A stretch of 64,000 bases of DNA, taken from positions 1 through 64,000 of the forward strand of contig JAIRRJ010000115.1 of assembly GCA_031256035.1 (NCBI GenBank), in the 5' to 3' direction. The stretch's first letter is position 1. The number at the start of each line of letters is the position of its first letter. This document shows, one piece after another, positions 1 through 64,000 of the stretch. The position numbers were made by a program, and so were the translations under genes. The notes under the pieces are model-generated. The model worked only from the letters and a program-made list of their open reading frames with translations. It was not told the DNA's origin and did not search any database. The stretch is from Treponema sp. Its GTDB lineage: Bacteria; Spirochaetota; Spirochaetia; Treponematales; Breznakiellaceae.

Positions 1-35
1 ACACAAAGCTCACAAATCTATACTTCATAATCTTC

Positions 36-59
36 CCTTCGTGCCTTCGTGCCTTCGTG
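36..59. repeat. Octamer tandem repeat (CCTTCGTG x3)
   Basis: Three perfect tandem copies of CCTTCGTG lie directly before the first gene and end three bases before its ATG. Related CTTCGTG-type words recur in the gap at 17.7-17.9 kb and in the element near 48.97 kb. A partner arm, if any, would lie before the window. The repeat also supplies a possible GTG start at 41 in frame with the methyltransferase. Confidence 0.7.
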
Positions 60-61
60 TG

Positions 62-1015
62 ATGTATTTGGGAATAAATTGTCTTGTTACACTGATCAAC
101 AGTTTCTCACCGCAGATAAACCGCCGCTGCCCCGTATGTGGCGAAAAAACTCCCACCTGCAGTCTCTGCCGTTTTCTCGAACGCACCTACCGCCAGTGCT
201 CCCGCTGCGGCGTAATTTTCATGGACAGAATCTGCCCGCCGCCTGTTGAATATGAGCGGGAATATTTTTTTGATTTTTACAAAAAGCAGTACGGGAAAAC
301 ATACCTCGAAGATTTTCCCAACATAAAAGCAGCGGGAAAACGCCGCCTTAAAATAATTAAATCGTTGTTACCCGCCAGCGGTCAAAGAACCTTCGGTTCG
401 AACTCACTTCTCGACATCGGCTGCGCTTACGGCCCATTTCTTGACGCTGCCTGCGAAGAAGGCTTTTCTCCCGCTGGCATTGATCCTGCCGAAGATGCAG
501 TCCGTTATGTGCAGGAAACGCTCGGCATCCCTGCCGTTCATGGATTATTCCCCGACTGCCTCGCTCATCATTCACAATCCACTGCTCACTGCTCACTGTT
601 CACTGTTCACTATAATGTAATCACCCTCTGGTACGTTATAGAACATTTCACCAATTGCGCCGGTGTGTTAGCTGAAATTAAAAACCTTCTGAAACCGGGC
701 GGAATTCTTGCTTTTTCAACGCCTTCGTTTTCAGGTATAAGCGGACGCTCTTCTCTCCGGCGTTTCTTGGCAAACAGCCCGGCAGATCACCGTACTATCT
801 GGTCGCCTGTAATGTGCAGGAAAGCCCTCGCGATTGCGGGCTTTAAGGTAAAAAAAATTACGATTAACGGTCATCACCCTGAACGTTTTCCGGTATTGGG
901 AAAATTTGCAAAAAGCAAAAAAAACTCGCTGCATTGGCTGTTATTGACAATCAGCAAAATTTTCCGTCTGGGAGACACATTTGAAGTTTATGCGCAGCTT
1001 CAGGAGAAAACATGA
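62..1015 (+). CDS. Class I SAM-dependent methyltransferase with N-terminal zinc-ribbon
   Basis: This is a probable methyltransferase of the Methyltransf_23 type. The N-terminus has paired cysteines (CPVCG, CSLC, CSRCG) resembling a zinc ribbon. The SAM-binding glycine motif LLDIGCAYG follows near residue 118, then an acidic GIDP motif and the VIEHF segment typical of the family. The substrate is unknown. ATG at 62 is chosen, although an in-frame GTG at 41 lies inside the octamer repeat. The stop overlaps the next start (ATGA), so it should be translationally coupled to the ATP-grasp gene. Two repeat-derived peptides interrupt the expected fold: one just before the SAM motif, encoded by the palindrome GAACCTTCGGTTC, and one at about residues 167-184, encoded by a heptamer array. 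The frame stays open. Confidence 0.8.
   Translation: MYLGINCLVTLINSFSPQINRRCPVCGEKTPTCSLCRFLERTYRQCSRCGVIFMDRICPPPVEYEREYFFDFYKKQYGKTYLEDFPNIKAAGKRRLKIIKSLLPASGQRTFGSNSLLDIGCAYGPFLDAACEEGFSPAGIDPAEDAVRYVQETLGIPAVHGLFPDCLAHHSQSTAHCSLFTVHYNVITLWYVIEHFTNCAGVLAEIKNLLKPGGILAFSTPSFSGISGRSSLRRFLANSPADHRTIWSPVMCRKALAIAGFKVKKITINGHHPERFPVLGKFAKSKKNSLHWLLLTISKIFRLGDTFEVYAQLQEKT
387..399. repeat. Palindrome GAACCTTCGGTTC inside the methyltransferase gene
   Basis: A 5-bp arm pair (GAACC/GGTTC) with loop TTC. The longer form CGAACCTTCGGTTCG occurs at 48952-48966 in a non-coding element. Here it adds residues QRTFGSN just before the SAM-binding motif. This suggests an interspersed element tolerated in coding sequence. 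Confidence 0.6.
581..608 (+). repeat. Heptamer array (ACTGCTC/ACTGTTC x4) inside the methyltransferase gene
   Basis: Four contiguous heptamers, ACTGCTC twice and ACTGTTC twice, continue into a partial fifth copy. They encode the AHCSLFTVH segment between the expected GLFPDC and VITLWYVIEH parts of the protein. The same heptamer family occurs at 2755, 22735, 28386, 60104 and 60899. Confidence 0.85.
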
Positions 1016-2736
1016 AAGAACGTTTAATTATTTTGGGCGCCGGCGTCATGCAGGGGCCGGCAATCAGAATCGCCAAGGAACTCGGGTTTCACACTATCGT
1101 ACTTGACGGCAGCGCTCAGGCGCCTTGTATCCCGATGGCGGATCAATTTGAACAGATCGATTTGAAAGACAAAGAAGGGATTGAAACCTTCGCCCGCTCT
1201 TTGCGCGGGAAACTTCGTTGCAAAAGGCAAAATTCAGGCTGCCCTTTGGGCATAATGACCGCCGGAACAGATTTTTCAGCCAGTGTTGCATGGGTCGCAG
1301 AAAAGCTCAATCTACCGGGCATTCCCTATGAAGCCGCCCTTAACGCATCGGATAAGTCCAGGATGCGCAGTTGTTTTAAAAAAGCGAGGCTTCCCTCGCC
1401 GGAGTTTACCATCATTACTGCGGCAGATTTATATTTCCTTTCATCCCCGCAGCGCGTACGCTCGCCTAAAGGCGAGCTGCTTTTGTCGAATACAGCGGCT
1501 TCTTCCTGCGCTGGAACGTACTATATTAATTCATCGACGCCCCTTGACGGGGCGCTTGCTCGGTTCCCTCTCGTCATAAAACCTGTTGACAATATGGGAA
1601 GCCGCGGCTGCCGACGTATAGACAATATCAATGAACTACAAGAAGCCGCGAAAACAGCTTTACACTTTTCACGTTCGGGACGGGCAATTGTAGAAGCGTT
1701 CATGGATGGCCCGGAATTTTCTGTTGACGCCATTGTGTATAACGGAGAAATCACAATTTGCGGCCTTGCAGACCGGCACATTTTCTTTCCGCCGTACTTT
1801 ATCGAAATGGGGCATACCATGCCGACAGTAATCGAAAAAGAAAAACAGGAAGCCATGCTAGAAACTTTTTGTGAAGGGGTACGCGCTCTTGGTCTTGCCG
1901 GCGAAGGAAGTATCGGCGCGGCAAAGGGCGACATCAAACTGACGGCAAATGGCCCCATGATAGGTGAAATCGCAGCCCGTCTTTCAGGCGGTTACATGTC
2001 GGGATGGACATATCCCTACGCTTCCGGCGTACAACCGATCCGCGCCGCAATCCTTGCTGCGATGGGCAGAAAACCGGACGGTCTTGTTCCAACAAAGACT
2101 CAGGTCTGCGCCGAGCGGGCATTTATCTCCATTCCCGGAACAGTTAAAACAATTTCCTGCATTGAACAAGCGCAGAACCAGCCCCATGTAAAAGACCTTT
2201 TTCTGCGCATCGCCGAAGGCGGCAAGGTCAGTTTCCCCGAAAACAATGTTACAAAATGCGGCAATATTATCGCCGCCGCCGGGGACAGAGCTGCCGCCAT
2301 TAACGCCGCCGAAGCCGCCGCCCGCTCAATTCTAATCCGCCTTGAACCGGGCGACAATGAAACCGCCGCCTTCCTACATCCACTCCCTACTCCCCATTCC
2401 CACAATTCACTATTTCCACCCGATGCTTTTCAATTGACTGAGGAACTAAAAACCGCCCTTTCCCAAATCCCCGAAACCCAGCCTCCGAAAAGTTCTAACA
2501 GCGGTCTTTCGATTGTTCCATTCCCCGCCTTTACTACTTCCGGTCTCAGGGACTACATGGGCAGGACGATAGAAGATACCATGCAGGCAGTATGTTTACT
2601 GTCAGGCTTTCCTTTAACGGAAACCCCGGAAAATGCCGAAAATAAGGCTATATTGGGGCGTTCATTTTGGACTGCCTTTATTCGCGGCTCCTATCAGGGA
2701 GCAGTCTACTACATTGATAACTTGGGAATAAAATGA
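1012..2736 (+). CDS. ATP-grasp domain enzyme (carbamoyl-phosphate-synthase-like)
   Basis: An ATP-grasp ligase of unknown substrate. An N-terminal Rossmann-like domain (GAGVMQGPAIRIAKELG) precedes the ATP-grasp core. The core shows FPLVIKPVDNMGSRG, the VEAFMDGPEFSVDAIV lid and strand region, and a metal-binding end near GEIAARLSGG. A C-terminal extension brings the length to 574 residues, longer than the roughly 400 usual for such enzymes. Part of the excess comes from repeat-derived segments at about residues 65-81, 143-183 and 457-466, each with palindromes or heptamers in the DNA. It overlaps the genes on both sides by ATGA junctions. With a methyltransferase before and an amidase after, a role in modifying a cell-surface or small-molecule acid is possible but unproven. 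Confidence 0.82.
   Translation: MKERLIILGAGVMQGPAIRIAKELGFHTIVLDGSAQAPCIPMADQFEQIDLKDKEGIETFARSLRGKLRCKRQNSGCPLGIMTAGTDFSASVAWVAEKLNLPGIPYEAALNASDKSRMRSCFKKARLPSPEFTIITAADLYFLSSPQRVRSPKGELLLSNTAASSCAGTYYINSSTPLDGALARFPLVIKPVDNMGSRGCRRIDNINELQEAAKTALHFSRSGRAIVEAFMDGPEFSVDAIVYNGEITICGLADRHIFFPPYFIEMGHTMPTVIEKEKQEAMLETFCEGVRALGLAGEGSIGAAKGDIKLTANGPMIGEIAARLSGGYMSGWTYPYASGVQPIRAAILAAMGRKPDGLVPTKTQVCAERAFISIPGTVKTISCIEQAQNQPHVKDLFLRIAEGGKVSFPENNVTKCGNIIAAAGDRAAAINAAEAAARSILIRLEPGDNETAAFLHPLPTPHSHNSLFPPDAFQLTEELKTALSQIPETQPPKSSNSGLSIVPFPAFTTSGLRDYMGRTIEDTMQAVCLLSGFPLTETPENAENKAILGRSFWTAFIRGSYQGAVYYIDNLGIK
1203..1221. repeat. 19-bp element GCGCGGGAAACTTCGTTGC, copy in ATP-grasp gene
   Basis: An exact copy of the 19-mer also found at 41272-41290 in ispH. 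Two one-base variants lie at 38634-38652 and 38658-38676 in the helicase gene. It contains the small inverted repeat AAC-TTC-GTT. Here it encodes about RGKLRC in a stretch absent from typical ATP-grasp proteins, and it is followed by a second small palindrome, TGCCCTTTGGGCA. Confidence 0.85.
1460..1477. repeat. Palindrome GCTCGCC-TAAA-GGCGAGC in ATP-grasp gene
   Basis: A perfect 7-bp inverted repeat with a 4-base loop, inside an apparent insertion of about 120 bp between the ITAADLYFL and FPLVIKP parts of the ATP-grasp fold. It belongs to the same class of intragenic palindromes as the one at 1538-1554. Confidence 0.65.
1538..1554. repeat. Palindrome CGCCCC-TTGAC-GGGGCG in ATP-grasp gene
   Basis: A perfect 6-bp inverted repeat with a 5-base loop at the 3' edge of the apparent insertion, immediately before the conserved FPLVIKP strand. 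Together with 1460-1477 it suggests one composite inserted element. Confidence 0.6.
2381..2408 (+). repeat. Degenerate heptamer array (CACTCCC family) in ATP-grasp gene
   Basis: Period-seven sequence CACTCCC, TACTCCC, CATTCCC, ACAATTC encodes a Pro/His-rich stretch (HPLPTPHSHNS) in the C-terminal part of the ATP-grasp protein. It resembles the C-rich arm of the heptamer family seen in prmC at 28659-28686. Confidence 0.65.
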
Positions 2737-3809
2737 GAAAAATTCGCATCTTCAAACTGCTAACTGCTAACTGCTCACTATTCTTTATTCTCTGCTCTCT
2801 GCTCCCTGCTCCCTCTCTGCACTCGCTTTCCTTTGATGAAACCTTGACTGAGCTTGAATTTATATCCCCCGGCACCATACCGGAATTCCAGTGGGACCCG
2901 TTGTTCCAGGACGGCGTATTCAATATGGGCGATCATTCCGGTGCATTCTTTACAGCCGAAAAAGAAGGAGAAACCGGCTTTCTTTTGTTTGATAACCGCG
3001 AACTTTTTACCGTCCCGCTGCCTTACCATGATAACGGAAAACTGGTTTTCCCCGAAGCGTTTGTCGTTACCCTGAAAGACGTGTTTACCCGGTCTTTTGA
3101 AAACGATGCTTCCCGTTTCCGCATAGCCGCCATAATGATAGATCCTGGGCACGGAGGAAGGGACCCCGGCGCTATCGGAAAACCGGTTGTCAACGGAAAA
3201 ACCATGCAAGTGGCTGAAAAAGACATCGTATTAAAAGTGGCAAAAAATCTGAAAAGTCTCTTGAGCGCGGCATATCCCGACAAACGGATACTGATGACAA
3301 GGGAAACTGACGTATTCATCAGCCTGGAACAGCGGGCGGATATGGCGAATGCGGTTACCATAAAAGACAACGAAGCTGTAATTTTTATCTCTATTCATGC
3401 CAATTGGGCGGGCAATCCGAATGCTAGAGGTTACGAAGTTTGGCATATAAATTCAAATTACCGCCGTACCCTGCTGGACCCCTCAAAATACGACTATTCC
3501 GAAGATATAATGATGATATTAAACGCAATGGAGGAAGAATCCACCCTAACAGAAAGCATCATTTTAGCGGATTCCTTACTCCAGGGGCTTGGACAAGCTC
3601 TGGGCAAGTCTGTCCCTTCAAGAGGGCGCAAGGCAAACGACTGGTTTGTGGTAAAAAACAGCCGAATGCCCGCAGTATTGGTAGAACTGGGGTTTGTCAG
3701 CAACCCACAAGACGCGGTCATTATGACAGGCGGCGAAGGCTTGCAAAAACTTACAGAATCATTGTATAAGGGAATTGAGAGTTACATTAACATTTTTGAA
3801 CGTCCATGA
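2733..3809 (+). CDS. N-acetylmuramoyl-L-alanine amidase (Amidase_3)
   Basis: Periplasmic zinc amidase that cleaves the bond between N-acetylmuramic acid and the stem peptide during cell separation or turnover. The catalytic domain is in the second half. Zinc-ligand and catalytic motifs are visible: the histidine of IDPGHGGRDPG, the glutamate of EKDIVLKVAKNL, the histidine of ISIHAN and the glutamate of VLVELGFVSN. The N-terminus is a signal peptide whose hydrophobic core is encoded by nine heptamer repeat units (2755-2817). It starts inside the preceding stop (ATGA) and is followed 29 bases later by the GerMN gene and then flaA. From memory, an amidase also sits near flaA in Treponema pallidum. 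Confidence 0.92.
   Translation: MRKIRIFKLLTANCSLFFILCSLLPAPSLHSLSFDETLTELEFISPGTIPEFQWDPLFQDGVFNMGDHSGAFFTAEKEGETGFLLFDNRELFTVPLPYHDNGKLVFPEAFVVTLKDVFTRSFENDASRFRIAAIMIDPGHGGRDPGAIGKPVVNGKTMQVAEKDIVLKVAKNLKSLLSAAYPDKRILMTRETDVFISLEQRADMANAVTIKDNEAVIFISIHANWAGNPNARGYEVWHINSNYRRTLLDPSKYDYSEDIMMILNAMEEESTLTESIILADSLLQGLGQALGKSVPSRGRKANDWFVVKNSRMPAVLVELGFVSNPQDAVIMTGGEGLQKLTESLYKGIESYINIFERP
2755..2817 (+). repeat. Nine-unit heptamer array encoding the amidase signal-peptide core
   Basis: Units in order: AACTGCT three times, CACTATT, CTTTATT, CTCTGCT twice, CCCTGCT, CCCTCTC. They encode LLTANCSLFFILCSLLPAP, the hydrophobic stretch of the signal peptide, at about residues 9-27. The period of seven is unbroken over 63 bases. 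Confidence 0.9.
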
Positions 3810-3838
3810 AGGGCGGGGGATAAAACCCATCAATACGA

Positions 3839-4378
3839 ATGAAGGCATTTTTTAGTAACATTTTTAGAACCACCGCCGGTTTTTTAGCGTCAAAGACGAA
3901 ATTCCGCTTACTGCTGCTGGTCATTTTATGCCTTGCAGCGGTGGCTGAATTTTTCTTTTTGGGGCTTGCACGAAGGACATTTGTATTTTATAATGTAGAC
4001 AGCGGGGTAATCGCGGTAGAAGACCGGATGCTTAAACGCTCTCCTTCCCGGGAGATAAATATAGCCCGGTATACGGAAGAGATGTTATTGGGACCGGTTG
4101 ACCCTGATTTGCTGCCTCTTTTCCCAGTGGGAACCAGGCTCAAATCCCTTTTATACCGCAACGGGGTGGTTTATGCCGATTTTTCGGCAGATGCCGCCTT
4201 ACCGCCCGTAGAAGGAGGAGAAACGCTGAAAAACTTCAAAACCCTGCACGCCGGGATTTTAAGGAATTTTTCCTATGTCCGGGAAGTGCGTTTTTTCATT
4301 GACGGCGCTGCGGCGTATGTTGATGAGTTCAGGGAGGGGAAAAACGGGGTTTCAGCAGGGTTGAAAATTAGTCTTTAA
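3839..4378 (+). CDS. GerMN domain membrane-anchored protein
   Basis: A 179-residue protein with one N-terminal membrane segment (about residues 20-42, LLLLVILCLAAVAEFFFLG) followed by a GerMN-like domain. The domain shows the pattern LLGPVDPDLLPLFPVGTRLKSL, VVYADFSADA, and a C-terminal strand VREVRFFIDGAAAYV. GerMN domains occur in envelope and sporulation-derived proteins, often beside amidases, where they may bind peptidoglycan or a partner. It is placed 29 bases after the amidase and before flaA, consistent with an envelope role. No catalytic residues can be assigned. Confidence 0.78.
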   Translation: MKAFFSNIFRTTAGFLASKTKFRLLLLVILCLAAVAEFFFLGLARRTFVFYNVDSGVIAVEDRMLKRSPSREINIARYTEEMLLGPVDPDLLPLFPVGTRLKSLLYRNGVVYADFSADAALPPVEGGETLKNFKTLHAGILRNFSYVREVRFFIDGAAAYVDEFREGKNGVSAGLKISL

Positions 4379-4402
4379 TAAAGAAAATTTAGTGTTTTGC
4401 CG

Positions 4403-4431
4403 TTGACAAGACACTATAATTTCGTTAGAAT
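4403..4431 (+). promoter_or_regulatory. Sigma70-type promoter of flaA
   Basis: TTGACA at 4403-4408 and TAGAAT at 4426-4431 are separated by 17 bases, the optimal spacing. Predicted transcription starts near 4438, giving a leader of about 40 bases that contains the AAAGGAG ribosome binding site before ATG 4479. The promoter lies between the GerMN stop and flaA. Confidence 0.75.
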
Positions 4432-4478
4432 TGATACTGACAAAATCTTATGAACAAGTGTTTTTAAAGGAGCTGTGC

Positions 4479-5558
4479 ATGAAACAGATGCTCATTCTTG
4501 TCGTGATTGCGATGTTGGCGGGTCCCCTTTTTGCCGAGGAAGCTACTCTTATTGACTTTTCTCTGCTCAATGCGGACATTTACGTAAAGGTAACTGATAA
4601 TGATCCGGACACAAGTCCCAATCAAAACCGTCAGACCATGATGGATTATTCCAGGGTTGCCGGCGGCAGTTTCACCACCCAGCAAAAAGCTGTAATGAGA
4701 ACTTCGCTCGCCATTCAAAACTGGGAAGTTACGCTGGCTTCATCTGCCAGAACTGTGGAAAATATCGGTAATAGTTACACCAAACAGGCGACATCCAAAG
4801 GTTATTGGGGTGAACAAAAAATCGTAATGGGCGTAAGGGTTCATTTCCCGGTAGAACCGCATAATTCATGGGCGCTTATCAAGCCGCCTTTTGATATCCC
4901 CGCTTTTGAGCCGCAGGCAGATGTTGATGATCAAGGAAACATCAGCGCCAGAACAAACGATGATGGCAGGCCAAGCGACGGTATTACCGGTCCCAGCCGT
5001 TTTGAATCCCAGGAAGAGGGCGCCCCCGCCTACGGCGTTGTAAAGAACGTGGGAGTTATTAAGGAATTAGCTGTAAATGTTTACGGCCTCAACTTCCCCC
5101 ATAGCCTTACAGCACTCGTTATTGACAGCATGGGCAACCAGAAAAGTATGTTTATGGGCTACCTAAACTTTGACGGATGGGGAGAACTCATCTGGAGAAA
5201 CCCGCAGTACATCCAGGAAGTAAGGAAGCGCGACATCAGGCTCTTCCCGCTGTATCCCTTCTCCACTCCGTTTGTAAAATTCGGCGGCTTCCTGATCCAG
5301 CGCGATGCGGCTAAAATGGGCGGTGACTTTATCGGCTATTTCAAAGATGTGAAAATCATCTACGATAAAGCGGTTCTTGATACCGAGCGCGATATTGAGG
5401 ATGAAGCCTTGTGGAATATTATCCTTGACCGTGAAACAGCCCGCAAGGTTTGGGAAATGGAACGCTTCGGACACAATCAGGTTCTTCGTTATCTGGAACT
5501 ACAGAAACAGGCAACTGAGCTTCCTTTTGACAGCCCTGAGCGCAATCAGCAGAACTAG
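4479..5558 (+). CDS. flaA: Flagellar filament outer layer (sheath) protein FlaA
   Basis: FlaA forms the sheath around the FlaB core of spirochaete periplasmic flagella. The start at 4479 is preceded by AAAGGAG at a good distance and gives a signal peptide (MKQMLILVVIAMLAGPLFA) cleaved before EEATLIDF. The mature protein carries FlaA-typical stretches: LIDFSLL near the N-terminus, a central GYWGEQKIVMGVRVHFP, then WALIKPPFDIPAF, and FVKFGGFLIQRDA near the C-terminus. Length (359 residues) fits the family. It has its own promoter and a strong terminator, so it is probably monocistronic and highly expressed. An in-frame upstream start at 4431 is ignored because it lacks a ribosome binding site. 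Confidence 0.93.
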   Translation: MKQMLILVVIAMLAGPLFAEEATLIDFSLLNADIYVKVTDNDPDTSPNQNRQTMMDYSRVAGGSFTTQQKAVMRTSLAIQNWEVTLASSARTVENIGNSYTKQATSKGYWGEQKIVMGVRVHFPVEPHNSWALIKPPFDIPAFEPQADVDDQGNISARTNDDGRPSDGITGPSRFESQEEGAPAYGVVKNVGVIKELAVNVYGLNFPHSLTALVIDSMGNQKSMFMGYLNFDGWGELIWRNPQYIQEVRKRDIRLFPLYPFSTPFVKFGGFLIQRDAAKMGGDFIGYFKDVKIIYDKAVLDTERDIEDEALWNIILDRETARKVWEMERFGHNQVLRYLELQKQATELPFDSPERNQQN

Positions 5559-5584
5559 TCATAGTCTGTAACCAAAAGCAAAGA

Positions 5585-5623
5585 GCTGTCTGAAAATCGA
5601 ATGATTTTCAGACAGCCTTTTTT
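5585..5623 (+). terminator. Rho-independent terminator of flaA
   Basis: A perfect 14-bp stem (5585-5598 with 5603-5616), a 4-base loop GAAT and a run of six T. It lies 27 bases after the flaA stop. Confidence 0.9.
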
Positions 5624-5638
5624 ATTACAAGATTGGTC

Positions 5639-6898
5639 ATGAAAAACGAAATAAATAACCGCGCATTTGAACATAATCCCGCCCCAAACCAAGACAAGAT
5701 GCGGAAAGAATATGAAAAATATGCAGAAACCCGTCATCTTATTGTTAATGAGCTGAAAGACCGTGTGGAACAGATACTTGTTCCGCTTCACTCAACTCCA
5801 ACAGTAAGCGGCAGAATCAAGAGTTTTGACAGTTTTTTCAGAAAACATCTGCGCCTCAGAAACGGTACAGGGAAAGACGTATTGATAACAGATCTATTAG
5901 GCATACGGGTAATCTGCCCCTTTATTGAAGACTTGGAGCCTGCCGAAGAACTGATAAAAGAACACTTTAAAATTGATGAAGTAGACCGAAAAGGCCATTA
6001 TACCTTTAAAGAATTCGGATATGAATCAACTCATTTATTGATTACTATTCCCGATGAAATAATCGTTAAATACGGAAATCCAGGTACAAATATAGCAGAA
6101 TTTCAGCTCCGAACGATTCTGCAGGATGCATGGGCGGAAGTTGAACACGAGCTGGTCTATAAAGCCCAATTCGATCCCTCCGGTGAACCAATGAAAAGGA
6201 AACTTGCAGCTGTTAACGCAAGCCTTACTTTGGCAGATATAATTTTCCAGGAAATTAGAAGTCATCAGCGTAAATACAGCAGTGAGCTTGAAAAAAGAAG
6301 GAGAAGCTTCTATCAAAAAATTGAAGAAGAAACTGATGAGCTTCTTTTTTCAGGGGAACGTTTTGTGGAAAGCGATATTCCAATAGCTGATGTCAGCGGT
6401 TCTCTCCTTGCCTCGCTGCACAGTGATTCCATTGATGATCTTTTGGTCAACGCCCTAACCGCTCACAACGATAACTGTTTTAATGATGCAATCAGCTTAT
6501 ACAGCCGAATTCTGGAATTAAACCCAAATGATACGATACGTTCAACGATTTTCAAACACCGCGGCATGGCGTATTTTGCCTGTTCCCAGTACAGCGAAGC
6601 CATTGAAGATTTCAGCCGTGCGCTGGAATTTGACGAAAAATCATACAAAGCTGCCTACTACCGGGGAGGAGCACGTTCTGTTATTAAGCAGTATTCTCTG
6701 GCCATTGACGATTATTCCCTGTCACTTGCAATAAATCCCTATCAATCCTTTTGCCTGTTCAGGCGCGGCCAGGCCTACTATCATGTAGGCGACTATATCC
6801 AGGCGTTATCAGACTGCGAAACATCCATTGCCCTGGAATCGCAAAACAAATCCGCCGTTAAATTCAGGAATCTGCTCCTTGATAAATTAAGGATGTAG
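5639..6898 (+). CDS. RelA/SpoT-domain (p)ppGpp synthetase-like protein with TPR tail
   Basis: The N-terminal half resembles the nucleotidyltransferase domain of alarmone synthetases: TDLLGIRVICPF, FKEFGYESTHLLI and AEFQLRTILQDAWAEVEHELVYK match the conserved D-LG-RV, Y-S-H and E-Q-RT...W...EH blocks. No HD hydrolase domain precedes it, so this would be a small synthetase. The C-terminal half (from about residue 270) contains about four tetratricopeptide repeats, for example YSEAIEDFSRALEFDEKSYKAAYYRGGA. The TPR part could sense a partner protein. The ATG at 5639 lacks a clear ribosome binding site; an in-frame TTG lies at 5633. It stands alone between two terminator-like regions. Confidence 0.82.
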   Translation: MKNEINNRAFEHNPAPNQDKMRKEYEKYAETRHLIVNELKDRVEQILVPLHSTPTVSGRIKSFDSFFRKHLRLRNGTGKDVLITDLLGIRVICPFIEDLEPAEELIKEHFKIDEVDRKGHYTFKEFGYESTHLLITIPDEIIVKYGNPGTNIAEFQLRTILQDAWAEVEHELVYKAQFDPSGEPMKRKLAAVNASLTLADIIFQEIRSHQRKYSSELEKRRRSFYQKIEEETDELLFSGERFVESDIPIADVSGSLLASLHSDSIDDLLVNALTAHNDNCFNDAISLYSRILELNPNDTIRSTIFKHRGMAYFACSQYSEAIEDFSRALEFDEKSYKAAYYRGGARSVIKQYSLAIDDYSLSLAINPYQSFCLFRRGQAYYHVGDYIQALSDCETSIALESQNKSAVKFRNLLLDKLRM

Positions 6899-6956
6899 TG
6901 AAGCTTTTTTCAAAAAAAAATCGTCTGGCTGGCTTTGGTTTTTGAAAAAGCTCTTC

Positions 6957-6986
6957 TTGCTCAAATGGCGTATAAATTGGTATAAT
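6957..6986 (+). promoter_or_regulatory. Promoter of the tRNA-Arg gene
   Basis: TTGCTC (6957-6962) and TATAAT (6981-6986) are 18 bases apart. The predicted start is at or just before the first base of the tRNA. Confidence 0.65.
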
Positions 6987-6993
6987 TTTTTAA

Positions 6994-7065
6994 GGCCCTA
7001 TAGCTCAATGGATAGAGTCCGGGACTTCTAATCCCGTTATGATGGTTCGATTCCATCTGGGGTCA
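6994..7065 (+). tRNA. tRNA-Arg (anticodon TCT)
   Basis: A complete cloverleaf can be folded. The acceptor stem is GGCCCTA with TGGGGTC plus discriminator A. The anticodon stem CGGGA/TCCCG surrounds loop CTTCTAA, giving anticodon TCT, which reads AGA and AGG. The T arm is GATGG-TTCGATT-CCATC. The D arm is short and includes G-T pairing. CCA is not encoded. It is followed after six bases by a terminator hairpin. Confidence 0.92.
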
Positions 7066-7071
7066 AAAAAA

Positions 7072-7096
7072 CCTCCCGCCAAGCGGGAGGTTTTTT
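7072..7096. terminator. Bidirectional terminator between tRNA-Arg and the V-ATPase operon
   Basis: Stem CCTCCCGC/GCGGGAGG with a 3-base loop is flanked by T6 on the right and A6-7 on the left. It can therefore stop both the rightward tRNA transcript and the leftward V-ATPase transcript. Confidence 0.88.
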
Positions 7097-7114
7097 ACTA
7101 ACAGGATAGCTTTT

Positions 7115-7555
7115 TTAGCCGAGGCTGATCATCGAAAGCACCATCGCGAAAAGGGCGACAGTTTCTGCGATACCAAGAACCGCGATATACTGGGCAAAAC
7201 CTTTTCCGGTTTCTCCCTGCGCATCGGCAGCGGCGGCTCCGGCTTTACCCTGGGCAATGGCGGAGAAAGCCATAGCAAACCCCGAAGCAAGGCCAAATCC
7301 GATGTAGAGCCAGCCGTTCTCAGGATACGCAAAGGCAGCTGTCTTTATCTGTCCCATCAAAATATAGCCGTAAAAAGTCTGCGTTAACGGAGCGCCCGCA
7401 AAAGCCAACAGTGTCATCGGAGCCGTTTTATTGGCGATATAACACTTTTTCCAGGCTCCTATTGTAGCCTGTCCGGCATAACCAATACCAAGAGCCGATC
7501 CAAGGGCGGCAATACCCATCACCAAACCGGCGCCCAACAATCCTAAATTTAACAT
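7115..7555 (-). CDS. ntpK: V-type ATPase subunit K (proteolipid c-ring)
   Basis: A 146-residue proteolipid with four transmembrane helices arranged as two hairpins, GLLGAGLVMGIAALGSALGIG and its repeat GFGLASGFAMAFSAIAQGKAG. The ion-binding carboxylate is the glutamate in VLGIAETVALFAMV of the last helix; the matching helix of the first hairpin carries glutamine (APLTQTFYG), as in duplicated V-type c subunits. The glutamine and serine around the site leave open whether Na+ or H+ is carried. An AAGGAG ribosome binding site precedes the ATG. It is the last gene of the operon, followed by the bidirectional terminator. Confidence 0.93.
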   Translation of the reverse strand: MLNLGLLGAGLVMGIAALGSALGIGYAGQATIGAWKKCYIANKTAPMTLLAFAGAPLTQTFYGYILMGQIKTAAFAYPENGWLYIGFGLASGFAMAFSAIAQGKAGAAAADAQGETGKGFAQYIAVLGIAETVALFAMVLSMISLG

Positions 7556-7631
7556 ACTTTACTCCTTATTTGCATATAAAAAATTTTTCTTAATGTTCCA
7601 TTCAGAACATTAGCCAATAATTCATCTCCCA

Positions 7632-9581
7632 TTAAATCTTTTTCTCCTTAAACGGCCTGTAAGCTATGCCCGACCACGTCAGCCCCAAATGCCCCGAAAA
7701 TTCCAGCGTATTGAGCCGTACGCCGTGTACCAGCACCGACAGCACATTGAGTATGAGGTTCAGCCCATGCCCGAATACCAACAGCACTATTCCGACAAAA
7801 ATCAGGAAGTTCCCAAGCATGGGGCCTGCCATTGTATTAACAGTCGCGGCGATAGACGCTCCCGCAAGCCCGACTGCCCAAAGCCTGATATATGACATTA
7901 TATCGGAGAACACGTTTGTTATGCCCAATATCACCGAAATAATATTTTTTACGCTGCTAAGCACTGACTGCCCCACACTCCCTTCGTAAGAGGCGAATAT
8001 AAAGGTCAGGACAAACCCGCCTGCAAGCAGGTAAATTGAAACCGGCAGCAGCGGGAAACTTCGGTAATCGTTACTGACAACAAGGAACAGTACCACATTG
8101 TACATTCCCCACAACATCGCAAGAGAGCCGATTTCGGCAAAGACTCTTAAGGATTTGATATACCGGAAAATCCCCTTGATATGCGCAATCGTTAGCTGCA
8201 ATAAACCAAGAGAGAAACAGAAAAGCTGTAAATTCTGATCTACTATGCCCTGCTCTGTTTTAGCCGAGGAAATGTACGACAATGAAAATCCCTGCAACAG
8301 CTGCGGCGCCTTTTCAACGGCAACGCCGAACCATGAACAGGTCAGTATGCCCCATGTGGTGTTGAAAATACTCAACAACAGCATCATCTTTAATCCCTGA
8401 GGAACGCCCTTCTTTGCTGTTTTGGCAATGCCGAAAAGGGCGATAAACATCAGAATAAATCCGTACCCCGCATCGCCGAAAATCATGCCGAAGAAGATAC
8501 AGAAGAACAACAGGAACCATGGTGAAATATCAACTTCGCGGTAGCCGGGTACAATCTCAAGGAAATCTGTAAGCGGATACAGGAGCCTTGTAAACCTCGT
8601 GTTTTTAAGTTTAGTCGGCACATTCTCTTCCGGCGCGGGATCATCGGCGACCAAAGCCCAGCAGTTTTCACTTGCGACGCTTTTAAGGCGCGGCATATCC
8701 TCAGCCGGGACAAAACCCGTAAGGTAGGAAAACCCAAGCTCCGGCGGAACGTCTTCAACTTTATCCATGCCCGCAGTCGCGGCTTCCAGTTCAATATCCT
8801 GCTGAACTTTTGCCATTTCCCTCATCAGTGACGGGCGGCGGTCGGCAAATGTTTTTATTTTTTCTTCAAGCTGATCCAGATTGTATTTTACTTCTTTTTC
8901 TTCATGCACAAGAGAGGCAAGCGATTTTTCCGGCAGCGGGAAAGGACTGATACCCGGTATCTCCCTGTCAAAAACCAAAAGCCGTACAACAGCCTTATTA
9001 GCCTCAAGTTTTATGCAGCGAATATCCTGCGGGATGGCGGCGAACGCTTCGGGGGTAATTTCATAAAGGAAAACCGGCAGACCCAAAGACGCCATTTCCT
9101 TTATTGAGGAGGGGTCAAATTCACCCCAAGGGGCGAGGCGGGACTTTTCCCTGTTGAGTAGCATATCGCGATCCTGCAGGGTTTTACGATCCTTCGCCAT
9201 ATTGACCATGAGGTCGGGCAGATACGGTCTTTTGGGAGCGTTTACCGCAGTTATCAAGTGCGGGTCTGTGTCTTCTGAACCGTGAATATCTGTCGCGCGG
9301 CGGCCTCTGCGAAGTCCCACCGGCTTTACACGGCGTTCCCGCGGAAGGCCGGGCAGCGAATCCTGAAACGTGTTTTTTGGCTTTTTCGGCATTTTCAGGT
9401 GATGTATAAGGCCGATGGCGGTTTCCACTCTGGTTTTACGCTCAATCGCGCTTGAATGGGTATCAGTAAGGGCGCTTGTTTTTTCCAGATGAATTACACC
9501 GACTTCACGCAGTTTTACGAGGGCTTCATTCTGGTTTTTGTCCCGTACCATCAGGCACACTTTCTTCATCGGTACTATCAT
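7632..9581 (-). CDS. ntpI: V-type ATPase subunit I (membrane a-type subunit)
   Basis: Subunit I holds the ion half-channels and the peripheral stalk contact. The N-terminal cytosolic half (to about residue 340) is alpha/beta with coiled coil. The C-terminal half has about seven to eight membrane helices, including ISPWFLLFFCIFFGMIFGD and the segment FSDIMSYIRLWAVGLAGASI with the essential arginine. At 649 residues the length is normal. A very basic stretch at about residues 78-102 (RRVKPVGLRRGRRATDI) within the N-terminal domain looks out of place and may be an insertion. It follows subunit D by ten bases. Confidence 0.93.
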   Translation of the reverse strand: MIVPMKKVCLMVRDKNQNEALVKLREVGVIHLEKTSALTDTHSSAIERKTRVETAIGLIHHLKMPKKPKNTFQDSLPGLPRERRVKPVGLRRGRRATDIHGSEDTDPHLITAVNAPKRPYLPDLMVNMAKDRKTLQDRDMLLNREKSRLAPWGEFDPSSIKEMASLGLPVFLYEITPEAFAAIPQDIRCIKLEANKAVVRLLVFDREIPGISPFPLPEKSLASLVHEEKEVKYNLDQLEEKIKTFADRRPSLMREMAKVQQDIELEAATAGMDKVEDVPPELGFSYLTGFVPAEDMPRLKSVASENCWALVADDPAPEENVPTKLKNTRFTRLLYPLTDFLEIVPGYREVDISPWFLLFFCIFFGMIFGDAGYGFILMFIALFGIAKTAKKGVPQGLKMMLLLSIFNTTWGILTCSWFGVAVEKAPQLLQGFSLSYISSAKTEQGIVDQNLQLFCFSLGLLQLTIAHIKGIFRYIKSLRVFAEIGSLAMLWGMYNVVLFLVVSNDYRSFPLLPVSIYLLAGGFVLTFIFASYEGSVGQSVLSSVKNIISVILGITNVFSDIMSYIRLWAVGLAGASIAATVNTMAGPMLGNFLIFVGIVLLVFGHGLNLILNVLSVLVHGVRLNTLEFSGHLGLTWSGIAYRPFKEKKI

Positions 9582-9591
9582 TTGTTACCTG

Positions 9592-10194
9592 CTACTTAGC
9601 CGCCTTTTCAAGACCGCTCTTGGCGATTTTACCGCGCACAACAGCGGAAGTCTGCTGATCACCCAGATAGACCTGTATTTTCTTTATATGGCCCCTGGTC
9701 TCCGGGATTTTGATCTTTTCAAAAAGGTTCACGCGCTGGGTTGTGGTGCGCAGTTCTTTATCCAGCCTTCTGCGCTGTTCCTCGACAATCTGCGCTTCCA
9801 AGTCGAGAAGGATCACCTGCTTCATGCTTTCAATGGCAACGTCCAGCCAGACCGGCGTCCGCGCAAGATCGTATTCGGCAATCGCAAAATCAGCACCTTC
9901 AAATATAGGAATAGCAACGCCGGCAATATTTCCCATGCCCGTCCTGAGGCTGGTTATTTTCAACAAGTCTTTTGTAAAAATTCCCTTTTCTCCGAAAACG
10001 CCGACCCATGATTTGAATGTTTCATCAAGATGATCTTTGGCAGTCCGCAGTTCTTTAATCCGCAGTTCGGTGATTCTTATTTCACCCTGTAACTGCTGCT
10101 TCTTAAGCATCAGTGTCGGCAGATAACGCCGGTACATCTTGAGGGAGTCTTTTTGCTTTTTAAGCTCGTTCTTGGTGAGCTTGATCTTCGCCAT
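9592..10194 (-). CDS. ntpD: V-type ATPase subunit D (central stalk)
   Basis: A 200-residue, mostly coiled-coil central rotor subunit. It begins with the typical KIKLTKNELKKQKDSLKMYRRYLPTLMLKKQQL and ends with a long helix (TQRVNLFEKIKIPETRGHIKKIQVYLGDQQ) matching the C-terminal block of ATP-synt_D. It lies nine bases after subunit B and ten before subunit I. Confidence 0.93.
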   Translation of the reverse strand: MAKIKLTKNELKKQKDSLKMYRRYLPTLMLKKQQLQGEIRITELRIKELRTAKDHLDETFKSWVGVFGEKGIFTKDLLKITSLRTGMGNIAGVAIPIFEGADFAIAEYDLARTPVWLDVAIESMKQVILLDLEAQIVEEQRRRLDKELRTTTQRVNLFEKIKIPETRGHIKKIQVYLGDQQTSAVVRGKIAKSGLEKAAK

Positions 10195-10203
10195 TCGTTA
10201 TCC

Positions 10204-11502
10204 CTAATCTTTCTTCGGCCAGAATTTGGAAATAAGCTCGGTACGCAACCCCGTTTCTTCTGGATTGAAACAGGAAGCCAGAATTTCCCAGCCCAAATCA
10301 AGGGCTTTTTCCAGCGGGATGTTGACCGAAAGGTCCATCATTCTGGTTTCAAACTGTACGCCGTATTTCAAAAGTTTTTCATCCCATGTTGTCATAATAA
10401 AGCCCATCGCCTTTTTCTCCAGTGTATCCCGGTAAGCGGAATAGAGCTTGATCATGCCGTCCATGAGAGCGCGGTGGTCTGCGCGGGTTTTCCCGTTGAC
10501 CTGTTGTTTAAGACGTGAAAGAGAACCGAAAGGTTCAATACGTCCGTTCTTAAGGTAGTACTGTCCCTCGGTAATATATCCGGTATTGTCCGGCACGGGG
10601 TGGGTCACGTCATCGCCGGGCATTGTCGTAACGCCCAGGACGGTGATGGAACCGGCAGTTTCAAAGTCAACTGCTTTTTCATAGCGGCTGGCAAGCTGGC
10701 TGTAAAGGTCGCCGGGATAGCCGCGGTTGGAGGGAACCTGTTCCTGAATAATCGAGATTTCCTTCATGGCGTCCGCAAAGTTGGTCATATCGGTCAGAAG
10801 CACCAGCACGTCTTTGCCTTGCAGAGCAAATTTTTCGGCAACGGCAAGGGACATATCCGGTATCATGAGGCACTCTACGGTGGGGTCGCTGGCGGTGTGC
10901 ATGAACATAACCGTGCGCGCCAAAGCGCCGCCGTTTTCAAGGGTGTCCTTGAAAGTGAGGTAATCGTCATATTTAAGACCCATGCCGCCGAGGACGATAA
11001 CATCAACTTCCGCCTGCATGGCGATACGGGCAAGCAGTTCGTTGTAGGGTTCGCCCGAAACCGAGAAAATCGGCAGCTTCTGTGAAACGACCAATGTGTT
11101 AAACAAATCGATCATGGGGATACCGGTGCGGATCATCTTGCGCGGGATAATGCGCTGAGACGGGTTAACCGAAGGGCCGCCGATTGGTATCAGGTTTTCG
11201 TAAAGGCCGGGGCCTTTGTCTCTGGGTTTTCCCGAACCGGAAAACACCCTGCCCATGAGGTTTTCTGAAAACGGCACCTGCATGGGATGCCCCAAAAACC
11301 GCACCGTGTCGCCGGTGGAAATACCGCGCCCTCCGGCGAAAACCTGCAATGAAACAATGTCGTTCTGCAGCCGGTTTACTTCGGCAAGCGATGTGCCGAA
11401 AACGGTGTCAACTTCGGCAAGGTCTCCGTAACGGATGCCTTCCGCCTTGACGGTAATAACGCTTCCGGTTATTGATTCAATCTTGCTGTATACTTTATTC
11501 AT
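10204..11502 (-). CDS. ntpB: V-type ATPase subunit B (non-catalytic)
   Basis: The non-catalytic nucleotide-binding subunit that alternates with A in the V1 hexamer. The usual Walker A loop is replaced by [15 protein letters not shown], as expected for B subunits. The segments [36 protein letters not shown] and the tail SRYEKAVDF are diagnostic. Length is 432 residues, as in the family. It follows subunit A by 12 bases. Confidence 0.95.
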
Positions 11503-11514
11503 GTTACTTATCCC

Positions 11515-13275
11515 CTATGCCAAGATTTTTTCAGCGGCCTTGTCCAGACCTTTCGACTGAGCCTTTACCGCATCTTCAATTTCCCTTTCAAGACCCTTGA
11601 AACGCTCGCTCTGCCATTCGGAACCATTGTAGTCCAGGAACTTTTGTCTGAGCCTGTTGAACCAAACGCGCGCTTCGTTCTTGTCCGGGAAACTGAACTG
11701 AGATGCCAAAATGGCAAGCAGTTTGGCGAATGTATACTTTTGCCGTTCAGGTTTAACAGCCGCGTCTACTTCATCGAAAGAGTTCTGCTGGAAGTACACA
11801 GCATCAATAAGATCGCCCTTTAGGAAGATAACAAAGTCTTCGGTACTGGTGCCTTCTTCGCCGACAACCTTCATCATTTGTTCGACTTCGGTGCCGCGGC
11901 GCATAAAGCCGTGGGCGTAGCCTACTTTTTCTTCGGAAATAATGCCCTTGTATTTTGACCATGAGTCAAGCGGATGAATGGCGGGGAACTTGCGGGCATC
12001 AGAACGCTCGCGGGAAAGTCCGTGGAAGGCGCCGACAACTTTCAACGTTGCCTGCGTTACCGGCTCTTCGAAGTTACCGCCCGCGGGGCTTACCGTGCCG
12101 CCGATTGTTACTGAGCCGAGCGAACCGTCCCGCATCCGCACGATACCGGCACGTTCATAGAAGGTGGCAATGGTTGATTCAAGATAGGCGGGGAAGGCTT
12201 CTTCACCGGGGATTTCTTCACGGCGGCCTGACATTTCACGCATCGCCTGCGCCCAGCGGCTTGTTGAGTCCGCCAAGAGGAGGACGTGAAGCCCCATCTG
12301 CCGGTAGTATTCGGCGAGGGTTACTGCGGTGTAAACCGATGCTTCGCGCGCGGCAACCGGCATCGAAGAAGTGTTACAAATGATGATCGTCCGTTCCATG
12401 AGGGAGCGGCCTGTTCTTTCGTCTTTTAATTCGGGGAATTCTTTCAGGGTTTCGACAACCTCGCCGGCGCGCTCACCGCAGGCGGCGACAATGACGATGT
12501 CAACGTCCGCAAAGCGGCTGGTTATCTGCTGAAGGACTGTCTTTCCCGCGCCGAAGGGGCCGGGGATACAGAAGGTACCGCCGCGCGCAACAGGGAAGAA
12601 TGTATCAATGAGGCGAACCCGCGTAACCATTGGATCAGTCGGTTTAAGACGTTCTTCGTAGCAGTCTACCGCCCTCTTGACCGGCCAGCGGAAACTCAAA
12701 TGCACGGGAATGGTATTGCCCTTCTCGTCTTTAAGTTCCGCTATCGTATCGCGGATTTTGTATGAGCCTGCCGACTTTATGGAAGAGACAGTGAAAGAGC
12801 CGTACATCCCGAAAGGCACCATGATGCGGTGGGTAAAAGCCCCCTCCGGTACAGTACCCAGGGTATCGGCGCGTTCAACTTTGTCGCCTACTTTGACCAC
12901 AGGCGTAAACTGCCAGCTATTGCTGGTGGACAGCGGATCGAGGTAAATGCCCCTTTCCAGGAAGAAGCCCGCAGCCTGCGCAAGCTGGGGCAGAGGGTTC
13001 TGCAACCCGTCATAAACCTGCCCCAACAGCCCCGGCCCTACTTCTACCGAAAGCATGTCCCCGGTGAATTCCACCGCATCGCCAATGGATATACCCTTGG
13101 TGATTTCGAAGACCTGGAGCTGGCTTATCTCGCCGCGAATCCTGATTACTTCGCTCTTTAGCTGCTTATCGGCAACCTTTACATAGCCGACCTCGTTCAT
13201 GGAGACTGCGCCGTCAAAACGGACGCTTACCATATTACCGTTAACGGCTACTACCGTTCCTTTTGTTCCGATCAT
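11515..13275 (-). CDS. ntpA: V-type ATPase catalytic subunit A
   Basis: The catalytic ATP-hydrolysing subunit. The Walker A loop GPFGAGKTVLQQ is at about residues 238-249. The glutamate of ACGERAGEV follows, then the DSTSRWAQAMREMSGRR block. The A-type bulge domain (residues about 110-200) is present. Length is 586, typical of V/A-type enzymes. It overlaps the DUF2764 gene by four bases, so the two are translationally coupled. Confidence 0.95.
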   Translation of the reverse strand: MIGTKGTVVAVNGNMVSVRFDGAVSMNEVGYVKVADKQLKSEVIRIRGEISQLQVFEITKGISIGDAVEFTGDMLSVEVGPGLLGQVYDGLQNPLPQLAQAAGFFLERGIYLDPLSTSNSWQFTPVVKVGDKVERADTLGTVPEGAFTHRIMVPFGMYGSFTVSSIKSAGSYKIRDTIAELKDEKGNTIPVHLSFRWPVKRAVDCYEERLKPTDPMVTRVRLIDTFFPVARGGTFCIPGPFGAGKTVLQQITSRFADVDIVIVAACGERAGEVVETLKEFPELKDERTGRSLMERTIIICNTSSMPVAAREASVYTAVTLAEYYRQMGLHVLLLADSTSRWAQAMREMSGRREEIPGEEAFPAYLESTIATFYERAGIVRMRDGSLGSVTIGGTVSPAGGNFEEPVTQATLKVVGAFHGLSRERSDARKFPAIHPLDSWSKYKGIISEEKVGYAHGFMRRGTEVEQMMKVVGEEGTSTEDFVIFLKGDLIDAVYFQQNSFDEVDAAVKPERQKYTFAKLLAILASQFSFPDKNEARVWFNRLRQKFLDYNGSEWQSERFKGLEREIEDAVKAQSKGLDKAAEKILA

Positions 13276-13874
13276 TTCGGTTCTCCCACGGAATGCTGTG
13301 CGCTTTCCAAGATGGAAGCGTACAGCGATTTATATTCAGCAAACCCTTCTTCGGTTTTGAATGACGCCTTGCGCTCAAGCAATACCAGCTTGAGGTAATA
13401 GGCGAACACAGTGTTCCGGTCAAAATAATCATTGCCCGCAAGAACTTCGATTGTGTTCCAGCGGGCTTTATCTATGAGAATCTCGGCGTCCAGCGGAGAC
13501 TCTGTGCCGACTACTGCCTTTACGGCAGCGGAGGCGGCATCTGCGGGAAAAACAGGCGGTTCAACCGGAGCGCCGTTTTCCCTTTTGGTTTTAATTGCGC
13601 GGTGCCTTGCGGCATTAAGCCGCAGGGTACGTTCCCAATCCCGCCAGCGGTCTATAAATTCGCAGCCTGTTGAATGAGCGTGATCCGCATAAGAGGGGCC
13701 TTCTTCGCCTGCCCTGACGGGATCAGGATCAAGATAAAGATGATCCATAAGGTCGGCGTCGCTTTCTTCCATGAGGGACTCAGCCAGTGTTTTGAACGCG
13801 GCGGAAGACATGGGCGGCGTTTGCCCGTATATAAGGTAGGGAAGCTGGGATGTCAGATAGTAGTACGATCCCAC
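13272..13874 (-). CDS. DUF2764 protein of the V-ATPase operon
   Basis: A 200-residue soluble protein beginning MGSYYYLTSQLPYLIYGQTPPMSS, characteristic of the DUF2764 family found in spirochaete and Bacteroidetes V-ATPase operons. It sits between subunits E and A, where subunits C and F occur in other operons; neither C nor F is recognisable here. It may take the place of the C subunit that couples rotor ring and stalk, which is inference from position. It begins three bases after the E stop and its own stop overlaps the start of A. Confidence 0.82.
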   Translation of the reverse strand: MGSYYYLTSQLPYLIYGQTPPMSSAAFKTLAESLMEESDADLMDHLYLDPDPVRAGEEGPSYADHAHSTGCEFIDRWRDWERTLRLNAARHRAIKTKRENGAPVEPPVFPADAASAAVKAVVGTESPLDAEILIDKARWNTIEVLAGNDYFDRNTVFAYYLKLVLLERKASFKTEEGFAEYKSLYASILESAQHSVGEPK

Positions 13875-13877
13875 CTG

Positions 13878-14492
13878 TTACTTTCCTTTTGACGCGGTTT
13901 TAAGAATCTCCGCAAGCTTGGGATTAAGGTATGCCGAAAGCAGCTCCGCCACAGCTTCTGCGGAAAAATCGTAGTATATCGAACCTTCTTTGTTGGAAAT
14001 GCGGAAACCGGAGGTTAACTTGCGGCTTGCTTTAAGTTCCACGCCCTTCCAGAGTTCCCCGGTAAGCTTTTCGCTAAAGAACCCTTGCAGCCTGGAAAGT
14101 TCGGCTTCCGGCAGAAGCACCGAAAGATTGCTTTCACCCTTTGCCGCCCAAGCTTTGAGCAATTCAGGCAGAGCGTTCTTGAGGACATCATCGCCGTAAT
14201 GGGCTGATACATGCTCCCCGATCAGCTTATCCAGCAAAGACTGGATTTCACCCTTGAATGCCAAAACAAGGTTACGGGAAGCCTGTTCCAAAGCGGCAAT
14301 ACCCGCCTTTTCGGAACGCTCAGCGTCCTGCTTGCCGCGGGCAATAATATCAGCCGCTTCTTTCTTGGCGGTTTCTACAATGCGCCGGGCTTCCGCCTCC
14401 GCTTCCACCTTGATTTTGGCGGATTCCTGAGAAGCGGTCTCAATACCGTCTTTCTTTATTTTGTCAATTAGTTCCTGAACCTGAATATCCAT
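13878..14492 (-). CDS. ntpE: V-type ATPase subunit E (peripheral stalk)
   Basis: The peripheral stalk subunit. The start at 14492 (MDIQVQELIDKIKKDG) is chosen because GAGGAAG precedes it; a longer reading to 14531 lacks such a site. Residues about 1-80 form a long charged helix rich in Ala, Glu and Lys (AKIKVEAEAEARRIVETAKKE), followed by a mixed alpha/beta C-terminal domain, as in the E family. It is the first subunit gene of the operon. Confidence 0.92.
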   Translation of the reverse strand: MDIQVQELIDKIKKDGIETASQESAKIKVEAEAEARRIVETAKKEAADIIARGKQDAERSEKAGIAALEQASRNLVLAFKGEIQSLLDKLIGEHVSAHYGDDVLKNALPELLKAWAAKGESNLSVLLPEAELSRLQGFFSEKLTGELWKGVELKASRKLTSGFRISNKEGSIYYDFSAEAVAELLSAYLNPKLAEILKTASKGK

Positions 14493-14592
14493 GACTTCCT
14501 CTTTTTCTTCAATATCAAGCAGCCAAGCCAAAGCCCAGCCACAAGCCTAATAATAAATTATCCCCGTTTTTTATGCAAGATAATTTTCAACT

Positions 14593-16107
14593 TTATTGCG
14601 TACAAAGATGCATTAACTGTATAAAATAATTGATTTTTTTGAAATCATTTACCATTCTTTGGGCGATAGGCTCTTTTGAGGCAAGGTTTATTTCCCTCCA
14701 GTTCATAAGCAATTCGGGGTGCTTTTTTTGCACATCCTCGACAAGGCTCTTTACATGCTTCCCTAAAGTGATAAAATTCTGGGCAGCTCCGTTGATAATT
14801 TCGAGAGCCTCATCGTTGTTTTTGGTTACAATGGCGTTAATGTACCGCGTCTGCGTCTTGTCGCGGTCAATGCGGAGCATTGCCGCCCGCAGGCGGGAAC
14901 CGTCTCCGCCGTCTTCCGCCATAACCCGGTCAAGATCGTTAATAGGCACGGCTGCTTCGATTAAGTTATTCAGGGCGGCGCTCATCTCCCTTGACATGAT
15001 ATTGTTCGTCCACTGGCCGCGGATAAGCAAAATATCGCACAGGTCTTTGATTTCCTTTTCAAGATAATCTTCCAGGAAAGCCTTGAGGAAATTAAGCCCC
15101 TCAGCATAAAGGAAGTATTCAAGGTCCCTTTTACGGTAGGCATCGCTGAACTGAACGGTATAGTTTTCCAGCCTTACAAGGTCTGTAGCTTCAAAAATCT
15201 GCTTTGTAAGGGCGTTAATCTGGCTGTTTTTCCTTGCATCGTTGATTTTATGGATGTATTTGTCAACTTCCAGCTTTTTGCCCGCAAGCCAGTCTTCAGC
15301 GACAGTTTCATGGTTTACCTTGGGTTTCCATTGCCATACCGGGTTTTTCAGGGTGAACTGCACCATCAATTCCACTATTTTGGAGGTGTGCAACTCCCGC
15401 AATGTCCTGACCATCGTGAGGAATTGATCGTGGATGACCAAATCCTGACCGGCGCACAGCCTGAGAAGGTTAAGAAGTCCGTTCCAGTCGTCTTCGGGCT
15501 TTAGAGCCTGAGAAACCGCGAGGAATTCGGTAAGCTCGTCGATCATCAGGATGGTTTTAATCGGGGGGAATTTGGGTTCTACGATAAAGCTGCCGTCAGC
15601 AAAATGGCCGTCGAACTTCTTGAAAAAGCCGAAGAAATTGTAATTGACAAACTGCCCCAAATCCGCCGCCATTTCATAACAGCGGTCGGCAGTCGCCATC
15701 CTGCCACGGTCAAACTGAGTAATCAGCTTGTTCATATCGGCGTGAATGGAAGCAATAAGTTCGTCTGGCGCCATTGATTTCGCCCTGTTATCCAGAACTG
15801 TATGGTCAAGACGGTTAATCGTTTCAAGGATATTGCTGTCCATGCTGGATTCCACAGTAATTTGCCGCAGGCGCGACATTTTCTTCTCATCCTGCATGAA
15901 GACCTTAATCGGGTGAATGATTTTATAGACGGAAAACAGGAAAGAAGTGAACGTAGGGTCGGTTTCTTCGCTTTTAGCCCGGTAAAACCTGGAATATTTG
16001 TTCTGACTCAGCTCTTTTAGTATCTGTTTGAGCATATTCTGCTTTTCATCGGTCAAGCCGTCACTCGAGAAAAACGAAAATACTTTATCCATGAGGTCTT
16101 CTGCCAT
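14593..16107 (-). CDS. Treponemal conserved protein upstream of V-ATPase (DUF5312-like)
   Basis: A 504-residue, largely helical soluble protein without signal peptide or clear catalytic motif. The start at 16107 has a GGGGGC ribosome binding site. I associate it with a spirochaete-specific family (DUF5312) from memory only. Recognisable features are an N-terminal DKVFSFFSSDGLTDEKQNMLKQILKELSQNKYSRFYR block, a long internal helical region, and MVNDFKKINYFIQLM near the end. It lies 100 bases upstream of the V-ATPase genes on the same strand and may be co-transcribed. Confidence 0.7.
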   Translation of the reverse strand: MAEDLMDKVFSFFSSDGLTDEKQNMLKQILKELSQNKYSRFYRAKSEETDPTFTSFLFSVYKIIHPIKVFMQDEKKMSRLRQITVESSMDSNILETINRLDHTVLDNRAKSMAPDELIASIHADMNKLITQFDRGRMATADRCYEMAADLGQFVNYNFFGFFKKFDGHFADGSFIVEPKFPPIKTILMIDELTEFLAVSQALKPEDDWNGLLNLLRLCAGQDLVIHDQFLTMVRTLRELHTSKIVELMVQFTLKNPVWQWKPKVNHETVAEDWLAGKKLEVDKYIHKINDARKNSQINALTKQIFEATDLVRLENYTVQFSDAYRKRDLEYFLYAEGLNFLKAFLEDYLEKEIKDLCDILLIRGQWTNNIMSREMSAALNNLIEAAVPINDLDRVMAEDGGDGSRLRAAMLRIDRDKTQTRYINAIVTKNNDEALEIINGAAQNFITLGKHVKSLVEDVQKKHPELLMNWREINLASKEPIAQRMVNDFKKINYFIQLMHLCTQ

Positions 16108-16181
16108 ACTGCCCCCAAGGTTAATAGTAACCCATTTCAGGAAAAGCTGTCAAATGGGTTTTTGTGTGTTCGCCTGTTCAC

Positions 16182-17624
16182 TTACCTCAGCAAAATTGTA
16201 TAGCTGAACTTCGCCGTTGCCGAAGGCGACATCTGTGTGCGGTTATCGCTTTCCACAGTCATGCCGCGGGTTATACTGTCCGCACTCAAAGTTCCTGACT
16301 GTTGACTCGATGTAAAGGGACGCTCGTATGCTGAGGCAAGTATCATCTCCTCGCCGAAGGGCTGGTGCATCCGGTAGCGGGTATTGTCGGGGATACGCCG
16401 CGTTTGCCCGGCGCGGATAAAGTTGTTATCACTTGCCGAAGTTGGGTAAATGACCTGTGTTTCTCCGTTCACATCAACATGAATAATGCGGAAATAACAA
16501 TCCTTTTCGGAGTAAATCCGCATGGTCATATAATCGCCGTCATAGTAGATGCCGTCCAGTACATCGGGAGTTACGGTAAACGCCCACTTGTTGTTTGCGC
16601 CGGTGTATGGAACTACTGCCTGCTGCTTCGTTTCAAACTCTGTCTTGGTGATTATTACATTGCCCTTTTCGGGAAACAGTGAGAGCCTGCGGCGTTCCAG
16701 TTCCGAAGCGGAAACGACAAACCGGTCCGATGCCAGCACTGCCTTGTTCCCGCTCGTTGAAACCAACTGCATGGATACTTCCGCACCGCCGTCCAGCGGC
16801 GAATACGAGCCGGTTACTACCGCCTGAATATTCGTGCCGGCAGCCGGCGTTTCCACCGTAAGCCCGCGTGTGGCTACCGCAAAGTCGGAACTTTCGGTGT
16901 CTGTCGCTACCTGAAACTTGTCCCGCTGTTTTTGCGCGCCTGAGATTATGCTGTTCTTGAGCCATGCGGATAAACCGGAAACGGTTTGAGTATCAGCGTA
17001 GCTGATCCTGCCAACAGCGATAACAGTTTTTTGACTAACCGCTTTTGCCATTGTCTGCACAAGGCGCTCAACCTCGTCATCCAGCGATGCGTTAAGTAAA
17101 GAGGCAAGGCGGTTGTCAGGACGTATTGTATAGGCGCGCTGGCTGGATTGTGCTTTTTCAACATCGGTGGCATAGACCGTTAGGCGATATTCGTTCCCAA
17201 GCGAAGTCATCTGCCCGTAGACAAGGATTTCCGCCCCGTACTGTTTGGTCATGGAGACGGCGAGCGCATCATCCACTTTGCCGGATTGATACTGATGTTT
17301 TATTTCAGATTCGATACGCTCAAGGTTTTTGCGGTCAACCATGACGAAATTGCCTGAATCCTCAAAGCGTCTCCATATTTCATCGAAGACATAATCCGAC
17401 AGGCGGACAGTAGGCGCGTCAAAGGGAACCAGCGCCATTTTCGCTCCCTTGGGCAGCCGACCGGTAAAGTAAACAGCAGCCTCGCTGATTGCCGCATCAA
17501 GAGTGAGGCTGTCTGCGGAATAGGCGGGTTCTTTTTGTGAAGAACTCGCACAGGCGGCTAAAAGCGAGATTGCCAGCGTGAGCAGACAAAGACCAGCAAA
17601 CCTAACGATTGATTTTGTTTTCAT
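16182..17624 (-). CDS. Lipoprotein with CsgG/LpoB-like domain and C-terminal DUF4384
   Basis: The signal peptide ends in lipobox LAAC with the lipidated cysteine at residue 25. Residues about 40-240 resemble the CsgG/LpoB-like fold (MALVPFDAPTVRLSDYVFDEIWRRF, FVMVDRKNLERIESE, YGAEILVYGQMTS). The C-terminus matches DUF4384, with YDGDYMTMRIYSEKDCYFRIIHV and VIYPTSASDNNFIRAGQTRRIP. DUF4384 is often found beside caspase-family peptidases, and a WD40-caspase lipoprotein is the next gene upstream (248 bases). Two copies of the motif TRG(L/M)TVE occur, at Arg253 and Arg453, and the motif is shared with the caspase protein. AAGGAG precedes the ATG. Confidence 0.82.
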   Translation of the reverse strand: MKTKSIVRFAGLCLLTLAISLLAACASSSQKEPAYSADSLTLDAAISEAAVYFTGRLPKGAKMALVPFDAPTVRLSDYVFDEIWRRFEDSGNFVMVDRKNLERIESEIKHQYQSGKVDDALAVSMTKQYGAEILVYGQMTSLGNEYRLTVYATDVEKAQSSQRAYTIRPDNRLASLLNASLDDEVERLVQTMAKAVSQKTVIAVGRISYADTQTVSGLSAWLKNSIISGAQKQRDKFQVATDTESSDFAVATRGLTVETPAAGTNIQAVVTGSYSPLDGGAEVSMQLVSTSGNKAVLASDRFVVSASELERRRLSLFPEKGNVIITKTEFETKQQAVVPYTGANNKWAFTVTPDVLDGIYYDGDYMTMRIYSEKDCYFRIIHVDVNGETQVIYPTSASDNNFIRAGQTRRIPDNTRYRMHQPFGEEMILASAYERPFTSSQQSGTLSADSITRGMTVESDNRTQMSPSATAKFSYTILLR

Positions 17625-17697
17625 CTCAAAACTCCTTATTTATTATTGACATTCAGAATATTTCGTAGTATAGTTCCAGTAGACGGATGGGCACAGG

Positions 17698-17850
17698 TTT
17701 TCTGCCTTGTCGCAGGCAGCCCCTGGGAGTAGTCCAACCCATCCGCCGATTTTATCTTTGTAATAAATTCATTGAACCACACTAACACTCACGAACACTA
17801 CTTCGAAATCTTTCTTCCATTCGTGTTGGTTCGTGATGGTTCGTGGTAAA
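17698..17850. repeat. Intergenic short inverted repeats between the caspase and DUF4384 genes
   Basis: The 248-base gap holds no gene. A small hairpin (CTGCCT...AGGCAG, about 17714-17731) is followed by a loose inverted pair: CCACACTAACACTCACGAAC near 17777-17800 and a TTCGTG-rich arm at about 17820-17846 with three TTCGTG words spaced by about ten bases. This resembles the CTTCGTG repeat at the window start. A promoter for the DUF4384 gene is expected near its right end. Confidence 0.45.
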
Positions 17851-17872
17851 ATTCTTATCACCCCATACCCCA

Positions 17873-20800
17873 CTACTTTATCACCGCCATCGGGAAATCA
17901 TAAAACCCAAGCGAGTATGCCTTGGGATTCTGCGCGCCGCCTGTGATGCGCGGCACATCCTGTGAGACAAAACCCGACAAACTCACCACCGTAACGTTCC
18001 CCTGCGCCTGAGCGGCAGGCGCGCCGCGCAGTCCGTTCATTATACTGTAAGTGAATACCCCGTGTCCCAGTTCCTTCCGTTCCTGAGACAGTTCGTTGCC
18101 GCGGCTTGAGGTGAACACAAAGGCGTTTGTGTCCATGAGAGAACGCACCAGACGGTCATTGTCAACGCCGCCGGACTGGCAAGCGTCAATGAACACCAAA
18201 AGATTTCCCGCCCGGTCCAGCACCTTCACAATATCGCTGTCAGTAATTGCGCTTGCCTCGACCACGGTTTTGTCCTTGTTCATGCGCGTATCATTTGGCA
18301 GAAAGAGGAATTTCCCCGCATTGTCGCTGACACCATGCCCTGCCAGAAACAGCAGCACCACATCACGCTCCCCTGCCTGATCGAGAAACTTGAGGTTCTG
18401 CCGGATATTCACGGCGTTAGGCGCTAACTCTTCCCCATCAGCAATGATCAGGCTGTTCACCTTCGCGTAACGCCTGCCCTCCTGCTCTTTAAGTGAAGCA
18501 ATCACCCCTTTCGCGTCCGCTACGCAGAAGTTAAGGCTGTTGATGTTAGTATCGTTGTACTTGTTCACACCGACAGCGAGTATCCACAGATTGGGAAGCG
18601 CAGGCCTTTGCCCCGCCGGAGCATTCCACGTTACGTCAACATGGCGGCGCGTGTCCGAATATCCGTTAAAGGCGACAACCTCAATGCGGTTGTTTCCGGG
18701 ATCAAGGTTGAGGGGCAGCGACAGGTTCACTGTCTTTTGATTGCCCGTAACGGTAAGGCTTGCCCTTTCCGCCTGTAAACCAGAAGTTCCGCTAATGCTT
18801 GAAAGTTCATCGCGCCCGACAAGCCGCCCGTTCACAAGGATTTTGATGTTCTTGATCGGCTGGTTCTGGTCGGTGATGGCAACGGAAAGGTTCGCCGTTG
18901 CTGTATCAGTAACGCTGAAGTTTGTGGGTGATTGTATGGTAACTGTCGGCGGCAAAAAGTTGGCGGCTTGCTGGATACTGACCTTTGCCTTTGAAGCCGG
19001 GTCGGGTCTGCCGTTAAGCCGCGCCTGTACCACATCGGGGTTGTAGAAGATTGAGCGGTAGCTGTCGATGCCGCTGACGGTATTGTTGACCCGCACATTA
19101 AGGTAGCGGTCGCCGCGAGGGGAAGCCTGATAGTAGCCGTCCGGGGTGATGGAGAGCCATTCGCCTTCGTTAGAAGAAGCGGCGGTTTCTGTTTCTACAG
19201 TAAGGCCGCGTGTGGCTGAGGCGACTTGGGTGTCAGAGCCGGAGAAGGAAATGAAGGAGGCGATTTCTTTGCCAGTTGCGATGTCCCAGAGGCGGGTGGT
19301 ACCATCATGTGAACCGGAAAGTATTTGTTTTCCATCAGGACTGAATCCTACAGAGGTAACACTATTTGTATGCCCTCTGAAAGTTCTAATTTCTCTGCCT
19401 GTTGCTGTATCCCATAGTTTTACAGTTCCATCCATAGAGCCAGAAAGAATCTGTTTTCCGTCCGGACTGAAAATTGCAGAGTTGACATTATTCTTATGCC
19501 CATTAAAGCTTCTAATTTCATTAACAGTTGCCATATCCCAAAGCTTCATTGTATTATCATAATTTATTGATTCACCAATTTGAGCGTATGAAAGAATATA
19601 ATTTCTGTCAGGGCTTAAGGCTACATCAGTTCTAAATGATTTAGGCATGTTAATGGTTCTAATTGCTCTGCCGGTTGCTATGTTCCATAGCTTCACGGTA
19701 TCATCACTTGAACCTGAAATGATATGATTTCCATCTTGGCTGAATGCTACAGAGGTAACGTAATCTACATGTCCCCTAAAAATTTTAATTTCCTTGCCCG
19801 TGGCTGTGTCCCACAAGCTAATGCTCTCATCACTTGAACCAGAAATGATCTGCATTCCGTCAGGACTGAATACAATAGATATTACCGAACCTCTATTAAT
19901 TCTACTTCCACTAAAGGTTCTGATTTCCCTACCCGTAGCCGTGTCCCACAGTTTCAGAGTGTTGTCATTATGACCTGATATGATCTGTTTTCCGTCAGGA
20001 CTAAAAGCCGCAGACCCAAAACGTGTATGCCCGGTAATGGTACTTATCTCACGACCAGCAACTGCATCCCATAGCTTTAAAGTTCCTTCATAAATGAAAA
20101 GAACTTGCTTTCCGTCAGGGCTGTAGCAAACAGATTGGATACTTTTAGTTAAACTCTCACCAAATGTTAATAATTCTCTCCCCGTGTCAATGTCCCAAAG
20201 TTTCATAGGCGAATTTCCTGAAATGAATTGCTTACCGTCAGGGCTTAATACAACAGAGATACCTCTGGGGTAAGACCTTATTTCTTCGCCAGTAATAGCG
20301 TCAAAAAGTTTTACATTATTTGAATTATTGAAAAGAATCTGCTTCCCATCAGAGCTGAATGTCGGCCTATAACCATTAAAGGTTCTTAATTCCCTATCCA
20401 TTACAGCATTCCAAAGTTTTATAGTCCCATCAGTAGAACTTGAAAGAATTTGCTCTCCGTCAGGTCTAAAATTACCACTCGTGTGTCCGGAAATAGTTCT
20501 AATTACATTGCCTGTTTCTATGTCCCATAGCTTTACAGTTTCATCACTGGAACCTGAAAGAATTTTTTTTCCATCAGGACTGAACGCTACGGAATTAACA
20601 CCCCCCGTGTGCCCTGAGAAGGTTCTTATTTCTCTCCCTGTAACTGCATCCCAAAGTATAATTGCACCTGACCTATGCCCCGATAGAACAAGATTTCCTG
20701 AAAAATTAAATGCTACGGATAAAACATTATTATCATAAGATATCATTTGTATACTTTTGCCGCCAGCCAAAGTATGTGATCTATAAATCTTCTGTCCAGG

Positions 20801-21244
20801 TCCGGTAAAAGTACGTATTTCTTTACCAGTTTCCTTATCCCATAATTTCATAGTATTATCTTTAGAGCCTGAAAGAATTTGCATACCGTCAGGTCTGAAT
20901 GCTACGGAGGTAACATCACTCGCATGTCCGAAAAAGGTTCTTATTTCCATTCCGGTTACCGCGTCCCAGAGTTTCACCGTACTATCGTTTGAACCTGTGA
21001 GTACTTGTCTTCCATCAGGGCTGAATGCTTTGGATGCAACCTCTCCCGAATGTCCCAACTGCGGAAACACTCCTATAGAGCTATCAATATATGGCAACTC
21101 CTCCACCATAAGCCCTCGCTCTTCGGTTTGCGCAGTTATTCTTAAGTTCCCGCCCCCGCTCGTGCAGGCAGAGAACCAAAAACTTAACGCTGCCAGAGTA
21201 AGAAAGCAGAGACAGGTAATGCGAAAAATTGATTTTACTGTCAT
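17873..21244 (-). CDS. Lipid-anchored WD40-repeat caspase-family (peptidase C14) protein
   Basis: A 1123-residue protein with signal peptide and lipobox FSAC (lipidated Cys27). About 14 WD40 repeats follow (residues about 60-665), each with a KLWD-TGREIRTF-GH...SVAFSPDGKQILSGS pattern, enough for two seven-bladed propellers. A linker with an Ig-like or bacterial cadherin-like stretch (about 760-880) comes next. The C-terminal domain (about 895-1115) is a caspase-like peptidase with catalytic His970 in FLAGHGVSD and Cys1022 in FIDACQSGG. An RGLMVE motif occurs 16 residues after the lipid site and TRGLTVE (Arg679) just after the propellers. Such caspases in bacteria usually cleave after Arg or Lys. 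Location is inferred as outer-membrane- or periplasm-anchored. Confidence 0.9.
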   Translation of the reverse strand: MTVKSIFRITCLCFLTLAALSFWFSACTSGGGNLRITAQTEERGLMVEELPYIDSSIGVFPQLGHSGEVASKAFSPDGRQVLTGSNDSTVKLWDAVTGMEIRTFFGHASDVTSVAFRPDGMQILSGSKDNTMKLWDKETGKEIRTFTGPGQKIYRSHTLAGGKSIQMISYDNNVLSVAFNFSGNLVLSGHRSGAIILWDAVTGREIRTFSGHTGGVNSVAFSPDGKKILSGSSDETVKLWDIETGNVIRTISGHTSGNFRPDGEQILSSSTDGTIKLWNAVMDRELRTFNGYRPTFSSDGKQILFNNSNNVKLFDAITGEEIRSYPRGISVVLSPDGKQFISGNSPMKLWDIDTGRELLTFGESLTKSIQSVCYSPDGKQVLFIYEGTLKLWDAVAGREISTITGHTRFGSAAFSPDGKQIISGHNDNTLKLWDTATGREIRTFSGSRINRGSVISIVFSPDGMQIISGSSDESISLWDTATGKEIKIFRGHVDYVTSVAFSQDGNHIISGSSDDTVKLWNIATGRAIRTINMPKSFRTDVALSPDRNYILSYAQIGESINYDNTMKLWDMATVNEIRSFNGHKNNVNSAIFSPDGKQILSGSMDGTVKLWDTATGREIRTFRGHTNSVTSVGFSPDGKQILSGSHDGTTRLWDIATGKEIASFISFSGSDTQVASATRGLTVETETAASSNEGEWLSITPDGYYQASPRGDRYLNVRVNNTVSGIDSYRSIFYNPDVVQARLNGRPDPASKAKVSIQQAANFLPPTVTIQSPTNFSVTDTATANLSVAITDQNQPIKNIKILVNGRLVGRDELSSISGTSGLQAERASLTVTGNQKTVNLSLPLNLDPGNNRIEVVAFNGYSDTRRHVDVTWNAPAGQRPALPNLWILAVGVNKYNDTNINSLNFCVADAKGVIASLKEQEGRRYAKVNSLIIADGEELAPNAVNIRQNLKFLDQAGERDVVLLFLAGHGVSDNAGKFLFLPNDTRMNKDKTVVEASAITDSDIVKVLDRAGNLLVFIDACQSGGVDNDRLVRSLMDTNAFVFTSSRGNELSQERKELGHGVFTYSIMNGLRGAPAAQAQGNVTVVSLSGFVSQDVPRITGGAQNPKAYSLGFYDFPMAVIK

Positions 21245-21346
21245 GGTAAACTACCTCCTGGTCAATGAAACCACATTTTTACTAAACAGGCAAAAATTGA
21301 TTAGAGTTGTCCATAATGTAGACACACGTGCTGCGCACTATGGACT

Positions 21347-21361
21347 CAGACTTTAAGTCTG
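21347..21361. repeat. Palindrome CAGACT-TTA-AGTCTG upstream of the caspase gene
   Basis: A perfect 6-bp inverted repeat in the 136-base gap between the caspase and beta-helix genes. It is flanked by CCATA...TATGG words (21311-21342). It resembles REP-like elements of the GCAGRCTTTAGYCTGC type seen in many genomes. It may end transcription of the beta-helix gene, though no T-run follows. Confidence 0.5.
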
Positions 21362-21380
21362 CGACTACCTTGAAAACTAA

Positions 21381-22652
21381 TTAATGATAATTTTCATATA
21401 TATCAGTACCGTTTTCTGCAATATTGCCTCTGATATTACCAGTTTGAAATGTATGTTCGTGGTTATAAGAGTTACGTATGCTGCCGCCTGTAAATTCTAT
21501 ATCTTTGGATTTGGTATAAACACCGCCGCCATATGAGGCTTTATTTTCAGTCACCAATGAATTATCTTTCAATATCGCTTCTCCATCCCAACAAATGGAT
21601 ATTCCACCGCCTCCGGTTATTACACCGCCTGTAGCTTCATTGTTTTTTATTATTGCGTTATCCTCCATAGTCAACGTTCCTCTGTTAATTGAAACACCTC
21701 CGCCATTTTCGGCTTTATTTCCTGCAATGGAAGAATTGTCTTGCATGGTAAGCGTCCCATACCCATTAATAGCAACACCACCGCCGCCCCAGCCTTCCCT
21801 TCTATCTGAGGAAATATTATTAAGTATGGTTGCGTTATCCTTCATAACCAATGTTCCGTTATCAATCAGAACACCACCGCCATTTTCGGCTTCGTTACCG
21901 GCAATGGAAGAACGGTCTTGCATAGTGAGTGTTCCGTTTTCAACAACCGCAACACCGCCGCCTCCACTATCTCTTGCACAAGGAGTATTATTAATTATAG
22001 CAGCATCATCCCGCATAGTAGCGTTTCCCCTTTTTATCATTAAACCTCCGCCTATTCGCCCCCCATTATCAGTAATAATAGCGTTCTCGGTCATGAATAA
22101 GGTCCCTTCCAAATATATGCCCACTCCGATATTTGCCATATTAAATTTAGTGATAACAGCATCTCTGCCAAGCGTAAGAGTCGCATCCTGCTCTACAATT
22201 ATGCCCCGACTGCCTGCGTTATTTGGGCCTATTTCACCATGCAATGTAATGTATTCCAGCCGTATGTTTGAATTACCTTTTAAAACTATAAGGGTGCCAT
22301 GTCCCTTTATCACAGCTTTTTCATTTTCATTAGCATTAGGCTTACCCATAACCAGAATCTCATCGGGACCAGTATTATTAATATTGATACACGATTCTTT
22401 GTTGATACTAAACGTACCCATTAAAGTTATCTTCTTAACAGGCGTTTTAGATGCCGCCTCAAGCGCTCTTGCCAATGTCTTGAACGGCGCATCCTCGGAT
22501 GTACCCGCATTTGAATCGCTGCCGTTAGCACGCACATAATAGCTGGTAACACCTGTCAAATCAGGTTCTGCGACCTTGGCTGGACTTGACCCACATGCCG
22601 AGAGCAAGACGGCAAACGCTAAACAAATAAGTACCCATGTAAACCTTTTCAT
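21381..22652 (-). CDS. Right-handed beta-helix repeat lipoprotein
   Basis: A lipoprotein with signal MKRFTWVLICLAFAVLLSAC. The start at 22652 is preferred because AGTGAGG lies seven bases upstream; ATG 22658 and GTG 22664 are too close. A DUF1565-like opening (YYVRANGSDSNAGTSEDAPFKTLARAL) precedes about ten copies of a 20-30 residue unit such as ENGGGVLIDNGTLVMKDNATILNN, typical of a right-handed parallel beta-helix. Such proteins are surface or periplasmic and may bind glycans; no catalytic residues stand out. The DNA repeats produce a long antisense open frame that is not a gene. A two-hairpin element lies directly upstream. Confidence 0.82.
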   Translation of the reverse strand: MKRFTWVLICLAFAVLLSACGSSPAKVAEPDLTGVTSYYVRANGSDSNAGTSEDAPFKTLARALEAASKTPVKKITLMGTFSINKESCININNTGPDEILVMGKPNANENEKAVIKGHGTLIVLKGNSNIRLEYITLHGEIGPNNAGSRGIIVEQDATLTLGRDAVITKFNMANIGVGIYLEGTLFMTENAIITDNGGRIGGGLMIKRGNATMRDDAAIINNTPCARDSGGGGVAVVENGTLTMQDRSSIAGNEAENGGGVLIDNGTLVMKDNATILNNISSDRREGWGGGGVAINGYGTLTMQDNSSIAGNKAENGGGVSINRGTLTMEDNAIIKNNEATGGVITGGGGISICWDGEAILKDNSLVTENKASYGGGVYTKSKDIEFTGGSIRNSYNHEHTFQTGNIRGNIAENGTDIYENYH

Positions 22653-22668
22653 TTTCATCCTCACTTTA

Positions 22669-22712
22669 CGTCGCGTAAGCGACGAATTTAATCGAACGCC
22701 GCCAACGGCGGC
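22669..22712 (-). promoter_or_regulatory. Two-hairpin 5' leader element, copy 1
   Basis: On the transcript strand the element reads hairpin GCCGCC-GTT-GGCGGC, a 14-base A/T-rich spacer, hairpin GTCGC-TTAC-GCGAC, a few bases, then the ribosome binding site of the beta-helix gene. A second copy with the same geometry precedes the HU/Ig gene (24195-24237). The second hairpin differs there at two base pairs with both sides changed, which suggests selection for structure. Confidence 0.65.
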
Positions 22713-22734
22713 TACATCCCTTAAGATGTTTTTT

Positions 22735-22844
22735 TAGTGTGTAGTGAATAGTGGTTAGAATCGCTGTCCGTACTCTGTCCGGTTGCCGACACTCATCGCT
22801 TACAAACAACAATCTATTAACTACCTACTACCAACTTCCCACTT
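22735..22844. repeat. Facing heptamer arrays (TAGTGAA ... CCTACTA)
   Basis: Heptamers TAGTGTG, TAGTGAA, TAGTGGT (22735-22755) are answered by TTAACTA, CCTACTA, CCAACTT, CCCACTT (22817-22844) in the opposite orientation. The two arms can pair imperfectly around a 60-base centre. This occupies most of the gap before the DUF2281 gene. Confidence 0.6.
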
Positions 22845-22954
22845 TTATCAACAAGCCCAATGGGCCGGTTTTCACACAACATACAAGAACCGCCTTTTAC
22901 CATGCTTGCAATTTTCCGTTGTTCCAGTTATAGTTTCCGGCAAGGGAGAAAGCC

Positions 22955-23197
22955 ATGATCGAACATGTTCAATTGCTGCAGGAAATTGACAAACTTCCGC
23001 CAAAATACTATGGCGAAGTGTTTGATTTCGTAGAATATTTGCGGTGTAAAACACAAAATGACAGCGATACGTTTGGAACAAATACGTTTGGCACAAACGA
23101 AGATGCCTATAAAGCAATGGCCGCTGACACGGAACGTGAACAGGAAGCCCGCGAATGGTGTAACGCCTATTTTGGCCCAGCGTATACATATCCATGA
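22955..23197 (+). CDS. DUF2281 family small protein
   Basis: An 80-residue protein. The first part (IEHVQLLQEIDKLPPKYYGEVFDFVEYL) matches the DUF2281 pattern of small proteins with an alpha-helical, antitoxin-like N-terminus. A 15-base near-duplication (ACGTTTGGAACAAAT/ACGTTTGGCACAAAC) encodes the repeated TFGTN residues in the middle. GGGAGA precedes the ATG. No toxin gene (such as a PIN nuclease) is next to it, so it is either orphaned or not an antitoxin. Confidence 0.65.
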   Translation: MIEHVQLLQEIDKLPPKYYGEVFDFVEYLRCKTQNDSDTFGTNTFGTNEDAYKAMAADTEREQEAREWCNAYFGPAYTYP

Positions 23198-23261
23198 AAC
23201 GTTTTTTTGACCTCTCATAAAATAACATATAACCACCTGCTGTCCAACAGGCGCGGACGTT

Positions 23262-23274
23262 CCGCCAACGGCGG
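23262..23274. repeat. Palindrome CCGCC-AAC-GGCGG, third copy
   Basis: Same palindrome as in the leader elements at 22698-22712 and 24223-24237, sharing the following GCTACA with the first. It is not followed by the second hairpin, so it is a solo copy. Confidence 0.6.
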
Positions 23275-23294
23275 CTACAGTCCGGTTTCTTCAC

Positions 23295-23420
23295 TCGCCC
23301 CTAACGCTGGGGGCGGACGCCCCCAAGCCTTGGCGGCGATCGCCCCTAACGCTGGCGGCGGATGCCCCCAAGGCTTGGCGGCGATCGCCCCTAACGCTGG
23401 GGGCGGGCGCCCCCAAGGCT
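23295..23420. repeat. GC-rich 45-bp tandem repeat, 2.8 copies
   Basis: Units begin at 23295, 23340 and 23385 with TCGCCCCTAACGCTGG. Each contains the hairpin GGGGGC-GGAC-GCCCCC or a variant of it, plus CCAAGSCTTGG. The array abuts the 3' end of the HU/Ig gene (stop at 23419) and might act as its transcription stop, although there is no T-run. The period is a multiple of three, so a chance plus-strand frame stays open. Confidence 0.85.
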
Positions 23421-24177
23421 ATGAGGATTCCAGGGTAAAGAGGCTTGTAATCGTCCTGACTTCCTTCGCCGGACGGCCTGCCGTTCCTGAAAACTGTGTG
23501 CGTATCTCTATCCGGTTCGCCTGAAACTGTGTATCCGGCGATATACCCGTTATCTCCGTAGGATTGTTTTTGCCGATACGCTTCACCTTAACCGCCTTGG
23601 ACGGGTCGTCCACAGGCACAAAATACAGCCCGACAGAGGGGTCGTCCCCTTCCAGCCTGATTTTGCTGCCATGCAGGGCGAACATATTGCCCGGCACGAA
23701 AATCCCGTTCACCGAATCCTCCTCCTGATCGGTAAAGGTGTCGATGTAGCCGCCCGCGTCCGCCAGCCCCTCAAGGATTACCTCAATGTTTTGGGCGATT
23801 CTTTTGAGCTTCTTACGGATGCTGAACCGGAAGCCGACCGGGTGCTTTTTGTGGTCGTGTATTTCATTCACGCCGTCAAAACTGCCGCCTATTACCGGAT
23901 AAGTGGTGAAATAGCCGTTTGTTACGGCGTAGCCGTCGCAGAGCTGGTAAGCCCATTCCTTGTTGAACTGCCTCACGTTCTCCAGCAAGTCTTCATATTT
24001 GCCGGTAAAACCTGCGCGCGTCTTCATGATGCCGCAAATATCGCTGACAGTAAGCGTCCTTTCGCTGTTTGTACGAGCGATATACTTGCCTTTTACAGCA
24101 GGCAGGTAGTTCTGAAATAACCGTGCCCTGATTTTGTGGAAGATCAGCTCCGGTTCGTCGTCATCTTTGTTTGCCAT
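23419..24177 (-). CDS. HU-like DNA-binding/Ig-fold protein (DUF4469, HU-HIG type)
   Basis: A 252-residue protein. The N-terminal half (residues about 15-130) resembles the HU-derived HIG domain: LPAVKGKYIARTNSERTLTVSDICGIMKTRAGFTG and a later KKHPVGFRFSIRKKLKRIAQNIEV. The C-terminal half (about 150-245) is DUF4469-like, an Ig-type beta domain with GNMFALHGSKIRLEGDDPSVGLYFV and VTEI-type strands ending in EIRTQFSG. In other bacteria such proteins are chromosome-associated or of unknown role. AGAGAGG precedes the ATG, and the two-hairpin element is just upstream. The gene ends inside a GC-rich tandem array. Confidence 0.72.
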   Translation of the reverse strand: MANKDDDEPELIFHKIRARLFQNYLPAVKGKYIARTNSERTLTVSDICGIMKTRAGFTGKYEDLLENVRQFNKEWAYQLCDGYAVTNGYFTTYPVIGGSFDGVNEIHDHKKHPVGFRFSIRKKLKRIAQNIEVILEGLADAGGYIDTFTDQEEDSVNGIFVPGNMFALHGSKIRLEGDDPSVGLYFVPVDDPSKAVKVKRIGKNNPTEITGISPDTQFQANRIEIRTQFSGTAGRPAKEVRTITSLFTLESS

Positions 24178-24194
24178 AATTAACCTCTCTTTAT

Positions 24195-24237
24195 ACCGCG
24201 TAAGCGGTGATGTAAATTAAACGCCGCCAACGGCGGC
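24195..24237 (-). promoter_or_regulatory. Two-hairpin 5' leader element, copy 2
   Basis: On the transcript strand: GCCGCC-GTT-GGCGGC, a 14-base spacer, ACCGC-TTAC-GCGGT, four bases, then AGAGAGG and the ATG of the HU/Ig gene. Compared with copy 1, the first hairpin is identical while the second keeps loop TTAC but swaps two base pairs (G-C to A-T and T-A to C-G). Confidence 0.65.
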
Positions 24238-24315
24238 ACATTTTTCTTATGTAAGCGGGTTTCCGGGCTATGTGAGTGAGTTGGTAAATTAATGTAAGTT
24301 TTGGTTAAGTTTCTT

Positions 24316-24591
24316 CTATAGAATATATATATATATATATAACGGTCGATTCACATGTAAAAGCCGCCCCAAAACCGCAAAGGGCGGGGTTGCGGCGCTA
24401 CAAATCAGCGTCCCTGCCAATTTGTAGCGTTGGAGTTTTTTCACAGAAAAAACTCCAGCTAAAGCTTTGGAAACAGCGGCATCAAGAGGGGAACCTTCGC
24501 CGCTAAAGTGGCTCGGTTGAGGCTCCATGCCGCCTGTACCACATGATGCAGTCATAATGATAAAATATACGAAAAGTGAAAATATTGTCAA
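24316..24591 (-). pseudogene. Remnant of a small lipoprotein gene
   Basis: Reading from a TTG at 24591 gives a lipoprotein signal (LTIFSLFVYFIIMTASC) followed by SPLDAAVSKALAGVF. This resembles the start of the CsgG-like lipoprotein at 16.2-17.6 kb (LTLDAAISEAAVYF). After that the sequence is made of hairpins: arms GGAGTTTTTT/AAAAAACTCC at 24432-24456 and CGCTACAAAT/ATTTGTAGCG at 24396-24429. It ends in an AT dinucleotide run. I read this as the 5' end of a lipoprotein gene truncated by repeat elements; expression is uncertain. Confidence 0.45.
24323..24341. repeat. AT dinucleotide microsatellite
   Basis: About nine and a half uninterrupted AT units. It lies at the 3' end of the lipoprotein remnant and could vary in length by slippage. 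Confidence 0.85.
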
Positions 24592-24659
24592 GCGGAAATA
24601 CCAAATTTGCCCTGCAAAAACGAAAAAAAACTTTTGGCGGCTGCGCGCAGCCGCATATT

Positions 24660-24777
24660 GAAGGTATACTGCCTGATGATTATCCTTGGGGTCCTGCCGG
24701 AGGTCAAAAGCACCTTGCTTGCAAGGCACTTTTACCTCCGCCACCCCGTAGGTAAATTATATGTGCAGCATACCTTC
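24660..24777. ncRNA. Candidate rod-shaped structured RNA, about 118 nt
   Basis: The ends pair over 13 positions with one mismatch (24660-24672 with 24765-24777). After an internal loop of about 15 and 17 bases, GGGGT/ACCCC (24688-24692/24743-24747), GGAGGT/ACCTCC and AAAAG/CTTTT form a second stem. It is capped by CCTTG-CTTG-CAAGG. A separate perfect hairpin (GCGGCTG-CGCG-CAGCCGC) lies just before it at 24637-24654. Strand is undetermined. The rod with a central bubble recalls 6S RNA in outline, but it is shorter and I cannot match it. Confidence 0.4.
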
Positions 24778-24902
24778 ATAAGTGGTGTACGCAGCCTCCC
24801 ATAGGCTTATTCCAGTATTTTGCAGGACAAATTATCAACATGAGGGAATATTTTTTCTCTCTACGGTGAAACTTACCTACAGTTAAAAAATACATCTCTT
24901 GG

Positions 24903-25144
24903 GGGCTTGGCAGAGGGGGCTGACCTCTTACAGAGAAACTTGCTCTGCAAGCGGGTATTATTTCTCATGGGTGGCGGGGCTGTAGGGCTTGGAAAGTTTT
25001 CTTGAGTTCCCCGCCGAGAAGACCTGTTAAGGGCTTCAAGGCGGACTCATCAAGCACTTTCCAAGTCCCTACTGACCCGCACCCGGGTGATATAAATCCT
25101 TAATTGCGGGACAGGATTAGCTCAAGCACCCTGCTGCCAAGCCC
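24903..25144. ncRNA. Candidate structured RNA, about 242 nt, with alternative pairings
   Basis: The ends form a perfect 11-bp helix (GGGCTTGGCAG 24903-24913 with 25134-25144). Inside, a 15-bp arm with one bulge (24983-24997 with 25056-25071) carries a branched hairpin (CCGCC/GGCGG, GAAG/CTTC). Two pairings compete: the 5' strand 24905-24915 can instead pair with 24942-24952, and CCCGCA/TGCGGG (25076-25081/25105-25110) competes with AATCCT/AGGATT (25095-25100/25113-25118). I found no hallmark of RNase P, tmRNA, SRP RNA or a known riboswitch. It ends about 60 bases before the next start codon. Confidence 0.45.
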
Positions 25145-25205
25145 ATAAATGATATGATTAACAACCGTGGGGCAAGTTTAGCGTAAGAGGTGTATACTTA
25201 TACTG

Positions 25206-26900
25206 ATGGGTTCATTTGTCAAAAAGTTCCTGCTTCTGTTCATTGCCCTTCCCCTCTTTGCCCAGAGCGAAGTTGTAAAAGACCGCGAACAGGGCTGGGT
25301 AACGGGCGACCCGTTCTGGCGGCAGGCTCTGGGCGGGGCGGTTTTATCCCTGCCGGATGTGCAGGCGCAGTCGGCGGTAGTCGCTCTTGACGGCGGAAAT
25401 ATCAGGGCGTACTCCACTGCCGGAAAACCGCTGTGGGATTATTCCGCGAAAGGAAAAATCAGCCCGTTTGTTACACGATCACGGGAAGGCACATCGTATT
25501 TTTCAAGGACAAACGGCGTTTTCATAGCGGTTAACAGGGCTGGCCGCGAATTATGGAGGCGTAACCTAGGCAAGCCGTTAACTGCAAAGGCAGTCACCGG
25601 CTGGGACGGCAGGCTGTTTGTCCCGACCGAAAAAAGAATCTCATGTTTCACGGCATCGGGCAACCTACTGTGGGCATTGACCTTTGAATCGCCCTTCTCC
25701 ATCGCTCCACGGCTGGATCACGGCGGCGGAATATTTTTTACTCTTGAGAATAACGAAGCGTGGCGCATCGATCCTTTTTCAAACTTTCAAAAGTGGACGC
25801 TTACCGTCAAACCTGCCGCTGTGCTTTCTGTAGGCCAACAGATACTTGCGGTGCATAAAGACGGAAGCATGGAGGTACTCGGAAGTTTTCAAGACTGGTA
25901 CATTTCAGCTCAAAGCGTAAATCTAAAACCCCTCCCGAAGTTTTCATCCGCCCCAATGGCAGTCGTTTCAAGAGGCAGCGACATAGCTGCGGTTTTCAGT
26001 GACGGCAGGGCGGCTCTCGCTTCGCTTGATGAGGGAAAGATCGTCTGGAGCGGCGACACTCACATAAGAGAAATAATCAAAGGCGGCGGCAAGGCGGAAA
26101 CGGAATCTGAAATGCTTTTTGATGAAAGGGGGATTTACATACTGAGCAAGGACGGCGCCACAGGCTTTACAAAAGACGGGCGCAGGCTCTGGTATACAAT
26201 CCTAAAAAACGCAGCCGCCGTCCCCGCCTTCGGAAGTGACGGCGTGCTTTATTCCGGCGGCAGGGACTGGATACTGTACGCCTATAAACTGGAAGACCGC
26301 TCCCTTCCCGAAAAACGCCGCCTTTACGGGCCTGACCCCGAAGGGGCGTACGGAACGGGAAAACCTCTGTCCAATGAGGATTTATTATTTTTTCCGTTTG
26401 AATACGATGTAAAAGCTAAACTTGATGAAATAAACTCGGCGGTTAACGCGGGCAAAGTGGGAATAAATGAGCCTGCATGGATGTCGTGGCTCCAGGCGGT
26501 CGCTGGCGGCCAATGTCCAATTCAACACAGAGCCGCTTCTTTGCGGCTTTTGGGAATCATCGGCTCTCAGGAAACCATCCCCTGGCTTGTAAATCTTTTC
26601 CGCAAAGAACTAGACCCCAGTGTAAGAGCGGCGGCTGCCCTTGCCATAGGCGCCATCGGCGTAGACCCGGACGGCGCCGCAATCAATGTTTTCCTTGAAA
26701 CTGTTACCCGCGCAAGTGGATTGTTGATGAAAGACGAGCAGGTACTTATCGCCCTGACACAGGCTACAGGCGCGCTATGCCGCTTCTCAGGCCCCCCTTT
26801 AAGTGAAACAGGCGTAAAGATTCTTACAATACTCTCCAGCAATTCGCAGCTGCCTTTGGTCAAACGTCAGGCTGAAAGAGAGATTGTTTCATTGAGGTAA
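25206..26900 (+). CDS. Exported PQQ-type beta-propeller protein with HEAT-like tail
   Basis: A signal peptide (FLLLFIALPLFAQS) is followed by a beta-propeller of PQQ-like repeats (residues about 40-380): AVVALDGGNIRAYSTAGKPLWDYS, FIAVNRAGRELWRRNLG, RISCFTASGNLLWALTF, GVLYSGGRDWILYAYK. The last 130 residues are HEAT-like helices (IPWLVNLFRKELDPSVRAAAALAIGAIGVDP). No quinone-enzyme active site is evident, so it is probably a scaffold in the periplasm, comparable to BamB-type propellers. It has no good ribosome binding site; the ATG lies close behind two overlapping TATACT hexamers (25193-25204). The structured-RNA candidate lies upstream. Confidence 0.75.
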   Translation: MGSFVKKFLLLFIALPLFAQSEVVKDREQGWVTGDPFWRQALGGAVLSLPDVQAQSAVVALDGGNIRAYSTAGKPLWDYSAKGKISPFVTRSREGTSYFSRTNGVFIAVNRAGRELWRRNLGKPLTAKAVTGWDGRLFVPTEKRISCFTASGNLLWALTFESPFSIAPRLDHGGGIFFTLENNEAWRIDPFSNFQKWTLTVKPAAVLSVGQQILAVHKDGSMEVLGSFQDWYISAQSVNLKPLPKFSSAPMAVVSRGSDIAAVFSDGRAALASLDEGKIVWSGDTHIREIIKGGGKAETESEMLFDERGIYILSKDGATGFTKDGRRLWYTILKNAAAVPAFGSDGVLYSGGRDWILYAYKLEDRSLPEKRRLYGPDPEGAYGTGKPLSNEDLLFFPFEYDVKAKLDEINSAVNAGKVGINEPAWMSWLQAVAGGQCPIQHRAASLRLLGIIGSQETIPWLVNLFRKELDPSVRAAAALAIGAIGVDPDGAAINVFLETVTRASGLLMKDEQVLIALTQATGALCRFSGPPLSETGVKILTILSSNSQLPLVKRQAEREIVSLR

Positions 26901-26912
26901 ATTTACATATAA

Positions 26913-28085
26913 CTAATTTCGCATAAAAGGATTGTACATAAATATCTTTGTTCCAAGTTCTTTTATAACCGAATAAAAAAAGTCCATACTCAGGTCTTTA
27001 TCTATAGTCATGGACTGATGTTTTTTAAGCAATTCTTCATTGTATGAATAAAGCGGATAAACTACAGTGCCGTTAAAGTTCCGGTCAAAATGGCACACAA
27101 CAGGTATAAGCCCCGAATCGGAAATGAAAAGTTCATCGCCTTCTTTAACAAAGGTCGCGGCTATCATGGCGCCTAGAATTCTTTCTTTCCCCCTCTGATT
27201 GGAAACAAAGTTGCCCAGAGAATAGAAACAATAAGTTTCTTTGCCGTCAGGGCGGGGAATGGCTTCAAACGGCTCCAAAACATGGGGGTGATGCCCGATT
27301 ACAAGGTCTACATTATGTTCGGCAAAAAAAGCGGCAAGGTCTGTTTGAGACTTGACCGGTTGAAACAGATATTCATTGCCCCAATGAACGGAAACTATCA
27401 GAAAATCACATAACGGGCGCAAAGCGTCAATCTCCTGCGCCATTTTTGTTCTGTTGATCATGGAAACAAGATCGGGGTTATGCCTCGGCAGGGCAAAACC
27501 GTTAAGATCGTGAGCATAACCCAAAAAACCAAGGGTGATGTTGTTCTTTGTAATAATCTTCTGCTTCTCTTCGCCCAGCCTCCGCGTGCCAATGATCGTT
27601 ATACCTTCTATCGTATCCCAATGAGCAAGGGTTGCAAGCAGGCCTGACTCGCCCATGTCCAGAGCGTGATTGTTAGCCATGTTAACTACTGCAAAGCCGG
27701 CATCCGCGAGGGTCTTCGCAAGCGATTGCGGCGTGTTGAAGGTAGGGAATCCTGAGTAACCGTATCTTTCGCCTGCCATGACCGTTTCCTGATTGATAAA
27801 CGCAAGATCGGCATTTTTAACAATAGGTTTTATTTCAGAATAGATAGGATCAAAATCATAAACCCCATTTTTGAGCGAGGAGTTGATTAGTGTTTCATGA
27901 AATAAATTATCTCCCGCGGCAACAAACGTCAGTGTGTGACGGACGGGCTTTTCTTCTTTTTCAGTTTCAATAGAAATTTCGATACTGTCCGGTTCAGTCG
28001 TTACCGGCTTTGAATTGTTGCATGAAACCGCCAGCAAAAAAAATGATGTAACCAGAAAAAATGTTTTTTCAAAAACTTTACTCAT
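26913..28085 (-). CDS. CapA-family (PGA_cap) metallophosphatase-like lipoprotein
   Basis: A lipoprotein with signal MSKVFEKTFFLVTSFFLLAVSC. The rest matches the CapA/PgsA metallophosphoesterase-like fold: FVAAGDNLFHETLI at the start, INQETVMAG, VVNMANNHALDMGESGL, IVSVHWGNEY and LVIGHHPHVLEPFE. These contain the metal-ligand Asp, Asn and His residues. Members are linked to poly-gamma-glutamate or capsule production, but many stand alone with unknown substrate. No pgsBC genes are nearby. ATG 28085 is preferred over GTG 28091. It overlaps the end of prmC by eight bases, so it is in the prfA-prmC transcript. Confidence 0.85.
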   Translation of the reverse strand: MSKVFEKTFFLVTSFFLLAVSCNNSKPVTTEPDSIEISIETEKEEKPVRHTLTFVAAGDNLFHETLINSSLKNGVYDFDPIYSEIKPIVKNADLAFINQETVMAGERYGYSGFPTFNTPQSLAKTLADAGFAVVNMANNHALDMGESGLLATLAHWDTIEGITIIGTRRLGEEKQKIITKNNITLGFLGYAHDLNGFALPRHNPDLVSMINRTKMAQEIDALRPLCDFLIVSVHWGNEYLFQPVKSQTDLAAFFAEHNVDLVIGHHPHVLEPFEAIPRPDGKETYCFYSLGNFVSNQRGKERILGAMIAATFVKEGDELFISDSGLIPVVCHFDRNFNGTVVYPLYSYNEELLKKHQSMTIDKDLSMDFFYSVIKELGTKIFMYNPFMRN

Positions 28086-29004
28086 AAACACCGCCTATTA
28101 CTCGTTCAAAATCTGACATATCCTTGTACAATTGTAAACATGAAAACCCTCTTTTTTCAAGCAGAACGGCAATATCTTTCATCTGCCGGGGGTCTGCCTC
28201 CATTAACAACATACCGCCCTGCGAAAGATAATCCGGCGCGCCGTTTATGACCTGCTTTATCGTTTCAAGACCGGATTTACCGCCGTCAAGGGCAAGGCGC
28301 GGCTCTTTCTGCACTTCGACAGACAGAGTTTTTATGTCATCACTTGGAATATACGGCGGGTTGCAGACGATTAGGGAGAAGCGGTCAGCAGTTAGCAGTG
28401 AACAGTGAGCAGTGAACAGTGAGCAGTGAGCAGGTAGTGGGGAGTGAGAAGTGGCAGAGAAAGGTTCAAAGAGATCGCCGAGGTAAAAATTGATTGAATT
28501 ATCGCCAAGAAGACGCGCCGCGTTTGCTTTCGCGGTTTCCAGTGCTTCGGCTGAAATATCCGTTGCCCAAACTTCAAGAGCAGGCATCTCGTGTTTCAGC
28601 GCAACGGCGATCGCCCCCGACCCCGTACACAAATCCAGTACCCGGATCGGCTCCCCCCCCACTCCCCTCTCCCCACTCCTTATTCTTTCTATCGCCGCCT
28701 CAACCAGGGTTTCAGTATCGGGGCGCGGAACCAGTACAGACGGGTTTACAAAGAACTCAAGTCCCCGGAATTCCTTTTTTCCCAAGATGTAGGCGGTACA
28801 TTCGCCGTTTTTCCGCCTGTCAATCAAAGACTGAAAAGCGGCAAGAATCTCCTGTGAAAGCTGATCAGCGCCGCAAGAAGCAAGCGCCGTGCGGTTTGTA
28901 CCAAGAACTTGCGCCAGTAAAAGGGAAGCGTCAAGAGATGAGGTTTCGATACCGACTTTTTTTAGTGTTCCGGCGCTTTCGGTTAATGCTTCACGGACGG
29001 TCAT
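28078..29004 (-). CDS. prmC: Peptide chain release factor N5-glutamine methyltransferase PrmC
   Basis: PrmC methylates the GGQ glutamine of release factors. Signature motifs are RPDTETLVE, VLDLCTGSGAIAVALK and the active-site NPPYI. The start at 29004 (MTVREALTES) lies four bases after the prfA stop. The 308 residues exceed the usual length of about 280 because two repeat arrays are inserted in frame: residues about 107-116 (RSGERGVGGEP) before the SAM motif and about 184-207 (HSPLPAHCSLFTAHCSLLTA) just before VCNPPYI. Both lie in loops adjoining the active centre, yet all motifs are intact. Placement beside prfA is the usual arrangement. Confidence 0.93.
   Translation of the reverse strand: MTVREALTESAGTLKKVGIETSSLDASLLLAQVLGTNRTALASCGADQLSQEILAAFQSLIDRRKNGECTAYILGKKEFRGLEFFVNPSVLVPRPDTETLVEAAIERIRSGERGVGGEPIRVLDLCTGSGAIAVALKHEMPALEVWATDISAEALETAKANAARLLGDNSINFYLGDLFEPFSATSHSPLPAHCSLFTAHCSLLTADRFSLIVCNPPYIPSDDIKTLSVEVQKEPRLALDGGKSGLETIKQVINGAPDYLSQGGMLLMEADPRQMKDIAVLLEKRGFSCLQLYKDMSDFERVIGGVYE
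28386..28455 (-). repeat. Ten-unit heptamer array inside prmC
   Basis: On the plus strand: CAGCAGT, TAGCAGT, GAACAGT, GAGCAGT, GAACAGT, GAGCAGT, GAGCAGG, TAGTGGG, GAGTGAG, AAGTGGC, all in register over 70 bases. The coding strand is the CACTGCT orientation, which contains no stop in any frame. It encodes the insertion directly before the active-site NPPY. Confidence 0.9.
28659..28686 (-). repeat. C-rich heptamer array inside prmC
   Basis: CCACTCC, CCTCTCC, CCACTCC, TTATTCT in register, preceded by eight C. It encodes RSGERGVGGEP between the N-terminal domain and the SAM motif. A run of eight C in a coding sequence is prone to slippage. Confidence 0.7.
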
Positions 29005-29008
29005 GAAT

Positions 29009-30091
29009 CTATGAGGCAGCTTCAAACCCGCTTGTTTGCAGCATTTCTTCTTTGGCTGAAAGTTTAAGTGCGTCAAAAAGTTCAACTACATCGCCCTGCA
29101 TTATAAGATCAAGTTTGTACATGGTAAGGTTGATCCGGTGATCTGTCAGGCGGTTTTGGGGAAAATTATATGTTCTGATTCTCTGGGAACGGTCTCCCGA
29201 ACCCACTTGAGTTTTTCTGGCTTCGGCTCTTTCCGCCTGCGCCTTTGCCTCTTCCATTTCATAGATGCGCGCGCGCAGGATTCTCATTGCCTTTGCTTTG
29301 TTTTTTATCTGGCTCTTTTCATCCTGACAATGAACGGTAATCCCCGAAGGCAAATGTGTTATCCGTACCGCGGAGTCCGTGGTGTTGACGCACTGGCCTC
29401 CGGGACCGCCTGCGCGCATTACGTCAATTCTTAAATCTTCCTGTTTTATGTCGATTTCCGTTTCATCAGCTTCCGGCAAAACTGCCACCGTTACCGCCGA
29501 AGTGTGGATTCTGCCGGACGCTTCGGTCGCCGGAACCCTCTGCACGCGGTGAACTCCCGATTCATAGCGGAGGTTTTCATATACATTGTTCCCGCTGACG
29601 GAAAACACAATTTCTTTTAAGCCGCCAAGCTCAGTGTCGTTGGAATTCATTATTTCAAACTTCCAGCCCCTGTTTTCTGCAAAGCGGGAATACATCCTAT
29701 ACAGATCCGAGGCGAAAAGCGCAGCTTCCTCACCGCCTGTTCCGGCGCGTATTTCCATTATGATGTTTTTTTCATCCAGCGGGTCTCTTGGAACAAGAAG
29801 GAATTTAAGTTTATCCTTGTTTTCGGCAAACTTTGCTTCCAGCTCTTTCAGCTCTTCGCGGGCAAGCTCCTTCATCTCCTGATCTTTTTCTTCCTGAACC
29901 AGAAGTTTTGTTTCATCAATCTGCTTTTTCAATGCTTCAACGCGCTCGTGTATCCCGGCTATTTCGCCAAGGTGGGAATATTCTTTCATCGCATCACGGT
30001 AGCGTTTTTGATCTTTTACCAAGTCAGGGTTCTGAATTAAAAGAGACAATTCACCGTAGCGTTTTAAGAGGGAACTTAACCGCTCATTCAT
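29009..30091 (-). CDS. prfA: Peptide chain release factor 1
   Basis: RF1 ends translation at UAA and UAG. The catalytic GGQ is in [22 protein letters not shown]. The codon-recognition tripeptide is PAT in [19 protein letters not shown], which identifies RF1 rather than RF2. At 360 residues the length is standard. Its start overlaps the stop of the upstream 56-codon gene (ATGA), and prmC follows after four bases. Confidence 0.96.
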
Positions 30092-30258
30092 ATTTTTTCC
30101 ACAAAATTAGGACAGGAATAAATCACCAGTTCCATGGGATTGTCCTCGCTTGTAAAAACATCAAGCGTCTCCGCAACCGTGTCCTGTATCCGGCAATTCC
30201 CGGCAGCCGCGCACAGAGGACAAGCCCCGTTGCCGCGGGCGTTTATCTCAACCTGCAT
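30088..30258 (-). CDS. Small cysteine-containing protein coupled to prfA
   Basis: A 56-codon reading frame whose TGA overlaps the prfA ATG. The protein begins [16 protein letters not shown], has cysteine pairs CPLC and NC, and a later YSCPNF, suggesting a small metal-binding fold. No ribosome binding site is possible because a promoter-like TATTAT ends only five bases before the ATG, so the message would be leaderless. It is the first gene of the prfA-prmC operon. I do not recognise the family. Confidence 0.7.
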
Positions 30259-30263
30259 AGCTA

Positions 30264-30316
30264 ATAATAAAGGGTATTGAAAGTAGTTTCAATACGGGCG
30301 GGTTTTCTGGTATAAT
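30264..30316. promoter_or_regulatory. Divergent promoters with a shared 9-bp inverted repeat
   Basis: Leftward promoter: TTGAAA (30292-30287), 17 bases, TATTAT (30269-30264), then ATG at 30258. Rightward promoter: extended -10 TGGTATAAT (30308-30316), then ATG at 30325. A perfect inverted repeat GTATTGAAA-GTAG-TTTCAATAC (30274-30295) covers the -35 region of both and could be an operator. Confidence 0.6.
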
Positions 30317-30324
30317 GGACAAGA

Positions 30325-30714
30325 ATGGCCATTCTTGAAGAATTTATCCGTTTTTTACAGGACGGATTTTCAAAATACATTCCCGAAGATAAAAGGCGGA
30401 TTATCCTTGCCGGCGCAGGGGGGCTTGTTCTGATTTTGGCAATAATTGCCCTGATTTCAGGAATTTCCGGCAGGGAGACACGCACTGAAAAACCCGATAC
30501 CTTGAACATCAGGATTGCTATACCCCCGCAGGAATTGTTTTTGCCGGAAGAGCCGGATTTTCTTCGCGGTGTAATTCTGGGACGGGAACAGCGGAGCAGT
30601 TGGACGGAAGAGGACGCTTCCGCCTACTGGCTTGATCCGCTGGTAAAGGGCGAGGAAGAATGGCGGAAAAAGATTGAAGCCGCGATAGATGAATTTCTGG
30701 AGCGTATTCCATGA
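30325..30714 (+). CDS. Small single-pass membrane protein of unknown function
   Basis: 129 residues: a short N-terminal amphipathic region (FIRFLQDGFSKYIPEDKRR), one membrane helix (IILAGAGGLVLILAIIALISGI), then a periplasmic part with PQELFLPEEPDFLRGVILGRE and a C-terminal charged helix. I do not recognise the family. Its ATG is nine bases after a TATAAT box and lacks a ribosome binding site. The stop overlaps the start of the next gene (ATGA), so the two proteins are made together. Confidence 0.7.
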   Translation: MAILEEFIRFLQDGFSKYIPEDKRRIILAGAGGLVLILAIIALISGISGRETRTEKPDTLNIRIAIPPQELFLPEEPDFLRGVILGREQRSSWTEEDASAYWLDPLVKGEEEWRKKIEAAIDEFLERIP

Positions 30715-32147
30715 AAATTGTTTTGGCGTTCCTTTTTGTTTTTTTTGTTTTTTCCTGCGCGGGAACTCCCAAACCGGGAGACGGTGCGCAAACAGAAGAA
30801 GAAAATGCCATTAACAAGACGGAAGAAAAAGACGATTTATCTGTAGCTGAAGTAATTGTTTCAGGGCAGGGCGAAGAACAGCCTGAAATAGAAATTACTG
30901 ATGAACCAGAAATTGAGTTTGCCCAGACAGACGCGACGCCTTCTACCATCCCGGAAGAAAGCGCAATTTTTGCCGCCCTGCCTGAACCGGAGCTTCACAT
31001 AACAGAACCGCCTGCGGCTCCTGTCGCAGAGGCAGCGCCCTCTGAGGCAACGCCACCGGCGACGACTCCTTCGGAGACGGCTCCCTCTGCGGCACAGCCT
31101 GTCGTTCCTCCGGTGCAAACCGCTCAACCGTCTCCTGTTTCGCCTCCGCCTGTTCAAACGCCGCCAGCGCCAAGACCAAGTCCGCCTGTGCCGCCTCCGG
31201 CTTTACTCGGTCCTGCCGAAGAAAAGCCTGTTCAAACGGCTGCGTCCACAAGCGATTCTCCTGCCGTTTCCGTCATCAGAGACGAACCGCCCGCTCCCGT
31301 TCCGTCAAGAATTGCGCCTCCTGAAAAAGACGATATAATTTTCTCCCGGACAGTCCGCGCTACGGTGGGGCAGATTGTAGAAATCCCTTTCCGGGGGAAC
31401 CTCTGGCTTTTCATGGGCGAACTTGCATCCCGCCGCGGCATTGTCTACGATTCGCGCCGCCTTGATCCGGAGGGAGAAACCTTCATGTTCAGAACCGAAG
31501 AAGCCGGCACTTACGCGCTAAGATTCTACAGGCAGGATTTTTTGAGGAACTATAACCTTACCGATTTTGTTCAGGTAATAGTCGGCGAACCTCCTCCGGG
31601 AAGCGCTGGCTGGTTCAATCAGCCTTATGACCGCGGCAGGGTAATCGCTGAACCCCGCTGGCCGGAAGCTCTTGCAGAAGCTGAACTGCGGAGAACGCCG
31701 GCGAGACCTCCGGCTGCTTCAAACGAAAGCGCCGCACCGGCAGCCAGACCGCCTTCGGATGTCCCATCCGCAACTGTTCCGCCCTCGAATGTTCCACCCG
31801 CAGATATTCCATCCGTTGATGTTCCTTCAACAGCCAGCGCAATTCCTGACAGCCAAAGTAATTTGCCGCCCGAAGAACTTCTGCAAAAAGCAAAAGAAAC
31901 CTTTGATGAGGGAAAGACTGCGGCGGCAATTTTGTTACTCGATCAATACCGGGAACAGTACCCCTTAGGCGATGAACTTTACTGGCTGTACGGTCAGTTC
32001 TATGAAGCCAATACTTCCAGCCGCGACATCCTCCTTGCCCTGGACTATTACCGCCGCCTTGTGCGGGAATACCCCCAGAGCGGCCGCTACAATGATGCGC
32101 GGCGTAGGATAGCGTATCTGGAGAGGTTTTATATCAACATACAGTGA
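30711..32147 (+). CDS. Proline-rich lipoprotein with C-terminal TPR-like region
   Basis: Lipoprotein signal MKIVLAFLFVFFVFSC. An acidic stretch and a long Pro/Ala/Thr-rich disordered region (residues about 85-210) follow. A beta domain (about 215-300, VRATVGQIVEIPFRGNLWLFMGELASRRGIVYDSR) comes next, then a second low-complexity part with SVPPSDVPS-like repeats, and a terminal tetratricopeptide-like region (LPPEELLQKAKETFDEGKTAAAILLLDQYREQYP ... YYRRLVREYPQSGRYNDARRRI). The layout suggests an outer-membrane lipoprotein spanning the periplasm. It is coupled to the small membrane protein upstream. Confidence 0.75.
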   Translation: MKIVLAFLFVFFVFSCAGTPKPGDGAQTEEENAINKTEEKDDLSVAEVIVSGQGEEQPEIEITDEPEIEFAQTDATPSTIPEESAIFAALPEPELHITEPPAAPVAEAAPSEATPPATTPSETAPSAAQPVVPPVQTAQPSPVSPPPVQTPPAPRPSPPVPPPALLGPAEEKPVQTAASTSDSPAVSVIRDEPPAPVPSRIAPPEKDDIIFSRTVRATVGQIVEIPFRGNLWLFMGELASRRGIVYDSRRLDPEGETFMFRTEEAGTYALRFYRQDFLRNYNLTDFVQVIVGEPPPGSAGWFNQPYDRGRVIAEPRWPEALAEAELRRTPARPPAASNESAAPAARPPSDVPSATVPPSNVPPADIPSVDVPSTASAIPDSQSNLPPEELLQKAKETFDEGKTAAAILLLDQYREQYPLGDELYWLYGQFYEANTSSRDILLALDYYRRLVREYPQSGRYNDARRRIAYLERFYINIQ

Positions 32148-32180
32148 CTTCTGAGAATAATAAGAGTTTATTCGAAAGTC

Positions 32181-32480
32181 TTATAAATTTTTCAATTTTC
32201 TCGCAATCACTTTCTCAAAATCAAGCAGTATAGCTTTATGAAGTTTCTTAAGAGAATTCTCCGGTAACGGCTTAACAGAGAAAAGTTCTGTAGTGTCAAT
32301 GACCAAAGCCGATGCTATTCTTTCAAGCATTTCTACCGAGGGAAATTTCTTCTCCAACTCGATCATAGCGATATAAGTTGGAGCGGTATTAACCTTTTCT
32401 GCGAGTTTTGCCTGAGAAAGACCGAGTGCATTTCGTTTTTCTTTCATATTTAAGGCGAGTACCTGCCTTAAATTGGTCAT
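32181..32480 (-). CDS. XRE-family helix-turn-helix regulator
   Basis: A 99-residue protein with an HTH_3 domain in residues 9-65: LNMKEKRNALGLSQAKLAEKVNTAPTYIAMIELEKKFPSVEMLERIASAL. AGGGAG precedes the ATG. It is transcribed away from gtrB, and the gap contains divergent promoters and a perfect inverted repeat. It most likely controls itself and the gtrB-gtrA-yfhO operon. Confidence 0.85.
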   Translation of the reverse strand: MTNLRQVLALNMKEKRNALGLSQAKLAEKVNTAPTYIAMIELEKKFPSVEMLERIASALVIDTTELFSVKPLPENSLKKLHKAILLDFEKVIARKLKNL

Positions 32481-32507
32481 TGCATCTCCCTCTTAGTAAA
32501 TAAAATC

Positions 32508-32537
32508 ATTTTATTGACCTTTAAGAAATATTGACAA
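32508..32537 (-). promoter_or_regulatory. Promoter of the XRE regulator
   Basis: TTGTCA (32537-32532) and TAAAAT (32513-32508) on the minus strand, spaced by 18 bases. A TTGACCT half-site (32514-32520) touches the -10 element, fitting autoregulation. The -35 overlaps the -35 of the opposite promoter. Confidence 0.55.
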
Positions 32538-32560
32538 TTATCTTATTGGTGATATATAAT
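32531..32560 (+). promoter_or_regulatory. Promoter of the gtrB operon
   Basis: TTGACA (32531-32536) and TATAAT (32555-32560) with an 18-base spacer. The predicted start lies inside the inverted repeat that follows. Confidence 0.75.
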
Positions 32561-32563
32561 GAT

Positions 32564-32584
32564 ATTTGACCTTATAGGTCAAAT
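32564..32584. promoter_or_regulatory. Operator: 9-bp inverted repeat ATTTGACCT-TAT-AGGTCAAAT
   Basis: A perfect palindrome covering about +1 to +18 of the gtrB operon. Its half-site TTGACCT recurs at 32514-32520 by the regulator's own promoter. Probable binding site for the adjacent XRE protein. Confidence 0.7.
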
Positions 32585-32616
32585 AACGAATTTCGGATAT
32601 TTTAAGTGAGTATTCC

Positions 32617-33579
32617 ATGACTGATTCAAGAAAGCAAACTATGGTTGACATTTCACTGGTCATTCCCTGTTTTAATGAAGAAGACACGTTATCCGTTTTG
32701 TACAAAGAAGCGAATTGTGTGTTGGCTGAGCTTATCAAAGCAGGGAGTGTTTCCACCCGGGAGTATATTTTCGTAGACGACGGTTCAAAAGATAATACAT
32801 TATCCATTTTTCGGCAGCTTGCCAATGATGATAATAATGTTCACTATCTGTCATTTTCGCGTAATTTTGGCAAGGAAGCAGCTTTGTTGGCAGGATTACA
32901 AACAGCACGGGGTACATTTGTTGTAACCTTGGATGCGGATGGACAAGACCCGCCGTCACTTATTCCTTTGATGCTGGAAGCCGTTATCTCCGGTGAATAC
33001 GATTGTGCCGGAACCCGGCGAATAAACCGCGCAGGTGAACCTCCTATACGTTCATTTTTTGCACGGCGTTTTTATGCTCTCATGAAAAAAATCACCGATG
33101 TAGAAATCATTGACGGTGCGCGTGATTTTCGTTTGATGAACAGAAAATACATGGATGCAATTCTGGCTCTGCCGGAACGAAACAGGTTTTCAAAATGTAT
33201 TTTCCCATGGATTGGTTATAAAACAAAATGGTTTGAATATGAAAATATTGCGCGGACAGCGGGTAAAACAAAATGGTCTTTTTGGAAATTACTTCTTTAC
33301 TCGCTTGACGGTATTATAGCATTTTCATCAAAACCACTTGCTATAGCCTCTGTCATGGGAATCTTTTTATTCTTATCTGCGCTGGCGTTTATTGTTTTTA
33401 TCATTGTTCGGAGATTAATATGGGGCGATCCTGTCAGCGGCTGGGCATCAACAATTTGCATTATCCTTTTTTGTTCAGGTATTCAACTTTTTACTACAGG
33501 AATTCTAGGACAATATATGGCAAAAATACATACCGAAGTAAAACAACGCCCACAATACATTATCCGGGAAGCGCAATGA
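32617..33579 (+). CDS. GtrB-type polyprenyl-phosphate glycosyltransferase (GT2)
   Basis: Family 2 glycosyltransferase of the DPM1/GtrB/ArnC type, moving a sugar (often glucose) from a nucleotide to polyprenyl phosphate. Catalytic blocks are SLVIPCFNEEDTL, FVDDGSKDNTL, FVVTLDADGQDPP and GARDFRLMNRK. Two C-terminal membrane helices (LAIASVMGIFLFLSALAFIVF and TICIILFCSGIQLFTTGILGQY) are as in GtrB. AAGTGAG precedes ATG 32617. It overlaps the GtrA gene by ATGA. Confidence 0.9.
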   Translation: MTDSRKQTMVDISLVIPCFNEEDTLSVLYKEANCVLAELIKAGSVSTREYIFVDDGSKDNTLSIFRQLANDDNNVHYLSFSRNFGKEAALLAGLQTARGTFVVTLDADGQDPPSLIPLMLEAVISGEYDCAGTRRINRAGEPPIRSFFARRFYALMKKITDVEIIDGARDFRLMNRKYMDAILALPERNRFSKCIFPWIGYKTKWFEYENIARTAGKTKWSFWKLLLYSLDGIIAFSSKPLAIASVMGIFLFLSALAFIVFIIVRRLIWGDPVSGWASTICIILFCSGIQLFTTGILGQYMAKIHTEVKQRPQYIIREAQ

Positions 33580-34001
33580 AATTCACAGTACTTTTTGACA
33601 TGAAATTATGCAAGTTCATCTTTGTCGGAATTATCAATACCATTGCTGGTTCTGCATTAATGTTTTCACTGTACAATTTTGCACATTTAAGTTACTGGTT
33701 TTCATCAGCATGTAATTATTGTCTCATCAGTATTTTAAGTTTCTTTCTGAATAAATATATTACTTTCGATGTCCGGCGATGGTCTGTTTTTATGGTGATT
33801 GCATTTGCTCTGACAATTGCGTTTTCATATTTGATAGCCTACGGCATTTCAAAACCAGCCTTGAATCATTTTTTAAGAGACAGTCCGCAAAAAATCCGTG
33901 AAAATGTTGCCCTGTTTACCGGAATGTGTTTATTTACAGGTATTAATTATCTGGGACAGCGGTTTGTCGTTTTCAAAAACAAAAAGGAGATTGTGAAATG
34001 A
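33576..34001 (+). CDS. GtrA-like flippase
   Basis: 141 residues with four membrane helices (FIFVGIINTIAGSALMFSL, YCLISILSFFLNKYITF, VIAFALTIAFSYLIAYGIS, ENVALFTGMCLFTGINYLGQRFVVF), matching GtrA proteins that flip polyprenyl-phosphate sugars. Start 33576 overlaps the stop of the GT2 gene; the next start overlaps its own end. Confidence 0.87.
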   Translation: MKFTVLFDMKLCKFIFVGIINTIAGSALMFSLYNFAHLSYWFSSACNYCLISILSFFLNKYITFDVRRWSVFMVIAFALTIAFSYLIAYGISKPALNHFLRDSPQKIRENVALFTGMCLFTGINYLGQRFVVFKNKKEIVK

Positions 34002-36682
34002 AAAATAAGCAAATTTGGATTTTTGTAGGTATCTTTACATGCCTTTTCAGTGTTGTGTTGTTATTTGGTTATATATCCTTTTTTGTTTCCGGAAAGTCTT
34101 TTGTGTGGAATAGCGATGGCAAAATTCAACATCTTCCTTCACTCATATATATGGGGAGATACTTAAGAGAATTTGTTCGTAATATTTTATCCGGTAATAT
34201 CATTATACCGCTTTTTGATTTTAAGATTGGTTTGGGCGAGGATATTGCAACATCTTTACGAGTTCAATCTGTACCTATAAGTCCGTTGAATCTATTGTCG
34301 TTATTCATTCCTACCAGACTTATGGAATGGTATTATGATATTGTTGTCATATTACGATTGTATTTCTCCGGTCTTGCTTTCGCTTATTTTTTATGGACCG
34401 TAACCAAAACAAAAAAATGGGCCATACTGATCGGCGCACTTATATATACCTTTTCAGGCTGGGCGATTTTTTCCGCAGTCCGTCATCCAGCTTTTGCATT
34501 GGCTATGGTATATACACCATTACTTACAGCGGGCATAGACCGCACATTACGAGGTAAAAAACCTTATCTGTTTATTGGTTCAACGTTTCTGTCCGCTTTG
34601 TCCGGGTTTTATTTTTTGTACATGGAAACCATCTTCTTGTTTATTTATACACTGATCAGAATCCATAACCTCCACAGCAGGCAGTATTTTAAGTCTCTGA
34701 TGGGAAAAGGGCTAAAGATTGTTTTTTATTATTTAACTGGACTGTTTTTGGCAGCTCCGTTTTTTATTCCGATTGTTATGGCACAATTCAATACGATACG
34801 GAAAAGCCATGTTCAAGTAGATAGTCTATTGCTGTATTCGCAGAATCAATATTTCAATCTCTTTCTTAACTCTATAAAGAGCAACGTATCATGGGATCAT
34901 CTTGGGATGTCCTCAATATCATTAATCGCCCTGATATTGCTGTTTGACAGCAGTGTTAAGCACAAGAAGCATATCATTGCCGGATTCGCAGCATTATTAA
35001 TTCTCTATTTGATTCCGTTTGGCGGATACCTTCTTAACGGGTTCGCTTATGTTTCAGGACGCTGGACATTCCTCTTTGCTTTTGCAATTGCCTTTATCAC
35101 AGCTTATATTCTGCCGGACATCATTAACCTTAAAAAAACTGAGGTATTCTTGTCTGCTTTACTGCTTACCGTTTACGGTTTTCCGGTAATATTAAAAAAC
35201 AATTATCGAAATATTTACACAATGACAGCTTTGGTTTTTTTACTGGCAACGGCTTTTTGCCTGTCGATTCACGTCGATAATAACCCAATTGTAATTAAAC
35301 TGGGGCGTCTGCCGTCTTTTTCGGCAAGATTATTGACCGGTGCGAATGTAAAAATTACCGCGGTAATTTTGTTGGTCACAATAAATCTGACTGCTAATGT
35401 GCATTACAGGATGAGCGGCAGTCTGGGTAAATATTCAAATGAGTTCAGTAAACGCGGCGCCCATGTAAAAGAATATAACGCTACCCTTATTGCATCTGAT
35501 TATATTGACGATGATTCATTCTACCGGGAAGATAACTTAAACGTGTTAGTTAATGTCGCCATGATTAAGGGTTATTACGGAATAAATGTGAATCACAGCA
35601 TAATAAACGGCGCATATCAGGCAGCGATGTTTGAGCATCAAAACTCCCAGCAATCTCAGCTTTGGACTATTTCCGGATTGGACGGAAGAGCGATTTTGAA
35701 CACTCTTGCCTCCGTGAAATATATCACCGCAAAAGAAGAGGAAACGGCTTATATTCCATTCGGATATAATATTGCGTATAACAAAAACACTGTTTTCGTC
35801 AATGACTATTGTTTACCGCTGGGTTATACGTATTCGCTTTCAATCCCGGTCAATGGATACAAAGGGCTGGACGCGATATATAAGCAGGAAGCGATTTTAC
35901 AGGCTGTTTCCCTTCCCGATGAATATTCCAACACAGATATTAACACGCTGCAATTTGACACGGTTCCGGTTCCTTATACAGTTGAGAAATATAATGATTT
36001 ACAATGGGAAAATGGCGTTTTATCTGTAGAAAAAAATAATGCCGTAATGACTTTAAGGTTTGCCGGCCTTGCGAACAGTGAAACATATATTGGGCTTGTT
36101 GGGCTTGATAACAATGACAGGCTCGGCACCAGAATTTCAATTAAAAACAACAAATTAACAAAGACCGGACATTATCAGTTTTGGAGAAATCAATTTTATT
36201 TTGGCAAGCATGATTATCTGGTAAATATGGGGTATTCTGAAAAGTCACAGGATACCGTGACTATATCATTCCTTGACAGTGGGACATATAAACTTGAAGA
36301 TATCCAAGTTTACTGCCTGCCAATGAATAATTACCCAAAACACATAGAAGCGCTTCGTGAGGATGTTCTTGAAAATATCGTTATCGAAACAAACCGCGTA
36401 ACCGGAGACATAACCCTGAAAGAGGATAAAATACTTTTATTGTCCATCCCTTACAGCAAAGGATGGACGGCAAAGGTTAACGGACAGTACCAGAAACTTT
36501 TACAGGCAAACACCATGTTTATGGCTTTGCAGCTTAAACCGGGGCATCATAGTGTTGAATTGAACTATTTTACTTCTGGTTTGAAAACAGGAATTATTCT
36601 GTCGGTTATTGGTTTTACGCTCTTCATTGGTACATTCATTGTATTAAGAAAAAATAATGCGGAAAAAACCATTACGTTTTAA
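33998..36682 (+). CDS. YfhO-family membrane glycosyltransferase
   Basis: An 894-residue multispanning protein of the YfhO family, GT-C-like enzymes that attach lipid-linked glucose to cell-wall polymers or lipids. About a dozen membrane helices occupy residues 1-480. A large extracytoplasmic region follows, and a final helix (TGIILSVIGFTLFIGTFIVL) closes the protein. The acidic motif after the first helix (NSDGKIQHLP) fits a GT-C catalytic aspartate. Together with the GT2 and GtrA proteins it forms a full transfer, flipping and attachment set, probably decorating an envelope glycan. The base composition is A/T-richer than the flanks, suggesting acquisition. Confidence 0.85.
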   Translation: MKNKQIWIFVGIFTCLFSVVLLFGYISFFVSGKSFVWNSDGKIQHLPSLIYMGRYLREFVRNILSGNIIIPLFDFKIGLGEDIATSLRVQSVPISPLNLLSLFIPTRLMEWYYDIVVILRLYFSGLAFAYFLWTVTKTKKWAILIGALIYTFSGWAIFSAVRHPAFALAMVYTPLLTAGIDRTLRGKKPYLFIGSTFLSALSGFYFLYMETIFLFIYTLIRIHNLHSRQYFKSLMGKGLKIVFYYLTGLFLAAPFFIPIVMAQFNTIRKSHVQVDSLLLYSQNQYFNLFLNSIKSNVSWDHLGMSSISLIALILLFDSSVKHKKHIIAGFAALLILYLIPFGGYLLNGFAYVSGRWTFLFAFAIAFITAYILPDIINLKKTEVFLSALLLTVYGFPVILKNNYRNIYTMTALVFLLATAFCLSIHVDNNPIVIKLGRLPSFSARLLTGANVKITAVILLVTINLTANVHYRMSGSLGKYSNEFSKRGAHVKEYNATLIASDYIDDDSFYREDNLNVLVNVAMIKGYYGINVNHSIINGAYQAAMFEHQNSQQSQLWTISGLDGRAILNTLASVKYITAKEEETAYIPFGYNIAYNKNTVFVNDYCLPLGYTYSLSIPVNGYKGLDAIYKQEAILQAVSLPDEYSNTDINTLQFDTVPVPYTVEKYNDLQWENGVLSVEKNNAVMTLRFAGLANSETYIGLVGLDNNDRLGTRISIKNNKLTKTGHYQFWRNQFYFGKHDYLVNMGYSEKSQDTVTISFLDSGTYKLEDIQVYCLPMNNYPKHIEALREDVLENIVIETNRVTGDITLKEDKILLLSIPYSKGWTAKVNGQYQKLLQANTMFMALQLKPGHHSVELNYFTSGLKTGIILSVIGFTLFIGTFIVLRKNNAEKTITF

Positions 36683-36715
36683 GTTTAATAATCATGACAT
36701 CAATCTAGCTAAATC

Positions 36716-38344
36716 CTAAAGCCTCTGCGCTTGATGATACGCCTCTGAACGAAGCTGTTTTACAGAAGCGTCCTTGAGATAGTCATCAAAGGGCATCATG
36801 CGGTCAACATAACCCTGCGGGAGAATCTCAATTATCCTGTTGGCGATAGAATTGATAAACTCGTGGTCGTGGGAATTGAAAAGGATCACGCCGGGGAAGG
36901 CGGCAAGACCGTCGTTGAGGGCGGTGATCGCTTCAAGGTCAAGGTGGTTTGTCGGCTCGTCAAGGATCAAAACATTCGCGCCGGAGAGCATCATTTTTGA
37001 GAGCATACAGCGGACTTTTTCGCCGCCTGATAGGACGTTAACGGGCTTAAGCGCCTCGTCTCCTGAAAAGAGCATTCGCCCAAGAAAACTGCGCACATAG
37101 GTTTCATCCTGATCGGGCGAATACTGCCTGAGCCAGTCTGTTATTGAAAGATCGGAACTGAAAAAGATCGAGTTTTCCTTTGGAAAGTAGGAAAAGGCCG
37201 TGGTCTGACCCCAGTAACAGTCGCCTGATTCCGCTTTTTTTTCACCGGAAATAATATCAAAAAAAGCGGACTTTGAAGCGTGTTCAAGCCCCACAAAGGC
37301 GATTTTGTCGCCCTTGTTTACCATTAGCGAAAAATCTTTTAAGAGCGCCGTCCCTTCAAAGGAAAAGTTTAACTTCTCCACCCGCAGCACATTGTTGCCT
37401 ATTTCCCGGTCGGGCTTGAAGCCGACGTAGGGGAATTTACGGCTTGTAACTGGGACATTTTCAAGGTCAAGTTTTTCCAGCACTTTTTTACGGCTTGTCG
37501 CCTGCCGGCTCTTGCTTGCGTTAGATGCAAACCTCTGTATGAATTCTTTCAGTTCCCTTGCCTTGTCTTCCCGCTTTTTCAACTGTTCGCGCGCCTGCCT
37601 CTGGAGTATCTGGCTCATCTGATACCAGAAATCGTAATTGCCCGAATAGGGAGTTATCCTGCCGTAGTCGATGTCGCATACATGGGTGCAGACCGCGTTC
37701 AAAAAGTGGCGGTCGTGGGAGACGACAATAACCGTGTTCGGAAAATCAATAAGGAAGTCCTCCAGCCATGAGATTGATTCAAGGTCAAGGCCGTTGGTCG
37801 GTTCGTCCAAGAGCAGAATGTCAGGACTGCCGAACAAAGCCTGCGCCAAAAGGACGCGCACTTTCTTGGGGCTGTCCAGTTCCGCCATGAGTTTGCCGTG
37901 ATCTTCTTCATCAAGGCCGAGACCGGAAAGCAGCTGCCCCGCCTGCGCTTCCGCTTCCCATCCGCCAAGCTCGGCAAAATCCGCCTCTAGCTCGCTTGCC
38001 CGCAGCCCGTCTGCTTCGGAAAAATCTTCTTTTGCGTAAATCTGTTCGCGCTCTTTCTGCACAGAGTAGAGTTTCGGATAACCCATGACCACTGTTTCCA
38101 CAGCTGGGTACTGTTCAAAAGCGAAGTGATCCTGTTTGAGAACCGCGATACGCTGCCCTTTGCCGGTGAAAATTTCCCCCTTGCTATACTCACTATCGCC
38201 TGAGAGGATTTTCAGGAATGTGGATTTACCCGCGCCGTTTGCGCCGATTATCCCGTAACAGTTGCCGGGAGTAAACTTCAGGTTAACGTCTTTGAAAAGC
38301 GTCCGCTCCCCGAAGGAGAGGCTCAAGTTAATAACGGTTATCAT
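36716..38344 (-). CDS. ABC-F ATPase (YbiT-like)
   Basis: A soluble twin-ATPase protein of 542 residues without membrane helices, so an ABC-F ribosome-associated factor and not a transporter. NBD1 has Walker A GANGAGKSTFLKIL and Walker B ILLLDEPTNGLDLESI but an unusual signature (ELDSPKKVRVLLAQAL in place of LSGG). NBD2 has LSGGEKVRCMLSKMML and DEPTNHLD, with a degenerate Walker A (GLEHASKSAFF). Such asymmetry is seen in the YbiT group. The start overlaps the stop of the DEAD-box helicase gene (ATGA), tying it to RNA or ribosome work. Confidence 0.88.
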   Translation of the reverse strand: MITVINLSLSFGERTLFKDVNLKFTPGNCYGIIGANGAGKSTFLKILSGDSEYSKGEIFTGKGQRIAVLKQDHFAFEQYPAVETVVMGYPKLYSVQKEREQIYAKEDFSEADGLRASELEADFAELGGWEAEAQAGQLLSGLGLDEEDHGKLMAELDSPKKVRVLLAQALFGSPDILLLDEPTNGLDLESISWLEDFLIDFPNTVIVVSHDRHFLNAVCTHVCDIDYGRITPYSGNYDFWYQMSQILQRQAREQLKKREDKARELKEFIQRFASNASKSRQATSRKKVLEKLDLENVPVTSRKFPYVGFKPDREIGNNVLRVEKLNFSFEGTALLKDFSLMVNKGDKIAFVGLEHASKSAFFDIISGEKKAESGDCYWGQTTAFSYFPKENSIFFSSDLSITDWLRQYSPDQDETYVRSFLGRMLFSGDEALKPVNVLSGGEKVRCMLSKMMLSGANVLILDEPTNHLDLEAITALNDGLAAFPGVILFNSHDHEFINSIANRIIEILPQGYVDRMMPFDDYLKDASVKQLRSEAYHQAQRL

Positions 38345-40005
38345 TTTTTTCTGAAAAGCCCTTTTAGTTTTGCAAGGAGTCCTTTTTTAGCAGGTGCAGG
38401 TTCAGTGGGAAGCTGTTTCTGCTGCTCAGTGCTTTTTACCTGTGCGCCGGCTTGATGGTGATGATGGGGAGGAGCATTCCGTCTTTTGTGTTCCTTGTTT
38501 TCGTGATGCCCGTGCGCATATTTCTTTTTGTATAAGGCCATCCGCTCATCCATGGAAAGATGAGAAAGATCATGTTCGGTTGTTTTCCCTTCAGCCGGAC
38601 CTTTATGCTTTCGCCTGTCTTTCCGGTGTTCAGGCGCGGGTAACTTCGTTGCAATATGCGCGGGTAACTTCGTTGCATGTTCCTGCTTTCTTCCGGTATC
38701 GCGCCTTTTGCCTTCGCCAGTCTTTGCAGAGCTGCGCCCGCTGCTGCGCTTGCCGGCATGCTGACCGCTGCCATGCGAGCTATGCAGCGAACGCTCCTCG
38801 TAAAAATCAGTGTGTATCTGTTTACCAACGCTCTTGTCTTCGGCGTGAAGTTCTTCCGTGGCAATTTCCGAAGGAATCTTTTTACCGATGTACCGTTCGA
38901 TTGCGGGCAGTTCGTACACATCCTGTTCGCTTGCAAGGGTAATCGCCTTCCCGGTTTTTCCGGCGCGGGCAGTTCTGCCGATACGGTGGACATAGTTTTC
39001 AGCTTCAACAGGCAGATCGTAATTTATCACAAGCGAAAGAGCTTCGATATCAAGGCCGCGCGCGGCGACATCGGTGGCGGCAAGTATTTTTATCTTTCCC
39101 GCCTTCACATCGTCAATCACCTTCAACCGCTTTACCTGCGGCAGGTCGCCGATGATGAACTCGCAGTCATAGCCGTTGAGCCGCAGCCGCTTTGCCACAA
39201 TCTCGGTGTATTTCTTTGTGTTGCAAAAAATAATCGCACTCTCCGGCTGTTCTTTCTCAAGGATACCCAGCAAAACCCGCATTTTTTCTTCCGAGGGGAC
39301 ATGGTAGAGAATCTGCGTTACTTCTTCTACCGTAACGATCTCCGGCTTTATCTCGATTTCAAAGGGCGATTTGGTGTATTCCCACGCAAGGTTTTTTACC
39401 CATGCGTTAAGGGTGGCGCTGAACAGCATGGTCTGTCGGCGGTCAACCGCCGGTACTACTTTTATGAGCTTGCGCAGATCGGGATAGAACCCCATATCAA
39501 ACATCCGGTCGGCTTCATCCAGAACCAAAAAGGCAATTTCCATCAAGTTCATCCTGCCGGATTTATTGAGGTCAAGCACCCGCCCCGGAGTCCCCACCAT
39601 GATTTGAACATTATCCCGCAGAAGTTTTTCCTGCTGGCCGTACCCTACCCCGCCGTAAAAACTCCCGGTCTTGAAGGGCAGATATTTGCTTAAGCTCTTC
39701 GCCTCTTCTTCGATTTGAACGGCAAGCTCCCTTGTCGGAGCCATGATGAGCGCCTTCCGTTTTGCCAAAGGCTCCTCGGTAAGCATCCGCTGAAAGATCA
39801 CGATTAAAAAAGCCGCGGTCTTGCCCGTCCCCGTCTGGGACTGGACATAAAGGTCCTGCCCGCCAAAGGCATGGGACAACACTTGTTCCTGTACCGGCAT
39901 ACAAGTTACGTACCCTGCCTCGGCGATGCCTTTCTGTAAATCCTGATGAAGCTCAAAATTTTTGAATTCCATAATACTTAAGGTAAGTGTAGCGGTTTTT
40001 GGCAT
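38341..40005 (-). CDS. DEAD-box RNA helicase with basic C-terminal tail
   Basis: ATP-dependent RNA helicase. All core motifs are visible: Q motif (FELHQDLQKGIAEAGYVTCMPVQ), SQTGTGKTAAF, PTRELAVQ, TPGRVLDL, DEADRMFDMGF, FSATL, and later VINYDLPVEAENYVHRIGRTARAG. The C-terminal 160 residues are low-complexity, rich in Lys, Arg, His and Gly, ending in KGLLAKLKGLFRKK. Two copies of the 19-bp element give the duplicated ATKLPA peptide in this tail. The start is uncertain: ATG 40005 lies ten bases after a TATACT box, ATG 39972 (MEFKNFELH) is the alternative; neither has a clear ribosome binding site. Confidence 0.92.
   Translation of the reverse strand: MPKTATLTLSIMEFKNFELHQDLQKGIAEAGYVTCMPVQEQVLSHAFGGQDLYVQSQTGTGKTAAFLIVIFQRMLTEEPLAKRKALIMAPTRELAVQIEEEAKSLSKYLPFKTGSFYGGVGYGQQEKLLRDNVQIMVGTPGRVLDLNKSGRMNLMEIAFLVLDEADRMFDMGFYPDLRKLIKVVPAVDRRQTMLFSATLNAWVKNLAWEYTKSPFEIEIKPEIVTVEEVTQILYHVPSEEKMRVLLGILEKEQPESAIIFCNTKKYTEIVAKRLRLNGYDCEFIIGDLPQVKRLKVIDDVKAGKIKILAATDVAARGLDIEALSLVINYDLPVEAENYVHRIGRTARAGKTGKAITLASEQDVYELPAIERYIGKKIPSEIATEELHAEDKSVGKQIHTDFYEERSLHSSHGSGQHAGKRSSGRSSAKTGEGKRRDTGRKQEHATKLPAHIATKLPAPEHRKDRRKHKGPAEGKTTEHDLSHLSMDERMALYKKKYAHGHHENKEHKRRNAPPHHHHQAGAQVKSTEQQKQLPTEPAPAKKGLLAKLKGLFRKK
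38634..38676. repeat. Two copies of the GCGCGGGTAACTTCGTTGC element in the helicase gene
   Basis: Copies at 38634-38652 and 38658-38676 with a 24-base period differ by one base from the 19-mer in the ATP-grasp and ispH genes. On the coding strand they read ATKLPA twice in the helicase tail. Confidence 0.85.
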
Positions 40006-40040
40006 AAATGAATAGAGTATATTCAATAAGGAGAAAAAAT

Positions 40041-40193
40041 ATGCCAGACCAAAAAAATCCATCATGCACATGCACATATCCCTGCAGCCGGCATGGCGAT
40101 TGCCGCGCCTGTCAGGAATACCACCGCAAAGACGGTTCAAGAACAAATTGCGGGAAAGACGGGCGCACTAAAGAGGGAAGCAGCAAAAAATAG
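40041..40193 (+). CDS. Small cysteine-rich cytosolic protein (DUF6485-like)
   Basis: A 50-residue protein, MPDQKNPSCTCTYPCSRH..., with the pattern C-x-CTY-x-C-S-RHGDC-x-x-C-x-x-YH. It resembles the small DUF6485 proteins, which are probably zinc-binding. AAGGAG sits six bases before the ATG. It is divergent from the helicase; -10-like hexamers for both directions overlap at 40016-40023. The family match is from memory. Confidence 0.68.
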   Translation: MPDQKNPSCTCTYPCSRHGDCRACQEYHRKDGSRTNCGKDGRTKEGSSKK

Positions 40194-40322
40194 ACAATCA
40201 GCCGAAGATGTCTGACTTTTGGCAAGTGTCAGTCACCCTTGCCGCGCCTCTTACATAGCCATGGAAAAAGAGTAGGAAAAAAGATAAACTATTACTTAGC
40301 ACTTTCTATCATTTTGAAATTA

Positions 40323-40517
40323 TTACAAATATTTTTCTGTTACCGGGGTGAACCACTCCAATTGGCAATAGGTTCCGTCATACAGTTCGGTGTCCACTCT
40401 TTCAAAGAATGTTGTATCATGAGATAGTTTATACTTTGCCTGTTCATTATGGTCGAATTTCAAAATTGCCTGATACATCGCATCTGCAATATCCCAGCAA
40501 AGGTCGTAAGTATACAT
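40323..40517 (-). pseudogene. Possible gene fragment (minus strand)
   Basis: A 64-residue open frame (MYTYDLCWDIADAMYQAILK...) with natural-looking composition but no ribosome binding site and no recognised family. It abuts an oppositely oriented fragment at 40517, which suggests two decayed genes joined by a rearrangement. The rest of the gap (40194-40322) holds only a weak hairpin near 40212-40231. Confidence 0.3.
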
Positions 40518-40690
40518 GGTCAAAAGATTTGGTGTATACAATTGATATAAAACCAGACGCAACATATTCTGTACTTATTGATGCAGATCAGGGTACGGAT
40601 GGCAGTGAAGCATATTTATACGGCCGGATAACAATATCTTGCAAGGAAAAGGGGCAGAAAAGAGAAGTGCTTGACTGGAAAAGATTTTAG
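40514..40690 (+). pseudogene. Possible 3' gene fragment (plus strand)
   Basis: The open frame has a protein-like end (KDLVYTIDIKPDATYSVLIDADQGTDGSEAYLYG then ITISCKEKGQKREVLDWKRF) but no start signal of its own. It ends overlapping the ispH stop and probably is the truncated end of a lost gene. Confidence 0.3.
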
Positions 40691-41580
40691 AACTTTTCTA
40701 TTTCTTCAATAACCGAGTCCGGCGTGGAAGCCCCGGCGCATAGACCAACGATTTCAAAATCGCGGAATGATGGCGGGACTTCGGCGGCGGTTTCAACTAA
40801 CGCGCATGGTTTGCCGCTGCCTTGAGCAATCGCAAACAGACGGCGGGTGTTGGCGGAGTCTTTGCCGCCCGCGATGATCACGGCATCCACCTGTTCCAAA
40901 AGTTCGCGCAGCGCCTCTTGGCGGTCATGTGTAGCGGCGCAAATTGTATCAACTATTTCCAGATCGGGAAAATATTTTTTGATTGCGTTCCCTATTGTCT
41001 TATATTCCTCTTCGGAAAATGTGGTCTGCGCCAAAAGCGCGGTTTTAGCGTCTTCTCCGGTTTCGTAGAGTTTTTTCGCAGCAGCCTGTGCTTCAGCGGA
41101 ATTTGATACAACCGTGCAGACGGTTTTACCGTGCAGCGCGGCGTAACCGAGGATACCGGCAACCTCAGCGTGCTTGGCTTCACCGGCAAGAAAAAGCATG
41201 CAGCCTTTCTCTGCCAGCTCTTTTGCTTTAAGCTGCGATGCTTTTACTTTGGGGCAGGTGGCGTCTACAATGCGCGGGAAACTTCGTTGCGAGTTGCGCC
41301 CTACCCTGTTTCGCAAATCTTCTTCAAAACGCGGGTCTATTCCATGGGCGCGAATAATGAGGGAGCAGTCATCAAGATTTACGGCTGTTAAGGTTTCAGG
41401 AGCCGGATAAATGCCGCGGCTTTCAAGATCGGCTAACACTCTCGGATTGTGGATGAGCGGGCCTAATGTATAGACCCGCCCTGAACCATCCGTTTCGGAG
41501 GAAGCCTCGGCTACAGCCGCAGCAACAGCCCGGCGCACCCCCATACAAAAACCAAGAACCTTTGAGCGGATTACCCTCAT
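40687..41580 (-). CDS. ispH: 4-hydroxy-3-methylbut-2-enyl diphosphate reductase
   Basis: IspH, the last enzyme of the MEP isoprenoid pathway, an iron-sulfur enzyme. The three cluster cysteines are seen in LGFCMGVRRAV (Cys12), VDATCPKV (Cys109) and DTICAATHDRQEAL (about Cys212). The segment LGPLIHNP and the proton-relay region QTTFSEEEY also match. A 12-residue stretch (RVGRNSQRSFPR, about residues 92-103) just before VDATCP is not expected in IspH and is encoded by the 19-bp repeat element. It follows secF by seven bases on the same strand. Confidence 0.94.
   Translation of the reverse strand: MRVIRSKVLGFCMGVRRAVAAAVAEASSETDGSGRVYTLGPLIHNPRVLADLESRGIYPAPETLTAVNLDDCSLIIRAHGIDPRFEEDLRNRVGRNSQRSFPRIVDATCPKVKASQLKAKELAEKGCMLFLAGEAKHAEVAGILGYAALHGKTVCTVVSNSAEAQAAAKKLYETGEDAKTALLAQTTFSEEEYKTIGNAIKKYFPDLEIVDTICAATHDRQEALRELLEQVDAVIIAGGKDSANTRRLFAIAQGSGKPCALVETAAEVPPSFRDFEIVGLCAGASTPDSVIEEIEKF
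41272..41290. repeat. 19-bp element GCGCGGGAAACTTCGTTGC, copy in ispH
   Basis: Identical to 1203-1221. Here the opposite strand is coding and the element reads in a different frame (QRSFPR), only a few residues before the second iron-sulfur cysteine. Confidence 0.88.
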
Positions 41581-41587
41581 GCCATAC

Positions 41588-42808
41588 TTATCTGACTTTC
41601 ACGAGCGACTGTGTTTGTTTACGTTTATCTCTTTCTTGTTTTCTATTATCCCAGAGATACACAAACCCTGAAGCAATGAAAAGTGTCGTGTATACGCCGG
41701 AAAGCATACCAACCATCAGCGCAAGGGCAAAGTCCTTCATCGAGCCGGTGGTGAAGATAAACAGGGAAAGGACTGCCAGCATGGTGGTTAGTGTCGTAAT
41801 AATTGTACGGCTTAACACACCGGTCAGCGAACGGTTCACCACATCAACAAACGCGCTGTCAGGATAAATCCTTAAATTTTCTCTTATCCTGTCAAAGACG
41901 ACTATGGTATTGTTAATCGAATAACCAAGTATCGTAAGAATCGCTGCGATGGTGCTGGTGTTGAATTCTATCCTGCTCCAGACAACAAAAGCTATGACGA
42001 CAATACCGTCATGGATAATGGCGATTACAGCCCCTATTGCATACTGCGGCTTAAAGCGGATTGTTGCGTAAATCAGAATCAAAAGGAGTGTAAGAGCGGT
42101 AAGGATGCCCGCCTGATCGGTAAGGTCTTTTGAAAAGCGTGAGCCGACATAATCGGAACGAAGAACAGCTACTCCGCCCTTTCCGAAATGAGCTTCCAGT
42201 ACCGTTGTGATTTCATCCGGTTTGACGCGCCCCTCTTCCTTGTCTTCGACACGAACCATAAAATGGCGATCCTGCGGCAGCCCCAGGTTCTGCACGGAAA
42301 CACCCTGCCCAAGATCGGCCATAGCGCTGCGTACTTCGGCAATGTCAATGGCTGTGCTTTGCGGCGGAAGGTAATGCACCACATAGGGAGTTTCGCTCAG
42401 GTAAGGGTTCCCCTGGGCGCTGAAAAGAAGCCATTGGGGATTGATGCTTTCCCCGGCAGTCATTGTTACGTCCAGACCTTCCACCTGCCGCATCATCGCC
42501 TGCGTAAGTGAGCCGAGGTTATTGTATTCACTGAACGAAAACGCGTATGTTCTGTTCTCTATGCCCGCCCCGGAAACAACAATGTAAAGGCTGCCGCGAT
42601 CAAAAGAAAGAATCGCGTTTGACGTACCCTGCCAGCGCAGTGAAAAAGCGGTAGGTGCAAACTGCACTTCCTGAATAAGCCCCGCCTGAAAATCCACGCC
42701 AAGGTTAAAACCTTTTACAATAAAACCTGATATGCCAGTGACAAAAACAATACCGGAGATAACGGCGGCAGGAAGGAAAAATCTTGAAAATTGAATGACC
42801 TTTTTCAT
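41588..42808 (-). CDS. secF: Protein translocase subunit SecF
   Basis: The SecDF partner that uses ion flow to pull proteins across the membrane. It has one N-terminal helix, a periplasmic domain, and five C-terminal helices with motifs LGYSINNTIVVFDRIRENLR and SLTGVLSRTIITTLTTMLAVL. At 406 residues it is longer than most SecF because of an extended periplasmic domain. Its start overlaps the secD stop by one base (TGATG). Confidence 0.94.
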   Translation of the reverse strand: MKKVIQFSRFFLPAAVISGIVFVTGISGFIVKGFNLGVDFQAGLIQEVQFAPTAFSLRWQGTSNAILSFDRGSLYIVVSGAGIENRTYAFSFSEYNNLGSLTQAMMRQVEGLDVTMTAGESINPQWLLFSAQGNPYLSETPYVVHYLPPQSTAIDIAEVRSAMADLGQGVSVQNLGLPQDRHFMVRVEDKEEGRVKPDEITTVLEAHFGKGGVAVLRSDYVGSRFSKDLTDQAGILTALTLLLILIYATIRFKPQYAIGAVIAIIHDGIVVIAFVVWSRIEFNTSTIAAILTILGYSINNTIVVFDRIRENLRIYPDSAFVDVVNRSLTGVLSRTIITTLTTMLAVLSLFIFTTGSMKDFALALMVGMLSGVYTTLFIASGFVYLWDNRKQERDKRKQTQSLVKVR

Positions 42809-44577
42809 CAGCTTACTCCCTTTGCTGCTTCACGATGAACACGGGACCAGCTAACCGAAAGTTTTTTAGTGTGCAGCACATCGGTGCTAAAATCAAAAAT
42901 GAGCCGCGATACAAACAGGGCGGTAAAGACCGATGAGAATACGCCGATTGCCAAACTTACCGCAAAGCCCTTGATTGGACCTGAGCCGAGTTGGGAAAGG
43001 AACAAAGCCGCGATGAAGGTGGTTATGTTCGAGTCCATGATTGCCCAGAACGCCTTGTCAAAGCCGGCTTCAATTACCGCCTTACGCGTTTTGCCCAGCA
43101 GCATTTCTTCTTTCATACGCTCAAAGATGATTACGCTTGCGTCTACCGCCATGCCGATTGTCAGAATGAAACCGGCTATGGCAGGCAGGGTCAGGGTAAA
43201 GTTAAGCGCTGAAAGCACGCTGAACATGATGTAAAAGTTGAGTATCTGCGCGGCAATCGCATTAATTCCTGCTGTTCTATAATAAAAAAGCATAAATATC
43301 AAAACGGCCGCAACGCCGCCCAACAGAGCGAAAAGCCCCCTGCGGATGGTGTCTTCCCCCATCGAAGCGCCTATGCTTTGCTGGCTTGCAACCTCAAGCT
43401 CTACAGGCAGAGCCGCGGTTCTCAGGGTAAGGGCGATATTGTTTGCCTCTTCCGCGCCGAAACCGGTAAGGCGCACCGCATCGCGGATAGAAGTTGTAAT
43501 AGTGGCGCGTGATTTAACGCGGTCATCAAGCACAATGGTCAGGACATTGTTGATATTGGTCGATGTAAGCTTGTAAAAAATCTCGCCGCCTTCGCTGTCC
43601 AGCCTGAATGTTACCTCCGGCTTGCCGTCCATGCTGTTGCGCTCAACAATCGCTTCCTGTATATGGTTGCCGTCCAGCCCCACTTCTCTTTTTACCGCGA
43701 CATATTTCAGGCTGCCGTCGGAGTTTCTGTCCTGTTCATCAAGCCCGTAACGGTCTTTGACATAAAAACCAAGGATCATTACATCGGCGGGAACAATGGC
43801 AGGATCGATCAGCTTTCCGCTTGCGTCAAATGTGCTTGTAGGGTTCATCCGGTAATAATTGTTGAAGGCATCGGTAGCGTCCGTATCTTCCAGGTGGAAA
43901 GCAAGGCTGCCCTTTCCCATTATTATGTCGTTGATCCGCTCCGGGTCGGCTGTTCCGGGAATCTCTACATATATCTGATCCGTCCCCTGACGGCGGATAA
44001 CAGGCTCAGTCAAGCCGAAACGATCGATACGGCTGTTGAGTACTTCGAGGGCGCGGTTCATCGCGTCTATCCTGTCGTCATCTGAAAGTGAGCGCCCCAG
44101 CTTTCTCTGCAAAGCATCAAGATCGGCCTGTAACACGATGCTCAAACCGCCCGACAGATCAAGACCAAGTTTAACTGCGTTTTTCTGCAGATCTTTCAAC
44201 GCGAAAACATCATCGCGGTATTTGTTTTCGATTGTTTCCAGCGCTTCCCTTCTCGAAGAAAAAGCCTCAAGCACCGTCCTTGCGTTCCAAACATCTGGAA
44301 GCGTCTGCTTGTTGCTTTTATACATCTTCTTCGCAACAGGCGTTAAAAATGCAAGCTCGCCGGGAACATCACCGCCGTCACGCACAGCTTCAATTAGGCG
44401 CTGTAAATCCGCCTGTGCGGTATGGGAAGCATAAGTTCTGATTTGCTGCCTGGACTCCAGCGCCAGCGCCTGCTCATCCCTTGGTACTAAAAAATACCAG
44501 CGTAATGTCGGCCAAAGGAATAAAAAACATACCCCCAACACCGCAAGAACAATTACGAATCTGTACCGTTTGCTCAT
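42808..44577 (-). CDS. secD: Protein translocase subunit SecD
   Basis: 589 residues. After one membrane helix comes the periplasmic P1 region with LGLDLSGGLSIVLQ and DRIDAMNRALEVLNSRIDRFGLTEPVIRRQG. The C-terminal block has five helices with AGFILTIGMAVDASVIIFERMKEE and the aspartate needed for ion coupling. GGAG precedes the ATG. The gene order yajC-secD-secF is standard. Confidence 0.95.
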   Translation of the reverse strand: MSKRYRFVIVLAVLGVCFLFLWPTLRWYFLVPRDEQALALESRQQIRTYASHTAQADLQRLIEAVRDGGDVPGELAFLTPVAKKMYKSNKQTLPDVWNARTVLEAFSSRREALETIENKYRDDVFALKDLQKNAVKLGLDLSGGLSIVLQADLDALQRKLGRSLSDDDRIDAMNRALEVLNSRIDRFGLTEPVIRRQGTDQIYVEIPGTADPERINDIIMGKGSLAFHLEDTDATDAFNNYYRMNPTSTFDASGKLIDPAIVPADVMILGFYVKDRYGLDEQDRNSDGSLKYVAVKREVGLDGNHIQEAIVERNSMDGKPEVTFRLDSEGGEIFYKLTSTNINNVLTIVLDDRVKSRATITTSIRDAVRLTGFGAEEANNIALTLRTAALPVELEVASQQSIGASMGEDTIRRGLFALLGGVAAVLIFMLFYYRTAGINAIAAQILNFYIMFSVLSALNFTLTLPAIAGFILTIGMAVDASVIIFERMKEEMLLGKTRKAVIEAGFDKAFWAIMDSNITTFIAALFLSQLGSGPIKGFAVSLAIGVFSSVFTALFVSRLIFDFSTDVLHTKKLSVSWSRVHREAAKGVS

Positions 44578-44591
44578 ATTATTACTCCAAC

Positions 44592-44957
44592 TTATTTGTC
44601 AGTTTCGGAAGTATCTTCTTTATCTTCTTTAGCCGGATTTACAACGCTGGAAACAGCGCTGCGGCTGAATTCCAGTTTTACATTCTCATCCACCTTAATT
44701 ATTACGGTGGTTTCTTTTACACTTTGAACCGTCCCGTAAACGCCGCCGATGGTTACAATCCTGTCCCCTTTTTTCAGGGAGGAAAGCATTTTTTCGGTTT
44801 CTTTCCGTTTTTTATTCTGCGGCCTGATTATCAAAAAATAAAAAATGGCGATAATCGCGGCAAAGGGAATGATACTGGTAATAAAACTGGTCGGCCCGGC
44901 TGCCTCACCGCCCGCCGGTTGACCGCCCATGAGCAGCGGAAGAACAAATGTATTCAT
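44592..44957 (-). CDS. yajC: Preprotein translocase subunit YajC
   Basis: 121 residues with one membrane helix (SIIPFAAIIAIFYFLIIRPQNKK) followed by the conserved cytosolic part MLSSLKKGDRIVTIGGVYGTVQSV. AAGGATG precedes the ATG. First gene of the yajC-secD-secF-ispH transcript. Confidence 0.93.
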   Translation of the reverse strand: MNTFVLPLLMGGQPAGGEAAGPTSFITSIIPFAAIIAIFYFLIIRPQNKKRKETEKMLSSLKKGDRIVTIGGVYGTVQSVKETTVIIKVDENVKLEFSRSAVSSVVNPAKEDKEDTSETDK

Positions 44958-45029
44958 AGATTACATCCTTATAAGATAGTGATACTTGGTACTTTAGCAT
45001 GAAAAAAAAGATTTATTCAATAGCCAAAA

Positions 45030-45749
45030 TTATCCGTTTTGTTCCGCTTCGCCGGGCGGGAAAATGTACAGATCGGGCAGCTTAAAAGTACGGTTAAGGG
45101 CATAAGACTGGGGAGTATGGAATTTACTGACCGATGTAATGTTGAAAAAATGGTTAAAAGGTTCATAATCGGGAGAATTAACCCTTAACGAATACTTAAA
45201 AATCTGGGTGGCATCAGGAGCATCGCCGATAACCGGAGCAGGCCAGAAGCTGAAAGCGCCCGGAGTGCTGGCGACCATGGTATAGGGGTTTTGCCAGTTG
45301 GGGTTTCTCATGGGGACAAGTTCGCCGTTACAGTAAAGCGCCAAATCTATGCCCACAACAGGCTCAAAACTTATACCGTCAAAAAGACGGCCGGCAATGG
45401 TGGGAATATCATATACCGGATGGGTAACTTTGTGATGGGGGGTATTGGAGCTGTCGTGCGACGAAGTAGGCCGGCGGTTATGGTTTACCAGCCTCAAACC
45501 TTTGTACACCAGCGTTGTAATGTCGGCTTCAATCTGCTGGCGGCTCGTGCCAAGCTGTTCAACTCTGGTTAAACCACGGTTGGAGGTTATATAATGCGGC
45601 TCAATACGGTTAAGGGTATAGCAAATCGTGTCCATCCGGCACTGGTAGCAGAGGCAAAAACCATCCTGATTACCGCCGTTTTGAATCTCATCAAAGATAT
45701 TCTGAACCGAGCTGAATACCACTTCCTCGTTAATATTATGAATGTCCAT
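45030..45749 (-). CDS. ComFB-domain protein
   Basis: 239 residues. The first 95 match the late-competence ComFB domain: EEVVFSSVQNIFDEIQNGG, CLCYQCRMDTICYTLNRIEPHYITSNRG and QIEADITTLVYKGLRLVNHNRRP. The CLCYQC cysteines are the metal-site pattern of the family. Recent work on cyanobacteria assigns cyclic-dinucleotide binding to ComFB proteins. The C-terminal half (about 110-239) is a Pro-rich beta region specific to this lineage, possibly an effector part. It has a GGGGGAA ribosome binding site and starts nine bases after the HD gene, so the two are one operon. Confidence 0.8.
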   Translation of the reverse strand: MDIHNINEEVVFSSVQNIFDEIQNGGNQDGFCLCYQCRMDTICYTLNRIEPHYITSNRGLTRVEQLGTSRQQIEADITTLVYKGLRLVNHNRRPTSSHDSSNTPHHKVTHPVYDIPTIAGRLFDGISFEPVVGIDLALYCNGELVPMRNPNWQNPYTMVASTPGAFSFWPAPVIGDAPDATQIFKYSLRVNSPDYEPFNHFFNITSVSKFHTPQSYALNRTFKLPDLYIFPPGEAEQNG

Positions 45750-45758
45750 GAATTCCCC

Positions 45759-47018
45759 CTACAATTTAATGCTATCATATACTATATCATACAATCCAGA
45801 AAAAGTCTTTAATGATTGTTCGATTTTTTTGTTTATGAAAATTCTGACAGTGTACAGTGTCTGTATGAGAGACTGCACGATTTCGGTCTTAAATGCGCTG
45901 GAACTATCGCTGAAATTACGCCCTTCATCCGTAACATAAAGGCCGGTTTCAAACGATATGGGTTCGGGCACATCAATAATTAAATCTTCTTTTCTGACCG
46001 GAATTCCGGCTTTCTCAAGCCGGACTGCAAGCTGTTCTTCAATGCGAGACCTGTTATTAATTTTCCGTAAATGCGCATGTTTGTCCGTTTCAAAGGGAAT
46101 TTCAACGGCTGTGGCAAAAATCCTGCCTTCCCGCGCCGATTTATAGAGAGTATCGTCCGTTTTTTCTCCAAGAAGAGCAAAAAGCCCTTGATCATCCAGG
46201 TTGTACAGGTCTGTGGCGCTGATTTTACCGGATTCCAGCCCGTTTATCAACGTTTTTTTGACCATTGCCGTAGCTGAACGTACCTGACGGTGCCAATATA
46301 CGGTGCGGTACATGAGGTATTTTGAAAAAAGGATAGCTTCTACGTTAGGAATCAGGCGGGAATCGATATCCGCGCCCCTTTCCTTGTGGGGGGACAGCCT
46401 TGAATGAATGAAATCCACATCCTGTGCGCCATAGGGGACACCGCAATACCGGGCGTCCCGGTTGAGATAATCCAGCTTATCAGGGTCAAGCGCCCCGGAA
46501 AGGAGTTTCCGGTAAAAAAGCAGCTCTGTCCCCGAAGCGTCCATTTCCTTGTCCACGATAGCCGCGCAAAACTCAGGATCGGCACCGGTGTTCCCGACAA
46601 GGGTTTTCATGGGTTCACTGAGGATAATCGCCCCCGAAAGCGACTCGTGAGATTTCAAGGGCAGCTCTTTAAGAGAGTGGGTATAGGGAAAATGCCCAAG
46701 ATCGTGAAGGAGGCAGGCGCAGAGGAACGATTTTACCCCCTGCGGGCTGAGCCAATCCGAAGCGCCCCTTTCGGCAAGGTTATGCAAAAGCCTCCTGCCC
46801 AGATGGTAGACCCCTATGGAATGGCTTGCCCGAGTGTGGGTCGCGCCGGGATAGACAAGGAATACAGGGCCAAGCTGTAAAATCCGGCAAAGGCGCATAA
46901 AGGGGTCAGAGGCAGTCAATTCCGCCAATTCGTCCGTAAAGTATACATGCCCCCACAGCACATCCCTTATGGGACGGGTAAAATCCTCGGTTAAAATAGC
47001 CTCGATTGTTTTTTTCAC
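45759..47018 (-). CDS. HD-domain phosphohydrolase
   Basis: 419 residues, resembling dGTPase-like HD proteins of the YdhJ group. Metal-binding motifs: THTRASHSIGVYHLGRRLL (first His), LLHDLGHFPYTHS (HD pair) and a later DKLDYLNRDARYCGVPYG (last Asp). The substrate is unknown; relatives hydrolyse dNTPs or other nucleotides. It begins with GTG at 47018, nine bases after a TATAAT box and without a ribosome binding site. It is divergent from the exported-protein/PilZ pair and coupled to the ComFB gene. Confidence 0.87.
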   Translation of the reverse strand: MKKTIEAILTEDFTRPIRDVLWGHVYFTDELAELTASDPFMRLCRILQLGPVFLVYPGATHTRASHSIGVYHLGRRLLHNLAERGASDWLSPQGVKSFLCACLLHDLGHFPYTHSLKELPLKSHESLSGAIILSEPMKTLVGNTGADPEFCAAIVDKEMDASGTELLFYRKLLSGALDPDKLDYLNRDARYCGVPYGAQDVDFIHSRLSPHKERGADIDSRLIPNVEAILFSKYLMYRTVYWHRQVRSATAMVKKTLINGLESGKISATDLYNLDDQGLFALLGEKTDDTLYKSAREGRIFATAVEIPFETDKHAHLRKINNRSRIEEQLAVRLEKAGIPVRKEDLIIDVPEPISFETGLYVTDEGRNFSDSSSAFKTEIVQSLIQTLYTVRIFINKKIEQSLKTFSGLYDIVYDSIKL

Positions 47019-47027
47019 CGGCAGTGC

Positions 47028-47060
47028 ATTATAGAATAATTGTGTTTTATTTGCTATAAT
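47028..47060. promoter_or_regulatory. Divergent -10 boxes close to both start codons
   Basis: Leftward TATAAT (47033-47028) is nine bases before GTG 47018. Rightward extended TGCTATAAT (47052-47060) is five bases before ATG 47066. Both transcripts would be leaderless or nearly so. Confidence 0.55.
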
Positions 47061-47065
47061 AAAAT

Positions 47066-47650
47066 ATGCTGTTGGTTGTATGCCTGTTACTGGTCATGCC
47101 CGCTTTTGTACAGGCGCAGGAAAGTGAGGAATTTACAAACAGGGGTTCTATCCCTTCTGAACTGCTGAGGCCGGGGCGGGGAGAATCTCCCCGGTATCCT
47201 GTTGATACGGTAATCGGCGCATTGGGGCGGGGAAAAGCCTCAGACGAAGCGTATTCATTCGCGAGGTCTGTCGCTGCGGGTTTATTAACCGGGAACATGG
47301 ATCACGCCGCTCTTGCCTCCGTAAATTCTGTTTTACGGGAGGGATATTTATCCGCGCTGGAACAGATAAGCCCGCGCACGTACAGGATCGGCGGCGGACG
47401 GGAAGAGGCAGACGGTGCATATTCTTTTCTGGTCAGGTTTATCGGAAAAGATCAGGGCATCACGGGCGAACTGTTCATCAGATTCGTTACAAGAATTGTT
47501 GAAGAGAAAATAGAAGATACGATAGATATTGCAGCCGTAAAAAGCTGGATATTCGAAGAATTGATTTTGGAGGAAGTTAAAAACCGCGGTGAAGAACAGA
47601 AGGAAACATTGCAGCGTTTTGATTTTTCACCTTATGAGAGGTTTTTTTAG
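47066..47650 (+). CDS. Exported protein of unknown function
   Basis: 194 residues with a short signal peptide (MLLVVCLLLVMPAFVQA). The start is fixed by an in-frame stop four bases upstream. The mature part has a helical pattern with a repeated AYSFARSVAAGLL / AYSFLVRFIG theme and a charged C-terminus. I do not recognise it. It lacks a ribosome binding site; the promoter hexamer ends five bases before the ATG. It precedes the PilZ gene by eight bases. Confidence 0.7.
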   Translation: MLLVVCLLLVMPAFVQAQESEEFTNRGSIPSELLRPGRGESPRYPVDTVIGALGRGKASDEAYSFARSVAAGLLTGNMDHAALASVNSVLREGYLSALEQISPRTYRIGGGREEADGAYSFLVRFIGKDQGITGELFIRFVTRIVEEKIEDTIDIAAVKSWIFEELILEEVKNRGEEQKETLQRFDFSPYERFF

Positions 47651-47658
47651 GAAAGACT

Positions 47659-48891
47659 ATGGCGACACCCGTTAAACGCATCGAAAAAGAATTTTTGTTC
47701 AAAGCGTTATTTGAAGAAAAATTGCCCATAATGTACCTGAGGGATCGCAGCGAGTTTGTTCTGACCCTTGAACATCCTGCACATGAAGAAATAACGCTGC
47801 GGATGGAAAAACCCATCGGAAAATTAAAGGTAAGGGATAAACTTGATCTGATATTTGATTACCGGGGGCAGGTGATCGATTTCACTGCGGAAATAAGAGC
47901 CATAAGGGATGATGTTCTTATCTGTAATTCGCCTGAAACAATGTACAAAAATCTGGACAGGAATTACCTCAGGGTAGATACCCCGTCTGACCTTAAAATA
48001 CTGTTTACCTTCCGGGGCGACCGTTACAATCTTTCATTTCCCAGAGTTACCGAATATGAAACCATAGGTTCGGATGAATTCCTGAAGAACCTCGAATCCC
48101 GCAACCTTTCCGATTTAATCAAACAAATGACAGGCTGGCTTAAAAACTACGCGGACGGTTACAAGATAATTAACTTCAAAGACAAACAGCCTGAAACCAT
48201 CGAAGAGAGGATTGTATCGGAAACAGGCAAAACTCTTTATATACCGTCAACATCGGGGTATTTGCCGCAAAACGATCCGTATCCCAAAAAACGGATCATC
48301 ACCGAGGAGCTGTTCAAACGTTATCTTGAAGGCACCGGAGTGGGCGTAAATTTCCTTGATGATACATGTGCGCGTTTTATCAAGGGTAAACATGACAGCG
48401 GTATTTTTTCCGATGCATGGGTTCCCGTTCTGTTTCATGAATACGTTATCGGTTACATACATGTCTGGATCGACAAGGAAGGCAAACCTCCGTTTGATTT
48501 TACCGTAATTGACAATATGTACCAGTTTTCAAAAGTGCTTGCGTTTTCACTCAAGGAAAACGGCTACTTTGAGCGGGGAAAGATGCCGAACGAGCCGTTT
48601 GCGGGCAGGGTTTTGGACATCAGCGCTTCCGGCCTCATGTTCGCCCATCCCCATTCGCACCTTTCAACAACACTGCTCGTTGACGCCGAATTAACGATAA
48701 GCATTATTACTCCCAACCGCACCATCAATGTTGTCGCCAAGATTGTCCGCCGTTTCAAGGATAAATCCGCAGGCTACTTCGGCTGCCGTTTCACAACCAT
48801 CGCTCCTGAGGATACGCGCTATCTTTTTGAGTATTTGTACGGCAGGCAGATCGACGACAGGGACGCAGGGTATCTGTCGGGACAAGTGTAA
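47659..48891 (+). CDS. PilZ-domain c-di-GMP receptor (DUF1577-type)
   Basis: 410 residues. The N-terminal two-thirds resembles the DUF1577 architecture described in spirochaetes: a flagellar-brake-like beta domain (ITLRMEKPIGKLKVRDKLDLIFDYRG) and a GAF-like middle. The C-terminus is PilZ: GRVLDISASGLMFAHPHSHL matches the (D/N)xSxxG motif, with VAKIVRRFKDKSAGYFGCRFTTI following. The RxxxR motif expected before it appears only loosely. It probably adjusts motility or attachment in response to c-di-GMP. AGGAAAG precedes the ATG. Confidence 0.83.
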   Translation: MATPVKRIEKEFLFKALFEEKLPIMYLRDRSEFVLTLEHPAHEEITLRMEKPIGKLKVRDKLDLIFDYRGQVIDFTAEIRAIRDDVLICNSPETMYKNLDRNYLRVDTPSDLKILFTFRGDRYNLSFPRVTEYETIGSDEFLKNLESRNLSDLIKQMTGWLKNYADGYKIINFKDKQPETIEERIVSETGKTLYIPSTSGYLPQNDPYPKKRIITEELFKRYLEGTGVGVNFLDDTCARFIKGKHDSGIFSDAWVPVLFHEYVIGYIHVWIDKEGKPPFDFTVIDNMYQFSKVLAFSLKENGYFERGKMPNEPFAGRVLDISASGLMFAHPHSHLSTTLLVDAELTISIITPNRTINVVAKIVRRFKDKSAGYFGCRFTTIAPEDTRYLFEYLYGRQIDDRDAGYLSGQV

Positions 48892-48922
48892 GGTCAGACT
48901 TGCTTCACAATTGTTCAAAAAA

Positions 48923-49067
48923 GAGCCTCACGCAAAGTCGCCAAGCCACATCGAACCTTCGGTTCGCGTTCACGAAGGTAAGAAATTGAGAATGAGAAAA
49001 ATTTCTTATCTTCTTTACTTACTTGACTTGGCGAGCTTGGCTACTCCGCATTCTACGCGAGAGGCTC
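48923..49067. repeat. MITE-like imperfect inverted repeat, 145 bp
   Basis: Ends GAGCCTC and GAGGCTC are perfect inverted repeats. Inner arms include AAGTCGCCAAG (left) and CTTGGCGAGCTT (right), the palindrome CGAACCTTCGGTTCG (48952-48966) and hairpin AAGAAATT/AATTTCTT. No gene is contained. It fills the gap between the PilZ and ankyrin genes and shares its palindrome with the insertion in the methyltransferase gene. Confidence 0.65.
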
Positions 49068-49138
49068 CTTTCGAGTAAATGCTTATCGTTCCAGTTTGTG
49101 TATACATTCCTACATATTTTACCGTATAATCAAAAAGA

Positions 49139-51019
49139 GTGATTTTCAGAAGATCAGTCCCGGCAATAATTCTGTTTTTCTGTCTTGTTTTTCCCCTTTT
49201 GGGGCAGGATCAGGATGAGCTTGCCCGCGCCATGAGAACTGCAATCAACAGGAAAGATATTGCCGCTGTAAAGTCACTGCTTGATGCGGGGGCGGACCCC
49301 AATGGCCTTTATAATGAAAGATCGGGCAGAACCTTTCTGATAGAGGCAATCGATTCGAATAGATACCCGATAGCGGAATTGCTCCTTGACCGCGGCGCCG
49401 ATCCGAACATCACCGCCAATGACGGAAAAACCGCCGCTTTCTACGGCTCTGAGGAGAGGATGGCTTTGCTTGCCTCACGGGGCGCCCGCTTTGACATAAC
49501 CGACATGGAAGGGAGCTCTCCTCTCATAAGAAGATATAGTAATGAGTCTACGGCGCTTTTTATTCTGCAATGGGAGGAAAAGCACAGCCCCGGATTTTCC
49601 GCGCGATTTGAAAGCCGAAAAGACTATCTTACAAATATCCTTGTCCTGCTTTTTCGCATGGATTATTTTGGTTATGGCAGTGCTGCCGAAGCATATAACC
49701 TGACTGAACTCCTGCTTGACTGCGGCGCAGACCCTGCCGCAATACACGAAAAAGGCATTCCCGTTGCCTATTTTGCCGTAACCCGCACAAGCTACAAGCA
49801 GTTTATCATCCCGTTGCTTGTAGAAAGAGGCGCTCCGTTAGACGCTTTTAACCTGGAAGGCGAGACCATGCTTTACTGTGCGGCAGACAATATAAACAAA
49901 GAATTGGTTGACTTTCTTCTTGGCAAGGGAGCTGATCCCAATCAACAGTGCGTTAACGGAAAAACACCCCTGATGGCAGCCCGTTCCAAAGCGATAATTA
50001 CCTCTCTTTTGGCTAAAGGCGCCGATCCCGATATACAGGACGAAGAAGGCGAAACCGCCCTGATGAAAAACTATGAACGGGAGTTTATCGATCTGCTTTT
50101 ACAGGCAGGAGCGGATCCAACCCTCAAAGACCTCAAGGGGCAGACCGTGCTGCACCTCCGGCTTGGGCTGCTGGAGGATGGGGCGCTGTTGGATTATTTG
50201 ATCTCCCGCGGTTGTTCTCTTGATGAACCTGACCTGAAAGGTTTTACCCCTCTAATGAACGCTGCCCGGCGTGAATACAGAGAAGCTGTTGCGGCATTGC
50301 TTGAGAAAGGCGCCGATCCCAACTGCCGCAGCCATGAGGGAAAGTCTGCCCTCCACCTTTACCTGCTATGGCATGAAGAGCTTCGACTATATAATAGAGA
50401 AAGAGAGGATGAGTCCATTGCCATTGCCCTGCTTGCCGCCGGAACGAGACCGGCAGTAAAAGACGATGAAGGAGATTCCGCCCTGATCACCGCAATGCGG
50501 CTGTCCCTAAAACATTCAAACTTCAATGATCTTAGGGACATTGTGTCGCAATATGCGGGTGATGATGAAATTATAGCGGCGAAAGCGGAGGCAGCGCGAA
50601 TGGTGGCAAAGGAAAATAGGGAACGGCGCCATGAGAAGGCAGCCGAAGCCCTTCCGGCCGCCATTAAGATTTTTTCAATTCCTCTCCTTATAGGAGGGCT
50701 AAGCGTGGGTATGCGGGAAGGGGGATATGCGAATAATTTTATGGGACCGGTAAACGGTATCCTGACTCTGGGGACTGCCGGTCTTTTTCTGGGAGCTTTG
50801 ATAGGCGCAAATTCAGAGAGTACAAGTGGTTCTTCCTGGAGCGATATGTTCTCTGGTCTTGCTGGAGCATTAATTGGAGGAACATTGGGCGCCGTTGCCG
50901 GAATCATCACTGCCTGCCTGCCTTCCGTAAGTAATGCCTTTACGGAATATCCGGTATTGTATTACGCCCCCACTGTTATGAGTTTTACTATTGCGACCAT
51001 TGTTTTCGTAAAACGATAA
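49139..51019 (+). CDS. Exported ankyrin-repeat protein with C-terminal membrane segments
   Basis: 626 residues with a signal sequence (SVPAIILFFCLVFPLLGQ) and about ten ankyrin repeats, such as DIAAVKSLLDAGADPNGLYNERSGRTFLIEA and REAVAALLEKGADPNCRSHEGKSALHLYL. The last 130 residues have several hydrophobic helices with glycine-rich segments (AGALIGGTLGAVAGIITACL). The GTG at 49139 is the only start that keeps the signal sequence, since an in-frame TAA lies ten bases upstream. A TATAAT box ends eight bases before it. The partner is unknown; ankyrin repeats usually bind proteins. Confidence 0.82.
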   Translation: MIFRRSVPAIILFFCLVFPLLGQDQDELARAMRTAINRKDIAAVKSLLDAGADPNGLYNERSGRTFLIEAIDSNRYPIAELLLDRGADPNITANDGKTAAFYGSEERMALLASRGARFDITDMEGSSPLIRRYSNESTALFILQWEEKHSPGFSARFESRKDYLTNILVLLFRMDYFGYGSAAEAYNLTELLLDCGADPAAIHEKGIPVAYFAVTRTSYKQFIIPLLVERGAPLDAFNLEGETMLYCAADNINKELVDFLLGKGADPNQQCVNGKTPLMAARSKAIITSLLAKGADPDIQDEEGETALMKNYEREFIDLLLQAGADPTLKDLKGQTVLHLRLGLLEDGALLDYLISRGCSLDEPDLKGFTPLMNAARREYREAVAALLEKGADPNCRSHEGKSALHLYLLWHEELRLYNREREDESIAIALLAAGTRPAVKDDEGDSALITAMRLSLKHSNFNDLRDIVSQYAGDDEIIAAKAEAARMVAKENRERRHEKAAEALPAAIKIFSIPLLIGGLSVGMREGGYANNFMGPVNGILTLGTAGLFLGALIGANSESTSGSSWSDMFSGLAGALIGGTLGAVAGIITACLPSVSNAFTEYPVLYYAPTVMSFTIATIVFVKR

Positions 51020-51021
51020 GT

Positions 51022-52722
51022 TCACCGTTCCAGTTTGCGGTACACATAACGGTGAGGGCTGTCCGCAGCAGCGCCTAGTTTTTCCCTGCGCCATTCGGCG
51101 TACTCTGACCAGTTGCCGTCATACCAAACAACTTCGCCGTCCTCAAACGCGAGTATGTGCGTAACGATCCTGTCAAGGAACCAGCGATCGTGGCTTATCA
51201 CGAGGCTCACCCCCGCAAAAGTATCCAGCGCGTCTTCAAGAGCGCGCAGAGTGTTTACATCAAGGTCGTTGGTAGGCTCGTCCAAAAGCAGCACATTCGC
51301 CCCTTCCTTTAACATCATCGCGAGGTTCAGGCGGTTGCGTTCTCCTCCTGAAAGTACGCCAACTTTTTTTGTCTGGTCTGCGCCTGAAAAATTGTACCAT
51401 GCGCAATAGGCGCGGGAGTTTACTTCCCGCACGCCTTGTCCGCTGCCAAGTTTTATAAGATCAAGGCCGCCTGACAACTGCTCCCAAACGCTTTTTTCTC
51501 CGTCAAGAGAGGCGCGCATCTGGTCGGCATAACCCAGCTTGACGCTTTCACCCAGACGCAGTTCCCCCGCATCGGGCTTTTCTTCGCCTGTGATCAATTT
51601 GAATAGCGTGGTTTTTCCCGCGCCGTTTGGCCCGATAATGCCCACACACGCGCCCGGCGGCACGGTGAATTCCATATTTTCGAATAACAGGCGGTTACCG
51701 AATGATTTTGATAATCCGGTTGCTTCGATTACCAGCTTGCCAAGATGCGGCCCTGCCGGAATGGTGATTTTATTGTTCTGAGCGCCGCCGCGGGAGCGTT
51801 CCCGCTCATCATCCTGAAAAAGTTTTTCATACTGGGTGATGCGCGCCTTGGCTTTTGCGTGGCGGCCTTTGGGACTCATGCGTATCCACTCAAGCTCGCG
51901 CTGCAATGTTTTGCGCCTGTCGCTTTCGCCCTTTTCTTCCTGCGCCATGCGTTTTTCTTTCTGCTCAAGCCAGCCGGAATAATTGCCTTTCCATGGGATG
52001 CCCTCGCCGCGGTCAAGTTCCAGTATCCAGCCTGCGACATTGTCCAGAAAGTAGCGGTCGTGGGTAACGGCGATGACCGTCCCGGCGTAATCCTGCAAAT
52101 GGCGCTCAAGCCATGCGACTGTTTCAGCGTCAAGGTGGTTGGTCGGTTCGTCCAAAAGCAGAATGTCAGGCTTTTGCAGCAAGAGGCGGCATAGCGCAAT
52201 CCGCCGCCTTTCGCCGCCTGACAGGTGATCGACAACTTCATCACCGGGAGGACAGCGCAGGGCTTCCATGGCGAGTTCAAGGCGGCTGTCTAAATTCCAG
52301 CCATCAGCGGCCTCAATTTTTTCCTGCAATTCTGCCTGCCGCTTGCCAAGTTTATCATAATCGGCGTCAGGTTCGCCGAATGCTTCGCTTACCTTGTCAA
52401 ATTCAGCAAGGATCGCCACCAGCTCTTTCGCCCCTTCGGAAACAATTTCCTTGACTGTTTTCCCAGGCTCAAGGTACGGCTCCTGTTCAAGGAAACCGAT
52501 TGCATAACCGGGGCTGACAGAAGTTTCCCCGGCGAATTCCGTGTCTACCCCGGCGAGAATTTTCAAAAGACTCGACTTTCCCGATCCGTTAAGGCCGATC
52601 ACACCGATCTTCGCGCCGTAAAAATAAGAGAGGCTGATGTCTTTTAACACCTGCTTGGTTCCGTGTTTTCTGGAAACCTTGTACATGGAATAAATTATTT
52701 TTTTATCGTCTACTGTTGACAT
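51022..52722 (-). CDS. ettA: Energy-dependent translational throttle protein EttA (ABC-F)
   Basis: 566 residues with two ABC domains and no membrane helices. NBD1: GLNGSGKSSLLKIL, LSGGERRRIALCRLLL, DEPTNHLD. NBD2: GPNGAGKTTLFKLI, LSGGERNRLNLAMML, DEPTNDLD. The EttA-type arm region and the long linker (RMAQEEKGESDRRKTLQRELEWIRMSPKGRHAKAKARI) are present. It binds the ribosomal E site and gates the first peptide bond by energy state. TTGTTG-N17-TATACT precedes the gene, and the -10 ends six bases from the ATG with no ribosome binding site. Confidence 0.93.
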   Translation of the reverse strand: MSTVDDKKIIYSMYKVSRKHGTKQVLKDISLSYFYGAKIGVIGLNGSGKSSLLKILAGVDTEFAGETSVSPGYAIGFLEQEPYLEPGKTVKEIVSEGAKELVAILAEFDKVSEAFGEPDADYDKLGKRQAELQEKIEAADGWNLDSRLELAMEALRCPPGDEVVDHLSGGERRRIALCRLLLQKPDILLLDEPTNHLDAETVAWLERHLQDYAGTVIAVTHDRYFLDNVAGWILELDRGEGIPWKGNYSGWLEQKEKRMAQEEKGESDRRKTLQRELEWIRMSPKGRHAKAKARITQYEKLFQDDERERSRGGAQNNKITIPAGPHLGKLVIEATGLSKSFGNRLLFENMEFTVPPGACVGIIGPNGAGKTTLFKLITGEEKPDAGELRLGESVKLGYADQMRASLDGEKSVWEQLSGGLDLIKLGSGQGVREVNSRAYCAWYNFSGADQTKKVGVLSGGERNRLNLAMMLKEGANVLLLDEPTNDLDVNTLRALEDALDTFAGVSLVISHDRWFLDRIVTHILAFEDGEVVWYDGNWSEYAEWRREKLGAAADSPHRYVYRKLER

Positions 52723-52798
52723 AAGCGGAGTATAGCATGGCAGGGAATAATCAACAATCTCTCAGCAGAATTTATTTTTGCTCTCAGACGCAGCGTAT

Positions 52799-54769
52799 CT
52801 ATTCATAAATCATCCTGCCTTTCCTGTCCGGTATGCCGGTTTTTCGCCAAAAATAAGTATTGATCTGATCCCTCCACTCGCGCGCGTTTACAAGCTGGCG
52901 TTCAAAACGATCCAGTACGGAGCGGTACACTTCATCGTCAATGGCATTTTTCAATCCTTTCCAAGTTTCAAGCATGGCGGCTGCTTCTTCATAGCCTTCA
53001 AAGTGGGTGTCGTAAATATTCTGTAAGAGGGTCTCTCCGTTTTTCATTATATGATTGTAACGCAGCCTGTGAAAAAACAAGAGCAGATTTTCAGGGCAGG
53101 ATGCCTTATCCGAAAACACCGCTGCATTTTTTGCGGAATACTGGCTTGTAAAGCCCGTCCCTGTTGAAGTGCGGTCAACACCGATTGCGTTCATATCCGC
53201 GCGGTGGTATGTTCCCCAGCGGCTGTATTCGTACCCTTCGATATTCGGACCGTAATGGCTGCCCGGCGTAACCATAAAACCAACGCCGAACGGGGCTGTG
53301 TATTTTTCGTAGGCATCGCAGGATTTCATGAGCAGTTCCGCGATTGTCTGCGCTGCCGGAGTTTTGCCGAAGGAAAGAACAGCCCACTCGCGGGCAATTT
53401 CCGCTGCGGACAAGCTTGGATTCCAGCATAAGCGGCCGTAGCCGTAAAGGTTTGCCTGCGCCAGTGTGTTTCCCGTCCAGTTTGTGTCAAGCCCAACATT
53501 CGCTACTGCCGCGAAACCTTCTATGTATGCACAACCTTCGGCACACGGACGGACAAGGTCTTTGATTTGGCGGTCATCGGGTTCAAAGCGCAAAATCTCT
53601 TCCCACAGACAGGGCAGGAAAAACAAATCTGTCTGCTGGCCGGTGTATTCCTGCGTTATCTGCAATTCCATTACATGGCGGGTCTTTTTAAGCGTGCCGA
53701 ATAGCGGAGACACAGGCTCGCTAACCTGAAAATCTAACGGGCCATATTTTATTTGCAGGATAACGTTACCGCTAAACATGCCGTCAAGCGGCATAAAGTG
53801 ATCGTATGAAGCTCTTGCGCGGTCAACACTTAAGTCCCTCCAGTCCTGCGAGCAGTTGTACACAAAACAGCGCCAGATAATTACACCGCCAAAAGGGTTA
53901 ACCGCCTTTGCGAGCATATTCGCGCCGTCCGCATGGGTGCGGTTGTACTGGAACGGGCCGCTCTCCCCTTCCGAATCCGCTTTGACGATAAAGCCCGCCA
54001 AATCGGGAATATAACTGTTAACAAGAGCCGCCCTCTGCATCCACCATCCGGTGACAGCCGGATCAAGGGGATCGGCTGTGGGGAGATTTCCAACCGATAC
54101 TGGCGCATTAAAATTAATACTGATAAAAAGCCTTATCCCGAATCTGCGGAAAATTGCGGCAAGCGCCGCCGCATCGCTTAAATATTTTTCGGTAATCAGG
54201 AATTTCGCTTCTCCGCGGACATTGACATTATTGATTGAAAGGCGGTTGATCCCTACTGATGCCAGAAGGCGGGCATAATCCTCAATGCGCTGTTTGTCAT
54301 AACAAAAACGCCCGTCTTTGAAAAACAGGGATGAACCCGCATAGCCGCGTTCGACAGTGCCGTCAAGGTTATCCCAGTGGTTGATTATGCGCAGGGGGGA
54401 CACAGGCGATTCAGCAAGTTCTAATCCGTCAGTTATTTCACCCAACGCAAGCAGAAAAAGAAAACGAAACACTCCGTACAATAAACCCGGCTCATCATGC
54501 CCGGCGATAATAATAATTTTTTCTGTTACTTTTATATCAAAACCTTCGGAGCTTTTGCCGGGAACAATACCAAGAAACACTCCGCTGTCTTTTTTTTCCG
54601 GCTTTTTTTGAAAGACTACGTTAGGTGTAACACCAAGAACCCGTCTGATCCCGGCGCAAAATTCCCTGACAGCCTGTGCTGCCACTTCCCCGCCCTCTTC
54701 GGAATAAACAGTATCCGGCACAGATGCGGCTATCAAGCGTTCTTGCAGCCAACAGTTTTTTTCAAGCAC
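52799..54769 (-). CDS. aguA: Alpha-glucuronidase (GH67)
   Basis: Removes (4-O-methyl)glucuronic acid from xylo-oligosaccharides. GH67 signatures include INNVNVRGEAKFL, IKADSEGESGPFQYNRTHADGANMLAKAV, the catalytic-region LQIKYGPLDFQVSEPVSPLFG, WTGNTLAQANLYGYGRLCWNP and a C-terminal HYGPNIEGYEYSRWGTYHRAD. No signal peptide is present, so it acts in the cytosol on imported oligomers. GTG start; it overlaps the end of the mannonate dehydratase gene by eight bases. Confidence 0.94.
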   Translation of the reverse strand: MLEKNCWLQERLIAASVPDTVYSEEGGEVAAQAVREFCAGIRRVLGVTPNVVFQKKPEKKDSGVFLGIVPGKSSEGFDIKVTEKIIIIAGHDEPGLLYGVFRFLFLLALGEITDGLELAESPVSPLRIINHWDNLDGTVERGYAGSSLFFKDGRFCYDKQRIEDYARLLASVGINRLSINNVNVRGEAKFLITEKYLSDAAALAAIFRRFGIRLFISINFNAPVSVGNLPTADPLDPAVTGWWMQRAALVNSYIPDLAGFIVKADSEGESGPFQYNRTHADGANMLAKAVNPFGGVIIWRCFVYNCSQDWRDLSVDRARASYDHFMPLDGMFSGNVILQIKYGPLDFQVSEPVSPLFGTLKKTRHVMELQITQEYTGQQTDLFFLPCLWEEILRFEPDDRQIKDLVRPCAEGCAYIEGFAAVANVGLDTNWTGNTLAQANLYGYGRLCWNPSLSAAEIAREWAVLSFGKTPAAQTIAELLMKSCDAYEKYTAPFGVGFMVTPGSHYGPNIEGYEYSRWGTYHRADMNAIGVDRTSTGTGFTSQYSAKNAAVFSDKASCPENLLLFFHRLRYNHIMKNGETLLQNIYDTHFEGYEEAAAMLETWKGLKNAIDDEVYRSVLDRFERQLVNAREWRDQINTYFWRKTGIPDRKGRMIYE

Positions 54770-55838
54770 AACATCCCCGCGACTTTTCTATTGCTTCCAG
54801 TAACCCGCTCAGGTAACTTAAACCAAGAGCGCGGTCATAAAGGCCATAGCCGGGTATGGAAACTTCTCCCCAAATATTTCTGCCGTGATCCGGGCGGACA
54901 GGACCGTCAAAGCCTGTTTCACTGAGCGCCTTCATTATCCCATACATGTCAAGAGAGCCGTCACTCGAAAGGTGGGCGGATTCTTCAAAATCGCCTGGCG
55001 CGTTTTGCCTGACATTACGGACATGGGCGAAATGTATCCTGCCGGAAACACAGCGGATAATATCAGGGATGTCATTTGCGGGATTGCTCCCAAGGCTTCC
55101 TGTGCAGAGAGTGATGCCGTTATGCAGATTATCAACAAGAGAAAGAATACTTTGAAGCTGTTTTTTGCACGTAACAATGCGAGGAAGGCCGAACACCGGC
55201 CATGCCGGATCATCGGGATGGATCGCCATCTTTATTCCGTATTTTTCGCATACGGGCATTATCGCTGTAAGAAAATATTTCAGATTGGCAAAAAGTTTTT
55301 CTTCGTCAACATCCCTGTACAAGTTAAACAGCTCTTTTATCTTTGCCATTCTTTCCGGTTCCCATCCCGGAAGCACATAACCGCCGGATTTGCCGCTTAT
55401 GGCATTAAACATTTCCCCGGGATCAAGGCTGTCTATAATTTTTTGATCATAAGACATAACTGTCGAACCGTCAGAGCGAAGCTTTGCCAAATCCGTCCTT
55501 GTCCAGTCGAATACCGGCATAAAATTATAACAGACCAAACGGATGCCAGCCTCTCCAAGAACTTTAAGGGTGGCAATGTATTTTTCGATATATTTATCGC
55601 GATCAGTATTGCCCGCTTTTATTGAGTCGTGAACATTAACGCTTTCAATGCCTGAGATTTCAAGCCCCGACGCTTCTACCTCATTTTTGAGAGCAAGCAA
55701 TTCATCTTTTTGCCATTCTTCTCCGGCAGGAACGCTGTACAGGGTGGTGATAACTCCCCTTATGCCCGGCACCTGCCCTATCTTGTCCAGGGTTACAGGA
55801 TCGTACCCGGAACCGAACCATCGCATTGTCATTTTCAT
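54762..55838 (-). CDS. uxuA: Mannonate dehydratase
   Basis: UxuA turns D-mannonate into 2-keto-3-deoxygluconate in glucuronate breakdown. The N-terminus MTMRWFGSGYDPVTLDKIGQVPGIRGVI and later blocks AIHPDDPAWPVFGLPRIV, CTGSLGSNPANDIPD and RIHFAHVRNV match the family, including metal-ligand His, Cys, His and Asp (PDHGRN near the end). It is the first gene of the leftward operon and supplies the step after glucuronate release by AguA. No uxaC or uxuB is nearby. The -10-like TATAAT ends nine bases before the ATG. Confidence 0.94.
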   Translation of the reverse strand: MKMTMRWFGSGYDPVTLDKIGQVPGIRGVITTLYSVPAGEEWQKDELLALKNEVEASGLEISGIESVNVHDSIKAGNTDRDKYIEKYIATLKVLGEAGIRLVCYNFMPVFDWTRTDLAKLRSDGSTVMSYDQKIIDSLDPGEMFNAISGKSGGYVLPGWEPERMAKIKELFNLYRDVDEEKLFANLKYFLTAIMPVCEKYGIKMAIHPDDPAWPVFGLPRIVTCKKQLQSILSLVDNLHNGITLCTGSLGSNPANDIPDIIRCVSGRIHFAHVRNVRQNAPGDFEESAHLSSDGSLDMYGIMKALSETGFDGPVRPDHGRNIWGEVSIPGYGLYDRALGLSYLSGLLEAIEKSRGCCA

Positions 55839-55855
55839 TTCAGATAAATTATACT
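55826..55855. promoter_or_regulatory. Overlapping divergent promoters of the uxuA-aguA and GH30 genes
   Basis: Rightward: TTGTCA (55826-55831), 18 bases, TATACT (55850-55855). Leftward: TATAAT (55853-55848). The two -10 boxes share four bases, so polymerase can serve only one direction at a time. Confidence 0.55.
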
Positions 55856-55866
55856 ACACTTGAGGT

Positions 55867-57459
55867 ATGAAACATATATGCAAAATTACGGTCATGATAA
55901 TTTTACCGGTAGTAGTCCTGCTGCATTTATCCTGCGCAGGTTCGCGGAATAAACCGCATGATGGTGAAATGGAAGAAACAATAACTTACGATGAAACAAT
56001 GAACATACGCTATAACGAAACAAGGCAGGTCATAGATGGTTTCGGCGGCTCTGACGCATGGGCAAGTCTGCCCCGTGATACGGCTGCGGCAAATGAAATT
56101 GTAAAACTCCTTTTTTCAAGGACTGAGGGGATGGGTTTTACCATCCTCCGCAGCCGCATCCCCTTCCGGGAAAGGCTTACGGGCGATGATGAACCCGGCC
56201 TTAACGACGGTTTTGTCGTGAGAAAAAGTGACGATACTTACGACTATACAGTAGACGGCGCAGGAATAAAAACCTTTAACCTGAACTGGAACTGCTGGGA
56301 ATTGAGCGGCACGAGGGATGTAATAAGAAGAATTAAAAACCTTGATGATGACGGCCCGGAAAAATTAACGATTATGAGCGTCCCCTGGACGCCGCCTAAT
56401 AATCGCGTAACGCGATGGAAAGAAGATGTTACCGGATTGGGAGACTTGAACGGCGCAATTGACTGGAAAACTCCCGACTGGTGGGGAAGACTTAAAAAAG
56501 ACAAGTACAACGATTACGCCGACTTGCTTGCCGACTATGTGAAAAACTTTGAAGAAAGAATGGGCGCTCCCCTGGCAATTCTTTCAGTGCAGAATGAACC
56601 TAACTGGAAAGTAAAATACGAATCCTGCTATTGGGACGGTATTGACATCCGCAATTTTTTAAGGGTAATCGGGCAGAGATTCCCACGGAAAGGTATTGCT
56701 CTTGCTGCACCTAACGGCGTGGGAATTATGGCTCCCGAATATGAAAATTTCAATGTTAATTTTGATGAAATGATAAAACCATCACTGGATGACCCAAATA
56801 CAAACAATGTGTTAACCCACATCGCCCTGCATCAGTATAACGGCGCTTACGACTCATCACGACAGGCGGGAACTTTTTTAATTCCGGGAATAGCGGAGTC
56901 AGGCAAGAAATTCTGGCAAACCGAAGTATCAGGCTCAGGGCCGATGCTGCCAAAGGGGAGCGGCATTGAAAACGCCCTTTACTATGCCAGAATGATACAT
57001 TTTGACATGACCCTTGCGCAGACAAATGCTTTCCTCTACTGGTGGCTTTGGACAAACAGCAGTGATGCCGATTTTTCAGGCAGCCTTATCCGCGCTGCGG
57101 GAGACAGTGTAAACGCGGCAACGAGGCTCTATGTCATGGGGCAATACAGCCGCTTCATCCGCCCCGGATGGATAAGGCTGGACGCGGACGCCTCTCCCTG
57201 CGCGAATGTTTATTCAAGCGCCTACCGGAATCCTCAAACCGATGAAATTGCCGTTGTGATCATCAACGACTCTTACTCTGACGCGCACATTGCAATTACT
57301 CTGCACGGTGCGAAGTTCTCATCTCTTGACGCATGGCGTACTTCCAGCACAGAAAAACTTAAAAGTTTAGGCAATCATAAACTGCCTGAAGGAAACGCAA
57401 ATGTCAGTCTGCCGTCAATGTCTGTTACTACTTTTTACGGGCATATCCTACCTGATTAG
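55867..57459 (+). CDS. Secreted GH30 glucuronoxylanase lipoprotein
   Basis: Lipoprotein signal ending HLSC, then a GH30 (beta/alpha)8 barrel with side beta domain. The family start QVIDGFGGSDAWASL is clear. The acid/base glutamate is in ILSVQNEPNWKVKYE and the nucleophile in KFWQTEVSGSGP. The C-terminal beta part (SAYRNPQTDEIAVVIINDSYSDAHIAITL) completes the fold. The gene context with alpha-glucuronidase supports subfamily 8 (cuts xylan next to a glucuronic acid branch), not glucosylceramidase. Its end overlaps the convergent CE4 gene by 12 bases. Confidence 0.9.
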   Translation: MKHICKITVMIILPVVVLLHLSCAGSRNKPHDGEMEETITYDETMNIRYNETRQVIDGFGGSDAWASLPRDTAAANEIVKLLFSRTEGMGFTILRSRIPFRERLTGDDEPGLNDGFVVRKSDDTYDYTVDGAGIKTFNLNWNCWELSGTRDVIRRIKNLDDDGPEKLTIMSVPWTPPNNRVTRWKEDVTGLGDLNGAIDWKTPDWWGRLKKDKYNDYADLLADYVKNFEERMGAPLAILSVQNEPNWKVKYESCYWDGIDIRNFLRVIGQRFPRKGIALAAPNGVGIMAPEYENFNVNFDEMIKPSLDDPNTNNVLTHIALHQYNGAYDSSRQAGTFLIPGIAESGKKFWQTEVSGSGPMLPKGSGIENALYYARMIHFDMTLAQTNAFLYWWLWTNSSDADFSGSLIRAAGDSVNAATRLYVMGQYSRFIRPGWIRLDADASPCANVYSSAYRNPQTDEIAVVIINDSYSDAHIAITLHGAKFSSLDAWRTSSTEKLKSLGNHKLPEGNANVSLPSMSVTTFYGHILPD

Positions 57460-58263
57460 GTTGTAACGCGTTCCTGCTGTCAATGTCACACCCTTCACTG
57501 CCGCAAGCTGTCCCACCGTCATTATCCAGAAACCTTTTTCCCTTAAGCCTTTGATTATTTCCGGCATTGCCGCAAGCGTCCTGCCACCCGAAGTATTACT
57601 TTCATGTAAAATCATAATGCCGCCGTCTACAGGATTTGCGAGAACTTTCGCGGCAATCGCGGCGGCGTCAAACTTGCTTTCCCAGTCTTCATAGCCAACG
57701 CCGTCTATAAGGGACATTCCCCTCATAGTGCAAACCTGCGTCAGGTTGGCGCCGTGGTCAAGAAAAGGAGCGCGGAATAAAACAGGAAAGTTTCCGGTAA
57801 TATCTTTTATCGCCTGCGAAACAGCGTCAAGATTTGCCGCAGTCTTCTCGACAGAAAGTTTTCCGTTGTTGCCAAGGTATCCATGATCATCGGAATGATT
57901 TGCCAATTCATGGCCTGCGTCATAAATAGATTTGGCGGCGGCTTTCTGACCGCGAACATTTTGCCCGATAACAAAAAAAGTCGCCTTTACCCCAAAATCA
58001 TCCAGAACTTTGAGCATTGCCGCCGTTCCGGCGCAGGGACCGTCGTCATAAGACAGGGCGATATATTTATCAGGCTTAGCTGCATAACCCAATGACGCCC
58101 AGCGTTCTTCAATTTCTGCTTCGATCTGTGTTTTGGAATAATTGTAATTCATTAATTGATCTCCGTATTCTTCCAGCCATGCCTTTTTGTCCACTTCTTT
58201 ATCAACATTAACGCATCCTGCTGATAAAAAACAGACAATTATAAAAGCCAATTTATTTCTCAT
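57448..58263 (-). CDS. Polysaccharide deacetylase (CE4) lipoprotein
   Basis: 271 residues with lipobox SAGC. The NodB fold shows motif 1 SYDDGPC, motif 2 ANHSDDHGYL (His and His metal ligands), a motif 3-like RAPFLDHG and a late ILHES. CE4 enzymes remove acetyl groups from xylan, chitin or peptidoglycan. Being next to a glucuronoxylanase gene makes acetyl-xylan a reasonable substrate, but peptidoglycan is equally possible. Confidence 0.87.
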   Translation of the reverse strand: MRNKLAFIIVCFLSAGCVNVDKEVDKKAWLEEYGDQLMNYNYSKTQIEAEIEERWASLGYAAKPDKYIALSYDDGPCAGTAAMLKVLDDFGVKATFFVIGQNVRGQKAAAKSIYDAGHELANHSDDHGYLGNNGKLSVEKTAANLDAVSQAIKDITGNFPVLFRAPFLDHGANLTQVCTMRGMSLIDGVGYEDWESKFDAAAIAAKVLANPVDGGIMILHESNTSGGRTLAAMPEIIKGLREKGFWIMTVGQLAAVKGVTLTAGTRYNLIR

Positions 58264-58390
58264 TTTTTTACTCCACTGTGGATTATTTTACCAGTTATTT
58301 TGAACTCTGTGCTACAGGTACACTGACACCGTTGCGCCCACTATAAAAAATAATCAAATGCTGATACCCTTTATTGTTAAGGAGGAGAAA

Positions 58391-58897
58391 ATGAAAAAAA
58401 CTTTTCTATTATTAATTGTATTCTTGGTAACCGCCGGCTTCAGCTTTGCCGCCGATCCGGTTGAGGGTTTCTGGCTGAGCATAGATGAGAAATCTAACAA
58501 AGTTACCGCCGGATGGCACATATATCAGGAAGGGGGCAAACTCTACGGCAAAGTCCTCTCCTCAACATTAGACAAGCCCGGAGTAATTGCAAGCAAATGC
58601 AAGGACAGTTACCCCGGTTTTCCTGTCGCCGGAAAAATCAGCACAATGCCGGTTGTAGGAACACCCTGGATTTTCGGGCTTTCCGCGGATAAACCCGGTG
58701 AGTGGAGCGGCGGCAACGTCGTAAACCCTGAAGACGGAAAAATCTATAAATGCAAGATCATTTTCCGTGCTGCGGACGGTAAAAAATTCAGCGCCGATAC
58801 CCTTGAGATGCGGGGTGAAATAGGACTGGGCATAGGGCGCAGCCAATTCTGGCAGAAAACCGATTTTGAAACCGCAAATACGCTCTGGCCTAAATGA
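58391..58897 (+). CDS. DUF2147 periplasmic protein
   Basis: 168 residues with a cleavable signal (KTFLLLIVFLVTAGFSFA) and a DUF2147 beta-barrel-like domain: DPVEGFWLSIDEKSN, WHIYQEGGKLYGKV, and WSGGNVVNPEDGKIYKCKI. Family members are small periplasmic proteins of unknown function. AAGGAGGAG is placed ideally before ATG 58391. Confidence 0.85.
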   Translation: MKKTFLLLIVFLVTAGFSFAADPVEGFWLSIDEKSNKVTAGWHIYQEGGKLYGKVLSSTLDKPGVIASKCKDSYPGFPVAGKISTMPVVGTPWIFGLSADKPGEWSGGNVVNPEDGKIYKCKIIFRAADGKKFSADTLEMRGEIGLGIGRSQFWQKTDFETANTLWPK

Positions 58898-58900
58898 TTT

Positions 58901-60130
58901 TCAGAACCTCAGCCTGAGCTTGGCGCTTAAATCGAAGTAGTGGCCAAAACGCTCAGGCAATAGCGGTTGCAGCCTGTCCGGTGGTATGGGACCAAGCTCG
59001 CCGCGGTTGCCGTCTCCTGAAAATAAATCACGATCAAGGGGAGCCTGCGCAGTAACGGTCAAAGTCGCTCCTTGAAAAAGATCGTGGTTGAGGCTTACAA
59101 CCGGCGTAAAAGAAACATCATCAAAACAGGAAATCAAAGCAATGGTCACGTTGGTGTAGTCATTGAAACGCCAGGTGAAGCCCGTGTACAAATAATTTTC
59201 GTTGGAGAAACCTGCCGCAGTTGAGGAAGATACGCCATTGTACAAGTATTCGGCAAGGACGATTAAGTTTCCATCAAGGAATGAATAGTCCGCGCCCAAA
59301 CTGAATGAAAGCCCGTCAATTTCTGTCCATGCCTCGTGGTTGTATACATACAGCGCGTCCATCACCAACCCCACTTCCAGATCGGCTTTGACCGAAATAC
59401 CAGCGCGGTGAATCCCTTGATCCGAACCGTATGCGGGTGACTCAAAAGAATACAACGCCTGAAGACTTGCCTTGTCCCAGTGCCGCTCCATCGAAATGCC
59501 GGTAAGCCCGCCTTCGCCGCTCTGCTCAAATGGATTGCGGGGAGCCGCGCCGAAACCGAGCAGCTTGAGATCGTCATTGGGATACCAGGAAAGCCCCGCT
59601 CCCAAAACCGCGCGGGGGCGGGCATCGGGTTTCAGGGGATTTTTGGGGTTGAGAAAATCAGAAGACCCCCAAATCTGACCGTAGCCGAAAGGCAGCCGCA
59701 TAAGCCCGCCGTCAAGATCAACTGATTCGCCGTTGAGCCGGAAGTAGAGGCGTTCTAGTTCCATCGCGGCAATGTAGTTCACACCATCGGCATAAGATGT
59801 TGGGCTAACGCCAGTGTGAGGCTGCGTAGAAAGAATAAAGCCGCCCATTTGCTCTACTGCTGCCGCATAATCCCCCGCGGCGGCGATAAAGTTAAACGCC
59901 CCGTAAAATGTCGCACTGTCCTTTAATTTTGCCTGCATCCTGATATTCGCGAATTCTTCAACCCCGTAGGAAAATGCCGGAGAATCCACCGCTCCCGCCC
60001 GCAGAGAGACGGAGGAGTCCAGCAAGCCGGAAAAGGTCAAACCCTGCGCAAAAAGACCGAGGTTTGCTGTGTAAAGTATCAATGAAAAAAATATAATTCG
60101 TTTGCTCACTGCTACCTGTTCACTGCTCAC
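58901..60130 (-). CDS. Putative outer-membrane beta-barrel protein
   Basis: About 409 residues: signal sequence (IIFFSLILYTANLGLFAQG) then many short amphipathic strands with aromatic residues and glycine, ending in LRLRF, a C-terminal aromatic typical of outer-membrane proteins. It follows the LolA-like and permease genes, so it may be their client or the outer-membrane part of the system. The start region lies in a heptamer array: GTG 60130 (with AGGA before it) and GTG 60109 are both possible. Confidence 0.7.
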   Translation of the reverse strand: MSSEQVAVSKRIIFFSLILYTANLGLFAQGLTFSGLLDSSVSLRAGAVDSPAFSYGVEEFANIRMQAKLKDSATFYGAFNFIAAAGDYAAAVEQMGGFILSTQPHTGVSPTSYADGVNYIAAMELERLYFRLNGESVDLDGGLMRLPFGYGQIWGSSDFLNPKNPLKPDARPRAVLGAGLSWYPNDDLKLLGFGAAPRNPFEQSGEGGLTGISMERHWDKASLQALYSFESPAYGSDQGIHRAGISVKADLEVGLVMDALYVYNHEAWTEIDGLSFSLGADYSFLDGNLIVLAEYLYNGVSSSTAAGFSNENYLYTGFTWRFNDYTNVTIALISCFDDVSFTPVVSLNHDLFQGATLTVTAQAPLDRDLFSGDGNRGELGPIPPDRLQPLLPERFGHYFDLSAKLRLRF

Positions 60131-60145
60131 TATCCTACTTCCTAT
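60104..60145. repeat. Heptamer array across the gene boundary and start codon
   Basis: GCTCACT, GCTACCT, GTTCACT, GCTCACT, ATCCTAC, TTCCTAT in register. It covers the start codons of the barrel-protein gene and touches the stop of the LolA-like gene (60142). One unit (GCTACCT) departs from consensus exactly where the regular repeat would give a TGA stop. Confidence 0.8.
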
Positions 60146-60882
60146 CTCTCCAGATTTCTCTGGCTAAAAACAGAATCCGCGATGGGCTTGTCCAGCACAA
60201 CATTCTTCATCACAAAGGTAGTCTTGCTGTCCTTGCGCAAGAGATCGCGTATTTCAACTTCTGTCGGAAAGCGACGGCCTGCAAGAGTTTCCACCTTCAG
60301 CAAATTGAACTCTTTAAGCTTTGCGCCGGAAAGGGCGTACAGTTCATAGTGGAGCATGTCTCCTGTTTCCTTGTCGATCCACAGTTTGCGCTTGGGGTAG
60401 CTTTCGGTCTTCTTTTTTGCCGTAAGCTCAAGCACCCACGCGTCCCGTTCACGCCATGTTTCCGAACCAGAAAGAACCGGATTGTAGCGGCTGGAAAGGG
60501 TGTCGTTGTTGATTGTGTCTTCGTAGGACATATCTGAACCCATCATGGATTCTTTTAACATGTGGCCGGAAATGAGCATAACCCCTTCCGTGTCAGGCGA
60601 ATACACATACAGCCTTGCGCCTTTTTTGAGGTACTTGGTTCCCCTGTCTTCGGGGTTGGTAAATTCGATAAAGCTGTCGGCATTTCCCTTTGCCCACGCT
60701 TTCATCGTTTTCACATAACGGCGCCCCTGATACTCAATGATGATTTCTCCTTCGTACTCAATGGTGTTATAAATCTCATTTGTGTCCACACGCCGCAAGA
60801 GTTCCACAGCAGAAGGATTCTGCGCAAAACAGAAACCCGCCGCCACTGCGATTAACACAATCACCAAAAACTTCCTATTCAT
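60142..60882 (-). CDS. LolA-like outer-membrane lipoprotein-sorting protein
   Basis: 246 residues with signal MNRKFLVIVLIAVAAGFCFA. The body fits the LolA-like/DUF4292 fold: YEGEIIIEYQGRRYVKTMKAWAKG, GTKYLKKGARLYVYSPDTEG, SGSETWRERDAWVLELTAK, and KLWIDKETGDMLHYELYALSG. It lies between a barrel protein and two LolC/E-type permeases, so it probably ferries a lipid or lipoprotein across the periplasm. Confidence 0.85.
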   Translation of the reverse strand: MNRKFLVIVLIAVAAGFCFAQNPSAVELLRRVDTNEIYNTIEYEGEIIIEYQGRRYVKTMKAWAKGNADSFIEFTNPEDRGTKYLKKGARLYVYSPDTEGVMLISGHMLKESMMGSDMSYEDTINNDTLSSRYNPVLSGSETWRERDAWVLELTAKKKTESYPKRKLWIDKETGDMLHYELYALSGAKLKEFNLLKVETLAGRRFPTEVEIRDLLRKDSKTTFVMKNVVLDKPIADSVFSQRNLER

Positions 60883-60898
60883 CTTAACCTCCTGTATT

Positions 60899-60947
60899 TA
60901 GTGAGCAGTTATCAGTGAGCAGTGTCTGTCACTGTTCACTGCTCTCT
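60899..60947. repeat. Facing heptamer arrays forming a hairpin
   Basis: TAGTGAG, CAGTTAT, CAGTGAG, CAGTGTC then TGTCACT, GTTCACT, GCTCTCT. The centre folds as AGTGAGCAGTG-TCTGT-CACTGTTCACT with one G-T pair. It fills the gap between permease stop and LolA-like start. Confidence 0.75.
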
Positions 60948-62217
60948 ATCTCCGTAATGCCTCAACGGGTTCCACAAAAGCGCTTTTCAGCGATGGAATC
61001 AGTGTAAAGAGCGATGCCACTCCAACGCCCATGAGCCATGCCTGAAACAATTTGCCGAAGCTAAACTGAAAAAAAATCGCGTTGCCCATCGGCATATCGG
61101 CGAATTGGCTTCCGAATTGATCCATCAGACGGATGGGGAAGCCGGAGCCGATGCCGGTAATAAGCCCTCCGACAATTACGCCCGCCAGCGCGCCGAAAGC
61201 GGCAAGGAAAAACGATTCAAAGAAAAACACCTTTACTATTTCGGCGCGAGTCATGCCGAGGCATCCCATCATGCCGATTTCCTTGATCCGTTCATGGATG
61301 ATCATCACCACAGTATTGATGATAAGGAAACTTGCAACAATCAGGAACACCATGAAAACAATGGTGTATATGGGCGCTACCATTTTCATCATCGCAACCC
61401 AGTAGTTGTCCTGCCATTCGGAAACGATATTGTCATTTCCCAGCATGGTCTGTACTGCGGCGGTAATGGACGCGCTCTGTTTGGGGTCTTCGGCGAAGAT
61501 AACAAGCGCTTGAGTTCCTTCATCCAGTACCAGCAGCCGCTGGAGCCGTTCAATGTCAACAATGATGTACTGTTCATCTACTTTGCGGTAATCATAGTTG
61601 TAGATGCCGGTAATCTCGGGACTCCAAATCTTGTCTGAAAACTGAGCGGATACGGTTTTCAAAGGAAGCCTGTCGCCGATACTCAAGCCCGCTTTCTGGG
61701 CAAAAATATGCCCGATGGCGCACTCGTTTGAATCGGGCGCGGGGTAGCGGCCTTCGAGAATACCGTCATCGCGGTCGGTTAAATTAAAATGATTTAACTT
61801 CATTTCATCTTCAATGCTCAAGCCCCAGAGTATCGCGTGTTTGATCACACTTTCCTGCAATGTTGCATAAGTTGTAATCCGGGGAAAAACCGCACTCACA
61901 CCGGGAATTTCCATGATATCCGCGGCAAGCTCTTTCCAGCTTCTTCCGTCCGCCACAGGGTACTGTACCGGCATATATTCATTTTCAGCCTCGTACTGCG
62001 CCGATACAGCCTTGACGTGCCCCAGCTCAAACACCTGCACCAGCTCATTTATGTTGCCGATCATCCCGCCAATCATCGCTGAATACATCACGATAAAAAA
62101 TACCGCAATGCCGACCGCCGTAAAACAAAAGGCCGTCCGCCGCATGTTCCGCCAGATATTCCGAAAGGCAATTTTGATCAACGTACCAGTGCCGCCTTGT
62201 TTATATTCGTTTGTCAT
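60946..62217 (-). CDS. FtsX/LolC-E-type ABC transporter permease 1
   Basis: 423 residues in the MacB/LolC architecture. One N-terminal helix (AFCFTAVGIAVFFIVMYSAMIGG) and a large periplasmic domain precede three C-terminal helices with FtsX motif HERIKEIGMMGCLGMTRAEIVKVFFFESFFLAAFGALAG. AAGGGG precedes the ATG. With the next permease it would form the membrane half of an ABC exporter; the ATPase gene is expected just beyond the window end. Confidence 0.9.
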   Translation of the reverse strand: MTNEYKQGGTGTLIKIAFRNIWRNMRRTAFCFTAVGIAVFFIVMYSAMIGGMIGNINELVQVFELGHVKAVSAQYEAENEYMPVQYPVADGRSWKELAADIMEIPGVSAVFPRITTYATLQESVIKHAILWGLSIEDEMKLNHFNLTDRDDGILEGRYPAPDSNECAIGHIFAQKAGLSIGDRLPLKTVSAQFSDKIWSPEITGIYNYDYRKVDEQYIIVDIERLQRLLVLDEGTQALVIFAEDPKQSASITAAVQTMLGNDNIVSEWQDNYWVAMMKMVAPIYTIVFMVFLIVASFLIINTVVMIIHERIKEIGMMGCLGMTRAEIVKVFFFESFFLAAFGALAGVIVGGLITGIGSGFPIRLMDQFGSQFADMPMGNAIFFQFSFGKLFQAWLMGVGVASLFTLIPSLKSAFVEPVEALRR

Positions 62218-62230
62218 TTTTATCCCCTTC

Positions 62231-63967
62231 TCATTCGAACCTTAGGCTTTCGGTTATAGGCATCTTTACCGCACGGCGCGTTGGAAAGATTGCCATGAAC
62301 GATGAAAGAAGCGTTGCCACTAACCCCGACCCGATAATTACCGGCACATTCCACACACTGCGAAAAACGCCGGTGGTGCGGAAGCCGATGCCGTCGCTCA
62401 AGGTGTCTGCCATTGCGGTGAAATCAAAACCGTATTTCACCACCGGATAATTGACGATGCAGCCGAGGATAATGCCGAGAAGCCCGCCGATAAACCCGAG
62501 GAAACCAGCCTCCAGCATATACACCATGATCATCTGTTTGTCGGTCATTCCCAATGCCCGCATCATACCGATCTCCTTTGTCCGCTCCAGTATCGCCAGC
62601 AGGATCGTGTTTGAGATTCCAAGGAACGAAAGCAGGAGCAAAAGGAAAGCAAGAACCTGAGGCGCTCCGGTTTGAATCGCTTCGTAGCTCAGGTATTCAT
62701 CCGAATAATCAAACCATGTCTTTACACCTAACTCATTCGGCAGAGACAGGCCATGCGCGGCAAGTCCACGTTCAAGAGCTGCGGTGATCACTTCGGCGCT
62801 TTCGCTCTTGCCGGGAAGCCGCGAATCGGGTACACCTTTTTCTCTTATCAAAAGTTCCGTTACCGCGCCTTCAAGCATCATGCCCGCTTCGTCCTGCAAA
62901 ACGTCCAGCGGGATATAGGCGGTGTTGCCGTTGGGAAGCGGATCAGGGGAATTGATCACTCCGACCACCACCGCGTCAACGAGCTGATTCACATGACGCA
63001 CCGCGCCTGAAAAGCCCGCGCGGATCATCGCGGCAAGCACCTGCTCCAGCAGCGCTTCATCTTCATCATCATTTAACAAATAAGCCTGCATAAAACTTTC
63101 GTATTCGTAAGCCGCTTCCACCAGCGGAATATCTTCGCTGCGCAGAGCGGGTAACAGTTCCCCTTCCCATTTGTCGGGGCGGATCGTCTCCGGCACTGCC
63201 TTTATGTCGATCACCGCATTGATCCGCACATCATTGCGGCTTGCCTGCGCGATCAGGTTCCAGTAGCGATCAAGGTCAACCTTTGAGGCGCTCCTTTTTA
63301 GGATCACCCGCTCATTACCCTCTGCAAGTCTTTCAACCGGAGCAAACGGGTCTTTTGCAGCAGGAGTTGCCGCATCATACAGCGACCGGATAAAATCCCT
63401 GTCGTTCTGGTTTTGCGCCGCCTGTTCAATCAATGCCTCAAGTTCAAGCCGGTGAGGCCGGGTGGGAATCCCCACTTTGAGTTTTTCCGCTGCCATGGTT
63501 CCCAGCGCAATTTCAAAATTGCCGTTCTGCACGAAACGGCCAAAGTCAACATAAGGAACATATCGCAGCACTTCCATTTCGGCGGCAGGTTCTACCGCGT
63601 GAAACAAAATAGGCGCGGAACCCGATGTTGAAAACAATGTGCCTGAAAACACATAACGCGGAGTGCTGCAATACCCCTCACGATCAAGCGCGTCTTTGTA
63701 TATTTCCCAATCTTTGAAATTCTCATAACTGGGCATCTCATCCTTTTTTTCAAAGTAGAGTTTGGTTTGCAGCTTTGCAGCCCCTATTTCGTAATTGACA
63801 ATATTCCTACGGGACTCGACAGCCATGCCGCCGAGCCAACTGTTTAGGAAGATATACACCGCAACGCTCACCATGATTGCCGCCGAGGTAAGTATCGTCT
63901 TTACCTTGTGCCGCGCTAGGTTGCGCAGGGCGATTTTCTTTAGTTCCCAAATACCGTGTAACGTCAT
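62231..63967 (-). CDS. FtsX/LolC-E-type ABC transporter permease 2
   Basis: 578 residues, same architecture with a larger periplasmic domain (residues about 45-425) and an FtsX block ERTKEIGMMRALGMTDKQMIMVYMLEAGFLGFIGGLLG. The start at 63967 (MTLHGIWELKKIALRN) sits six bases after AGGGAGG; ATG 63970 and GTG 63973 are too near. The 27 bases to the window edge probably hold the end of the upstream gene, likely the ATP-binding subunit, but its frame cannot be decided. Confidence 0.9.
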   Translation of the reverse strand: MTLHGIWELKKIALRNLARHKVKTILTSAAIMVSVAVYIFLNSWLGGMAVESRRNIVNYEIGAAKLQTKLYFEKKDEMPSYENFKDWEIYKDALDREGYCSTPRYVFSGTLFSTSGSAPILFHAVEPAAEMEVLRYVPYVDFGRFVQNGNFEIALGTMAAEKLKVGIPTRPHRLELEALIEQAAQNQNDRDFIRSLYDAATPAAKDPFAPVERLAEGNERVILKRSASKVDLDRYWNLIAQASRNDVRINAVIDIKAVPETIRPDKWEGELLPALRSEDIPLVEAAYEYESFMQAYLLNDDEDEALLEQVLAAMIRAGFSGAVRHVNQLVDAVVVGVINSPDPLPNGNTAYIPLDVLQDEAGMMLEGAVTELLIREKGVPDSRLPGKSESAEVITAALERGLAAHGLSLPNELGVKTWFDYSDEYLSYEAIQTGAPQVLAFLLLLLSFLGISNTILLAILERTKEIGMMRALGMTDKQMIMVYMLEAGFLGFIGGLLGIILGCIVNYPVVKYGFDFTAMADTLSDGIGFRTTGVFRSVWNVPVIIGSGLVATLLSSFMAIFPTRRAVKMPITESLRFE

Positions 63968-64000
63968 CATCACCCTCCCTTTATTTCATCGCTTTCGATC

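Follow-up and report, generated by a model that had tools for sequence, protein, structure and literature searches.

Heptamer arrays as candidate arms of small selfish foldback elements, read in both orientations within genes

Tandem arrays of the heptamer CACTGCT and its variants are dispersed through the host genome of the window, the 64,000-nucleotide stretch of DNA analysed here (contig C48 of genome G000, a draft of 3.12 Mb in 120 contigs). On balance we consider these arrays to be the variable-length arms of small non-coding selfish foldback elements that are MITE- or REP-like and akin to Rickettsia palindromic elements. We favour foldback elements with tandem-repeat arms because they explain the fixed polarity of paired arrays, the cores shared among pairs, the dispersal of the arrays and their in-frame copies within genes. 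Inside genes, reading phase is the feature that is filtered, not orientation.

Results

Heptamer arrays of the window

The window arrays (Table 1) were recovered by TRF and by lag analysis, in which self-similarity at lag 7 far exceeded that at all other lags tested, 4 to 11. The five main arrays of the first-pass annotation (581-608, 2755-2817, 28386-28455, 60104-60145 and 60899-60947) are all present, and its degenerate members (2381-2408, 22735-22844 and 28659-28686) are recognisable. At 60899-60947 and 22735-22844 the heptamers are genuine, but they form inverted pairs around a spacer and not the simple arrays that had been described. The core of the pair at 22735-22844 resembles the core family of the congener G005, and the right arm of the other pair overlaps the 3′ end of 60946-62217. 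The array in the methyltransferase gene encodes amino acids 118-132, directly before the segment VITLWYVIEHF. Comparison of the window with Rfam returned one tRNA and no other known structured RNA, and a known structured RNA was rejected as the identity of the arrays on this basis. A further tandem repeat of 45 bp (23295-23420; 2.8 copies, 92%) is built of GC-rich inverted halves.

Table 1 Heptamer arrays and inverted pairs in the window, with the gene that hosts two of them
Feature	Position	Strand	Context
Heptamer array CACTGCT/CACTGTT	573..614	+	Methyltransferase gene 221-1015 (Methyltransf_23); CACT strand coding
Degenerate CCACTCC-type heptamers	2380..2408	+	C-terminal part of ATP-grasp/L-amino-acid-ligase-like gene 1012-2736; CACT strand coding
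Heptamer array	2755..2817	+	Hydrophobic core of N-terminal signal peptide (MRKIRIFKLLTANCSLFFILCSLLPAPSLHS, predicted) of Amidase_3 gene 2733-3809
Degenerate inverted pair	22735..22844		AGTG-type arm, core ATCGCTGTCCG...GCTTACAAACAACAA, CACT/TACT-type arm
prmC, release-factor glutamine methyltransferase	28078..29085	-	PrmC_N 9.9e-18, MTS 9e-12; host of the two arrays that follow
Heptamer array	28380..28455	-	Inside prmC; CACT strand coding (LPAHCSLFTAHCSLLTADRF, about amino acids 210-230)
Degenerate CCCCACT heptamers	28655..28690	+	prmC, opposite orientation; coding strand GGAGTGGGGAGAGGGG, about amino acids 137-145
Heptamer array	60100..60134	+	Start region of - strand ORF 58901-60130; AGTG strand coding; true start uncertain
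Inverted pair AGTGAGCAGTTATCAGTGAGCAGTG - TCTGT - CACTGTTCACTGCTCTCT	60897..60950		Between two co-directional - strand genes

Abundance and spread

A search of the whole G000 genome for (CACTGYT)x3 with up to 3 mismatches gave 127 + 139 = 266 matches, with 0 + 0 in the reversed control, and congeners hold 0 to 242 such matches. A weight matrix trained on the G000 matches recovered 89 arrays (reversed sequence, 0) in 0.96 Mb of G000 stretches, a sample picked partly for array content that contains 226 seed matches versus 266 genome-wide. In being multicopy tandem heptamers dispersed through the genome, the arrays resemble STRR-type repeats. Among the matches listed, exact four-copy arrays occur in Cyanobacteria, Bacteroidota, Verrucomicrobia, Planctomycetes, Acidobacteria, Gammaproteobacteria, Spirochaetes and others.

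The assembly was probably broken at long heptamer arrays, since two G000 contigs start with long perfect (GACTGTT)n of about 12-13 copies (C1:1-102 and C30:1-92). The reversed control pattern (backwards, not complemented) has 13 to 22 matches in each of G004, G038 and G041, so another heptamer family may have expanded there. (GGCAATC)n, found in G000 at C14:17225-17307 and C85:2486-2545 two sites whose flanks match (ATTGGGGATT...CAATGGGGAAAT), is a second dispersed heptamer element.

Polarity and anatomy of inverted pairs

Wherever arrays of opposite orientation lie less than 160 bp apart, they take the form (AGCAGTG)n-spacer-(CACTGCT)n: this polarity was found 68 times and the reverse 0 times (24 pairs in G000, 19 in G005 and, among the matches listed, 25 in 80 loci of many phyla). 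Beyond 300 bp both polarities occur. By gene context, 20 pairs lie between co-directional, 9 between convergent and 5 between divergent genes, with 5 inside genes, and gene layout was rejected as the cause of pair polarity because the polarity is the same in every context. The strict paired pattern occurs at 3 places, versus 0 for the reverse, in 296 genomes of the phylum, all three being in G000, so that the count is informative for that genome alone. Three IMG/VR viral contigs (L251, L252 and L253) also carry inward-facing pairs of this polarity (3 stretches versus 0 reverse). Relative to the nearest gene edge, the AGCAGTG strand tends to read inward (19:7 for single arrays, 27:8 for pairs). 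Roughly half of the arrays in G000 are unpaired.

Arms may be non-mirror, as at locus L140, where an AACAGTG arm stands opposite an AACTGAT arm. One 28-bp spacer is found repeatedly in G000 (TGTGTGAGACAAAACTTTCGGACACCAA and variants), and the core YTTKCGGACACCAACA has 16 matches at up to 1 mismatch, most of them with arms on both sides; in G005 many spacers belong to a core family of ~50 bp (TCGCTGTCCGTGAGCGCA...CAAACAACAA) with partial hairpins that is similar to the G000 family, the likeness between G000 and G005 cores being judged by eye. Terminal inverted repeats around a multicopy non-coding core, as in the 16 G000 cores and the G005 family, are the arrangement of a MITE. Across phyla the spacers are non-homologous, and they show a modest tendency to form hairpins (mean z about -0.6 for G000 and -1.3 elsewhere). 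Two G000 sites (C42:40780-40864 and C99:18902-19032) have strong hairpins of CACAGATTAACACAGATT / AATCCGTGTTAATCCGTGG as spacers; these are a further inverted element of short repeats, lodged between the heptamer arms.

Orientation and reading phase inside genes

Because seven is coprime to three, the genetic code gives a CACTGCT array the HCSLLTA cycle in all three frames and its other strand a TGA every seven codons, as the first-pass annotation had correctly pointed out; this stop logic is itself already known from TAACTGA repeats (PMC4679880). The annotation had gone on to propose that arrays lie inside genes only in the stop-free orientation. A census of in-ORF arrays in the 0.96-Mb G000 sample, made with our own hexamer-trained gene caller and a recheck of N-termini and excluding a few weak or short-ORF cases, gave about 13 with the CACT strand coding versus 13 with the AGTG strand coding. 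Such an even split had been named by the annotation as speaking against its own proposal, and it rules out orientation selection; within prmC, moreover, 28659-28686 runs opposite to 28386-28455. The CACT strand encodes hydrophobic peptides (HCSLFTV/HCSLLTA) and the AGTG strand hydrophilic ones (VSSEQ/NSEQLAV). Most hosts of AGTG-coding arrays are conserved proteins, and they include ArgRS (DALR domain), IleRS, carbamoyl-phosphate synthase (oligomerisation domain), a sensor histidine kinase (HATPase), a Hrq1-like helicase (winged helix) and Lhr. Whole pairs are read through in frame in the conserved genes for sensor kinase, Lhr, OppC-OppD and FlhB.

AGTG-coding arrays stay open because only each third junction between heptamers falls in frame and is there a non-stop triplet (GGA, TTA, AGA, TCA or GGT, instead of TGA). 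In 12 tabulated AGTG-coding arrays within long ORFs, stops occupy 24 of 33 out-of-frame junctions and 0 of 16 in-frame junctions, the latter count being partly fixed by construction as open ORFs only were examined; in intergenic arrays 53% of junctions are stops. The informative part of this count is that the same arrays still carry out-of-frame stops. Across gene 3′ ends the G000 sample has 15 AGTG-coding and 0 CACT-coding arrays because the AGTG strand stops every frame, and this bias is the trivial, one-sided part of the pattern.

Host loops in orthologues

The PrmC insert at about amino acids 210-230 occupies the loop that immediately precedes the NPPY strand, and most orthologues from congeners lack it. 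Inserts of other kinds occupy both PrmC loops (about amino acids 210-230 and 136-146) in further species; among them are SHTKAQRHKDT and AKTQRAQRTQR, which look like other dispersed repeats. Different species-specific repeats likewise stand at the same place in congeners in the IleRS loop and in the linker between OppC and OppD, where G008 has its own heptamer variant, again as an inward pair. A GC-rich hairpin, CCCCCTCAGCGGGGGA, lies in the IleRS loop of the congeners G010 and G007. With copy numbers from 0 to 266 in the genus, an insert missing from most PrmC orthologues and the same loops taken by other repeats elsewhere, the earlier view that the repeat spreads or expands and is tolerated in proteins is supported, and its companion idea of selection on orientation is not.

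In G000 an OppC-like permease and an OppD-like ATPase share one ORF (L057:14902-17010; C115:24699-26810), whose linker is hypervariable and filled with repeats. Creation of this gene fusion by an array was rejected, as most of the congeners searched also have the two genes fused in an open frame and differ in the linker alone. Among the in-gene pairs of IleRS (113 bp), C71 (278 bp) and PrmC (about 200 bp), two or three enclose native coding sequence, and the arms of such pairs therefore cannot have come as one element.

Arrays at protein N-termini

Five in-frame N-terminal arrays, all CACT-coding, have 12-residue hydropathy maxima of 2.3-2.8, and judged by sequence and hydropathy they look like cores of signal peptides or lipoprotein signals; their hosts are the window amidase, a TP0453-like lipoprotein and three others. 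Heptamers make up the core in the amidases of G000, G012 and G002 (lag-7 identity 24, 20 and 22 of 28), and most other congeners have an ordinary hydrophobic core there. If the array-encoded N-termini act as predicted signal peptides, the amidase suggests that several species of a single genus have recruited junk DNA to direct export.

Discussion

The foldback elements we propose would each have an (AGCAGTG)n arm, 1 to about 140 bp of spacer and a (CACTGCT)n arm, with the AGCAGTG strand always inward, and solo arrays would be single arms or decayed pairs. Tandem slippage would lengthen and shorten the arms, and some machinery would copy the element or an arm to new sites, with insertion mostly blind to genes and orientation. 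Genic survivors would be those inserts that fold and keep the frame open, giving hydrophilic peptides in loops and linkers where the AGTG strand is read, and hydrophobic peptides in loops and in signal-peptide cores of exported proteins where the CACT strand is read. We infer mobility as a unit, slippage, selfishness and a function of the array-encoded signal peptides; slippage is a probable influence on arm length and a possible route to the conversion of signal peptides in place. A search of G000 for Y1 transposases found a single Y1_Tnp (RAYT-type) gene, and mobilisation by RAYT was rejected because neither heptamers nor core lie beside it in its 3.3-kb locus. At the DNA level no target-site duplication or clean empty site was shown, the orthologues being too diverged. 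Captured fragments with tailed 3′ ends were also considered and misfit the pairs that enclose native coding sequence.

Slippage in place could instead be the whole explanation, with ordinary simple sequence repeats expanding from seeds, similar heptamers recurring because units of 7 bp are favoured by polymerase slippage, and nothing moving. Array lengths vary and arrays degenerate outward, CTG/TTC-rich signal-peptide codons may convert in place (as in the amidases of G002, G012 and G000), some in-gene pairs enclose native sequence, and MacGregor (PMC4679880) refers to an earlier suggestion that slippage is promoted by 7-nt units. We nevertheless regard this as rather unlikely, as it leaves unexplained the 68:0 polarity of pairs (25 of them among the matches listed), the occurrence at separate sites of 16 near-identical cores, most of them flanked by arms on each side, and the single dominant heptamer family of each genome. 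A regulatory function, in which pairs would be selected at gene ends as mRNA or DNA hairpins for termination, mRNA stability or protein binding, would suit the many arrays at gene 3′ ends and the inward reading of the AGCAGTG strand from the nearest gene edge (compare Rehm et al., PMC4692102); pairs are, however, found in every gene context and also within essential genes, and the range of 0 to 266 matches among congeners argues against a conserved role, which makes this reading improbable. The original model of orientation-selected arrays, tolerated only with CACTGCT as the coding strand, describes the main window arrays that its author listed, but the even census of the genome sample and the counterexample within the same prmC gene leave it with next to no credibility. 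Foldback elements with tandem-repeat arms remain our preferred reading.

Several known repeats resemble parts of this system. Drosophila FB foldback transposons have inverted ends of variable-number short tandem repeats around a variable loop; the likeness is one of architecture only, the present elements having neither FB-like size nor, in the Y1 search of G000, a linked transposase. Cyanobacterial STRR are short tandem multicopy heptamers, and the parallel drawn with them in the first-pass annotation is a fair one, CACTGYT arrays being abundant in cyanobacteria among the matches listed; here, in contrast, the host is probably no cyanobacterium, and in this genus the arms surround a core that recurs. 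A TP0453-family lipoprotein and further gene content suggest a host in Spirochaetota (Treponematales). Direct repeats of the heptamer TAACTGA are known from Beggiatoaceae, cyanobacteria and Bacteroidetes, and MacGregor (2015, PMC4679880) had already made the same stop and orientation argument for them and suggested possible mobility. Both systems have ACTG-core heptamers of scattered phylogeny that are mostly intergenic, with one orientation stopping all frames and the other giving one peptide cycle; for TAACTGA that paper describes direct repeats immediately upstream of starts and one indirect repeat, whereas the present system has many inverted pairs of fixed polarity, and its stop-bearing orientation occurs deep within genes. 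In Xanthomonas and Nostoc, Rehm et al. (2015, PMC4692102) described GGGNATC heptamers with the G-rich strand directed inward from the closest ORF edge; the present arrays share this inward reading and the overlap of stop codons on the coding strand, but the present heptamer is without the G-tracts needed for a G-quadruplex and its opposite arms stand together around a spacer. Rickettsia palindromic elements (PMC10969869) are likewise small palindromic selfish elements lying in frame in unrelated genes; they are ~150 bp with a conserved peptide, and the arms here are tandem heptamers of variable number, readable in either orientation. REPs and RAYT-mobilised palindromes (PMC3733652) are also small and multicopy, often form dimers of opposite orientation and are sometimes inside genes, but no GTAG/CGTC tag was demonstrated here and the RAYT-type gene has no adjoining array or core.

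So far, bacterial heptamer repeats have been regarded as simple tandem repeats with no known purpose. We tentatively raise the possibility of a rule that crosses phyla, by which ACTG-type arrays are laid as inward pairs, never the reverse, with unrelated spacers and non-mirror arms; if true, it would point to a widely shared, undescribed enzymatic process by which DNA is extended or inserted with the CACTGCT 3′ strands directed outward. Strict polarity in many phyla, if it holds, would define a class of element with a direction and offer a concrete starting point in the hunt for the enzyme. The copies inside genes, for their part, provide a natural record of the loops at which essential enzymes can accept random peptides.
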